A stretch of 64,000 nt of DNA from Sphagnum magellanicum (lineage: Eukaryota > Streptophyta > Sphagnopsida > Sphagnales > Sphagnaceae): assembly GCA_021904315.1 (NCBI GenBank), contig CM038911.1:4151780-4215779 (forward strand), in the 5' to 3' direction. This document shows, piece after piece, positions 1 through 64,000 of the stretch. Both the position numbers and the translations under genes were made by a program. A model generated the notes under the pieces. That model was not told the origin of the DNA. It saw nothing but the letters and a program-made list of their open reading frames with translations, and did no database searches. Numbering within the stretch: the stretch's first letter is position 1; every line of letters starts with the position of its first letter.

Positions 1-715
1 AAGGCTTAACATGTTGCAACACTGCCACTAACTACCCTTACAAAGGCATATTATTTGGACTGTGCTTGAACATGGCATCATTCATTCAACTGAATACAAT
101 TATCTCGTGTGTAGTGATGCCAAGATCATCAATAGAGGGAAAAAAAAGGTGTTCCAAGAATTTTTTCAAGTACGAACCACACTCTCAATCTGGTTGATAA
201 TGTTTGCATAGTGAAGCGCCAAGCCTGAAGTGCCCAACTTCCCCGTCTTTCTTTTGTATTCCTCCTCTGCCTCCTTTGTCAACACTGCAATCATCCATTA
301 TTATAACCACCAAAAAAGAATTTCAAGAAAACATTGGTGAACTCAATTGTTCTGAACTAATGCTTCAATCAACAACGGCAATCTACAGCAGAGTCTTTTT
401 ATTTGTCTGAGAAACCAATAGAAAATTTAGCACAATATTTTTCAGTCATCAACATATGCATCTGGCTGCTGCCGCCTTCTTTGCTTTCAAGAATATTATT
501 ATGAAGTTCAAGAGAAAGACCATCTTCAGCTGAACAACCACCCCATCTAGAAATTGAATTTGTAGCAAAAAGAAGAAAATACACATAAATGCAGTATCAC
601 TCAAAACTTGAAATGCTGTAGAACTGTCAGAATTTTGGTTCTTGCAAATTGGGTTTAGGGTTTAGGGTTTGCCAGAACCATAAACATATGCAAAAAATGT
701 GAAGGGAATTGTTAC

Positions 716-3594
716 CAGAGGGACCAAAGTTATCGTGTATTTCTTGGTACATATAGTAGACAATGTCCACAAGTTGATCCATTACCTGCAAAACCATTTT
801 CACAGTCTTATTTATAGTCTTGTGAATTTCTCTCCAATTCTTTTTGTCCCAGTAACAAAATGAAAATGATTTCATCTGGACATAAAATTGATAGCCAAAA
901 GCAATACTCTCTCAAATTTGCACCCCTCACATGCTATTATGTGATATGATGGAAGAAAAAAATGTACCTCTTCAAGAACTTTAGACCAGAGACATCTCTT
1001 TTTCAATGCCTTGACATGCTTCTCTTGGCTCTTGACTTCACTTCTCAGAAGCATGATGCTGTCTCCTACATAACCATAAAAACACACCCAGCAACAAAAA
1101 AAACTCCTTCCATGATGAACAGCCTAAGTTTTTAAATCATTTTTGTTCAAAGAAATCATCATCATCATCTGGAAAACCCTAAAACCCTAGTGGATCTTTT
1201 GTTTGAAGGACTCTGGTTCAACAAGACTGGATACTTGGGTGGTCTTAGAAAGTTTTGAGCAACTTGGGCAGTGATGTGACATGGTGATTCCACCAAGTTC
1301 AGCATTTTGAAACAAAATTTACAGAATTTTAGGGTTTAGTTGTTGCTTCTGGAAAGAGAAAGGATACAGGAGTTGACCTCAGACTAACAGGCTACAAAAG
1401 GATATATGAAACAAAAAACAACTCTCTTTTTCTTTTCTTTTTTTCCTTCCCCAGAAAGGGAGGTTTTCAAAAGACCTGATGTTCTTTTAGGGGAGGAGGG
1501 TGCGCACCGCACGCCACAGGAGTACCACCATCACTGATGATGAGCGCTTCTTCGTGTTGTTTACGCTTCAAATCCATCTGGAATCTGTCAAGAGCATGCA
1601 TTTCATGGTACAACTCCTGCCATGCACACCATTCATGTCCCCCCCCCAAACATGTATACATATGATAAATTCCTTGAGTATTAACAAACAAAGCACAGGA
1701 CAAAGTTCACTGTTTCAAAACAGCAACACAAGATAATTTGTTTGTACCCATTTTTGTCTACAAAGAGTGAGAGAGAGAGAGGGATGTGCGCGTATACAAA
1801 CACACGCGCACACACAGTTTTTATAGAACTTGATTTGCAACAAAAGACATGCATGGTGATGATGATGATGGTGGGGCTTCTGCATTTTGTTTCTTACCGC
1901 AGTATTTTCAGCCAGTGTCATCAAGTTTTGCATGATGACATCCGCCTGCTCTTTTGATTGTCTCGAATCTTCAATGTTGAGTCCCAATCTGCAAAGCAAT
2001 TGCCAACTGAAAGACTGAAAAAAATTCCATCATTGCACTTTCTTGCTTGCCACATTACCCATCTTCTCCTGGCAACAAGTTCCAAACACTTTGACAGAGG
2101 AAAAAAACAACTGAAATTTTGCTTACTAACCTTTTGCACAAGACTTTGGCCAAACAGACCATTGAACAACTTTGTTGGAAAAAGAGACAGAAAGAGAAAG
2201 CAAGAGCAAGAGAGAGAGTGGAAAGAGTGAGAGCAGAGAGGAACAGACCTGTCAAAAACCCGGTCAAGTTGATGCCACTGTGGGTCACGGCAGTGATTGC
2301 CAAATCGAATGACTTCTCCAGCAAAGATCTTCAGCTCATCCCTGCAACAACAACAAGACACAAATTTCTTCCATGACCACTGCCATTGCAGCAGATATTG
2401 ACACACAATGTTGAATTGCTTGTCTTTTTGCAAATCTCCGCAAGTGCAGTGGATTTTGCATCCCGATTGTAGCTAGAATGTCAAAAGGGAGGAGGAGACA
2501 ATTGCAGTTGTGGGACCCCCAACAAAAAAAAAACCAAACCCTAACCTCTTATCAGCAGCAGCAATCCACATCAATTCTTGCATGTCTGTAGAAACCAGAA
2601 GTTGAACACCCTTGGACACCAGAATCTCATCCTTCAACACTTTGATCTCCTCCCATTCCAAGGACTGCTTCAGATTGCAACCTTTCACAATGGTGTTGGC
2701 AACTTCAAAAGCTAAGATCCCAATCTTGTTGCCATGAGTCACTGCTGCTCCTCCACCACCTCCTCCAATCCCTGATGCAAACTTGCGCCCTGGGTTTAGG
2801 TTTGTCATTGTACTCCCCAAAGTGTCCAGAGCTTCCACAGCCTTCCCCAAGCTCACAGTTCCAGCTCCTCTTATCACTTCCGACATCTGCAACGAAGCTT
2901 TCACAAATCAGCAACAGAAAAATTCAGTGGTTGTTTTTTCTTTTTCTTTTTTCTTTTTTTGGGTTCAAGCTCCACCCATTCCTCTGCAACAGCAGAAAAG
3001 CATCTTGGGAAGCTTCTTGCAGTGATCCAAACCCATGGGAAGGAAGATGATGATGGATGATGTATGTACTCTAAAAGCTCCTTTCTTTGCAGCATTGGTG
3101 GTCTTGGATCGCACAGCACTAGCTCTGGCAGACAGCATCCTTGAAAGCCGCACTCTTTGCTGCTCCTCTGTGTTTGTATTGTTGTTGTTGACAGTGGTAC
3201 CATGACCACCATCGGCATCATCATCATCAACAGAGCTTGCTCCTGCTGCTGCCGCTGTTGCTGCTTCAATTGAGAAATCCTCATTCACATAAGAGAATTC
3301 TGTCTTGGGGACTGCACCACTTTCAGGCTTGGCATCTGCCAGCTCAGGTGTCTTCTTCCTCTCCTCCAGATCCTCAATTTCATGTGTAGCAACCATGACA
3401 AAAACCTTGGGAGCAACAGTAGTATCAGCAGCAGCAGCAGCAGTAATAGTTCCATTTGTTCTGCTTGGTGATGGGCATGGTGCAGGTTGTTGCACTGGGC
3501 TGCTGTTGTGCTGCTGCTGCTGCAGATCTCTCATCCCTTTTGCATCAGGTAACCCTCGATCCTCGGAAGCTCTCCTCGAGCAAATAGCCCCCAT
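716..3594 (-). CDS. PSK SIMULATOR (PSI)-like protein, DUF3475/DUF668 family, 5' part only
   Basis: Exons read on the minus strand: 3070-3594, 2546-2886, 2249-2341, 1898-1988, 1526-1616, 968-1065, 716-785. All have GT-AG borders and phases that join in frame. The start at 3594 gives MGAICSRR, with Gly2 and a nearby Cys, a likely N-myristoylation/palmitoylation signal as in Arabidopsis PSI proteins. Exon 1 is rich in Ala, Gln and Asn and of low complexity. Exon 2 carries the DUF3475 core (GILAFEVANTIVKG, then DMQELMWIAAADKR). Later exons give ELKIFAGEVIRFGNHCRDPQ, ELYHEMHALDRF, SEVKSQEKHVKALKKR and QLVDIVYYMYQEIHDNFG, all in the family order. The C-terminal DUF668 domain (expected motif like LGPAGLALHYAN) was not found in 1-715, so the gene continues past the left edge. 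PSI proteins support growth and phytosulfokine signalling in Arabidopsis; a similar role here is inferred. Confidence 0.9.
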
Positions 3595-5130
3595 AGTTTG
3601 TCTCCAAGTCTCTCCCAAAGACTCCAAAGCAGAAGAAGAACCACCACCCACTAGGTATATACTCTTGGGAAAAAAGAAATCAATCAATCACTCACTCCGG
3701 AGGAGCTGGTTTGCAGCAGCTGCAAATGGAGTTGATCTGGTTGCTCTGATCCTCGGCTTCCCAAGTTCTAATCTTCATCACTAGAGCTACTCCCAAGTAG
3801 TTCTGATCATTAGTCCTTCAAGCTCTGGAAGTAACTGGATGCAGCAACCAAAAAACTGTGATCTAAAAAGCTTTGCAAAACAAAGAAACGATAACCTCAA
3901 CAGAAGAAGAGAGGTTTACAGCAATTCAGTTTGAGCTTGCTGCAGCAAACTCCTCAACACTTGAAAACTTCTGGAGGAAAAATCGCCCCCATGTCTAGTA
4001 CTCTTCAAGCTCCCAATCTATCTATCTCTCTGTCTATCTACCACCTTTGTCACCTCAACTACTAGTCTACCAACAACTGACAAAACAGCAAACTTTGCTC
4101 AAAACCTGAAGCTCAGATGATCTGCAAGTTCTTCTTCTTTCAAGCTGAAGTACTGCAAGTTGATCTTCCAAGCTGATCTGCTGCAAGTTGATCTTCCAAG
4201 CTCTGCAAGCTGTTTGGCAACAATAATAATAAGAATAATCCCCAATCTTCTTCATCAGTAAGTGCAACCTCTGCTATATTGGTTTTCTTCATCACCAGTT
4301 TGCATCAGTCAGTACCACAAACAATTCCAGTAGCACAACCCAACAAAAACAAGCCCAGCATCATGTGTTGAGAAGGACACGATCAACATGATCAACAACA
4401 AGGGCAACAGAAAGAGCAACAGTCACAGCCATAATGGGAAGCTCACTGAGAGGAAGAACACCACCACCACCACCACCCATGATGATGAGAGACAGAGAGA
4501 GACAGAGAGCATCAATCAAAAAGAAAAATGAGTCTAATCCCAGTTGCAGATCAGCTGCCAAAAACACTAGTGCAAAAAACACTACTTCCTTGAATCTTCT
4601 AGGATACTGATGATGATGCTCTTTCAAGTCTGGAAGAAAACTCTCTGCACAAAACCCAAACCCCAAAAACATAAAAAATAAAATAAGGGTCTTGCTCTTG
4701 TTCTTCTTCCTCTTGCTTGTTCTTGTTCTTCTTTCTTCTTGCTCCTCCTGCTACAGCTTCTTCTTCTTCTTCTTCTCCTTTCTTCAGCTAGGAATGGGGT
4801 GTGGTGCAATGAGATTTTAATTTTTTAAACAACAAATGAGGGAAAAAATACAAAAAAAACAAAACCAAAACATGAAGTGGGTGGTTTTTTTTTCTTTTCC
4901 TTTTTGGCTGCCTTTCTCAAAACAGCAGTCTTGGCTTGGATTCAAGCTATGACTAGCCCTACTTACTTACTTACTACCCTAGCTACTTATGGGCAAAGAA
5001 AATGAGCTTCACTAAATTTCAGCTTTTCTGAGCTGTGATATTTTTTTTATTATTTTCTTCTTCTGCTGCTGCTTCTTCTAGGGTGGACAGAAAGAAAGAA
5101 AGGAACCAACAGTGGCAGGAGCTTAGCTGA
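3595..5130 (-). promoter_or_regulatory. PSI leader and promoter-proximal region
   Basis: This stretch upstream of the PSI start is rich in CT/AG runs and trinucleotide repeats. It includes TTC/GAA runs near 4690-4790 and CTG/CAG runs. A direct repeat containing TGCAAGTTGATCTTCCAAGC occurs twice, at about 4155-4200. ATG-initiated frames here are short and of low complexity, so I read it as 5' leader plus promoter. The transcription start is not visible, and a leader intron is possible. Confidence 0.45.
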
Positions 5131-5184
5131 CAAGAGGAATGGAAGGGAGTGCCCTCCCTTACAAAAAGGGGCTTTTGCTTGAAT

Positions 5185-5460
5185 GTGGTGATTAAGTAGT
5201 AAGACCCAATTTGGGTGATTATTATGCCCTTAATCTGTGGTGATTAGTAGGACCCAATTAGGGTAATTATGCCCTTGATCTGTGCTGATTGGTAAGACCC
5301 AATATGGGTGATTATTATGCCCTTAATCTGTGGTGATTAGTAAGAACCCAATTAGGATGATTGTTATGCCCTTAATCTATGATGCTAATTTAGGAGACCC
5401 AATTGGGGTGATATCCTTATGTCATTAATCTGTGGTGCTAATCTAGTCACTAAATTGGGG
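5185..5460. repeat. Tandem repeat, unit about 45-52 bp, about 6 copies
   Basis: Units begin near 5185, 5237, 5282, 5330, 5379 and 5432. Each has the pattern GTGGTGATTAGTAAGACCCA followed by ATTNGGGTGATTATTATGCC and CTTAATCT. Copies differ by small substitutions and length changes, so the array is old. It lies just upstream of the PSI leader. Confidence 0.85.
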
Positions 5461-5822
5461 CTACTTTTGGATGCCCATAATGAAAGCTTGGAAATTTGGG
5501 TATAAAAATCAGCTGATCATCATATCATCAGCCAAGATATGAACCATATCATCAGACAACAACAGTCACTTAAGTTACTGCTACTACTTTAGACTACAAT
5601 TCCTTGCCCTTTTTTTTCTGAAGCTTGTCTAGATTTCACACGTGACCCACAGAATTGCACAGACCTGCAGCTACTGCCACCATCTGCTTGCTTTTTTGTA
5701 GACCAATGCAAATTTACTTCATGTGGGTCAAACTCTTCGGTGGGTGGGAGCCATGAGGCATTCGAGTGACCATGAGCCATTGAATGACCACAAAGTGAGT
5801 GAGTGAGTGACCGACCAAGTGT

Positions 5823-5965
5823 TCTACCGAGCTAAGAAATAAACAAACAAACACAACTCATTCTTGCTGGGTAGACTACCGAGCTAAGAAATAAATAAAC
5901 AAACACACTCATTCTCAATCCATGGATCGTGCTAAGAAATAAGCAAACAAACAAACACACTCATT
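5823..5965. repeat. Tandem repeat, unit about 51 bp, 3 copies
   Basis: Three copies of a unit containing GCTAAGAAATAAACAAACAA and ACACACTCATT start near 5829, 5881 and 5930. A GAGT microsatellite precedes them near 5795-5810. Confidence 0.8.
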
Positions 5966-6129
5966 ATTCACTCAGTTGAATAATTATCAAGTATCCTGAG
6001 CTTCGGGATCTTCCCTCTTCCTAAGTTGGGGATCTTTGGTTTTGAGTTTGGTTATTGTTGTTGAGCAGTTTCTTTTGCCAGTGATATAAGTATTACCGGT
6101 GTTTTTTTTTTTTTTTTTTCTGCGCCCGG

Positions 6130-6210
6130 GGGAACTATTTTGTGATGTAGCCAAAATGGTGATCATCTGTAGCAAGAGTTAGCCAAATTTGGCTATATAC
6201 AACATTTGAA
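6130..6210. repeat. Dispersed repeat with palindromic core TAGCCAAATTTGGCTA
   Basis: A T-run is followed by GTGATGTAGCC, a GATGATCAT-like stretch and the 16-bp palindrome TAGCCAAATTTGGCTA. Related copies lie at 43372-43445 and 43725-43805, both beginning after a T-rich run. The order of parts is shared, so this is a small interspersed family. Its class (MITE or other) is not shown. Confidence 0.55.
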
Positions 6211-6759
6211 ATCTAAAAAAATTCAAGCAGCCTTTTATATTATTTCTAGCTATACCCATTGAACCCAAATGTGAAAATTGCAAGTTTCTCTTTTTTTTAA
6301 TTGTGTGGCTATTGAAAATTCCCCATAATCGCTACATTTTTCACTTTTTAAAATTCTTAGTTTCACTTTTTCTTGGCTAAACTTGGCTAGTACATATAAA
6401 AGTCTGATAAGTAGTTGCTAGTAGCTTGAGGAGGAATGATCAATCTTTATCTTCTCATCTCTGTTTTTTTTTTTTCTTTTTCTTTTTTTTCATCATTTTT
6501 TCATGAGAGCAAAAATTATTTCAAAAATAGTACCAAAAAAGACCAGTGTTTTTTTAGTCAGATGTTTGGCAATTCTTGGCAGTCCAAAACACTTATTAGA
6601 TCTCAAGTATAATTATGCTAATGCCTCAAAGAGTTTTATGTTCAGGTATAATTTGTTGCTTGTCCATCATGTACATAATGTTCACCCAATTCTCAGTTTT
6701 AAACAAAACAACAAAAACCCATGTTGTTGTTGTTGTTTGTTCATTCCATTTTGTAAAGG

Positions 6760-7310
6760 GTGTTGAACAAAAACAAAAACAAAAACCATTTTTGTAACTA
6801 GTTTGTTCACTTGATTTGTAAGGTTTTTTATAACAAAATCGAAACCACTTTTGTAACGAGTTTGTTGGCCTTGCCTACCAAGGCAAGGAAGGGATATTGT
6901 GTTTAGATTCATTAAAGAGTATAGTAGCTTAAGGGATTTTGGCCCCTAGGGAGGTAATAGCCAGGTCTATTTTATATGAGGATTTTTGAAAGATCATATT
7001 TTTTTGCTTGTGTTGAAACTTGAGATTAGTTATTATAGAGTTATAATATATCTTGAAGGATTTTGGTTTCTTTTAGAAGATTTTTTTGAAGAGATTATAT
7101 TTTTGCATGGTGGAAATATTTGAGTTTTCATAATCCTTCTTTGTTGCCTTACAATATTTGTTAATCTAAAAGACAAGGCCACAATGTGACACACACCCTC
7201 TTGTTCACTTGATTTGTAAGGGTTTTTCTTTAACAATAACAAAACCATTTTTGTAACAAGTTTGTTCACTTGATTTGTAAGGTTTAGTTTTTAACAAAAA
7301 CAACACAATT
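6760..7310. repeat. Local repeats around GTTCACTTGATTTGTAAGG
   Basis: The motif GTTCACTTGATTTGTAAGG occurs near 6804, 7203 and 7264. It is usually beside ACAAAACCATTTTTGTAAC, which ends in a short inverted pair. The copies suggest local duplication in otherwise non-coding DNA. No gene is seen here. Confidence 0.65.
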
Positions 7311-7941
7311 TAATTTTTATTCATTGTTTGTTAGCATGATTCTTGTAAGGTTTTGTGACAAGTCAAAGCATAAAATAAGATACTTAGCTAGAGAGACCCA
7401 TTCCATTTTGGGTGGGTTAGAACTTGAAACTTGGGTTAGGGCCCAAACAGGTAGAGGAAGAAGAAGACTAAAAAAAAGACTAGAAAGAAACTAGGGTTAA
7501 TCTCTCTCTCCTCTATACCACCACACTTGTTACTTTTTTTTTCTTCTCCTCTCTCATCTCTCTCTTTCTCTCTCTTTGGCATCTCAGCCTGCTTTTGCTT
7601 TGACAAATTTGTTCATCTTTTGACTGCCTTTGCCTTGCCATGCTTACCTATCTTTCTTGACTTGACCCCACCCCCACCCACAACAAAGTCATCACTCCCC
7701 AAACTATACCATTGCTGGCTGGACTCTAGAGTTTCAATGGTGGGTTAATATGCAACCAAAAGCTTAAACTAAACTACATCATCAAGTTTGAGGGTTGTAG
7801 TGGGATGTGAAAAAGAAGAAAATCAATTTTCCCTCTTTTTGTTAGTGCATATCTTTGCATGGTAAAGTTACAATAAAATGTGTGGAAAAGGGTTTTTTCT
7901 CTTTTTTAATTTTTAATTAATTTTTTTTTATACAATTGATA

Positions 7942-8028
7942 TTAACCCTTAAACGTCGAGGAAATGCACAAAATACACCGCACAAAATAAGTAGAACAAT
8001 TTGGTCCACCCTGACATTTAGGGGTTAA
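7942..8028. repeat. Short inverted repeat (87 bp) with 16-bp arms
   Basis: The left arm at 7942-7957 reads TTAACCCTTAAACGTC. The right arm at 8013-8028 is its near-exact reverse complement (14 of 16 pairs). The loop is about 55 bp. It could be a small MITE or fold-back element; no clear target duplication was seen. Confidence 0.6.
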
Positions 8029-10344
8029 GCACTAGGGCTTTGTCTATAATGTGTAGAGTAATGCCCCCACTCCTGTATAAAGGGGTTTAGGCATTAAATT
8101 GCATAAAGGATCTGCAGAATTATTTTATTTTATTTTTTCATTGTGATACCCAGCGGATACCCAACATGATCTTGTGAAGATATCCATTGGGTATCATGAG
8201 AAATTTTGAAGGAAAAAAGAGAGGGGTGGGGGGGGGTGTTTCGAAAAGAAAAATGCTTGTTGGAGGGCCGTTCCATTTTTCAACATGCTTCACCATTTGC
8301 AAGGGATAGGTAGATTCCATTTGATAATGTGCCCTCCATATACATTGAAAAAAATCCACCCATGGTTTACAATTGTAGGAACGACTTCAATAAGGTACAA
8401 AATGCATGATTGACTTGAAGAGAAAAAAACCAAACAAAAAAACACACACACACACACTTATGTACATACCTACACACTTGAAATTGGCATAGTTTTATTT
8501 TGTTTTCAAACTTCTAGTTGAAAGGGAAAACATGGTCAAAATGAGGAGGAGGCCCCATTTTAGCATATAATTCTGACCAAGCCCAAGTCTCATAAAGCTT
8601 GTCCTATAGTCAAATAGGAAATGGTGTGGAGAGTACTACTATCCCCAAAGGCAATGGACCCCAGACCAAGACTAACATGTAATTGTTGACCTCATTAGGT
8701 CATTTTGTAACCTTTTTTTTCTTTTTTTGTTTAAGGCTTCCTTTTCCCAAATGTCTTTTGTTTTCAAAGCTTAAACTCTAGTAGAACTTGTGAAAATACA
8801 AATTAAGGATAAGCACTAAGAAGACATCAATAGAAAGAGCAAGTTCCCCTCCCCCCCCCATGGTGACCTAGGTGCCTTCACTAACAATCAAAGAATCTTT
8901 CTTTTGGGGGGAGTCCATTCTTTTCAACATACGGGATTCATCTTGGAAACTTTCCAATCCTCTATAATTATGTGATGATGAATCTATGACACATAATTTC
9001 CTTTCCTCATCCAAGGTCATTTGACAATCTTTGTTTGACCTTCTCTCTATTTGCCAAAGGAACTTTTTGAAAACTCAAGGGTTTTTCTCTTCGTAAAACC
9101 CACTATGGTTCTTGTGGAGTCATTCAAGCATATCCTCAAAACAATTTGCATTCATTGTTCCACCTTTCATAGATGCACCAAGTTCAACAACATTTCGATC
9201 TATGCATTACAAATCGTGTTACAATTGCACATCATTTCACAAACCACTAACAACAGGCAACATGTGTTAAGCAAATCATGGGAAGCACAACTTGATTCTT
9301 CTATGGTGAGTAAGTCTTTATCCCAAGCAATCACTAGGAGCAACTCTTTTAAGGGTTCAACAACAAGCTTATTGAATGTGCTAGGTGAAGAAGAATAAGC
9401 AATGAATGTGTTGGTTTGTAAACGACACATACATTGTCACTTAAATCTTAAACAATTGATAACAACAACATTGTTTAAAGAATACTCAATCTTGTTAAAT
9501 ATGTTAACCAAGCATCCAATCCAACAAAATATGCTAGGTGAAGGAAAATAAGTATTCAATGTGTTTGTTGAAATACACTAAGCACTCTCACATATTTTGA
9601 ACAATATGTAATAGTAACATGTTGGGAATCAAGCATTCACTCTAACTAAATGTGTTAGGTTAAAGAAAATAAACATTCAATGTGTTTTGTTAAAGTACAA
9701 TTTATTGGTTATTATCATGGAAATCAAGGTTTTTAAACAATCAACACATCCTTGGTTGAAATATTAATAGCAATGTAATGTATTCTACTTCAATGGTGGT
9801 GCTCATAATATAGTATGTTTGTTTCTTGCTACACCACACAAAGGAGCTTAGTTGAAAAGAATAACACAATATGTGCATGAATTTAGATCAATTACATCAT
9901 CAACATTTTCTACATTAACAACGGCTTCAAGGAGATTTCTTTCAATGTTGTCACATAACACAAGGCAAGATTAAAGGTACCAAAAAAATATTTTAAAAAC
10001 TTGTTTCACCACCAAATAATGGGCATGATGTGGTTGAGTTCAAAATTTTGAAATTGTGTTCACAACATAAGAGATATCAAGCTTACTTGATCCCATATGT
10101 GCAGACCAGAAGCTCCCAACTAATAAAATATATGAAAATTTTATATGATCATGCTCATCGTGGGGAATTGGAACATCATCAAAACCAACATTTGGATTTG
10201 TTCAAATAAATATTGTTTTACAGTATATGAATTGAAGCCATTAAAAAATTTGCTCAAGATAAATTGATTGACACAATCTTGGCTTAGCCCAAGGTATCAA
10301 TGGTAATTCCTTGAAATTACAATAACAAAAAGAAAGAAAAACCA

Positions 10345-10480
10345 AGGGCGTGCTCCCTAGTTCAACACATTATGACAAGAGGGGTGTGCAAGAACTCCAA
10401 GACATGATAAAGATGAGCTCCTCAAGTTGAACTCACAAACATGTGAAAATGCACAAATCCAAAGTTGAGGGTGATTAGAA
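10345..10480 (-). mobile_element. LTR-like fragment, same family as copies at 51.6 and 54.5 kb
   Basis: Read on the minus strand, this contains GGAGTTCTTGCACACCCCTC and then an AGGGAGCACGCCC stretch. It aligns by eye with the 3' third of the LTR copies at 51564-52411 (minus) and 54546-55344 (plus). It is a short, old remnant. Confidence 0.45.
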
Positions 10481-10949
10481 CATTTGAAACAAAATTGGGT
10501 CATAAACTTGTTTTGGGGTCAAAACATAATAATTAAATCAAATAAATAAATTTGACAATGAAATTGTTTGAATTCACATGTACGCAATAAAATGATTCAA
10601 TAGTTCCTCCCATTATAATATAAAAGCTTGTGTACCTCTATTGACCTCATTTAAAAATGTAAACATAAATTTTTAAACACAATTACATCATAAAAGTGTC
10701 TAAAAAACATGTTTGAAATAGTTGTGTAAATGTGTTACATTACATCAAAACATGATTTTTATGATTATGACATGTTGTGACTAATGTCAAAAAATAATCA
10801 TGGAGTCATATATGGACATTAATCATTACCATTTTTTCAATTGTAGTTGTATGACTTACTACATGATTATGGTTCTCATTACATAATTAATAATCATTTT
10901 GAAAGATGTGAATTGTGCCCCTTTGACCTTTTTTGACCAACTACGATAC

Positions 10950-11340
10950 CTTCTTAGGTTAAGCTACCATATGTGGGCTACGTTAGATTAGCCTAAGTTA
11001 AAATACCTAGTACTCTTGAAAGCCTACCAAGTTTAACTAAATAAGTTAGCCTAGGTAGCCTTCACTAGGTCTAAATAAGCTTTATGTAAAAGTAAGTAGG
11101 TCTAGGAAAACCTTAGGTAGGCCTAGATGGACCAAAGTACGCCCAAGATGGGTTTACATAGACCTAAGTAAGCCTTATGTATGCTTAGATAGGCTTAACA
11201 TAAGCTTAAATAACCTAGGTAGATCTAGGTAGACCATGAATAGGCTTAAGTAGACCATGTTGACAAGCCAAATACACCTACATAGGCTCTACATAAGCCT
11301 ATATAGCTTATGTAATCTATGTAGACCTAGGTGGGTGAAA
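10950..11340. repeat. Degenerate AGGTAG/CCTA short-motif array
   Basis: This block is dense in variants of CCTAGGTAGACC, TAAGTAGGCCTA and TTACATAGGCCTA. CCTAGG and AGGCCT palindromes recur every 10-20 bp without a strict period. Related blocks lie at 11940-12065, 12680-13100 and 44880-45350. Confidence 0.7.
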
Positions 11341-11939
11341 ACACATTGCAGTACTATATCCTAGGCAAGAAAATATATTTATTTTTAGTACATGTATTAT
11401 TATTTTGGGGGTAATTTTCTTTCGTTTCATCTAACATTTTGACAAACAAATAAAATGGATTTTACACAAGGCTTCCAACACAATTCTTGTTCCCCCATCA
11501 ACTAAAAATATTTTTTTAACATTTAAAAAAAAATTCATACACCTACATTCATTTGAATGAAAAAACCCCATTTTATGTTTTTTGTAAAATTACATGAATG
11601 AAATTATTCATATAGAATTGAAATGGTACAATCAACTCATATTCAATATATGATTGAGTATTTCATCAAGTTTGGTAATCATTTGAATGATTTTTGTAGT
11701 ATATTTACATTTTGCAATACATTGTTATGAATACTATTTTTTGACAAATATATATATTTTTAATCATTTAATATCAATCAAAAAATGGAATTTAAAAATA
11801 AATAAATAAATCGACTACGTTATTATGAGTATAATTTATGAAAAACCTTTTCAATATTAGCTTGGTGGAAATTTGAAAACACCAATTCAAGAAGTAATAT
11901 TTGTGACAACAACTTTTTAACATTGTAATGTGCTTTCAC

Positions 11940-12065
11940 CAAAGTAGGCCTAGGTAGACCTTACATAATTATATATACCTAACTAGACCATACATAGGCC
12001 TAGTTAGTCGTATAAATAGGGCTAGGTAGTCATATAAATAGACCTAGGTAGGCCCTAGGGGCATG
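11940..12065. repeat. Second AGGTAG/CCTA block
   Basis: Same motif vocabulary as the block at 10950-11340 (TAGGCCTAGGTAGACC, CATACATAGGCCTAG). About 600 bp of plain AT-rich DNA separates them. Confidence 0.65.
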
Positions 12066-12679
12066 TGCAAATTAAAGTGGACTAATATATCTATAACATG
12101 ACAGTTTTTTTGCATCCTTGTGGATTATAACGTGTTCCATGTTGAACAAAAATTGAATTTTATGATGAATTTTATGTAACTTAAATGAAATGTTTTAATG
12201 ATTTGAAAATTAATGTTTTACACCAAATGTGGACTTTTTAATGTGCTTGACTTCTATCTTAAGAATACAATAAAAAATTATAAATGAACTCATCATGATA
12301 ATAATTTGTAATGATGAGTCAATTTATTAATCCTTACAATTCATAAATGTCATAGGCAATTCAAAATAAGGGTTTCAAAACCATTTAAAATGCCATGAAA
12401 TTTTTGGGGGATGTTTATAGATACCAAAATTGAAGGAAATTTGTGATGTTCATTACAACATGAATTTTTTGAAATTTTCATTTTTTTTTCAACAAACATT
12501 ATATTTTGGGATGTATTAAAACCTATCACCATTAGATTTTTTTTGGAAAAGATGATTTTTTAAAAATTTCAAACATTGACATCCAACAATGTCACATCAA
12601 TATCACAACAAAATACACTACAAAAATGTATTTTTAAGGGAACCTACTATGTCACTTTTGGTTCATTATAAATTGCACA

Positions 12680-13100
12680 TACTCCTAGTAGGCATAGGTA
12701 AACCCTAGGCAGCCTATGTACCCCTAAGTAGGTTTAAGTAAACCTAAGGTAAGTTAGGTAAACCTAGCAAGACTCTAGGTAGCCTAAGTAAACCTAGGTA
12801 GGCCTTATGTAAGGACTTAAGTAACCCAAATACACCTAGGTAAACCTAGGTACGACATAGTTAAATGCTAGGTAGGTCCTATGTAGGTTATATATGGAGA
12901 TTTTATGTAGGCTAGGTAGACCCTACGTAAGCTACATGAACCCTATGTAGGTTAGGTAGACCTATAGTTACATAAGTCATGTAGGCTTGGTTACTATAGT
13001 CCAAGTTAGGCACCATAGGTTACTTAGTCTAAATTAGGCACCTTAAATTAATATAAGTTAGGTGCCTTAGATTATCTTAATAGACAATTAGGCTAGGATG
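12680..13100. repeat. Third AGGTAG/CCTA block
   Basis: Dense in CCTAAGTAAACCTAGGTAGG-type words on both strands, fading into TTAGGCACC repeats near 13000-13090. No reading frame is supported. Confidence 0.65.
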
Positions 13101-16100
13101 CCTAGTTTATGTTGTATAGGCTAGCCAAGTGGCAATATTTAATGGGTCAATAAATTTCATAATTTACATTTAATAAATTAATCCAACACCTATATTGATC
13201 AATATGGGTCATTGGATGTCCTCTATGACCACCATTTTAGAATCCTTGGTTGTTAATGGCATTTGCAATTAAGGCCATGTTTGTGATTATTGGCATAAAT
13301 AACCTAATCATTTGGATTGAAAAATCGTTTAGTTTTGTGTAGTCATAAATAACATAAATGATTAAAAATGCATTCAATATTTATGCAATCTTATAAATCA
13401 TGTTTTCATGTAATGTGAAAACCTATTTCCATTCCAAAAGTAAAATAAAACATTTGCAAATTACATGTTTTCACAAAATTTATGGTAAACTTAATGTTTA
13501 GATTTTAGATTTTTTGATTTAAACATTGTTTGAATCTATGTACACCTACTTTTATAAAATTTGACATTATAAAAAATGAATTTCAATTTTTTTTCATAAA
13601 TCATAATAACATATTTAACTACCTCTGTAACATGTTTATTAAAACAATATTAGATAAGATCAAAAATCTTATTAATTTTTATTATTACAAAATATATTGA
13701 ACATCCACCCAACATTGAGCGGGAAGGGTTGTGTAATCTTCTCACACAATCAAATTACATGTTTAATGATTTGAGACATATTTTGGTACTTTTCATTCAA
13801 CCAAAATAATACATTGATTGATTTAATTGATTAATTTTTCCCCTCAAACTCACCATAAACTCACATGGCTTGGACATGGGAGGATTCACCGTTTCTTCCC
13901 TTATAATATACAAAATGTAATTAACAATGTGAAAAATACATTGAAATGGTTAAAAATTTTAAGAGTTTCAAAATGGACTCCTAAAATTGGGGCTCATTGT
14001 GTTTTGAATCTTTGAAGCCTCGTAACTCCCTCAAAACAAATATTTTAAAAGCATTAAAATATTTTATTATTTCATAAGATGCAAAAAAATCTCCTTTATT
14101 TCATGTATTCCATAAATATTAAAATACACAAAAGTGAATTCCCTAATAGATGAAACAAAAAAAATATTTTTGCCTTGGGATTTAAAATCCTTGTGGTTCC
14201 TCCATATATATTTCTTCCAAACGGTTATACATAATTGTTGTTTAAATGCAAAATTGGACTATATGTGTGTCTTGTTGTACTTTAACAAGTAACACATTCT
14301 AAATTGGTTCATATTTCAAAACAAGAGAAAATGTATGCTCATACTTGATCCCAAAGGTCTATTTATAGCCTTTAGCAACTAGTTGAACCTTATATTTGAC
14401 AAGGGCCCAATAAAAATAATTTTGATCTTGTATATCCAATTATAAGATTTTTTTTTGATGGGGAGGAAGGCAGTCAAGATCCAAGCTTTGTTTTTGCACA
14501 AGGATTGGAACTTTTCTACCATTGTTGTTTGTCATTGGTTGGCCTATGTGCATGCATTTGCATTTGAAAAACATAGAAATTTTCCACAACATTTTGTTCA
14601 TGGAGTATATAAACATTGTCACATTTGTTAAATAGTTTTCCATGTCTTCATACAAATTTGGCATTAACATAAGAACAAATGGCAAACAAACACACAATAT
14701 ATTTGTTAATCCATTTATGAACTCATTATTAGGTTCTTCTTTGATGGTTGAACGAACTACGTTAAACATCTTTCTAGCTTGTAACAACACTCAATAAGAA
14801 CTTCTACATACCAAATTTTTCTTTGTTGAACTTGTGAACATGTCTCATAACTTTTACCAAGTCATTTTGGGTGTCAAGGTTGAAATTAAAGATGGTACAA
14901 TCGTAAGAATTCTTCCTTCCATGGTGATAAAAAAAACAATTTCAGTATAGAAAGATGTTGAACACAAATTTATCACAATGACAATATGGAAAAACCTAGT
15001 GTACAACTAAAGCCAACTTGTCTATAGAAATGAGATGGGCTCATACTTTGTAGAAAATAGAAAGAAAGGTGGACTTGATTAAACACGAGTTTTTCAATGT
15101 TGAAAATCTTTATTGCATATGAAGAAATATTGTAACACAAATAATTAGTGTGCATAGTTGATGAAATGCATGAGTGAATGACAAATTAGTTACATAAGAT
15201 TATTGGATCAGGAAGGTTTTTATGTTAATAAAGACTGAAACATATCATTTTCTCCAACTTATATTGATTTTGGGATACATTTGATCACATAGTTAGTTGC
15301 AAACCAAATTATTTTACAATCATATACCAATACTTGATATTTCATGTTTTCATCTTGTCAAATGTTCTTCATGTTGTTGTTGCCAAAGGTGCTTTGCAAG
15401 TTTGGTTTTCTCCATTCTAAATCATACCTCGCATCACTTTTAGCTTACAAATTCTTGTGAACATTTTTTGCAATGACCAACAATATTCTGTGATATATCT
15501 TATTATTTAGGTACCATCACATTTTAATTACAATTACATGCATTGGGAATTCATGGCTATTTTATTATTGTTGTCAATTCCTTTTAACGATAGCATAGTT
15601 TTTTTTTAAAGCTTGATAAGTACACTTTGTGTAGTGATAATATTGAAATTATTGTTAAGCCTAAATGATGTCCAAACTTACTATACATACCTATGAGATG
15701 AAAACAATAGATCATTTATTCATTTCAACTAAATAATGTAAATAACAAAAGTAACATTAGAAAGTTGCACTCATAAATCACATCCAAACTTGTTTTTAAA
15801 CATTTCAAAACTAAAAAAATGATGGAAAATCATCTATTCCATTTCAACAAAAAAACATGATAGAGAAAAAAACAAAAAGTTGCATTTAATGAAATCATGC
15901 TTATTTATGCAATTGTGAAATTAAAAAAATGAACTCTTTAATGTTATGGTAAAGCCCCAAATTCGGCAAATATTATTTTTAAATCATTGCAAGACTCTAG
16001 ATTCCAAAACAAACATGTTTTTCTTGAGTCAAGCCATATCTAAACACAAAAAAAAATATTAGAATTTCTTTTGCAACAACATTAAAAAATGAAAAAGCTT

Positions 16101-18770
16101 CAACAAGATGAACAAAAAATTGTCAAGTAGAAAACTGTTTTGCACACACACACCTTGCATTCTAGATAATGTTGCCTTCATGATCTAGAGTAGTTACATT
16201 CATTTTCACTTGTTGCACATAATGTGGTGTTGTGTTAATTCATGTTTGATAGTTTTTGCAGGTGTAATGTGTTATGTACAAACACATTGAATGTTGCTAC
16301 CACCCTTAAACTCTAGGTGACAATACCATTGTGCCTAGATGACAATGTTAAACATGTGTTTTTGATGATCCCACCTTTATGTTTCATGCTTTCAATATTG
16401 TTGCCATCATGTGCCTTGCAACTTGCCATGCAAAACCTCCCACATCACATAATAACTTACAACAAACAACCTCTACACAACAACCTTCGCACATCAACCT
16501 ACAATACTACTATTGAAATCAACTTTAGAACCACATTGAAAAAAGACAAAATTCCAAGAGCTACAAAGAAATGCTGCTGCAACAATGTCAAAATGTGTTA
16601 ACAAAGCACTCATAAACATTAAGGAGGAATTTTGTGTGTATTTTGACATTTTACTAATCTATTTCATAACAAAATTGAAAATGTAACTTTTTTTTTTCCA
16701 AAAATTTCAGCATTTTGTTTTAGATTTCTTTTTATCAAACCTATTATTTACCTATGGTAGTTCTTTGTTGTTGGAACCCAATTTAATGTGAATGAAGTTT
16801 CGAAAGTTTAACCTTGTTTACACATAAAAAAAGGTTACATCATTATACACATACATGCAGTTTGCAGAGTAGGCACAAGCCTAAGGACAAAAAAACACTT
16901 ATATGGCCAATTAGAATGGAAGCCTTGAGTTGTTTTGAGGAGTTAATTTTAGCAAACTCACACTTTAAAATGTGATAATAGCATCATAAGCTTGTCCCTA
17001 GGAGCAAAGAAATTGTTTATGACCAACGAGACTAGTCAAATCAATGCTTTGAGGTATTTTAAGAGTTGCATTAGTGAACTTGTTCTTACATGTTGCATGC
17101 AAATGACATGCAAATTGTAAGGAGTTTTAAACAAGAAGCCCAAGTTTTTACATCATTTTAAAATTGTACTTATGTTGCTTCTCATATTAAGGAACAAAGA
17201 GATTTTATTCATGATGCTCTTCTTGTAAGAGACAAGGTTCTAGCACATTACTTGTTCGTATTTGTTTGAAAACTTTATCCTCAAGGAATGTTTGAAGGAG
17301 TCTCATCTTTGATATTACAAATGAACTCATCTCCAACAACCACAAGGAATCCAAAGCCTAAACAAAAAAAGACACACACACACACACACACACAAACTTT
17401 TGACATCAAAATTGACACCTACCCTTTTTCATGTGTTGGATGATACTGATTAAAATCTAAAGTTTCAAACTTCCATAAAACAATAATGACTAGATTTAAA
17501 ACAGAAAAAAAACAAATTTATGCACGTGAGTTTGTCATAATAATATTACAATAATGTCGGGAGCCAATCTAGTTAACAGTTGACAAAATCTGCACAAAAG
17601 GAAATGTATCATTAAATAGGGTTGTATCGTTTTGTGAATGCTTATTTAATCCTTCCAAGTATTGTGTATGAATCTGAGAGAAATGTGATTGTTTTTCTTG
17701 TAAAAATAAATATATAAACAAATAAAGATTGACGTCAACTAAAGTTGTTCTTCTTGAGCTTTTAAAAAAATCATGAATGAACTTTCTTCTGACAAGGAAA
17801 ACTAATCCAATAGAAATAAAATGGGAATTAACCAAACCAATGGCATTTACTTCTAATCAAGCTATTGATCATAACCCAACTCCAAATCTTGAACAGATGA
17901 CAAGCCAAGAAGATTGCAAAACAAATGAATCAATCTTCCAGAGTTCATACCTGCATTCCCACAAATCAAACAAAGCGTGTTGCACATGCAATGATCAAAG
18001 CTCCGCATTTGCATCTCATTTACTGTGGAAACAACTGCCTTCAACCAACTCCCAATCCAGCCCATGTATAACAGCTTTTTAGCATGACAGCATAATCATG
18101 GAAAAGTATTTGAAAAGAAAGAACATTTCTGCAGAAATCACATCTACATTAATAGAGATCCAGTTAATGGAGATCCCTTATACACCACTCACAAATCCCA
18201 TCCCTCCTTATATTCACATATCTGACCTTGATATTTCATACTAGCAAAACTATCCACCCTTGGCTCACTCAGAACTCTAGGGACAGCATAATGGGTAAAA
18301 AAAACTACGAGGTCCTGTGTTTCTTTGTATAAATACAGATGGAAAAGACTGCTGGCTGGCTCCTGAAAACACAAGCTATTAAGCAATAAAGTCACAGAAG
18401 TCAAAAATCAGGTGGGCAAGCACAGTGGGGATCAATGGAAAGCCTTCTGGGACCCCACTAGTGGCTTTTAGACAGCCACTGTAGCCACAACTACTAAAGC
18501 TGTTTTCATGAACCTCCTTGTCTCGGTACCTGGTTCCAAACAGTCTATTATAGATAGGGTAGCAAGTAGCAACAGGAAGAGCTGTCCAAGAGCCTACACT
18601 CTAGCAGGACAGACTTCATTTCCCCCAAGAGACTCATTCTTTCTCAAAAAAGGGAAATGTAGTGCAAGCTAGCTTTCCCCCCTGAAGCAATAGGTCATTA
18701 TTCAGTTCCGAAACAAATCATAGGCAAAGTAATAAAAAATGCCCATTGATGGTATTTGGCACTTTATATG

Positions 18771-24331
<5,561 letters not shown>

Positions 24332-24335
<4 letters not shown>

Positions 24336-24352
24336 GCAGGCCGCTCCCGCAT
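24332..24352 (-). promoter_or_regulatory. Seven-codon upstream ORF overlapping the KIN-13A start
   Basis: An ATG at 24352 opens a frame of six residues (MRERPA) and stops with TGA at 24334-24332. That stop overlaps the KIN-13A ATG at 24335 by ATGA. If transcribed, it could dampen initiation or favour re-initiation at 24317. Function is inferred; the overlap is seen directly. Confidence 0.5.
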
Positions 24353-25200
24353 ACGAAGCACCCCGCTTTTCTACTCACGCACCGCCTCGACTACTACTAT
24401 TATGTCTTGCGACCTCCGTCGAATTCCGATTCAACAACCAAGGTCCTGAGCGAAGAAAAACCCTCGCAACGATCCAACGAGAGCGCGATTGTCTCTCGTA
24501 TCATCGACGCCTTTCAAAGACCACGCAATGCAGCAACCTGCACTCTTACTATTACACCACCACCCAGTAACAGGTACACGTTTTTGCAGTTAAGGGCGAC
24601 ACGAAGAGCAAATTGCCCCAACAAAACCGCACTCTCGAATCTACCTGTCACGACAATCTTCAAAACCTGGATCACGCAACAGATAGACTACCATCACCTA
24701 CTGACACGACCAAAAAACAGACTCCACAAAACAGGCTAAATGTTCGGAAACTCATAAGAATCGCCGACGACGACGACGACGACCTGTTAGGTACAGAAGC
24801 TCCGAAAACTCGCTCAAAAGTGCAACCGGAGAAAAGTTTCCGCCAAAGGAAGAAAATAATAATAATAATAATAAGAATAAGAATAATGCACACAGAAAAG
24901 GAGATGATTCCAGACAATCGATGCGGCAATAATATCGAAACTGACCCCGTCCGTCTGTCCGTCGTCGGAAGTGCTCCTTCCTTCCGCTCCGCTCGTTCCC
25001 TGCAACAAAGCGTCAGGAGCGCGAGCTACGGAAAAGGAGAGAGAGAGAGAGACGACCGAGCTCGGGTGCCCGGGGCAGCCGGAGCTGTGAGCCCGGCCCG
25101 GTTCGGCGAACCCGCAGAAACGTCGGCACCCGGTCCTTTTCACCCATTAAGCATCTCTAGCGGTCCCTCTATCTCTATCACATCCAAGATGTAGTCTTAA
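24353..25200 (-). promoter_or_regulatory. GC-richer leader and promoter of KIN-13A
   Basis: Composition shifts sharply here: CG-containing words are common, with CGACGACGACGA near 24763-24783 and a GA microsatellite near 25038-25052. The sequence turns AT-rich again past 25200. This is typical of a plant promoter/first-exon region. The 193-codon plus-strand frame inside (24613-25194) is low in complexity and not accepted as a gene. Confidence 0.45.
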
Positions 25201-28060
25201 ATTCTTTTAAAATAAAAAAAAAAAATTGTTTTTAAACATTAAAAAACCGCTCATGGCAGGCCAGATCATGCTCCTTAAAGCGTTTAAGATGAACAAAAAA
25301 AATGAGAAAGTTAAAAACTTTGAAAATAGGATGGGCCAAAGAAAAGAAAAAAAAAAAAAAAACAAGTTTCGTGAGTTGGAAAACTTTTTTTTTTTTTCTT
25401 GTTATTTTTTCATTACTCCTTTTTCTTTGCATTTTAAAGAGGATTTCTAGAGCTTGAGGTAGCGCTCCCATAACATTTTAAATCACTCAAAATGAAACAT
25501 GATATGTAGATCTGAAAAAGTGTTTGATGATAAGGTACCGATCAGTGATGAGCAATTATAGTCTAAACCAACGGTGGGTGATTATTAGTTTGGCTGGTTA
25601 AAACTGTTGGTTTCGGTTGAAATTAGTAAAGAAACTGAACTAGAACCGAGTCTGATTTTTGAAGCCAGGATTCAGAACCAGATTCAGTTTTGGAATCAAA
25701 TCGGAAACTGAAATAAAAGTTAGTGCCCTAATGACAAATTTCACACAATTTAACTGCAAATTTTCATCCAAAATTGTGGGTTACATGAGTACATAACCCA
25801 CTATAGACCTGCCCTTCTTCACCCCCACACATATTCGTGCTACTACTTGTGATGGGTTTAGGTCCTAGGTTTCGTGATTTCTGCTTTTAGGGTTCCCCAT
25901 TGTGTGTTCTGCGCTTTTGGGTGTGGTTTTTTGTTTGGACTTTGATCCTTTCTTTTTTTTTTTCCCCTTGTTGGTTGTTTTTTCTTTAATTTTTTATTCA
26001 AATATTCCTTGCTTTTAATCATATAGTGTTGAGTTGTGGAATTTATTTTATTTATTACATTGGGTTTGATACATGAGGATGAGCATGGCACAAATGCAAA
26101 GAGGCTAAAAGCTCGGACTGCAATTGTGTAAGGAACCCATTCTGCATCAGGTTTACATTGCAGAAGGAAATTCGGCAAAGCAACTGACAATCTCACAGTT
26201 GGCAAATGCACAAAAGGATTTTGATAATGCTTGACACAATTGACACAGCTTCTCCACCACCTTACACCAAAGACACAACAACAACATCTAGTACATCAAG
26301 TGTCATATCCGTATACGAACTTATTGCAACAGCCATAGCACAAAGCACTCACATATACCTAGAGAGAGATGAAAGCATCTGATAAACAGACAAGTTTCGG
26401 AGGTTCACACAGTCAAGTATGTCAACAGACCCACCAGAGCAAAGACTGAAGATGTGTGGGGTTCATCCCTGAAACTCAAAAGATTTCCACAGATGACTAA
26501 GTCAAGCCCATCTTGATTGTTTTTGGCCATTGTGAACCAGCAGCAACCCACCACCAGCACACCATCCATTTTGGATGAAAGTTACAACTCAGTTGTGGAT
26601 GAACCTGAACTGAGTTGATATCTGGTTTCACCTTGGTGTACCATTCTGTAACAAGTAGAAGATCTACATAGTAGGTCTTCTACATAGGTTGGTAGGTAGA
26701 AAAAATTAGGTGCTAGTAATTAGATGGTTTAGGTATATCAGTGTTGTCCAGTTCTTATTTTTAAAGAGAACCTCCCATCTTGGTTTTTTTTTTTTTTTTT
26801 AATTTAAATTTTTTAATTTAAATTATAAATTTATTTAATAATTTAATTTTAAATAATTTTTAAAAATAATTTTTAAAAATTTGAAAGAACCTTAGGTTTC
26901 AGTTCAAGGATTTTTTAAATAAAAATTTGATAAAACCTTGGCTCTGGTTCTGAACCCAGTTCTTCACATTTCAAAACTCTTGGTTCTTTATTTTTCTAAA
27001 GGAGTTCCTAGACAAGTTGAGTTCCAAAATCGGATCCAGTTTTTCTTATCTACCAATAGCCCAAAACTGATTTTTTAAATAAATTATTAGCATCGTACAA
27101 CCAAAACAAAAATGACCACCTATATCAATTTGATGAACAAACACAACCCCCTCTCTCCACATTTTTAAACACATGGGTTAGATTTTGTAGGTAGGCAAGT
27201 TGATTTTTTTTATAAAAATTAATAAATATGAGAAACTTTTAGTTAAAATATTAATTTAATACTTTTTTGAACTTTTTATTCATATTGATACTTATTTTAA
27301 TTTTTTCTCCAAATAACTTTTGAATGTCAAAACCAAGATTCAAGGTTCTCTTAAACCAAAAAAAAAAATAGCACAACACTGCACTGGTTGTTATTATTAA
27401 GTAGTGAAAAGAGCAACTGAAGTAACCACCATGGTTAGCTCGGGAACTGGAAGCCAACAGAAAACTGGTTACTGATCACTTGCATCCATCCTTCACAGTT
27501 GTGCTAGTTCACTCTTGCTGAGACCTCACAGCTTCCCCTTCAGTAACACAGTTTCTACTGAAGTTTAGGGCATATAATTTTGAGTGAAATTAGGGCAGAG
27601 AAATCTGCCAACTTTGAACTAGTCCACCAACCACAATGTGTAATGTAAAATCTGCTCTACATCATCACATTCTGTAAAAGGCCCTCTGCACATGTATATG
27701 AGCTTTTCTTTCTCTCTAAAGTTCACAAAATGTCTTATCTTCAACAGCACTTCAATTACCAAAGTGGTGAAGATTATGTTTAAAATGATGGCCGAATGTG
27801 TGGGTGTTATAGAAGAAGCCCAAGGGTTTGAAGGGATCTATCTACACAATAACAATCCTCATTCAAACTCTCATGATGCTTGGATCAAGGGCTGAAATGG
27901 TGGGTGTTATAGAAGCTCCAAGGGTTTGTAGAGAGCTATACAATAACAATCACCATTACACCTCTCATGACACTTGGATGCATAATCCCTCTATACTCTA
28001 AAGGCCTTACATTACTCTCACTTGGGTATGGGGAAACTTACAAGCTTAACTGATTGTGAG
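25200..28060. other. Intergenic, AT-rich with poly-A/T runs
   Basis: No gene recognised. The sequence around 26200-26680 and 27420-27700 is more balanced in composition, like UTR or old exon DNA, but translates to nothing I know. Stretches rich in GGTTC/GAACC words lie at 25560-25710 and 26885-27060, possibly related repeats. Confidence 0.45.
27797..27985. repeat. Tandem duplication, about 95-bp unit, 2 copies
   Basis: GTGGGTGTTATAGAAG, then CCAAGGGTTTG, ACAATAACAATC and TCTCATGA(T/C)(G/A)CTTGGAT, occur in the same order at about 27797-27890 and 27899-27985, with small differences. Confidence 0.75.
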
Positions 28061-28275
28061 GTCCATCTCGCTAACATGGCAGCATGCCATTGGGTGAGAG
28101 CTCTCTAGTCATATCATGTGTCATGCTGCCTTCTGACACTTTTGTACCTCTGTCATACCTTTTTGCATGTTCTTGGCTGTTAGTTGGTGAACACACCCTC
28201 CTTTGTGTCCGATAACCTGTAAGCTCCTCACTCCTGTGCAATCCGTTATGTTTGGTAATGGACAAGAGTGTGCAG

Positions 28276-28510
28276 GTTCTTGTGAATACTCTAATACCTT
28301 GGCCATTTCAACACATGTCCGTCATATAATTAATTAATTTTGAAACATTCATTTCAAAAAATTAAATATTCTTAAAATATTCAATATTTTCCTTCACAAT
28401 ATTTTTTGATTTGGAAGAAATAATTTTTGAAAATTTCAACATTTCTGAAAATAATATAATTAGTGTCGAACTGGCCAAGGTACTAAGGTCGTCTTGACGT
28501 GTGAGTGTGT
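28276..28510. mobile_element. Two head-to-head LTR-like ends (uncertain)
   Basis: TGTTGAAATGGCCAAGGTA is read on the minus strand from about 28316, and TGTCGAACTGGCCAAGGTA on the plus strand from about 28467. They share 16 of 19 bases and start with TG. AT-rich DNA separates them. They may be ends of two old LTRs facing away from each other, or a fold-back remnant. No coding parts were seen. Confidence 0.3.
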
Positions 28511-29129
28511 GCCTTGATTATTCACAATAACTTGTGCAATCTCACTGATTACCTTGTCCATGATGCCCCCATTGGTTGTCTTACCCTATACAAAACCCCC
28601 CATTACTTTGCACTCTTCCAAGTACATAGGGTTTTTTTTACAAAACCCTACTTGTATATTGTTGTAGATAACTTTTCTGGGTCCACAATTGGGTTCATGA
28701 TAAAAGGAACGTATGTGGCCATTTTTTTGTTCAACTCCAATTTTGAAAAGCATCTCAAGTCCAAGATTGGGGGGAAAATAATTGTGTGGAAAAGGTTTTT
28801 ATTTTTTCAATATTCCAAAATTTGGGACTTTTGCAGATTGATATAAGAGGTTCTCAAAAATTGATATAAATCCATTTGAAAGTAGTGAAGCTCGGATGAA
28901 CTTCTTTGTAGCAAGGAGCCTAAAACGAACCTCTAGAAATAAAAGTGGCAAAAAGGAAAGAGGACACACAAAGAGATGAAAGTGGGACATAAGTTATTAG
29001 CTCATATCATTCCAATCCCATCAACACCTCCCATCAAACGAATGTAACTCAATTGGATGAATAAAAACGAAAGCTTTGGATGGATATGGAACCAATGGAA
29101 CCTAGCTATGGTAGGTAGCATCTTTTCAG

Positions 29130-29303
29130 GTTTGCCCAAACCCTAACCCTAATCTAACCCTCTTCCTCTTCTACGGATCTCTCTCTAGCGCACACTTTTT
29201 CATGCTCGCTCTCTTTCCCCCTCTCTCGCGAGCACGATTTTGTGAATCAATCTTTCGCTTTGTGTTATGGAGCTTTCATAAAGAGGTTCGGAAGATCGAG
29301 AAG
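29130..29303 (+). promoter_or_regulatory. Telo-box promoter and leader of the RPB10 copy
   Basis: AAACCCTAACCCTAA at 29138-29152 is a telo-box motif common in plant promoters of translation and polymerase genes. It is followed by a CT-rich stretch with TCTCTCTCTAG and CTCTCTCGCGAG before the ATG at 29304. The promoter thus appears to have been copied with the gene. Confidence 0.55.
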
Positions 29304-30393
29304 ATGATAATCCCGGTGTGATGCTTCACCTGCGGCAAGGTATATTTGTTTAACGAACAAACTCTGTGTTGGTTGTTGTCCCTCCAGGTCTTTGCTCTGT
29401 TTGCTCGTGTTCTTTCTGGGGGTTTGCGACGCTTTCGATGGGCTGAAAATTTTATGGTTTTGGACGGTAGAGAGGTAAAGGGGTTGGTTGCCTGACGGGA
29501 AGTTGTACGATGGGGTTACGAGGTAGGGGTTCCAGAGAAGGAGCACACAAAGGGAGAGGTAGGGTTTCATGAAGAGGAGTACACAAAGGGATATGTGGTA
29601 TTGTAGATTGCAAAAGGTTTATTAGAATAGGATCATGACGGTGTGACTTTGTCTTTTGGGGCAGGTGATCGGAAACAAATGGGATACTTATCTGGATCTT
29701 TTGCAAGCCGACTACACAGAAGGGTAACTGGATGTGTTCTTTAACGCTCAATGAGCTTTGTAGTTCGTGAACAAGTTCTCCTACATTGGTTTTTAGGATG
29801 CTAGTTATGGGAGTAGAGTCTTGCTGTTGCAGCTGTCCAGGACTAGATTCCAAACCCTAAATCCTTTTCTTGAGCTATGGAGATTAGATGACATGCTCAG
29901 AATATATATGTATCTTCATCTGTAGCCATTGTTTTGTGTTGTGTTTAGGATATGCAGTGCCTTGAAGCTCTGGTGCCAAGAACCTTGTCTGTTCAATCAT
30001 CAATTTGTATTCAAGTAATTCTGCAGGAAACTCATGGATAACCTTCTATTTATTTTTTGTATGTTACACAGGGATGCACTTGATGCTTTGGCACTGGTAC
30101 GATACTGCTGCTGGTGCATGCTTATGACCCATGTGGATCTTATTGAGAAGCTTTTAAATTACAACAGTGAGTTTCTGTTATCAAGAAGCCCTTTGCACAA
30201 TTCTCAAACTCTTTTTCTGTGCATTCCAAGAGAGTTATGCATGTTCATATGAAAGTGGAGGACTAGATTAAACTGGAAATTGTGAGTGCATACATGCATC
30301 AAGAAGTGTGTTTTTACAGCCAGTGGATGTACACTCATAAGGGTTTTCATGATCATTGTAGCCTTGGAGCGTAATGAGAGCAACAATCAGTGA
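29304..30393 (+). pseudogene. RPB10: RNA polymerase subunit RPABC5 (RPB10) copy with nonsense codon
   Basis: Exons 29304-29339, 29665-29723, 30072-30166 and 30362-30393 have GT-AG borders and consistent phases, giving a 73-codon frame. RPB10 is a small zinc-binding subunit shared by RNA polymerases I, II and III. Reading it: MIIPV, stop, [46 protein letters not shown] and [11 protein letters not shown]; then TLERNESNNQ. The zinc ligands (CxxC and the CC pair) remain. Residue 6, Arg in all RPB10 proteins I recall, is TGA at 29319-29321. The conserved Arg-Arg after the CC pair is Trp-Cys (TGG TGC). All three changes fit C-to-T at CpG on the coding strand. Intact introns show a DNA-level duplicate, not a retrocopy. 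It is probably non-functional; a full copy should exist elsewhere. Confidence 0.9.
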
Positions 30394-31139
30394 TTTTCCT
30401 ATGAGGTTTCAAATGAGGGAGTTGCCAGATCAGTAGCTATGGGTGCTACTTGTGTATAGAATAATGTCGTGCCATGATGAAAAGTGTTAAGTTTTGGGCT
30501 GCACCTGTGCAGTCAGTTCAGTGGAGATGCCCCTGAATCTGTTGACACTCCTGTTAGGTATTGATGAGTTTTGTGAAGCAAACTGAATGTTTTGGATACT
30601 TAATTTTGAGGTGAATCCATAACTTGTTTTCCTGTAATGAGTCCCTTGGTGGTCTGGAGTGAGAACATGTGCCAAGAGTTGTGTGGCAGCTTGTCACTGC
30701 TTTTTGTGATTAAGGTGATGGTGTGACACTCCTGTGAGTGTCCTGAGTTAGTAATTTTCAGCAATACAGAATGGGTCAGGGTTTAGGGTTGAGTGATGGG
30801 GTAAGAAGACCACTTGAGAATGAAATTTTCATTCTTTGAATTTGTTGTTGCTGCTGCTTCTGTGCCTGCAATGAGCTTTGAGGTGATTCTAATGCCATAA
30901 GCAACCTTAGATTATGGCACGACCATACTCCAGAGCTGTTGAACTCATCATGATTTGTGCTTTGTGGTCAATACCAGCCAGTGATATTTTCATCTAGCAG
31001 AGTTTCACTGCAAGAAGCCCTGATTGTGACCAAGTCTGTTCGCAAAGTAACAGTGTTATTGTTGTCTCCCTAAGAGCAGTAGGCTGCAGCATTTAGGGGT
31101 GATAGTTAACAAGAAGGTTGTGATTGCAACTTGTTTAGA

Positions 31140-31480
31140 GTTTCCTAGAAGAGAGGCGATTGCAAACTGGCTGTGTTTGTAGTGGGAGCAAAACGAGTGA
31201 TGGGGTAGGAGTTTGAGTAATATCGGATAGGAATTCCCCTTACTGCAGGCTTAAGCTTCTGGCAATCAAGAGGTCTGCAAGCAAGCATATCACATTCAAG
31301 GGCAAGGAGTATGAGATTGAGCAGCTCACAGAAGACAGCTTCAAGGGGGTAGAAATTGCTTTGTTTTGCTCAGGGGGATTGATGAGCAAGAAGTTTGTGT
31401 TTGCCTTGGCATAGCCCAAGGGACCATTGTGGATGATGTAGTGGTGATTGGGCTAGCTTGCTTCTAGCTGATTAGGATGA
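31140..31480 (+). pseudogene. Aspartate-semialdehyde dehydrogenase fragment, decayed
   Basis: The best stretch, 31223-31397, reads SDRNSPYCRLKLLAIKRSAS, then KEYEIEQLTEDSFKGVEIAL, then FCSGGLMSKKF. This matches the N-terminal NADP-binding part of plant ASADH (LASKRSAGK, EELTEDSF, ALFSAGGSISKKF). Upstream, VVGAKRVMG, stop, EF corresponds to VGATGAVGQEF, with CAG replaced by TAG at 31205-31207. A frame change precedes SDRN. After KKF the frame slips again, and AQGTIVDD follows in another frame. The catalytic Cys region and the rest of the enzyme are absent. ASADH makes aspartate semialdehyde for Lys/Thr/Met synthesis. It lies about 0.75 kb downstream of the RPB10 copy on the same strand. Confidence 0.75.
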
Positions 31481-34400
31481 GGCTTTGACATGGCTAGTTG
31501 AGAAGCTTACAAGATCATATTGTAGGGTTTTGATGTCCTTCATTTTTTGAGGACACAGATTGAACATGTTTCCAATGAAAGGGGATTCAATGTGACCAGC
31601 TGTTCCAATGTGGTCTAAGGATTGGGAATTCAGGGATCTGGCAATTTGCAAAAGTTTGAATAACCAAATATTTCACCCAACTAAGGGTCTCACTTTCATG
31701 TTTTTAATTGAGAACCTCCCCCTTTTGAGAGGAAATCAGGGAAAGCTAAAGGTTACCTAAACCTGTCATAAAATCTATGAAGGGTCAGCTACACCCAAAA
31801 ACAGTTTTGGGCTTTCATTTTCTCTCATTCTTTTCGCGTGGAAATTAAGTTGCACCTCAGAAAGATCTCACATCTTACATGAGAAAGTAACCATTAAGTT
31901 CAAAATATATTGTTTGCACCTTTATAATTTCAGGCTTGAATTTGATTTCACCAGTGCTTTGGCTGGTTCTCTATTCATAAACCAAATCTTGTGATCTAAC
32001 CCCAAATAATGGAAAGAACTGTCCATGAATCACACCAAAATGCTAGCTAACACTAAAATCTATGTGACATCTAATGTGGTAGATGGTGTTATGTTGGTGG
32101 TAAGCTAGTGGCAGGTTGGTGGTTTGAAAAGAGAAAATTTTAATAATTCCTAGATTTCAGGATAAAATTTGAATGGTTCATAGTGCCCTTTTAACTCAAT
32201 GTCATGTAAAAAGATCCTTGTTCCATATGAAGAAAACATGTTCTACTGTTCCTTTCAAGTTCCATGTAGGTTCCTTGGCCAGTCACCAAAGAAAATTCAT
32301 GGTTGATTTTGTCTCCCGTCACATCCACTTCACAACTCATCATCTCCACCTCAAACTTTCTACACCATCTCCAACTCTTGCAACTAGACTCCAATGCTGA
32401 TGCCATCAATGTTGAATTGTCATTGCAAACCATCAATGTTATTGCAATTGACCATGGACTTGAACAATTCAATGTCCAGGTATGACAAGGAAATTGAGTG
32501 TTCAAAAGAAAGTAAGTCTTGATCCTTGAATCCTTTTTTTCTGGACATAAATAAACAAAACAAATAAGTGCAATGTGAGGATATGATTCATAGTACTTGA
32601 AATCTTTTTTGTAAATCACTTGCGTTCGCAACCCAATGAAGATGCATCTAAGCCACCAAGAAATAAACAAAAAGGTAAGTAGCAAGTTGTCATCTAGAAC
32701 TTTAAATCCACAATAGAGGTGCAAGTTAAAAAACCTCATCAAACCAACTAGGAAAATGCAAACATCTTAGCTTTCGTGTAAACCAAGAAATCAAAACATG
32801 AAGAAATGTTGGTAGAAGTGGATGGTCAATGCAAATTTGAAACAATAGTCTCAAAATGGAGGAAAATACTATAGATCGACGCATGGAGTCCATCTGATGT
32901 TCGTGCCAAACATGTTCTAGGCTGACATCCCATAAATTTTTGAAACAAATGCAACCGGAAATAGGAGCTTCTTTGATTTCATCAGGCTTTCACGACATTC
33001 AAGCATGATGTGATGTTTCTCATATCGCTACAAAACTTAGGTCCAAGATATGACACATATGCCGGTTAGGTTTACTTTTACCCCGTTGAAAGGAAATAAT
33101 GTAATGCAAATCGCAAGGGAATTTTGAATACATTTGGAAAACTTCTACAAGTGGAACATGTGTTGTTCGAGCAAACTAGCCTTCATGGAATCCATGCATC
33201 GGGCAAGGCCAAAGTAAGAGCATTCAATTTTAGCTCCCCTTGTTGTGGTGATGAGTATGTCCCAAAGGGACGACAAGTCACGTGGATTGACATAACTTGT
33301 TTGACTATAGCCCTTGGGTAGTGCCCATTAGACATTTCACTACATTTGGATTAGAAATTTTCTTCCTTGAAAATATTAAATGTTGCATACAATCCAAAAT
33401 CCAATGAAAAGTTAATTTGGTTTTCAATTTCTCCTATGAAACATCCCCAAGAAATATACCTCCTATGTGCTTATAGATTCAAATTTGTTCTCGAGAAACA
33501 AATAGACCAAGTTCAAAAGATTTGGTTGTTTCCATGTTTAAAGAACCCTTGAAAATAAACAATTTAATCCACAATTAGATCCTCTTGGCAAATACATAGG
33601 ACATGCATGTATACATTGTGCATTATGGAAAATCAAATGTTGTTGGGGAACTTTGACATTAAATATAGAATTTTGACACCAGAAGGAAACATGCTCGGCT
33701 ATTTAGACCGATTACATGGAATGAGCATGAGAAGGACAATGATCCCCACATTGCAAGTGCTAGTCACTTGGGATCCCTTTCCCATAATCTCACTCATAAG
33801 TAGTCCATTTGACATGTATTATGTGTCATGCAATTGAGTTTTCCATGAACTTGGTCGAAGAAGGGGGGGGTTGGGGGGGTGGGAATCATTCTACTCGACC
33901 ACTGCACTAATACCATACATGGTTTGCGATGCAAATGAGACAAAAGCCATTGCCATGAATTTTTGTCAATCGAACATTGTTTTGTAAAACCCAAGGTTTT
34001 CCCTAAAGCTTGATCAGTTCCGGATGACAAAAATCAGGCCTTCCTACTCATATAAAATAAATCGGATGTATGAAGAGGTTGTTAAAATCAATCATGGCCT
34101 ATTGTTGTACAATCGCCTCTTTTGCCGTTACAAAAGAAACATATAGAAACTTAGGCGTAATCAAAGGTGGTGAAGAGGAACAACCTTCATGATGGTGCTT
34201 GGGCTAGTGGCATCTTCAAACTAAATTGCATGGCCCAACTTGTCTCCCTGATTATGCTCCATTCCCTCAGTTCAGGCTTTGCCACATTCATTTTTACTGC
34301 CCATCGTGGTTGTGTGTAACCTTTCATGACGTAGATTGTGTGTCCATCGCCATCCAAATATTACCCATCCAAGTAAATTGTCGCCTAAACACACTATTAT

Positions 34401-36440
34401 GGATGAAGGACTTGGTGGTGGTTTTCTTCAAATACACCACTTCCATAGAATAAAACTTGTTTGCATAATCAAAGATGGATATCCAAAGACCAGTGGAAGA
34501 TCCTTAGACGATACAATCTTCACATCAACACCATAATGAGGTCCATGGGGAAAAACAAAATGTTACACAAGAAGTATTTTTAAGGGCATTGTGTGCTATG
34601 CTTAATAGAATCCCGCACATTGTGCAATGTTAAGATCAAAAGACAAAAGGAATTCTAACAATGCATGTAATCTATGTAGGTGCATTTATGCCAGACATGA
34701 TACCCATCTTGTTTTTTTAGTCTTGCTAGACCCAATCTTTGCAACCACAATTGTCCCTTACAATATGTAATCTAAAAAATCAAATCCACCAGGTTTGGCA
34801 TCAATGAAACAATCCTAATCATGTGCTTGGGTTTATCAAATGTTTACCATTGTTCTCCCACCAATCTTTCGGCTTCCAATCCTTTTAGAAATCCTTATCA
34901 ACAAATGTATTTGCTTTCATTGAATTAGAGGGTAAACTTTACCTATCAAAACTCATCTCTTGCGTTTATTATAAATAGGAAAACCTTGGCGTTGTTCATG
35001 TGGATTGTTCTTTGAAAATTGATCTTCCTTTGGTTAATATCACAACCTCTTAGACTTGGCATGTTGTGTTGTCCATAGAGAAGCCTACTTTGACAATGAT
35101 TTTGAATACGGTATTTATCACCTACAGCACGATTCCATAGCAAAACATTGGCATCAACATGCCCTCTGAAGAACCTTCAACATAATCGTGCGATGCACCT
35201 TCATGGACCTTTTGGACATGTGCCTTTTAGATTGTGTACCCACATTATGGGTTCCATTCATGATTGGCCTGGATTATGACCATTTTAACATAGTTTTGAA
35301 ACTCGTAATTGAAGGTTCAGGATGAAAACAAAGAATTGCCCAACGAAGGTTCAAGCTTTTAAAATGAAAATTACAAATTTATGTTCCAACCTAGTCAAAG
35401 AATAAATGTATTAGATTCATGGTATTTGTGGATTCAATGTTAATGCCATAAAAAAACATGTAAGCCTTAGAATATAATACCGAATACACCAATTGTCATG
35501 CACAAATTCGACTTGGTAATCAATGTGTTCTATTGTCTAAAAGGCGCATATCCTATTGCCATTGCATTTATATCATTTAAATATTAAGATTTAATTTCCA
35601 ACAAATTTTATCTGTTGTGACCCTGAACCGTTGTGACACTAAACCCATGTTCACCTTCAAATTCCACTGCCACACACCCTCGTGAGCCAAACTTGAAACC
35701 CTAAACCCAAATTTTTGACCTTTTTTGAATTTTTATTGGATGTTGCTACAATTAATGACTTAGTGTTCTGATCAAATGTTAGAATGACTATTGTGACAAC
35801 TTACCATTATGATAGTAAATTAGGGTGTTATCCTAAACATGCACCAGAAGGTAGCATGCATCTTGTAACAATAACTATTGTAGGGCATGGCTCCTTACAT
35901 GCATAAACAAAAAAAAATTGTCATAAATAATCACATTTCATTGTTGCTCAATTGGGTTTGGATTTTCTTAGCCTTCCATTTCTTCTACACTTACACTTAG
36001 ACCTTCCAATGTCCTTTTATACCCAACGCTCCAAACTAATGACAAAATTTTGGTCACGAGTGTCCTTTTCATTCAACCTTTCACACCATGCAAAAGGACC
36101 GACAACCTAAAGGTTCACTTTGCTTTCTTAGCTCCTTTTCTTTTCATGTTGTCACTTGTTCCCTTCTCCTTCTATTTTTTGTCTTCTTTGTTCTTAATTC
36201 CTCTTTTCAAACTATTACTTCTTTTCCTTTCATTTCTTTGTTTTCTTAAAATTTTAGAACATTTCATAAGCCCACTTCATCACTTTTTAAAAGTCCTCAC
36301 ATAAGAAAAATAAATGAAAAACACTACTAACAACACCATCTCTCCAAGAGCATGAAGAATAAGCTCTATAAAAAGAAAATAAAAATGTGCAAGTTGGTCA
36401 ATGCAGGTCAACAACCCCCCCCCCCCCCCCCCCACCCAGC
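31481..36440. other. Gene-poor intergenic region
   Basis: No intact gene. A frame-consistent coding-like remnant at 32865-33840 is listed separately. Minus-strand frames near 32.2-32.7 kb (183 codons) match nothing known to me. A run of 19 C bases lies at 36415-36433. Confidence 0.5.
32865..33840 (+). pseudogene. Unidentified decayed coding sequence
   Basis: Three long open segments (33124-33321, 33367-33552, 33607-33837) share one plus-strand frame, and coding-like sequence extends upstream to about 32865 in the same frame. Pieces such as ILNTFGKLLQVEHVLFEQ, EYVPKGRQVTWIDITCL and GYLDRLHGMSMRRTMIPTLQ look protein-like. I do not recognise the family. It could be an old host gene or a mobile-element protein. 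It is broken in several places. Confidence 0.35.
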
Positions 36441-36456
36441 TTTCCTGCAAGTCTTG

Positions 36457-36650
36457 TATTCCGCTTTTATTTACTCCATTTTTCATATGTTTCAAATGTC
36501 ATGCTTGATTTGAAAAACCAGCTTTTTCACATATCCTATATTCTGCTTTTATTTACTCCATTTTCCATATGTTTCAAATGACATCCTTGATTTGAAAAAC
36601 CAGTTTTTCTGCATATCCTATATTCCACTTTTATTTACTCTTTTCCATTT
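36457..36650. repeat. Tandem repeat, 82-bp unit, about 2.3 copies
   Basis: Units start at 36457, 36539 and 36621 with TATTC(C/T)(G/A)CTTTTATTTACT; they include CATATGTTTCAAATG and TTGATTTGAAAAACCAG. Spacing is exactly 82 bp both times. It lies just downstream of the kinase locus. Confidence 0.85.
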
Positions 36651-36721
36651 TGGAAGCTTGCAGATGAATTAACTAACTCCCATAGAATTGTTAGGCAAAG
36701 TCCATCAGTTGTCAATTGAAT

Positions 36722-36832
36722 GTTAGGTTGGATCTCCAGCTTGAGAACTCTAGGTAATGATACAAAAGCATCCAACATTAGGTTGGAATTACAACTTGAG
36801 AATTCTATGTAATGATACAAAACCATCTGACA
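36722..36832. repeat. Tandem duplication, about 55-bp unit
   Basis: TTAGGTTGGA, CTTGAGAA(C/T)TCTA, GTAATGATACAAAA and CATC(C/T)(A/G)ACAT occur twice in a row, about 36722-36778 and 36779-36832. Confidence 0.7.
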
Positions 36833-36941
36833 TAAATTATGTGCATGTTTGGTGAAATATTATATCATAGTATTACTGACTAAATTAAAATTACAAGTAA
36901 TTTAGAAAAAGCTTCTATTCCATGATTGATGATTTGAACCA

Positions 36942-39467
36942 TTACACCATATCCTCTAATTTAGAAAGAATGTCTCTAAAGGTTGGTCTCCGTTCGGGCA
37001 CATCATCCCAACAAGTTCTGATCAACTTGTTCAAAGGATGGTTTCGGTTACCTGGCAAAGAAGGTCTTTTAGGTACGGCAGAGCTTACTATCAAGAAATC
37101 AAACTTTGAAGGCTTATGGTCTTTGAATGGCTCTTTTCCTAAAAGGATTTCATAACAAACCATTGCAAAGCTATAAACATCTGCTTTGGTTGTGTACTCA
37201 AATTGCCTATTGTCTCGCATAGCTCTAAAAATTTCAGGTGCCCTCCAATAGCCAGTGCCCACACTCTCAACAGGTGATGCAACATAAAAATCTTGTGATG
37301 CACCAAAATCTGTAATTTTGGCATGCAAACTATCAGGATGTTCATGCACTAACACATTTCCGGCTTTTAAATCCCTGTGGAACACATCTCGAGCATGCAA
37401 AAATGCCATGCCTGCTGCAATTTGTGTGATCAAGCTTTTGGCTTCCTGTTTTGAGAATGGCCTTGTTGAATTTTTGGTTTTTGTTCGATCATTGATCAGC
37501 TTCCGGAGGTCATTGGGCATCCATTCTAAAACAATTGATGTTCTAAAGCAGTCTAGGGAATATCCCATCAACCGCACAATGTGAGGATGGTGTAATTTGA
37601 TAAAAAAATCAAGCTCAAATCGAAAAGATGGACTGTGCTCTTGTCCTTCAATATTCTTGAAGGTTTTGATAACATACTTGCAACCTTCAACTTGAGTCCC
37701 AATGACTTGCACACGATCTTCCTCATCTCCATGTATCCTCCAAAGAGCTTGGAATGTTGAAGGATCCATGCGAAGGTACCTAGGTAACCCTTGTATGTTA
37801 GGTGTGCTCCTACTTGATTATGCTCCATCCAATCGAGGTACAACTTCAACTTCTGGTGTCTCAATGTCTTCAAAACCACGTCGGCCAAAGAGGTGAAAGA
37901 AGCGTTTCATGTGGTAAACTGTAGGCCTTGTCAGGTTCAAGAATTTCTTAGCTATTGCAAAGTGCATGAATCCACCATCATGAGCATCCAAACATTTGAT
38001 CTCATCCAATACTGCACAGATTTCTGTAGCTGTAGGTCTGTGTGTTGGATCTGAATTCCAACAAGCTTGGATGAGATCGCCCAACTGTCCACCAACATCA
38101 AGTGGCAACTTTGGCCTATGGCCCGCCATGATAAGAGAAACTATGTTTCGATAAAGTACATCCATAAATGGGATTTTCCCTGTCAAAATTTCATAGCATG
38201 TCATTCCAAAGCTGAATATATCTGCCTTGGCTGAATAACCATCAGTAGCTTGACCTAAACCATGGTCAATAGCCCATGCCTCAGGCGCCCTCCACTGGGC
38301 TGTCCCTACAGGCCTACTATAAGTATCTTTGCTAGTGTAAACATCTTCCCTTGCCACTTGATTTGAAACTCCAAAATCACTGATTTTGACATCAACATAA
38401 CTGCCATGGTCATTAAATAGTATGTTAGGAGACTTTATGTCCCTATGCATGCATCCCTTCATGTGTAAGTGCTGAATTGCTCTTGCAATTTGGATGATGA
38501 TGTGAATGGCCTCTCTCTGACTGAATGGCACACCTTGCCCCTTTTTTTTCTTCATACGCTTCTCAATCAACCTGCGCAAATCTCCATCCATCAACTCCAT
38601 GATAATGTCGCCACTCCACCCTCTACAACTATCAGTAGGAAGTGTGACTCCTACCACCTGCACTATTTGCGGGTGTCGAAGTCTATTCAGAAACCCCACC
38701 TCTTTGTACATTGGTGTTAAGGAATGAAAGTCCTTCCCTATTCGTTTAACAGCCACATCACATCCCAGCCACTTTGATTTTGTAACCTCCCCATAAGACC
38801 CTGCTCCTATCATTCTCTCAACTGAATAATCTGAGGGGTTCACTTTGAAGTGGCTTGGGAGTCGATCCAAGTCCTCACACTCATTGTCTTCATGTCCCTG
38901 AAAAGTCTCATAGAGAACATTTCGAACATTTCGCAAATCTTCTCGGGTGTGGTCCAAAGGAGGGGAACTGTACAAACTCTCCAATGTCCCCAACATTTCT
39001 ATTTGATCTTGGTGTGTGTCTGAGAAAAGTACGTTATTTTCTTGCTCTACACTCGTTCCAAAGTTTACATTATTGTCGGTTGAATGGTCAAACTCACCAG
39101 ACAATAAAAAGAGCTTACATTTATCCAATTCTCTGTGGATGTCTTCAAAACCTTCATGATTGTCAGCTCTTGTCAATAACCTTGTCAACCAATGTTGCTC
39201 ATTGTATTGCAACACCAAGGCCTCCCCCCTCTTCAAAACAACAAGGAGGTCATTGAATGTTGCAGTAGGAAAAGGAAAAATTTCCTCATCATTCCTAAGA
39301 GTACTCCTCCACACCTCTCTCCAATAGCAAAGTGAACTGCCCACAGTTTCAAAATGATTGGCAAGTCTTCTGCATTGGTGGTTGTTTATCTATATGCCAT
39401 TTGCTACTTCCTTCACTTTCTCGATGATGCCAAGGGCTTCTTCAACTCGATTGATCACTTGCTCCAT
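36942..39467 (-). pseudogene. Tandem-kinase gene with MLKL/DUF1221-like N-terminus, two in-frame stops
   Basis: One intronless minus-strand frame of 842 codons (ATG 39467, TAA 36942-36944) is interrupted by TAG at 39390-39392 (codon 26) and TAA at 37818-37820 (codon 550). The N-terminus (MEQVINRVEEALG, then INNHQC after the stop) and the following helical region (NDLLVVLKRGEALV, HWLTRLLTRADN, IHREL) resemble plant MLKL/DUF1221 kinases such as At1g64300, from memory. Kinase 1 has GAGSYGEV, VAVK, HRDIKSPN, DFG and APE. Kinase 2 has a weak Gly loop but keeps VIKTF, HRDLKAGN, DFG, APE and TTKADVYSFAMVCYEIL. Both catalytic cores look active. The first in-frame Met after the TAG is at 38996, before kinase 1. 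A kinase-2-only product could start at 37769. Either this is a young pseudogene, or it is a locus now making separate products. Tandem kinases are known immune receptors in cereals; a similar role here is speculation. Confidence 0.75.
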
Positions 39468-40902
39468 TGCCCAAAACTTGCAAGTCAATATAGCCTATTC
39501 AAGACACACAAGTTTGTCAATTGCATGTAATAGGATTAAAATCGAAAGTTGTTCCACTTTTCATTCATGTTGGAACTAACTCTTATTATAAAGTGGAAAG
39601 TACCTAAAATTGTTGTTGCAAGGAAGTTAGCATGCAAAATTTCAATATCAAATAAATGAACATTACATAAACTTTGTAGATTCAACAACAAAACTTGTTT
39701 GAATACATATTGATTTAACTATGGACTAGGAACTTATTTGTTCCATTTCTTTCCACAACTTCACTCGGATGTCTGGGCTTTCATTTTTCAACAAATGAAA
39801 GCTGTATTGGCCAATTAGTGGCCTCATGTGTCAAAAAAAACTTACTGGATGTTAAATTTAGTGTTCATTATGGAATCGTTCAAAAAGTCTTTCTACAAAT
39901 GTACAACTGTTTCTTTCCATACATTCCTAGAAAAGACATATGGACATGATGATGTAAAATTTTAAAAGTACTTTTCAAGAGCACCCAAAAGATGATTAAT
40001 TAACATACAATTTGGTTTTTTGGCACTTGTTTGGAAATCTTAACATATACTAGTATAAACCCATGTTTGAGCATAGTGCTATGTTTGACTATTTGCCCTC
40101 AATTAATGGTGTGCATAATCTATTTTCCTTTTACAACCTTTCTACATACATGAATGCATTAAAATAATATTCATCACAACATAGAAAAGTTAACTATTGT
40201 GTAAAGATTAGTATCCAACATGGATCAATTAGGCTTATATGGTTTGTCAAAGCTCAAGTTCTAATTGTTTACATACACATTTAAATGAACTGAATTTAGC
40301 ATAATCTAATTTAGACAGACACTGAGTTTGTTAACCATTCATGGTTGAGGCTTATTTTTCCATTCGTAAAACATTCTTTTGTTAGGTAATATCATAACAC
40401 AAGCTTAGTCTTGCAGTTATGAAAGATCAAAGATGTATCAACATGCAACAAACAGACTAACATACTTGTGAGTTTTGCCTAAGAGTTTTTATTGAATGAT
40501 GAGCTTTTGTTGTCCTTTCTAAGCTACACCTTCAAATGTGCAAATATTCAACTTAGTCATAAGTAAGTTTGTAAGTGGTTCCTCTCTGCAAATTTGTACA
40601 CAAGTAATAACAAGCCAAAATCACATATGAGCTGAAAGTTGTAAGGAAAATTTATTTTTAGATTTTCAGAGTAGCAAGAGCAAAACTTGCAATGGATATC
40701 TCGATGCACTGTGCCATGATGTGGGTAAACTTACAAAGACAAGTTTCAGCTCTTCCAAAATACGCACCTCAAATTTTCCCTTGCCATGTACTATTGCATA
40801 TCTCTTGCACAATATTACAATTCAACGGACAATCTAATGTGTGAAGGTTACAAAAGAGATAGAGAGAATTTTTTTTTGAAAAAAAATCGTGAAATGCTTA
40901 CA
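39468..40902 (-). other. Probable leader intron of the tandem-kinase gene
   Basis: AT-rich DNA lies between the ATG at 39467 and a GC-rich block starting at 40903. A strong donor (GTAAGC, read on minus at 40902 downward) and a candidate acceptor about 13 bp upstream of the ATG (ACTTGCAAG) suggest one leader intron of about 1.4 kb. No coding sequence is seen inside. Confidence 0.4.
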
Positions 40903-41700
40903 TGAACGCGGCGAGATTGGTGTAGTTGCTGTGGCTGGCCGGGGATCGGAGCAAAAGCGATTTGGTGGAGTCGATGTAACCGTAAATCAGCGACGCACGA
41001 GGCGCTCCTATGGCGAGAAATAGCGCGGTCGGTGGAGCCGATGAGAGTAACCGAAGAACGCTCAAAATAATCTACAAGGGACAGGGGCAAATAATACCGC
41101 TGGGGTGGGAGGAGGGCGGCAAATGAAACACAAAAAACAAAAACGAAACGGAACAAAATAAAAAAAGATGATGGGGGTAGGAGGAGGGCGGCTAAAGATA
41201 CGCAACCAAAAAATTGGAAGATGGAGGAGGGAGAGGGATCTGAGCGGATCCAGGCAGCGAGAAGATCTGATGAGGGCTGGGAGCGGAGCACGGACAACAC
41301 TGCAGTGGGTGGGTGAACCACAGAGAAAACGGAGGAAAAAAAGTTGGAATAAAGGGGCAGGGAGCTGAATCTGAGACAGGGAGGCAGTGAGACGAGAGAG
41401 CTTTGACGTCTGACAAGATGCGTAGCTTCTTGTGTGAGTGTACAGAGTGAGGGAGTTAGACTTTATGAGTCTCGAAAAGGGACGAACAAGCACAGTGAGT
41501 GGGAGTCCCATTGATATCAATTGTACTTTTGCTGAAGACTTTTTTTGGTTCGTCGTTTCCGCGTAGGACTTTGTACAACTGCGTCGGTTAAGTGTAAAGT
41601 CCGATGTAGAAAAAGTTCGACGCGCTTAGTGCCAGGGCCAAAAGGTCCTATTAATTGAGGCCGATTCAGTATAGGAGAAGGGTCTGAAAATAGACCCTTC
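40903..41700 (-). promoter_or_regulatory. GC-rich probable first exon and promoter of the tandem-kinase gene
   Basis: Base composition jumps to GC/CpG-rich between about 40903 and 41700, in a window otherwise strongly AT-rich. A donor-like GTAAGC closes it on the kinase side. A minus-strand ATG at 41520 opens a 152-codon frame with no known domain, best viewed as an upstream ORF or a chance frame. Confidence 0.4.
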
Positions 41701-43371
41701 ACCTACGTAAAGCACAGCAGCTCTTTTAACCCTAACTCTTTTTTTTTCCCAGCACATCTTTCCAGCGAAAGGAAATCCGAAAATGATGCGCGTTGCATAC
41801 TGTCACTTCGCCGTTTTTTTAACCAGTCTAGGGTAAGGCGGTCAAATTTTAACGAGGCGAACTTTCTCTGTTTGCATCTCCTTAGTTTCTAATGTATTTG
41901 TAGGTTTTTACCTTTTTTGAATAAAAATGAATTTTTAAATTTTTTTCATGAAACCAGCAATATTTTGTTGAATTACATTGTTGAGATATTTAATAATTAA
42001 AAATATTTTTGTGAATTATATGTATATATATGTTAACACATTCTTATCTCCAGTGAAAAGGAAAAACTTTATGAGAGAAAGTAAAAAAACAAAGTAAAGG
42101 AAAGGAAAGGGAGGAAGAGAAAGAGAAGAAAAAGATGAGGAGAAAGGGGAGTAACTTACAAAGGAAGTTTCTTTGCCAGGCTGTCCAAAGTTCTGGATTT
42201 CTTAGGGCAGGTAAGGGACCCAAAAAATTAAGAAAGCAGAAAAAGTTGGAGTGCTTTACGTGTAGGGTAAGGCACCCAGGCGAAGGGCTTCACACTCCAC
42301 AGGGTTGAGCCCTTGTGAGCTTACTAAGTAGATGGTACCTCCCATAAGCAAGCAAGGAATGCAAGTGGTTAGTAGGTAGGTAATTGATTAGGTAAGGCAC
42401 TAGGTGGTTACTAGGTGGATAGATGCATGTGATTGGTTAGTATAGGGTAGCTGACCACTATAGTTAGGTCTGGGATAGGGATCCAATGAAAACACGTTTC
42501 ATCTCCAGACACCATCCACACGGCATTGTGTGTTGGTGGCCTGTTGGTTAACACTGGTGGCCACTTTGAGGCATGTCGGTGCCTCGCTGTATTTACCATT
42601 CACCTTACTTTAAAGTTGCTTTCCAAGGAAGGACATCCATCGCAGGGCACAACAGACCAAGTCAAGTTCAGGTTAGGGCTCGTATTCAGAGGCGCATTCA
42701 GAGTACCATAGTACGTTTTACCATTCTTCTTGCATTTTCTTGCCGAATATTTATTTATTTATTTCTGTTTTTCACCCCTGCAATAACAATAAGAATTTCC
42801 TAAAATTTTGGCACTTCCTAAGACATGGCCATTTAGACTGGCAAAATAAACAAAATAACCGCGTACAATGAACAACAATATAACTTCTACAACTTCGGGC
42901 ATTGTGGATAGCTAAGTTTGTAAAAACTCAGCATTTACTGAAGATAATTTAACTATTGCCGGAATGGTAAAGGTATTAGGGTACTCAGTATCCTTATCTT
43001 GTTCATTGAAGGTGGTCCTTAGATTACCTATCCAAGGATGTCAAGGAGTTAATAGTTTTTGTTACATAGCTAGGATGAATGGACAAATAGTGGATGTCAA
43101 ATTGTCAATAACCTTTCTTCAAATCACTAATTAAGCTGAAGGTTTTAACTATAATTTGGAATCTTATAAGAATCTTATGGGAACCTTAATTATGCTAAGG
43201 GAACAGGTGGTTAACCATGGAACCAAGCTCATTGGCTCATTGTGAAGTAAAAAAACTTGTTAAAAGCAAGTCATTTTTTAGATTTCAGAGTCAAGAATGA
43301 TCATAATGCCTGTAAAAGCCTTTTCACTTTTTTTAATAGTGTGCATGGTGAGACCAGCCTTTTTTTTTTTT

Positions 43372-43805
43372 CAATTTTGTGATGTAGCTGAAGTGACCAT
43401 CATCCATAAGATAATATAGCCAAATTTGGCTTATAACAAAGTATGGCAGTACAAAAAGTTAACCATCCTGCTATAACTATTGTAGGCTAACTGCTTGCAA
43501 CATTTGACTTGGTTTTTTGGTCACAATCTGGCAACTAAAAAACCTCAAAAGTTTCAATTTTTGCAAGTTTTTTCAAGAATCGCCAAAAAAAAAAAAACGC
43601 TGGGCGAGACCCTTGAAAGTCATAATCACACGTGTAGGGTTGTGCAGGACACTCCTTGTCCAGCAGGATATCACCAAGTACAGAGGGCATTCCCTAGTAC
43701 CAGTGTTTTTTTAGGGAATTCTTTTAGGAAGCCAAAGTAGCTATCATCCATAGAAAGATGCAGCAAAACTGATGATCATTCATAGGAAAATTTTGCCAAA
43801 TCCGG
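43372..43805. repeat. Two copies of the TAGCCAAATTTGGCTA-type repeat
   Basis: GTGATGTAGC, a CATCATCCATA-like stretch and ATAGCCAAATTTGGCTTATA occur at 43372-43445. A second, more diverged copy lies at 43725-43805 (TAGCTATCATCCATAG, then GCCAAATCCGGCTATA). They match the copy at 6130-6210 in order. Confidence 0.5.
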
Positions 43806-44119
43806 CTATAAACTAATAAAAACTACAAAAATTTAATGAATCCTTTTTAATATATTTCTGGCTACTTACTGGAACCTCCAGGATTGTCGAATCTTTATGG
43901 CGGGTAACGCCTTTGGATGGGACCTCCCTGAATTTCAGTTGGGCCCAACTCTCAGGTTTGCCTCATGTGGTGAGCCCTTATTTTGGGGAGGCCTCACTCC
44001 ACAGGTTGTTCCTCTACACTTAGTACTGATAACATAATTTTTTGTGTAGGATAAAGGCCTAGGGTGGGGGCATTCTCAAAATAAGGGGCCTAGGATGAGG
44101 TCATAGCTGAGTTCAACCT

Positions 44120-44215
44120 CACATTTTAAGAATGTCTCCCACCTGTGAGCTTTACCCATTGTAAGGCACAAGGCAAACCTTATCATATGGCTAAACATGC
44201 ATAGATCATGGGGCA
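44120..44215. repeat. Dispersed repeat shared with 50138-50228
   Basis: AATGT(C/A)T(C/T)CCAC(C/T)TGTG(A/G)G followed by TTTACCCATT(G/A)TAA and CTAAACATGCATA(G/T) appears here and at 50138-50228 in the same order and orientation. It could be part of an LTR or another interspersed family. Confidence 0.5.
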
Positions 44216-44879
44216 TAGGAGGGGGACGGTTCTTACACCTACTGCTTAAGAGTGAGAGGAATATCATGCATTCAAGTAGGTGTAAGATCCAAAGCCGACT
44301 CTTCAGAATCAGCCCCAAGGGCTTTACACTAGGAGTCAAGGGTGAAATTTTTTTAAACTTTTCAATCTGCTCGAAGTACTTATAAATGCTGAACATATTG
44401 GCCTTGTATTGGCCTCAAGGCTGAAAAAAGGATACCATCAAATTTGGGAGGCAAATTCACAACCCTTGGGGCCAATCTTCCAGCATTTTTTAACATCCTG
44501 ACGTCAATGTTCTAGCATCATTGTATATTGTAAAGGAAGAATGAAGCTTCCCCTGACTCCGGACGGACAGTGGTTACGGACAGTAGCTAAATATAGCGAG
44601 GGTGTGACTTGACGTCCTGGATGAGAAATGAACCCGCCCCTGAACCCGCCCGTCTCGTCATCCGTCCCTATTGTCCCTCTGTCCAGCCGTCCGGTCGTCC
44701 ATGCGAATCGACACCCTGGAAGGTCCGAGGTTGCCTGCTGCACACCATCCCTCTACTGAGTCTGATAGTGCAACTTTCTGCTGACCAAGAATGGGAAGGA
44801 AATAAACCAGGAAGAAGAAAAAAAAAAAACCTTTGGACAAAGGATATGACTGACGTAAAGACAAGTAATTAGGTGGTAG

Positions 44880-45350
44880 CTTAACCTAGCTACCCAACCT
44901 AACCTACTTAGCTTATCCCCCTAAACATGAAAATAGGTTGCAAGTATTAAGAAAATTGAACCCCTCACTTCCATGATAATGAACCAAATCCTTACCAATG
45001 GACTATAAGTTAATAAGCTATTAACTTGGAATCTTGCATTGTTTATAGATGATAATTATTTTAAAAAAGGTATGTAACTTAGTAGGTAGGAGGTGAATTG
45101 GCCATCTAACTACTTATCAATCAACAAACTTACTTGCTTGCCTGCCTATTCAACATAATAGCTAGTTTAAAATGACCTAGGTACCTAGTATGGTACTTAA
45201 ATGGGTGCTAACTACTATGATACATAGGTAGGTAGGTATTTGCCTACCTACCTATTATGGTAGGTACCTAAGTACCATAGTAAGTAGGTAGGGTAAGCAT
45301 GATAATAAATATTTACCTACTTACCTACCCTACCCACCTACCCCACCAAA
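44880..45350. repeat. Fourth AGGTAG/CCTA block, with hairpin
   Basis: Dense in TAGGTAGG and CCTACCTA words on both strands. A perfect 13-bp hairpin, ATAGGTAGGTAGG (45224-45236) against CCTACCTACCTAT (45243-45255), has a 6-base loop. A second small palindrome, TATGGTA...TACCATA, follows directly. Confidence 0.7.
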
Positions 45351-45649
45351 GTACTAGATAAGTAGGTCGAATGTCATTTTTGTTTATCTAACTTGACAAG
45401 ATGTCTTATTTGACTAAAAATCCATTAACCATTTTAAGTAGGGATTTTTTTTATTCGTCTAGATAATTTGACAAATTTTTGATTTGATTAAAACCCATTG
45501 GTTATTTTGACCAAAAATATCATTTGTTGTTTGACTTAACTAGATGTTCCATTTGACAAATAATCAATGGGTCATCATTATTCATATCGATCAATCAATA
45601 ATTACAAATGTCCATTCATATAGTGAACCTATAGCCAAAATGGACATTT

Positions 45650-45714
45650 CACTAGTAAAAAATGACCAATTAATAAACTTAAACAACTTGAAAAACCATG
45701 TTCTTTTACTAGTG
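45650..45714. repeat. 65-bp inverted repeat ending in CACTAGTAAAA
   Basis: Both ends read CACTAGTAAAA inward (11-bp perfect arms at 45650-45660 and 45704-45714). The ends resemble CACTA termini, but no matching flanking duplication is seen, so a transposon origin is only a guess. Confidence 0.4.
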
Positions 45715-47829
45715 TCATGAGCATTATGCATGGATGTTTAAAGCATGTGAAGGAGGTGAGGATAAAGGATGCCAAAGACAACAAAACATGGTACTTATGG
45801 GATTTATCTTTTGGGCATGATGTTCAAGGTCATGGGAGAAGGCAACTCAAACATGGCCAAGTCACAATTGTTTGACCAGTGCAAGACCATGTTCATTATG
45901 AGCGATAACCTCACTTCCCTTCTCACAATATGGACTGTCATTATATTGGCCTTACATCCCAATTAGCAAAAGTGATTATGCTCGAAAGTTCAAGATGTCA
46001 TTAACAAAAATCACTCCCCAACCTGCCACTATTTCATCTCAAATTGGTAAGAGTTTCTCCACATGGTTTTCTTCCCATAAGTTCTCCTTTAAACAACACA
46101 ATTTACACTTTAAATTCCATAAATTGTTGTGTTTTACACAAAAACATGGAATTAAAATCAACTACACATTATGTTTGTGTTATCTTGCATGGATTGTAGA
46201 TGGACATGGTATTAAACAAAATGATGCAACTTTTAATGAAATCTCTTCCAAGTTAAATTTATTTCATGACCTTTGTGATCAATTACAACACAATTTCATT
46301 GAAATTTAATGGTACCTTTCACAATTTTCAAATATTTAAACAGAAAGTTTCATGAACATGGGTTTGGGAAATCAGTTCAATTCATGTGCGTGGATTGGGA
46401 AGGTGAATATGTTTGAAATGAATTCAATATCATATGTCAAGACATTGCAAACTCCAATATAACTTGATTGAAAAAAGGTGATAAATTAATCATGCTAGAA
46501 TTTCATACTCCTAATCACATGCATCCAAAAACCATTAACATTAACATAACCATATGTATCTTCACAACCAAAGTCTTCCAACATGATTGAATCCCAGAAT
46601 AATGTTAGAATAAAGGTAATCAACATGGGTAATAACGTGTTGTGTGTACTCAATATTTACAAGATTACAAAAAATATTTCCACAAAAGCACTTTGAAAGT
46701 ATTGTTATATCATTTTAAGTCAAATTAAAACTAGCACTTCAATAATGAATAATATTTATCCTCATTATAAACAAAGCAAGCCCACAAATCCCTACACAAA
46801 GCTAGAAACATCTTGTTTTAATCATTCATTGTTCTTTGTTTTGTAGAAAAAGCTTCCGCACAATGAATGCAACAGTCTTACCATGTTTGAAATATGAAGT
46901 GTACATAATTATAATAGTAAAAGATTTGCCATTTGGATTTAAGATTTTACATTCCATTAAATTGATACATATCTACAACAAGAAAAAAAAATCCATCAAC
47001 ATGACTCACCAACATTAGGTATTCTATAGCTTTTGAGAAGACAAGTCATAACTTTTAAATATGAAATTGTTGGCTTATGTAATTATATTGGTAGATGTTG
47101 TTATAATATGGTTGGCAATTTGGTAGGTGATGTGCCAATGATAGGCAATAATTAAAGCAAATCGTTTGCCTTTTGTAATGATCATAGCAAGGCACCAATT
47201 TATTGTTTTATAGTTTGAGTTCTTACATAACAAATTGTCTTCCTACTACAAAACACAATCCAGAAAGGTCTAGGTCAAAAAAAATGTTGCAATTTTTATG
47301 AATAATGCAAATGTTGTTTCTTTCAATTGTGCATTGAATAAAATATTGTGATAATGGAATACCCATTGAAGGTTACTTCAATCAACTTCTTTTATGTTTA
47401 TGACATAATAATCATGTTTAAGATATTGGTCATATTTTTTAATAATATCGTGTTTGTACATAATTAATTATTAACAACATATTTCACGTTAGTACACACT
47501 ATTAATGATAATGAAATGATGAAAAAATGACTTGATTTCATGAAAATTAAATTCAATTTGAATGAAAATATTTAATGACATTGCAAGCAACTTGAATTGA
47601 ATTGAATCAAATTTCAAATTTAATCAATTCACATTTAACTAAAAATGAATCCAAATTCTAGGGGTGAGGAATTTTGAGGAATTGGTATATGGGATATTTT
47701 GCATACATTACATCAAAAAATAATATTTACAACTAAGAAAAACATAATCTTTTCATGCAAATACAATTATATGCGACTACATGACACTGTAGTCAACTCA
47801 AATATTATATAATCCTTCATATAGTTGTC

Positions 47830-48120
47830 CCTTGATCGTTATAAAGACAATTTTCCAAAGACAATTCATACCTACCTCATTTCCAAGCCTAACTACCTCA
47901 CTTCTTTCCTAATAACTATTTCTTTTCCTCCTAATTTTCCTAATAACTTCTTCCTATTTTTATAACTACCTCATTCCATTTCCCTACCCACCAACAAGAA
48001 TATGAAAAAGTAAATTAACATGTGTCTTTTCATGTGCATGGTATTTACATTAATTCAAATTAAATATGATATTGACATAAATAATGATGAACTATTGGAA
48101 ATCATATATTGAAAACATAA
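47830..48120 (-). repeat. AT-rich dispersed repeat, inverse copy of 57255-57625
   Basis: On the minus strand, CACATGTTAATTT, a TTTTTCATAT-like stretch, GAATGAGGTAGTTATAAAA, repeated AGTTATTA(G/A)GAAA words and AATTGTCTTTGGAA follow in the order seen on the plus strand at 57255-57625. A shorter relative lies at 54420-54540. Confidence 0.6.
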
Positions 48121-51100
48121 AAAAAGAAAAAAGATAATTGATCATGATTAGTAATGCATAGCATCATGAAGGCCAAGTTTCTAATTGAATTGAATTCAAA
48201 TTGAATTAAAGAGAAATGATATGTAGATTGTTGCATAAGGTAGTGAAATTTTTATCATCACTTCCATTATCCATGATTATGGTGTTGAAAGAATAAAACT
48301 TTGAAAATATTCATATATGAAAAGATACCTTTGCATAATCCTTTGTATGGTCCTTGGCATTTTGTCTATAATTGTCAAGGTTGAAAAGCATATGAAGAAT
48401 TTTCCTTTAATGCTTTTTTTTGGGGATTTAAAATTGATACATATAATAAATTATTTGAGAAAAAAAAATGATTCCATGTTAGGTTTGTGAACTCTATTTT
48501 TTTTTTTGGTACATTCAATTATGTTTACTTTTAACAACAATTGACATATTCTTTTGCAATTTATGATATTATACTATATATACTAAATAATAATAATAAT
48601 AATCTTTCCATTGAAGTAGTCGGAAAATTTGATAATTTGCTTGTAGATGCCATATAAATTTGATTGTTTAAATGATATTTAAAGTTGTGATTTTGACTTT
48701 AAACTTGCAAAAACAAAGAGCATGTGAATATTTAATTTGGTCAAAACATAGTTTAATATTCTCATAGGAATTGGGTTTTAAGTTTGAACATTAAAGAAAT
48801 TGGTATGATACATGACATCTAGACATTGCATGTGTTTTACCCCCCATGTGGCTAGACATAGGTACATACATATGAAAAAAGAAAATAACCTCTATGACTA
48901 TTCTATTCCTTATTTCTATGCACTCAAATTTTGAACACATATTGCTAACATGAATGCAAGTTCAAAAAAAATTATAATTAAAAAGAAAAGAAATTGGATA
49001 AATTTTCAACGTTTAATGATACAAATAAATGAAGGGATAGCCAAAGAAAAGGTGTACTAGTTGAATAAGGTTCAAATTTAACCTATTAATTAATCATGGA
49101 TATGTTTGTTGATATAATACTTGCCCATGGACATTCATTTGAAGTGATTATGTGTACAAAAAATAAATAAAGAAATAATATAGGTTATTTCAAAATAACA
49201 CTTAAAACATAGAATGATAACTAAAACGCTTTTATTCAAATATGATTTTTAGTCAAACTTGGCTAAATCTTCCTACTTTTTACATGAATTTATGTTGTTC
49301 CTAAAAAAATATTGCAAAAGTTCAATAAGTCATGATAGGGTTGTCTTCTGATATTCAATAATTTTAAATGATAAATAAATATACCAAGATCCACAATGTT
49401 TCGTGGCATAATAAACAAGTTAAAGGGGACTCACATTAGGAGTTTGTGTTTATATCTTTGAGATGTCAACCTTATGGGTGCACTCCTCATTTTACCCCCT
49501 TCATTTGTTCGACCTTTCAATGTGAATGTTGAGAGGAAAAGGGCACGTGATAATGATAATTTATATTTATTTCTCAAATTTGGCATGAAGTATGTCCATT
49601 TGATTCATGTTTTCACACTTTTATGTATTTTATATCAAATTAAAGATTAATTAACAAGTATTCAATTATGATTCATCCATTTTTTTTTGAATTTTTCAAT
49701 GTTTGTCTTACAATTTATTATTGAATTAATTTATGTCAATATGAAGGTGCTTGGTATAAAAATTGGGAGATGTGAATTATAGTCAAATGTAATTGGGGCT
49801 TGGAGGTTTGATGTGTAGAAAGAGTATTTGGAAACCTTAAATGCAACAAAAGTAAATAAAATAATGACTTTGCTAGATCAACTCATTGTGTAGTTTGTAA
49901 AGTTAAAGGGTGAAGGCATTCCCAAACATAATAAAGTGCATAAGATGTAACAATAGTTGAGTTTGGCCCAACATTTGGAATGTCCCCTAGGAACTCATGG
50001 GATAAATTCAACACAAGGAAATTGAAAAGATGTGATGATACATCTCTTATCACACTTATGTTTTGTTTTCAATTCAAAATAATAGAATCCATTGCAATCC
50101 ATATCAACGCTAATACACATAATACATGAATTTGACCTTGCATATTGTGAATGTATTCCACTTGTGGGTTTTACCCATTATAAAAAACAAAACAAAGGTT
50201 ATTCTAAACCTAAACATACATATGATCTTTAAATTTGTACAATGTAAATTATTGTATGTATTGCATAATTTGATTGAATAGACATTATTTAGTTTTTGTT
50301 CCATTTAATTTTAACATGCCATTTCCTCTCGCTTTCATTTACAAAGATCACATATGTTTAGCCATTTCCATGTGCAATTTGCTATTACTACCCATCACTT
50401 GCTCCTCCATCCCTTTCATTGTTGAATTGTTGTTGTTTGGACCCATGTGTTGTATACTTGTTTTCCAGGATTTACACGCATGCTTGTTGAACATGTGTCT
50501 TATTCCTTTACATTTGCTTCAATTTTTAAAATATTGAATTACAATTTCAATGCGAAAAGACTAGATTTGAAAATAAATTAAACAAAACATGAGATTATAC
50601 AAAGTCAATATCAAGTTTTATCTTTTTTATCATCAAGGGTTCGAACATTGTCTTTTCCAACTATCCCACACTTCAAATGGTTTTGGTGGTGGTCCAATCA
50701 TATGTCAATCCACAGGTGGTTGTAGGAGTTTGTTTCTTTCATGTTATGAGACCCATGCCCGCTTGCTTGGAATTGCATATAGTCTTATTGGAGATTTTGC
50801 AATTTCTATTGCTAGTAATTCACAAAGGGTGACCAAGGCTTCAAGTGATAAATCTTTTTTTAAATTAGTAAAATAGTGTTTTGCAAATGGTTTTTTTAGG
50901 CTTGCATGTTGTTTCAAGAATTTCATTTATGTTTGAACATTACCAAATGATAGTATTTTATCACTTGTTTTTATAGATTTGGGGTTCATCATTTTCATGG
51001 AAATATATGGATTTTATTGTTTTGTTTTTGCATTTGCCCATTGCCAAGTGACCCATTCATATGTGTCATCCTTTCTTTTTTTTCCAAAGTGCCCCATTTA

Positions 51101-51563
51101 TTGATTTTCAACAATCCATGTAAACGATCAAATTAAGTGTCATCTTTAGGAGTTCACCATGGTCTCACTATTTGCTTTAAAATTGAATCCAAAATTATTT
51201 GCAACAAAGCATTCTTAATCATCAATTCAATTGTGAGTGTATTTTCACTATTAATTATTGATCCGGTTTCCATTATTACAGAAATAATTCACAAAAATGG
51301 AAATATTAAATAAAGCAATAAAATACACAAATTAAAAATAATGGATGGGAAGATGCAAATATTTAATCATGGTAATGATAATGCAAATTGCATTAAATAT
51401 ATACCAAATGCAAGTGGATATTGATGAGAGATTAAAAAAATGGAAATAGAAAAAAGAAATCGTGAAAATATAATTAAATTTTTATTTTAAATGTAAGGAT
51501 AACATAGACACACCTCCAAGCTCCTTGATAGATTTAACTTCGAGTCCAAGGTGAAAATAATGT

Positions 51564-52411
51564 AAGGATAAGGAGTTGGGGTACATTCCCTGGCTTGTAG
51601 CATTTCGAGGGTAGAAGGGTGTGCTAGAACTCCGAGATGGGGACTATGATGAGTGACAAGTGGGTTAATTATTCACACGAGCTTATACAAACAAAACAAC
51701 AAATTGGTTAGTGCATAGTTGAAGCACTTTTGGTGCATGGACAAACCATGGGCAAACACAGACTTACAAGACTCACCACAACGCAAATTTGGGGGAAGTC
51801 ACCAGCTTCCCCCTTATAGTATTTTCTATGCCTAGCCACAAGGCCTACACCCAAATGTCATTTTGTCTCGTGAGAATCCCGAAATTCCCGAAATTAAAAC
51901 TCCTACGACTTTGGAGGTTGATAACTTCTTTTGCAAACCTTTGATTTAGGTGAGGTTTGAAACAAAGTTGTAACCTTCATCGAAAGCTTTCCAATAGTAT
52001 GTGGCATGCCACCTGCATGCAAGTAAACAAGGGAGATTCCTGACTTTTAATGGTTGGAAATCAAATTGGTAATTTGACTTTCGGCCCTTTTTTTGGTCAT
52101 AACTTATGTTTTGAGTTTCCAAATGGGTCATGTGAGCTCATTTTAGGCATCCAAATTCCAAGAGCTTTCCAATGGTATAAGGACCTCTTCAATCCAATGA
52201 GTTTTGACCTTTGAAATCGCCCTTTGAATATTCGAGAGTCCATTGAGGCTCTAACTCCCAAAGTGGGAACTCACTTCGGAGTGTGGGGGTTCATTCCCTT
52301 GCACTCTCATACACTTTCACGAGCATGAAATGTGACTCCCAAGCTTCATTATTGGCTCACACCTTGGCAAGCCTTTGCCTTGGCCGTAAGCCCAAAATTA
52401 GGGTTGTGACA
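51564..52411 (-). mobile_element. LTR-like copy (probable solo LTR), inverse orientation
   Basis: On the minus strand this starts TGTCACAACCC at 52411 and follows the same order of blocks as the LTR at 54546-55344: a TTATGACC...AAAGGGCC block, GAAAGCT, ACTTCCCCC, a TGGTGAGTC block and a GTACCCC-like end. AATGT flanks the 52411 end and also occurs at 51559-51563, and at 51490-51494 if the end lies farther out. The lower border is therefore uncertain. No internal retrotransposon genes lie beside it. Confidence 0.55.
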
Positions 52412-54477
52412 AATGTAATCATTGAATGGCTACTATATATGTGTCATTTGGAGTTCCAAGGGGCAAGACCTTTTAAAAAATGCAACAAGTACCTTTTTGT
52501 GATTTAACACATGGGGCACAAACCTAGGTGGAATTTTGTACTCACATTTGTTTGAACATAAATATTATCATCAGATGTCCATGTGGTGGATCCACATAAT
52601 AATGATGACATGGATTTTGTGATGACGTGTTGGAATATATATTTTGTTAGGGAATGTTTTGACATGTCATTGGAATTTTTCAAAGAATATTCCAACAGAC
52701 ATGGATGGAATATTTTTGGAATATTTTTTTATGTTCTTGTTCACACACTCACAAAATAATGATCTTGATGAAGTGTAAAAAAAAATCAACTCTTACAACT
52801 ATTCAATAAGATTAAAAAACATACTATAATTTCCTTCCTTTATGGTAAGAACGATATTCATGGATAAACAAAATATGATAAGGCACAATATATTTATGAA
52901 CGAACATATATAATATGCATTTGAAATTATGGTAAAAATTTACATTCTATTATTAAATTGATACAAATTGTTGTACACTTCAAACCCATGACATAAATGA
53001 AGATCCAATATATATGTTTGGATGCAATTATGAATAATTGATTTGATTTTTTTCTTTGAATAATATGTTAGGTCTAATTGTTTGATTTCAATTCTTATGA
53101 GATTGAAAATGTGGAAGTTTGTTCAAAAGGATAAAATTTTGCAAATTTCATTATACACAAATTTATCCCATCCATATTTTCTATATTATTTGTTTGCAAG
53201 ACATAACAATAACCATTCAATTGTGTGATCCATAATATTTTTCCACACATTGTTGAGGGGTCTCAAAATTAGCATGTCATTGGGTTTGGTTTGTTTTTCA
53301 TGACTATGATATCACCCATTTACTATAAAGTTGTGTGATGGAAATTTTTCGAAATGGACATTCCATTATAAATTCATCCTTGGGATAATATATGAGATCT
53401 TGTTCTTAGATTTGTTTTTTAACAGAAAAAAAAGAAATGATATTGAATGATTTTTTTCATAATTGATGTGGTTTTCTATCAATCATATGGAGCTTTCCCA
53501 TCTTGTAGTGCTACCTTTTATGTGTATTTTATATAAATGTTTGTTACAATTAATTGTATGTTGAATATGTTCCAATTTAGATTTAATTCAATATAACACA
53601 TTTTTTATTTTAAATTTTAAAAAAAAATATTTCAAAGTTTTCACTGAATTTTTTTTCATTTTGTTTGGTTTATTATACTTATACAAAATTTGAAAATTAA
53701 ATGTGATGAAATTGGGATATTGAAGTAGGTTGAATAGTAGGTCAATAGGTTAATGCTAATCTTCAATTTCTTCAACGTAATTAACATTAACTTATTAATA
53801 TCTAGTGTTTAATAATATGTCGTCGAAAAGTTTGAAGAGTAAACAAACCTTCAAGAAAAATTGTAATATTTAAAACATATATGTTAACTGTATATAGCAA
53901 GGGATCTTGAATTAATTGTAAATGTTGAATAATCTCACTCTTAATATTGAAGGAATTTGTTTTCCTAATCATTCGAAACTTCAAAAAGTTTATAATAAAT
54001 ATTATTTTGGTGCAATACAATTGGGGAACCATGAGTTGTAACTATTTAATTTTAAATTTTTTGGCATTCAAATACATGAATGATGATTAAAACTTAAAGT
54101 TAATGTTGTGGATTTTTAACAGATTGAATTGTGTTAATTTCATTTTACAACTTGGGCTTCGTGTTGCTACACATTACTAGTGCTAATGAATTAATGAAAA
54201 ATATGAGTTATTTTGTAGATATTGAGTTCCATTTGAATGATTCAATAATGAATAAATTTTCATAATGCAACTCAATTCAATTCAAATTCTTAAATTCAAT
54301 TCAATTCAATTGAGTTTAAATTCAAAATCCTAAATTGAAGTGATTGAACTAAACATAATTTTTTCTCCTTTGGATTCAACATGGTTAGGATTTTCATTGA
54401 AATTTCAATTGAATACATAATGATTTGATTCAAATTGAATTATGAAAAGGCACATGTTAATTTGACTTTTCATATCA

Positions 54478-55412
54478 TGTAGGTGGGTTGGTGAAAGGAA
54501 TGAGATAGGTAGGTAGTTATGGAATGTTTTCATAATTGTCACATGTGTCGCAACCCCACTTTGAGGGAGTTGTGAGGTCGCCACTCACACTCCGGAAAAT
54601 GGGACTTGGGAGTCCTTCAAGACTCCCAAAAACTCAAAGCGCGATTGCAGGGGTCAAAACACCTTGCATTGAAGTGTTCATTATACCGTTCGAAAGGTCT
54701 TGAAGTGTAAATATCCAAAATGGCCTTGCATGAGCCATTTGAACATTTGCAGCACAAGTTATGGTCGAAAGAAGGGCCGGGAGTCAAACTGGTATTTTGA
54801 CTCCCGACCACTAAAAGTTGGGAATCGACCCAATTCCGGTTTGTGCAGGTGAAGTGCAACACACCGTTAGAAAGCTCTCGACGAGAGCTACAACTTTGTT
54901 TCGGACCTCGTCCCGATTTGAGTTTGGAGCGAGGAGTTATGAGCGTCCAAAGTTTCGGGAGTCGAAACTATGACAGTTTCGGGAAAAAGAGCCATTCGGA
55001 TGCAAGTCCCGTGGAGAGCTGCAGAGAATACTATATGGGGGAAGGTGGTGGCTTCCCCCGAGTTCGGGCTGTGGTGAGTCAAGTGAGTCCAAGTTAGCCC
55101 GTGGCTTGTCCTAACACCAAAAAGGTGCAGAATGAATTATAACCCATTTGTGGGTTGGATTTGGATGCAGGACCGTGTAATTGAGTAAGCTTGTCCTTCT
55201 TCCTAGTCTATCCCAGAGCTTTCAGCACGCCCCTCTCACCCCCTTTAGTGCTGGAAGCTGGGAGCGTGCCCCGAGTCCCAAAAATTCCGCAACTTGAGTG
55301 AGTTAGCCCAACTTGGGGCTAACTTGGGACTTGTGACCACGTCAACATGGATTTGGTGAAAGGAAAAAGTTAGTTAGGTAGTCATGAAATGTTTTCATAA
55401 TTGTCAAGTGGA
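54478..55412 (+). repeat. Direct repeat of about 65 bp flanking the solo LTR
   Basis: GGTGAAAGGAATGAGATAGG, then GTAGTTATGGAATG and TTTTCATAATTGTCA (54485-54541), recurs just past the LTR as GGTGAAAGGAAAAAGTTAG, then GTAGTCATGAAATG and TTTTCATAATTGTCA (55354-55406). The LTR therefore sits between two copies of a local tandem repeat, itself part of the AT-rich repeat family. Confidence 0.65.
54546..55344 (+). mobile_element. Solo LTR (799 bp) with ACATG target duplication
   Basis: The element starts TGTCGCAACCCC and ends ACCACGTCA. ACATG flanks it on both sides (54541-54545 and 55345-55349), the 5-bp duplication expected of LTR retrotransposons. TG...CA ends and the lack of internal genes fit a solo LTR. 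The family is not determined; the TGTCGCAACCCC start is Gypsy-like in style. Its higher GC content than the surroundings and clean ends suggest it is younger than the copies at 10.4 and 51.6 kb. Confidence 0.75.
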
Positions 55413-58195
55413 TGACCTCCATAACTGTCATGGTGACAACCATTAATGGAATCTATGCATTTTTCATTAGTTTTGATTATCATTGTCATTGAAATTTTAA
55501 TGTTTATTTTTTTCCTTCCATCATGTCTTAAGGCTGGCCGTCCTTGTCATGTTTCGAAGGATTTATAATTAGAACCCCCATCATCTTTGTTTTTGCCATC
55601 AATTGTTTCATTTTACAAATTTTAATTCAAATCCATTCCTTTGTTATGTCATGAAAAATTGCAACCTCCAAATAATAATTTGGTGTTTTATAATCACAAA
55701 TTCACGATTCATCATCTACTAGAGATAAGAATATCATTTTTATTCACATTTTCAAGTACTTAAATAAAAATGTTAAAATATGTCATTTTATAAGATGATC
55801 AAAACCATGGTAGTCTAAACATTTGGAACAAACAAAATATCATGTGTGTACATGTGATTTCATCAAATCACAATTTTTTGGGCAACCTTTACTTCAAACC
55901 AAAAAATATACTTAAAGCACATAAATAAATTCAATGCTAACTATGAACTTCAAAACTAAATAATCCTTCCATGGAATTCACCATATTATGGAATTTTTCA
56001 TATTCCTTTACCTTAAAACCATTGATTGATCCATTGTAACTCAATTTATGTAGTTGCAAAAACCTAATCCCAAGTGTTTCCTTTTTAAGATTTGTCGTCC
56101 ATGACTTGTTTATGCACTATAGGATATGTAACAATCTCACATATTAATGAGAACATCATCAAAGTCTTGTAGTCAATGACAAATTTACTCATGCACAAGG
56201 TCATCAAACAATAAAAGGAATAATGAAAAACTAGGTGTTGTAGGGTTTGGTTTCAACCACGTGATATTTTCCATAGCATAAAAACACTTTTCATTAATTT
56301 TGTTGACATTTATAAGTTTGCAAAAGTTTTCATAGTAATTGCACATATGTCCATGTTATGACAAACTTGGGATTTAGATGAAAGCTTATATTGAAATCTA
56401 AATTCAATGTTGCAACTTGATTCAATTGTAGTTCAAGCTCAAAATTTGTAATCATACACATCTTTTGTAAACATTATGACCTCCCAAATATAAGTGCCTC
56501 CTAATGGCCTTCAAACATTACATGACCTCCAAAATGCAAATGCAAATTTTAAGACTTCACATTTGTTGTAATGGGTAAATTTAGTTATAGCATAGGTCTA
56601 TTATGCATTTGCAAAGTTGTAAGTAATGATGGGATGTTGCATTCAAAAAGTCACAGTGTTTTTTTTGCCTAGAGAGCTTTAAAACATTTAATGTTTTAGG
56701 TCTCTTGGTGTAACAAAGCTTTAGTGCACAAAAGAAGTTTACATGTGCAAGGAGTGTTCTAGTGCTACAAAACTTGAGTGCATAGAGGCAAATACAAGGG
56801 AGCTTCAGTGCTCTAGTGCAAGCTTAGGTTAGTAGTTTGAGTGTAAAAAAAATGGAAGAAAAAAGGTAGGCAACAACATAAGGTTAAGGTGAGGGTTATG
56901 GGGAGGAAAGAAAAGGGTGCATAACCAAAAAGCATAGGCCTTATTGAATTCATACTTGATTAAATCAATGTTTAATGCATGGGAGGAATGTGATTGCAAA
57001 ACCACACCAAGGTGGGGCTAAAATTTGTAAGGGAGCTATTTGAAGCTATGGATGGTGATAGAAAGTTGGTTTAGTTATTTTAAGCAATTACATTTAATAG
57101 TTGTGCATTGATATATTTGGTAGCATCCATAACAAAAACCCATTGCAAAAATAAATAAGTATTTTTTATGACCAAATAAATTTTACTTATGATAAATTAA
57201 TGCATTTGTGAGTTTTGGCTTTTGATGTCGTCAATTATTTCAACTCCACATTGCTACATGCTACTAGTGATGATCAATTGTTTTAATTTTTTCTTATGTT
57301 TTCATATATTTATGTCAATGTCAAATTTAATTTACATGAATATACATTTCATGGACATGAAAAAACACATGTTAATTTGTTTTTTTATATCCATGTTGTT
57401 GGATAGGAAGAAGGAATGAGGTAGTTATAAAATGGAGGTAGTTATTAAGAAAGGTGGGAGATAATTATTATGAAAGTAATAGGAAAAGGAAGTAGTTATA
57501 AAGAAAGAAATTATGAAGTAGTTATGAAGTAGGTGTAAAAGAAATAGTTCTGAAATAGTTAAGCTTGAAAATGAGGTAGTCATTTTTTAATTGTCTTTGG
57601 AATGGTCCAAGGATAACCACACAACCGAAATGGTCATGTAGAAGCAACATACGAAACTTTTTGCTAAAAACCCCATATAAACCAATTCCTATGTCATTAG
57701 AATGTTGAAATCTTGTATCATGGATTTTTTTATAATAAGATTACATTTGAAATCCTTGAACAAACTTGCTTCAATTGTAAATGTCTTTAGGTCATTTGGT
57801 TCAACAATTATTTTCCAATATTGAGTGTGAATGTTTGTTAAAATTTTCAAAAATCGAATTTTAGGATTGCACATCTAAAAAGAAACTAAAAATTTATTAT
57901 TCAAATTCATGGTTAAATGAATGTATATTATAATTAACAATAATTGAATCATGGAATTTTTTTTTTGTGTTATTTTCATTTCACTTTATATTATTGCTTA
58001 TGGGTTTCAATGAAAAAGGTTTGGGAAAAACTCTTATTGTCATAAACTAATGACAATTTTGCTATTAAAAAAAAATTGGGTGAAAATTAAGTATTTATTA
58101 TCTAGTTGATCTTTTTATCTCAAGGCATCCCCCCTCCCCCCCCCCCCTAATTTAGTCAAACTTGGATATGAACAAAATAAGGAAGTCGAAGAATT
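55413..58195. other. AT-rich gene-free region
   Basis: No gene recognised. It contains the plus-strand copy of the AT-rich repeat at 57255-57625, a small hairpin near 56673-56707 (AAAACATT/AATGTTTT), and a C-rich run near 58129-58147. Confidence 0.55.
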
Positions 58196-58235
58196 TAACA
58201 TTACTAGAAATTTGGCATTTTGCAAGTGTCTTATG

Positions 58236-58440
58236 CAACTAGTTTTCAATTGCATGCGACACATGCAACTGAAAATTTGCCCAGTTGCCTAAGACAAGTT
58301 GCATGAAAATTGCAGTTGCATGCGACAGTCGTATAATACAAGTACATACGGTTGTGTTATACGGTTTCATCCACCCATACTCTATATTAGCAGTTGGTCG
58401 TGCGACTGCATGCAACTACAGGGGTTGCGTTCACACTGCA
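58236..58440. repeat. Left subterminal repeats of the CACTA element
   Basis: At least four copies of TTGCATGCGAC/GTCGCATGCAA-like words and more AGTTGC/GCAACT words lie here in both orientations. The matching set near the right end (62770-62990) includes GTTGCATGCGACC and several AGTTGCA copies. In CACTA elements such repeats bind transposase. Confidence 0.7.
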
Positions 58441-59285
58441 TTACATGTTAATTAACTAACCCAATTGTATGCGAACACGTGTACTTTCATTTTGTAATAA
58501 TTAGTTTTAAGAATTACTTTGATTAATCTAGACCGTCCAAGTCATAGTTGTTGGGGTGTGGACACGTGTTGGGTTTAAGGTTATGTCATTGTACACGTGG
58601 CACAAATTAGGGTTAGGGTTATAGACTTTAATTATCAAGATCATGCCATGTGGCAACCTAGTGACCGCACAATGTAGTTGCAAATGCAACTAATATTTTG
58701 AGAGTTTGAATCGCCATGTGTCACATGGTCCCACTGTTAGGGTTAGGGTTTAGGGTTTTCATCTGCTTTGTTCAATGTGCTATCTAGAATTGCCAAGAGT
58801 GCCTGTCAACAACAGATCGATCAACAAAACTCTACAATCACTGAGAAACATATGCACAAGGCAAAGAACTACATATTCCAAAAGGAAAGTTACAAAATTG
58901 TGGGAACATTTTCCAAGGTTCAGCAATAGCAAAAGAACATTGTGCAACAGAAAGGTGCTTTTCAGGCCTCGACTAACAATTGATGCCAAAGAAGAAAATG
59001 TCCGCAATGGCTTGGCTTGAGTGCTATCCCTTTTTCCTTGTGTGGGTTCCCGAATTCCAGAACATTCTGATATTCTTGAAGACTCCAGGGCCTGGCCCTC
59101 AGGTGTTTCTGCAAGGCACATCATTCCCCAATGAGAATTATGCAACTGTCAAGGCTTTGCCATCTTCCCTAAACAGACCCACAACATGCAAAAGGATTGC
59201 AGAAGTCATTACCAAAGCAAACAATGATATGACAAAGTTACACTTAAGGAAATAGAGATGAGATCATACCCTGAAAATAGACTAC

Positions 59286-60441
59286 CTTGTTTTCCAGAGC
59301 AAGGATGTCCTGTTTTAGGTCAAATATTATAGTGTCTTTTCGTCTGCAAAGATCTTCAAGAACTTTAATTCTCTGCTTCCAGCAACCCCAAGTGCCCTGC
59401 CCAAGATAAACTCAAAAGTCCTCTGATAGCAAAACTGCCATCTGTCACAATGTTTTGGGATCAAAATTCTGTTACTTCATCACTTGCAGTTCTTGTTGCT
59501 GGTGCTGCGGCAGTGATGTCATCCAGGGCTGTGTCCTGTTTTTGGCAGTCCTCCCTCAGCTCTGCAATCTCCTTTGACTTCACTGCAAGCATCATCTGTG
59601 AATTTCATCTTTTGAGTCTTTTGTCTCAGTTTGCCAGCATCCCAACATCATTTTTTCCATTATGTAAGTAAAAGTGCTCACCTTGCAGCTACGCACCAAG
59701 CTTTTGTATTCAGACTCCTGGTTGTGAAGCTGCCTTCTCAGTTCTGTAATTTCCATGCATGCTATCACCTATCAGCCATATCCAATGCCCCCATGTTTTT
59801 TCTTTAGTGCAATGCAGAGACACTCGGAAAACCAGGGCTACCATTTAATGAGATGCACGATTATTGTCCCTGAGCAACATAGTAGAAACTAAGAAGAAAA
59901 CTTGATTTTCATAGTCACCATCAATCCATTCTTCAAGCTCGACCTCTGAACTCTTCTTGTTAGCATTGCTGTCCATTGCATAATGTTTCATAGTCTTGAT
60001 CTGGCTCTCCATATCTGCAACCTGCAGTTTTTACAAGGCAAAGATTACATGTATTGATTTTTCTCATCAAAAGAATCGGTAGAATTTAAGAATTCGGAGA
60101 ATTGAAGCGGTTGGTTTGGAACTGTACTTTTTACGGTGCGCTCTCAAGCTCTCCAAGCAATTTTTCAGTAGAATCCTCTGGGAACCCTAATCCACTTCGC
60201 CTGCTCTGATGTGGGAGGTGGATATTCTCTGCTCCTTCCATAGTAGACATTGTCACCCTCCCCGTGCTGACCTTCTCACCTTCAGAGGCATCAGATAGGT
60301 GCTGATCTTGCGGAACAGCAGGCCCCGTTCCAGCGCATAAAAGTCGAAGGTGTGAAGCTGATCTTCCATCTCGGAGATCAGCATCTCCTGGTCTCGTCTA
60401 AAAACCTCGAAGTCCGAGTACATAGCTCGAATCCATTTCAC
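59286..60441 (-). pseudogene. Captured exons of a coiled-coil protein (unidentified)
   Basis: Five exons on the minus strand join with matching phases: 60280-60441, 59919-60021, 59682-59761, 59476-59595, 59286-59396 (about 192 codons, no stops). They read VKWIRAMYSDFEVFRRDQEM, ALERGLLFRKISTYLMPLK, VADMESQIKTMKHYAMDSN, ITELRRQLHNQESEYKSL, KEIAELREDCQKQDTALDDI and RIKVLEDLCRRKDTIIFDLK. Heptad-like patterns indicate a coiled coil, perhaps cytoskeletal. More exon-like sequence may follow down to about 59000. The first and last exons of the parent gene are missing, so it is a fragment. Its open frame and proper splice sites suggest recent capture or retained function. Confidence 0.6.
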
Positions 60442-60464
60442 CTGCAACAGCAACAACACCAAAC

Positions 60465-61590
60465 AAGCTGGTGAAGCTTTGCAAACTGACCAGAGAATGG
60501 CAACACTGAGTTCTGTAGCCAAGTTGGAGATTGTGTGTAGATGGTGCATTAGAGCAGCCATGGCTAAGGCATGATTGGCAACAGCTGCTCTTCCTTCTGT
60601 TGTGGTGCAGAGAAGCTCCAGAACCCCTAAAGCAAGCTCCACATTGCTTCTCTTGGCATCTGGAAGAAGCTCTATGAGCAAAGGAACCACTCCAACCTTC
60701 GCAACCCTAATCCTGTTTCTCCTTGGAATGTAGATGGTAAGCAAAGCCTTCAAGCCGGCCCTAATGGCCTTGGGGTAGAACTCCTCTCGCAACAACTTGG
60801 CTAGAGCTTCAAGCACTCCCGGCATCGCTTCGGTGCTGTTGTTGTGCGACGATTCCGTTTCCGATGCGATTCCCGCAAGAACGGTTGCGGCATTTACCCT
60901 GGCATCCAAGCTTCCTTTGCACAAAAACCAAGCTAGGGTTGTAACCGAACTCTGCATCAGAAGCTGCTCTCGCCGCTGTCTGTTTGCTCCCACCTCAAGA
61001 AGCGCAAGGATGGCGAGCGTTTCTTCACAAGCCTCTAAGCTGAAAGAAACTCTCTATTGCTTCTTCTTTTTCCTCTCTTGTTCTTCTTCTACTGGCAATG
61101 GGTACTTACATCGAAGTTTTAGAGCACCACCGATCACCAAAGCGAGCACGGAGATGGCATCAGATTCTTGGATGCATTTGCGATTCCTCTTACTCTCTCG
61201 AGCCACCAACATGATGTTCTGCAGACTGGGAAGCGGATCCACGGAACTTTGCACTTCGCAAAGCATTTTGGCCACGGTATCCGCAGCCACGGGCACAGAG
61301 GGAGTCGAGAGGAGTTGTACAAGGGCGCCGGACGAGCCGCCGCCACCATGCGCTTCGCACCAGTTCTGGAAGGAAGCCAGTGTCTACATCGTCGTTGGAC
61401 ATGTATGGTTCCCCACTTCTAGCCATGGCTCGCTGCTGCTCCGCTCGTAGCTTTGTCCTATGCACAACACCACCGGATCCCTCATAAGCTCCAACAAAAT
61501 CGGACATTTGAAAAAGGATGGCACCACTGCTGCTGCTGCTTCTTCTTCTTCTGCTGCTGTCACGCTCTTATGAATCTTTTCTGGCCTCAT
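60465..61590 (-). pseudogene. Captured U-box/ARM E3 ligase (PUB) gene, U-box broken
   Basis: The start at 61590 gives MRPEKIHKSV, an Ala/Glu run, then the U-box FFKCPILLELMRDPVVL, IGQSYERSS and WLEVGNHTCPTTM. TAG follows at 61384-61386. The same frame then resumes with TLASFQNWCEAHGGG, so about 11 codons of the U-box (the usual VPN region) are missing at the stop. ARM-type helices follow (ADTVAKMLCEVQ, ESDAISVLALVIGGALKL), then an intron of roughly 70 bp near 61034-61105, then ACEETLAILALLEVG, LDARVNAATVLAGIASE, AIRAGLKALLTIY, VGVVPLLIELL, LGVLELLCTTTEGRAAV and ATELSVAILWSVCK. The end (LVLLLLQ) runs straight into the splice acceptor of the coiled-coil piece at 60441, a capture junction. PUB proteins ubiquitinate targets, often in stress and defence; this copy should lack a working U-box. 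Confidence 0.75.
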
Positions 61591-61947
61591 GATCTGATCT
61601 CAAAACTCTCTTTCTTTCTTGCAAGCGTCGTCTCCAGCTACAATTCTTCTCCTTCAACAGCTTCTCTCCAGAGTTTCAACAGAAGATAAATTCCCTAAAC
61701 GCATCAGCAAAATTCTTTTTACAATACAAAAACGTTACAAAAGCATGCATATAGTCAGTCACAAAACAAACCAACAAGACTGAGTACCAAACAAACACAA
61801 AACTTGATTAAAAAGCAGCTGGAGTGCACATATTAAAAGAACATCAAGCTGCTAATCAATATCACACAAATGGAGAACTAGTGTAACTGCTGCACCTACT
61901 CATTATAATACAAAAGTCTGACAAAATTGGGTTTGTTGCAAAATTAG

Positions 61948-61949
<2 letters not shown>

Positions 61950-62014
<65 letters not shown>
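61950..62014. repeat. (AG)n microsatellite, about 32 units
   Basis: A nearly perfect dinucleotide run lies between the U-box piece and the EMG1 exon inside the CACTA element. Ser/Leu-repeat and Arg/Glu-repeat frames across it are artefacts of the run. Confidence 0.95.
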
Positions 62015-62018
<4 letters not shown>

Positions 62019-62249
62019 AAGAAAAAAATAATGCAAAAGATTAGGCAACCCAAAACTTGCAGCACATGCACCCAAAGCTCCCCGCCGCTTGCTTCCACGA
62101 AAGGGAGTGCGCAATCCTCGTCGCCGTATGGCATCACCTTTATAATCCCTTTCATTGTGGACATCTCGATCACGACTCCCTCGAAAGAAAAACTCCCCAC
62201 CCTCTTCCCCAGAGAGAAAAGGAGAGGGGATTTCTTTTGTTTTTTTTAC

Positions 62250-62414
62250 CTTCCCCACTTTGGCAGCTTCCAGAGAGGCTTTCTCCAGCACAAAGATGAC
62301 TCCACCATCCTTCGCAGATGGAGCTGGAACTGGAGCCGCTGCATCCGGAAGACTGCTAGGTCCAGAAGCTTCCTCCTCTGCAACATCTTCATTCCTGTCC
62401 TCTACACCCACCAT
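62250..62414 (-). pseudogene. EMG1: Captured first exon of EMG1/NEP1 (rRNA pseudouridine N1-methyltransferase)
   Basis: The 55-codon exon starts MVGVEDRNED and ends GVIFVLEKASLEAAKVGK, then a GT donor (GTAAAA). Plant EMG1 has GVIFILEKASLEVAKVGK at the end of its first exon, with the next exon starting TYQLL at the same phase. No later EMG1 exon is found on this strand down to the end of the element. The SPOUT methyltransferase core is therefore absent and the copy cannot make the enzyme. EMG1 acts on 18S rRNA in ribosome biogenesis. Confidence 0.75.
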
Positions 62415-62640
62415 CCTAGAACTTTCCCAAAAACACCAAACAAGCCAGACCTAAGCAGTTCTTAGTTTGGAAAAGCAACAAGCCAGCAAGCAAGCAAAAA
62501 GGGCTCTACAATTTCTCTAACAAAGCCCAATATGCAAACGAGAAATTGTGCACAATCAAGAGAAGAGTGAAGGAAATCCCATTAGGGTTTCCAACGCTGA
62601 GGTTTAGGGTTTCACTGAGAAACTCGAGATAGGTAGGTGG
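62415..62640 (-). promoter_or_regulatory. Captured EMG1 promoter with two telo-box motifs
   Basis: AAACCCTAAT (minus, at 62581-62590) and AAACCCTAAACC (minus, at 62601-62612) precede the EMG1 exon. Telo-boxes of this form are typical of plant ribosome-biogenesis promoters. The element thus carries a promoter pointing into the other two captured pieces. Confidence 0.6.
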
Positions 62641-63018
62641 CAAAATAGATTAGGTTATTTTTCGCCTATATCCTACACCTTATCAATGGGATTGTCATTT
62701 GTAGGCAACCCTAATCCTAAACATGCCTATAAGAAATGTGTACCTAGCTTACCAAAAGACCATAGTTGGCCTATTTTGGTTGCACATGCAACTATGAGTA
62801 TATGCATATCAAATATATACAATGATATATCACAGAAATCATCCAAAGGTTGGGATGAGGGTGATCATAGTTGCACCATAGTTGCATACACACCCAAAAA
62901 GGGGGCAAAAATCCATTGTAATTGCATAAAAAACCAAAGATAGTAGTTGCATGCGACCGGCAGTTGCATCTCAGTTGCAAACATGATGATTCATATAACA
63001 AAATTTCTAGTAGTGTAA

Positions 63019-64000
63019 TAATTTTCCTATAATGTTGGCTACATATTCGAAATTGTAAGAAAAATTATGGTTTTAATTAAAAAAACTCCATGGAAATTAA
63101 AAACCCCAAAACCATTAAACTTTTACATTTTAAATTCACCAAGTTGAAAATTTATTTTAAAAAAATTATTTGGGCGAAAAGGTTTTTTTGCAAGAAAAAA
63201 TTTCTTTTATGTTTTCATGTTGTATTTGTGCATCTATTGTGCTCCACAACATTGGGCATGGATTTTAAAACATAAAATTTGGTACATGTTTCATTTGTTT
63301 TATTTGTTAAACTTGATAGTCTTGGACATAAATGTAGAAAAAACAATGGAAAAACTTTGTGACATCAAGCAAACGACTTAGAATATTGTGTATACTTTAA
63401 GCTCCTTTATACTGAACACATGAACAAAGCTTGTATCAAGTTGCTTATTTGAAGTCAATTGTAAAAACATGAACTTCTTTGACAAGCTCTACTATCAAGT
63501 TGATTGTTTAAAGTTGATTGTATAATTCGACTTCTTTGTACACAAATAAATAGTTAAACAATACCAAATTGATTGTTTAAAACATTGCAAATCGAGCTCC
63601 TCCTTGCATAACAATGCACAACAAAAGAAGCTTTTCATCACAACCTCTTGTGGGAAGTTCAAACCAACAACAATTAAACTAATGTAGCTTGCGCAATTGG
63701 CCCAAGTGTGAACACATTATTTATTTTTCAGATTTTCAGAATTGAAATTTTATAAATTTTACAACATGAAAATATTGAAGGCTCAATCCATTTTTCCTTC
63801 CAAACCCAATTTTTGCAATTTATTTCAATTTTCAGTAACAAGATCCATTAAATATCAATATTTTCCACACCTTAACTTTGAAATTTGTGAAATAAACTCT
63901 ATTAAATCTGACTCACCAAGGGTTTTCCAACAAGACCAATAACACCCCAATTTCCAATGTTTTTTTTAGTTTTGATTTTATTTATATTTCATTGAAAAAT
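63019..64000. other. AT-rich DNA beyond the CACTA element
   Basis: No gene or recognised repeat is seen. Open frames are short and AT-driven. Confidence 0.5.

Follow-up and report, generated by a model that had tools for sequence, protein, structure and literature searches.

The question raised by this locus is how a single transposon came to hold fragments of several unrelated host genes. The element occupies 4.8 kb (58199-63015) of a 64,000-nucleotide stretch, hereafter the window, of the 439-Mb genome of Sphagnum (peat moss), the one genome examined. A first-pass annotation had read it as a Pack-CACTA transposon carrying pieces of three host genes; its ends, target-site duplication (TSD), empty site, relatives and donor loci support that reading, and the terminal features on which it was based were all confirmed in the sequence. 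A TAA duplication flanks the element on the left (58196-58198) and on the right (63016-63018). The terminal inverted repeats (TIRs), CATTACTAGAAATTT at 58199-58213 (plus strand) and CACTACTAGAAATTT at 63001-63015 (minus strand), agree at 14 of 15 positions when the reverse complement of the right end is compared with the left. The termini are of the CACTA type, CACTACTAGAAATTT at the right end and CATTACTAG, with one change, at the left.

The left transposon end (58199-58760, plus strand), with its TTGCATGCGAC subterminal repeats, is present in 17 of 17 mapped relatives, in L044 from position 417 only; L044 was considered as a 5'-truncated copy, and a left end at C6:25635633 suggests a carried insertion instead. 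The right end (62633-63015, plus strand), with a subterminal repeat at 62946, could be recognised, complete or partial, in 13 of these relatives and was not seen in the fetched stretches of the other four (L052, L053, L056 and L057). Three exact copies of TTGCATGCGAC lie in the window element, spread over both ends, and an exact copy is absent from relative L054. Allowing at most one mismatch, GTTGCATGCGAC occurs four times in the window, three of these in the element ends (chance expectation 0.14); exact copies number 520 in the whole genome as against 6 for the reversed control. An 18-mer from the left end of the family, from which the window element's own left end differs by one change, has 33 exact matches genome-wide (control 0). 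By its ends, 3-bp duplication and subterminal repeats, the window element belongs to the CACTA superfamily.

Insertion of the element was examined at sites lacking it. The joined flanks of the window element (1-600) align at 92% to C5:7929403-7929984 (L067), where the bases adjacent to the junction are identical, TAA is single and the element is absent; the window element was therefore inserted. The first-pass annotation had looked to a related accession for such an empty site; the one found is a paralogous copy of the flank on the same contig of the same genome. A relative, L050, sits in a retrotransposon, and 40 of 40 scored loci (of 491 candidates) align straight across its junction (1-597 in 39 of them, 3-597 in the other). 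Twenty stretches were fetched for a check of TSDs: two were donors, six did not show both ends, and 12 were complete relatives, all of which (12/12) have perfect 3-bp TSDs and 15-bp ends matching at 13-15 of 15 positions. Thus the anticipated further copies with the same TIRs do exist (best 40 candidates scored), and the TIR/TSD combination is shared with other elements. Chimeric junctions recur at separate sites with differing TSDs, in L041-L043 (ATG, GTT, CGA) and in L046 and L047 (GAA, CTT). The RPB2-CC junction is common to the window, L040 and L052, and the PUB-EMG1 junction to L046 and L047, in both cases on different chromosomes. The chimeras are mobile as units.

The cargo fills 3.7 of the 4.8 kb and consists of pieces of EMG1, a cytokinin dehydrogenase (CKX), a U-box gene (PUB), RPB2 and a coiled-coil (CC) gene, together with one dispersed repeat. 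EMG1, PUB and CC had been recognised at first pass; the count of three has to be raised to five donor genes plus the repeat. Every identified gene piece is in one sense, as had been noted, the arrangement being nested and not side by side. EMG1 promoter and exon 1 are present as described, and EMG1 is found at the opposite end as well, in two colinear halves around the other cargo. The right-hand half (62178-62632, minus strand; 89% to donor L060 282-736) comprises about 218 bp of upstream sequence, an ATG at 62414, exon 1 and the start of intron 1; the left-hand half (58763-58953, minus strand; 91% to L060 1260-1452) comprises the end of intron 2 and the start of exon 3 (ALLAILDSTLNKA). Neither the 55-aa nor the 21-aa EMG1 peptide of the element itself matched EMG1 in PDB, and the longer one gave no Pfam match; the identity is settled by the donor exon, which matches PF03587 (E 7.5e-22). 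Next to the left-hand half lie the dispersed repeat of about 140 bp (58951-59091; 60 candidates, of which 40 were scored, gave 40 matches, 23 of them outside the listed family loci) and an RPB2 (RNA polymerase II second subunit) exon remnant with intron (59091-59272, minus strand; 86% to L066). Read across one stop, the RPB2 peptide of the window matches PF04565 at 2.2e-7, and that from the exons of relatives at 3.1e-17.

CKX is likewise split into two colinear halves, in this case around PUB and CC. One (60342-60451, minus strand; 95% to L061 642-751) holds an intron acceptor and the start of a cytokinin dehydrogenase exon, with a PF09265 match of about 1e-6 and CKX matches in PDB (best 2.2e-4); the other (62056-62179, minus strand; 95% to L061 1215-1338) is part of the FAD-binding exon (MSTMKGIIKVMPYGDEDCALPFVEASGGELWV), for which the donor frame matches PF01565 at 3.7e-13 and the element's own 40-aa peptide alone has no Pfam match. 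The CC piece (59273-60343, minus strand), which we read as exons and introns, is 94% identical to donor L055 on C4, and the homology stops at the borders of the piece. No Pfam family was found in the three donor ORFs scanned, and no named relative among five hits. A reading in which the CKX exon and the residues following it were part of the CC gene was ruled out by the donor loci. The PUB piece (60457-62055, minus strand; 89% to donor L051) is a 3'-truncated U-box/ARM gene that extends about 465 bp upstream of the ATG at 61590 and matches the U-box (6.7e-12) and ARM_PUB (4.8e-41) domains. The ORF of the donor is open; the aligned part of the window copy has two in-frame stops and no frameshifting gap, so that an initial description of it as frameshifted was abandoned.

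Donor loci were found for PUB (L051), CC (L055), EMG1 (L060), CKX (the family L061-L063) and RPB2 (RPB2-like loci L064-L066), so that the window element carries host-gene DNA with donors elsewhere. The intact EMG1, PUB and CC loci foreseen at first pass are among them, and neither element end has a match in the nine donor stretches fetched or in the empty site. The EMG1 and CC donors lie on contigs other than that of the window element; for CKX and RPB2, whose donors are multi-copy, the match is to a group of loci and not to one particular copy. Since intron sequence is retained (EMG1 introns 1 and 2, the RPB2 intron), capture took place at the DNA level. Identities to donors do not track the nesting as a clock would (PUB, inside CKX, 89% vs 95% for CKX), a measure blurred by differences in exon content, by donor paralogy and by selection acting on the donors. 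Searches with Rfam at gathering scores gave no match in the window and tblastn found no protein relatives among viral contigs; a pattern search matched once, in viral contig L009. L058 has open frames in the opposite sense. L057 has an ORF of 214 aa (1925-2566) without a Pfam match, opposite to the other cargo in sense if it lies inside that element; it is left out of the orientation count, the right end being outside the fetched stretch.

No transposase was found in the six element pieces scanned, and the matches listed in a genome search with PF02992 (Transposase_21; at least 152 matches, 150 of 657 candidates scored) include none at C5:4209978-4214794, the window element. As the mapped modules leave no space for a transposase, the element is non-autonomous. 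Four of 17 right ends, those matching query 591-741 only, have a listed PF02992 match in matching orientation at a distance of about 8-13 kb, where 0.04 would be expected under a 14-kb limit set post hoc. Candidates for an autonomous partner have right ends at C15:1459780, C18:4060883, C5:21167438 and C8:24594325.

Taken together, these results make it very probable that this is a non-autonomous Pack-CACTA whose cargo was gathered stepwise, the CC step by break repair, and whose chimeras then spread as units. The family, with dozens of left ends, would depend for its movement on a CACTA transposase encoded at another genomic locus. The earliest arrival would have been EMG1, taken up as a single segment that ran from promoter to exon 3 over at least 1.17 kb, as its position as the outermost colinear halves suggests. 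CKX would have entered EMG1 next, and PUB and CC would then each have entered CKX, at separate points. A sister lineage may have acquired RPB2 and the dispersed repeat within its EMG1 part, and the window element would be an RPB2-type left part joined to a right part of the CKX/CC/PUB type. The argument for this hybrid origin is a structural one, because trees built from the ends and from PUB are almost star-like, with a well-supported fork at 1 of 34 inner branches and unsettled bootstraps. At the CC step, L049 retains CKX up to the point at which the window, L040 and L050 resume. With a loss of 0 (within 1 bp) and microhomology of 1 and 2 bp, CC entry agrees with repair of a break inside the element by copying from elsewhere, and at this step at least an unlinked gene was probably copied by gap filling and template switching. 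Afterwards the chimeras would have been copied around the genome as units.

A different possibility, which we regard as doubtful, is that all of the cargo arose by hybrid formation, as modelled for the Pack-CACTAs of Arabidopsis, in which two adjacent elements, each with a terminal deletion complementary to that of the other, fuse, take up the chromosomal DNA between them and split older cargo into outer halves. Some 450 bp of the interrupted gene piece were lost at PUB-in-CKX and likewise at CKX-in-EMG1, so that these nested halves are as compatible with hybrid formation as with gap filling, and hybrid formation would also suit left/right mosaics, for example the RPB2-CC joint of the window element; however, entry of CC into CKX without loss would need two independent deletions at the same base, and the model does not predict that 6 of 6 other identified cargo genes lie in the sense of EMG1. 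An extension of the repair reading to every step, in which internal breaks were repeatedly filled with copies of unlinked genes oriented like the resident EMG1 promoter, we consider unlikely. If true, it would be a route distinct from the hybrid model for plant Pack-CACTAs, transcription would set the orientation of the DNA captured or kept, and each element would be a layered, readable record of captures.

Selection for a working chimeric gene under the control of the captured EMG1 promoter would be suggested by the upstream part and ATG of EMG1, which lie at the right end and face all other pieces, by one relative's ORF that is probably annotated as gene CY35_06G141200 (P0004), and by the combination of PUB and CKX domains in 12 of 64 protein hits. 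Yet each of the eight PUB copies compared has 1-5 stops, their dN/dS against the donor (0.33-0.76) cannot be told apart from the effect of constraint on the donor branch combined with neutral decay, and the promoter piece is missing from two of 12 complete relatives (L040 and L054), which makes such a function improbable. A chimera of rearranged pseudogenes built in the chromosome and enclosed once by transposon ends could account for the common sense of the identified window-element pieces and for CKX at about 21 dispersed loci, but is very improbable: it is contradicted by relatives holding different subsets, from which it follows that pieces came and went inside the family. Nor did searches outside family elements show the pieces to be adjacent without a TIR pair, which the first-pass annotation had named as evidence against an element; matches to PUB, CC and EMG1 exon 1 are donors or paralogues, not chimeras (EMG1: 40 of 76 candidates scored), and the genome searches for PUB and CC revealed no CKX with either inside at a TIR-less chromosomal site. 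That the TIR/TSD match is due to chance can practically be dismissed. The 15-mer alone is not rare at three mismatches (5 in the window vs 4.5 expected, not significant), and the proof of an element lies not in this count but in the empty site and the relatives, with their 12/12 TSDs and shared ends.

With stepwise capture as the preferred reading, the nested captures and the relatives in other states allow the order, breakpoints and losses of single events to be read directly, and the capture of CC into CKX separates two proposed mechanisms. Gene annotations of Sphagnum may include such chimeras, as P0004 suggests.

A 2026 review (PMC13317346) still allows for an undiscovered mechanism in the uptake of unlinked gene pieces by DNA transposons. 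In metazoan Pack-TIRs, for which gap filling / FoSTeST with microhomology of 1-36 bp (median 2 bp) is described (PMC8277862), an insert is likewise copied from elsewhere into a break inside the element, with short microhomology. Those elements are mostly single-copy and often near their donor, whereas in Sphagnum captures were repeated within one family and the EMG1 and CC donors are on other contigs. The Arabidopsis Pack-CACTAs, for which an origin by hybrids and local hopping is proposed (PMC13317346, PMC8903248), share with ours the CACTA ends, TSD, captured coding DNA, several loci per element and mobile copies; unlike them, one Sphagnum capture fits break filling better. Also close is Tgm-Express1, a soybean CACTA of 5.7 kb (PMC1947982), in which CACTA ends also surround exon and intron pieces of five unrelated host genes, so that several sources in one CACTA element are less unusual than the first-pass annotation had held. 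Our element differs from it in its moss host, its many related copies and its two donors halved around later cargo, which give the order of capture. The Pack-CACTA itself is thus of a known kind; the moss host, the nesting and the readable order of capture are new.

The 4,817-bp element at window 58199-63015 has the features that the first-pass annotation had ascribed to it: CACTA-type ends, a TAA duplication and subterminal repeats were borne out by the sequence and by motif counts. That annotation's proposal that an empty site with a single TAA be sought was pursued in the element's own genome (438,994,042 bases in 31 contigs, the window being C5:4151780-4215779), using as a query 300 bases of flank from each side joined over one TAA (600 bases). 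This query aligned end to end with C5:7929403-7929984 at 92%; the bases next to the junction were identical to the window flanks, TAA was present once, and the alignment contained a single 21-base gap about 40 bases to the right of the junction. The locus is a paralogous copy of the insertion site without the element, and the window element was therefore inserted at its site. The flanks are thus duplicated on the same contig at C5:7929403-7929984 (92%), and part of the right flank also at C5:4251390-4251581 (97%). Elsewhere in the window, the subterminal 12-mer recurs at 20836 with one mismatch, probably by chance, within one of the ORFs at 19627-20993 (-) that we take to be kinesin-like; two adjoining ORFs at 36942-39344 (-), of 508 and 275 aa, are presumably kinase-like, judging by their motifs.

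Further copies with the same ends were readily found. The whole element matched at least 67 genomic pieces among the best 40 of 529 candidates, and the exact left-end 18-mer occurred 33 times (control, 0); with up to two mismatches it occurred 397 times vs 29 for the control, a count that takes in variants such as miniature elements. Both ends were visible in 12 of 20 fetched stretches, and all 12 displayed perfect 3-bp target-site duplications (TAA, ATG, GTT, CGA, ACA, GAA, CTT, AAA, TGT, TTA, AAG and ACA). The remaining eight were two donor loci (L051, L055) and six stretches without both ends visible (L044, L048, L052, L053, L056, L057). The host sequence of relative L050 is, by reading of its frame, a copia-type retrotransposon; at each of the 40 places scored, its joined flanks aligned through the junction (positions 1-597 in 39 of them, 3-597 in the other). 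Pairs of facing CACTACTAGAAATTTTGT ends about 150 bp long (e.g. G000:C2:7518609-7518760) suggest a miniature element family sharing the terminal motif. Long open frames downstream of a family left end at L056:2673-5277 (-), possibly outside the element, gave no Pfam match in the two frames scanned.

To map the cargo, the element was compared by BLAST with donor loci, which accounted for it almost base by base (window = element + 58198). Between the left (1-562) and right (4435-4817) transposon ends lie, in element coordinates, an EMG1 piece (565-755), a dispersed piece V (753-893; window 58951-59091), an RNA polymerase II second subunit (RPB2) piece matching RPB2-like loci (893-1074), a coiled-coil (CC) piece (1075-2145), a cytokinin dehydrogenase (CKX) piece (2144-2253), a U-box/ARM (PUB) piece (2259-3857), a second CKX piece (3858-3981) and a second EMG1 piece (3980-4434). 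Named gene pieces total 3,728 of the 4,817 bases. The three sources originally named, EMG1, PUB and CC, are all present, with CKX, RPB2 and piece V in addition. Piece V had at least 40 genomic matches (40 of 60 candidates scored), 23 of them outside the listed family loci, which suggests that it is a dispersed repeat or gene family in its own right.

Donors without element ends were located for PUB (L051 on C5; an open ORF of 446 codons stop to stop), EMG1 (L060 on C15, exons in order) and CC (L055 on C4); neither element end matched in nine donor stretches. CKX exon sequence was found at about 21 genomic loci, 19 at 90-96% identity and two at 81-85%, which are an expanded cytokinin dehydrogenase family; four cluster on C1 at 28.57-28.75 Mb. 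RPB2-like loci on C18 and C10, 81-88% alike, are only candidate donors, the C10 copy being interrupted, by reading, by a stop codon where an open frame was expected. Outside family elements, the PUB search (22 matches) turned up nothing beyond the donor and less similar paralogues, the CC plus CKX query only the donor, a paralogue and CKX loci (31 matches), and EMG1 one exon-1 locus among the matches listed (40 of 76 candidates scored). The pieces were therefore not seen as neighbors elsewhere in these searches.

The two EMG1 pieces keep the order and sense of their donor, as do the two CKX pieces. All seven identified cargo genes run in one sense, 6/6 agreeing with EMG1 (two-sided sign test, 0.03), a count that leaves out opposite-sense open frames in L057 (possibly outside the element) and L058. 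The exception is an inverted 323-bp CKX duplicate adjoining a direct CKX piece (L049:1187-1509), the sole identified cargo found in opposite sense. Other relatives carry a proteasome ATPase piece (PF16450; L054) and an EXO70 piece (PF20669; L059).

Against the donor, each of eight PUB copies showed 1-5 stops, with dN/dS of 0.33-0.76, and 3/8 had frameshifting gaps as well. The closest proteins to the window U-box gene were Sphagnum proteins P0002 (81% identity) and P0004 (77%). The latter, predicted gene CY35_06G141200, lies on a contig equal in length to C6 (26,086,143 bases), its terminal peptide resembles that read across the PUB/RPB2-intron junction of L041-L047 (cf. L044, G000:C6:25638734-25642307), and it is probably a family element annotated as a gene. 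Same-layout copies were 93.5-94.1% alike (five pairs). Trees built from the element ends and from PUB were near stars (one well-supported fork in 34 inner branches; bootstraps not settled). These results suggest a burst followed by decay.

Movement would be driven by a trans-acting CACTA transposase, the standard reading. Transposase_21 had at least 152 genomic matches (150 of 657 candidates scored), and for 4/17 right ends a match in the appropriate orientation lay some 8-13 kb away, with 0.04 expected under a 14-kb limit set post hoc.

The joints bear on how the cargo was acquired. In L049, CKX (uninterrupted at the CC point as CGATGTAGTCGAAGG) extends to the base where it restarts after CC in the window element, L040 and L050, and CC therefore entered CKX without loss (within 1 bp). 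The CC/CKX joints, CGATGTA/TAAATGC and CATAAAAG/TCGAAGG, show microhomology of 1 and 2 bp. This zero-loss joint favors an internal break filled by template switching, as described for animal Pack-TIRs (PMC8277862), over the formation of hybrids between elements, as outlined for Arabidopsis (PMC13317346, PMC8903248), and break filling is the probable, if not assured, route for at least the CC step. Hybrid formation, conversely, fits the mosaics of left and right parts and the joints at which sequence was lost. Around PUB, CKX lacks about 455 bp, and around CKX, EMG1 lacks at least about 443 bp. L049 and L050 are without RPB2 and have EMG1 longer by 70-80 bp; V and RPB2 occupy that position in the window element and in the 15 remaining relatives that were mapped. 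RPB2 and PUB are joined over a short remnant, which may be the CKX acceptor, in L041-L047 except L045, where RPB2 is longer and PUB shorter; the RPB2/CC joint is at the identical place in the window element, L040 and L052. We think that both break filling and hybrid formation acted.

CACTA is the commonest classified repeat superfamily (6.8%) reported for the 439-Mb S. divinum assembly (PMC9946827). No moss Pack-CACTA appeared among the listed titles and abstract openings of open-licence papers, which is weak evidence of absence. The first-pass annotation had called a multi-source cargo unusual; the element belongs to a known kind, and its history is unusually easy to read. Tgm-Express1, a CACTA element described in PMC1947982 as containing five genes, is a direct precedent for the five-gene cargo of the window element.
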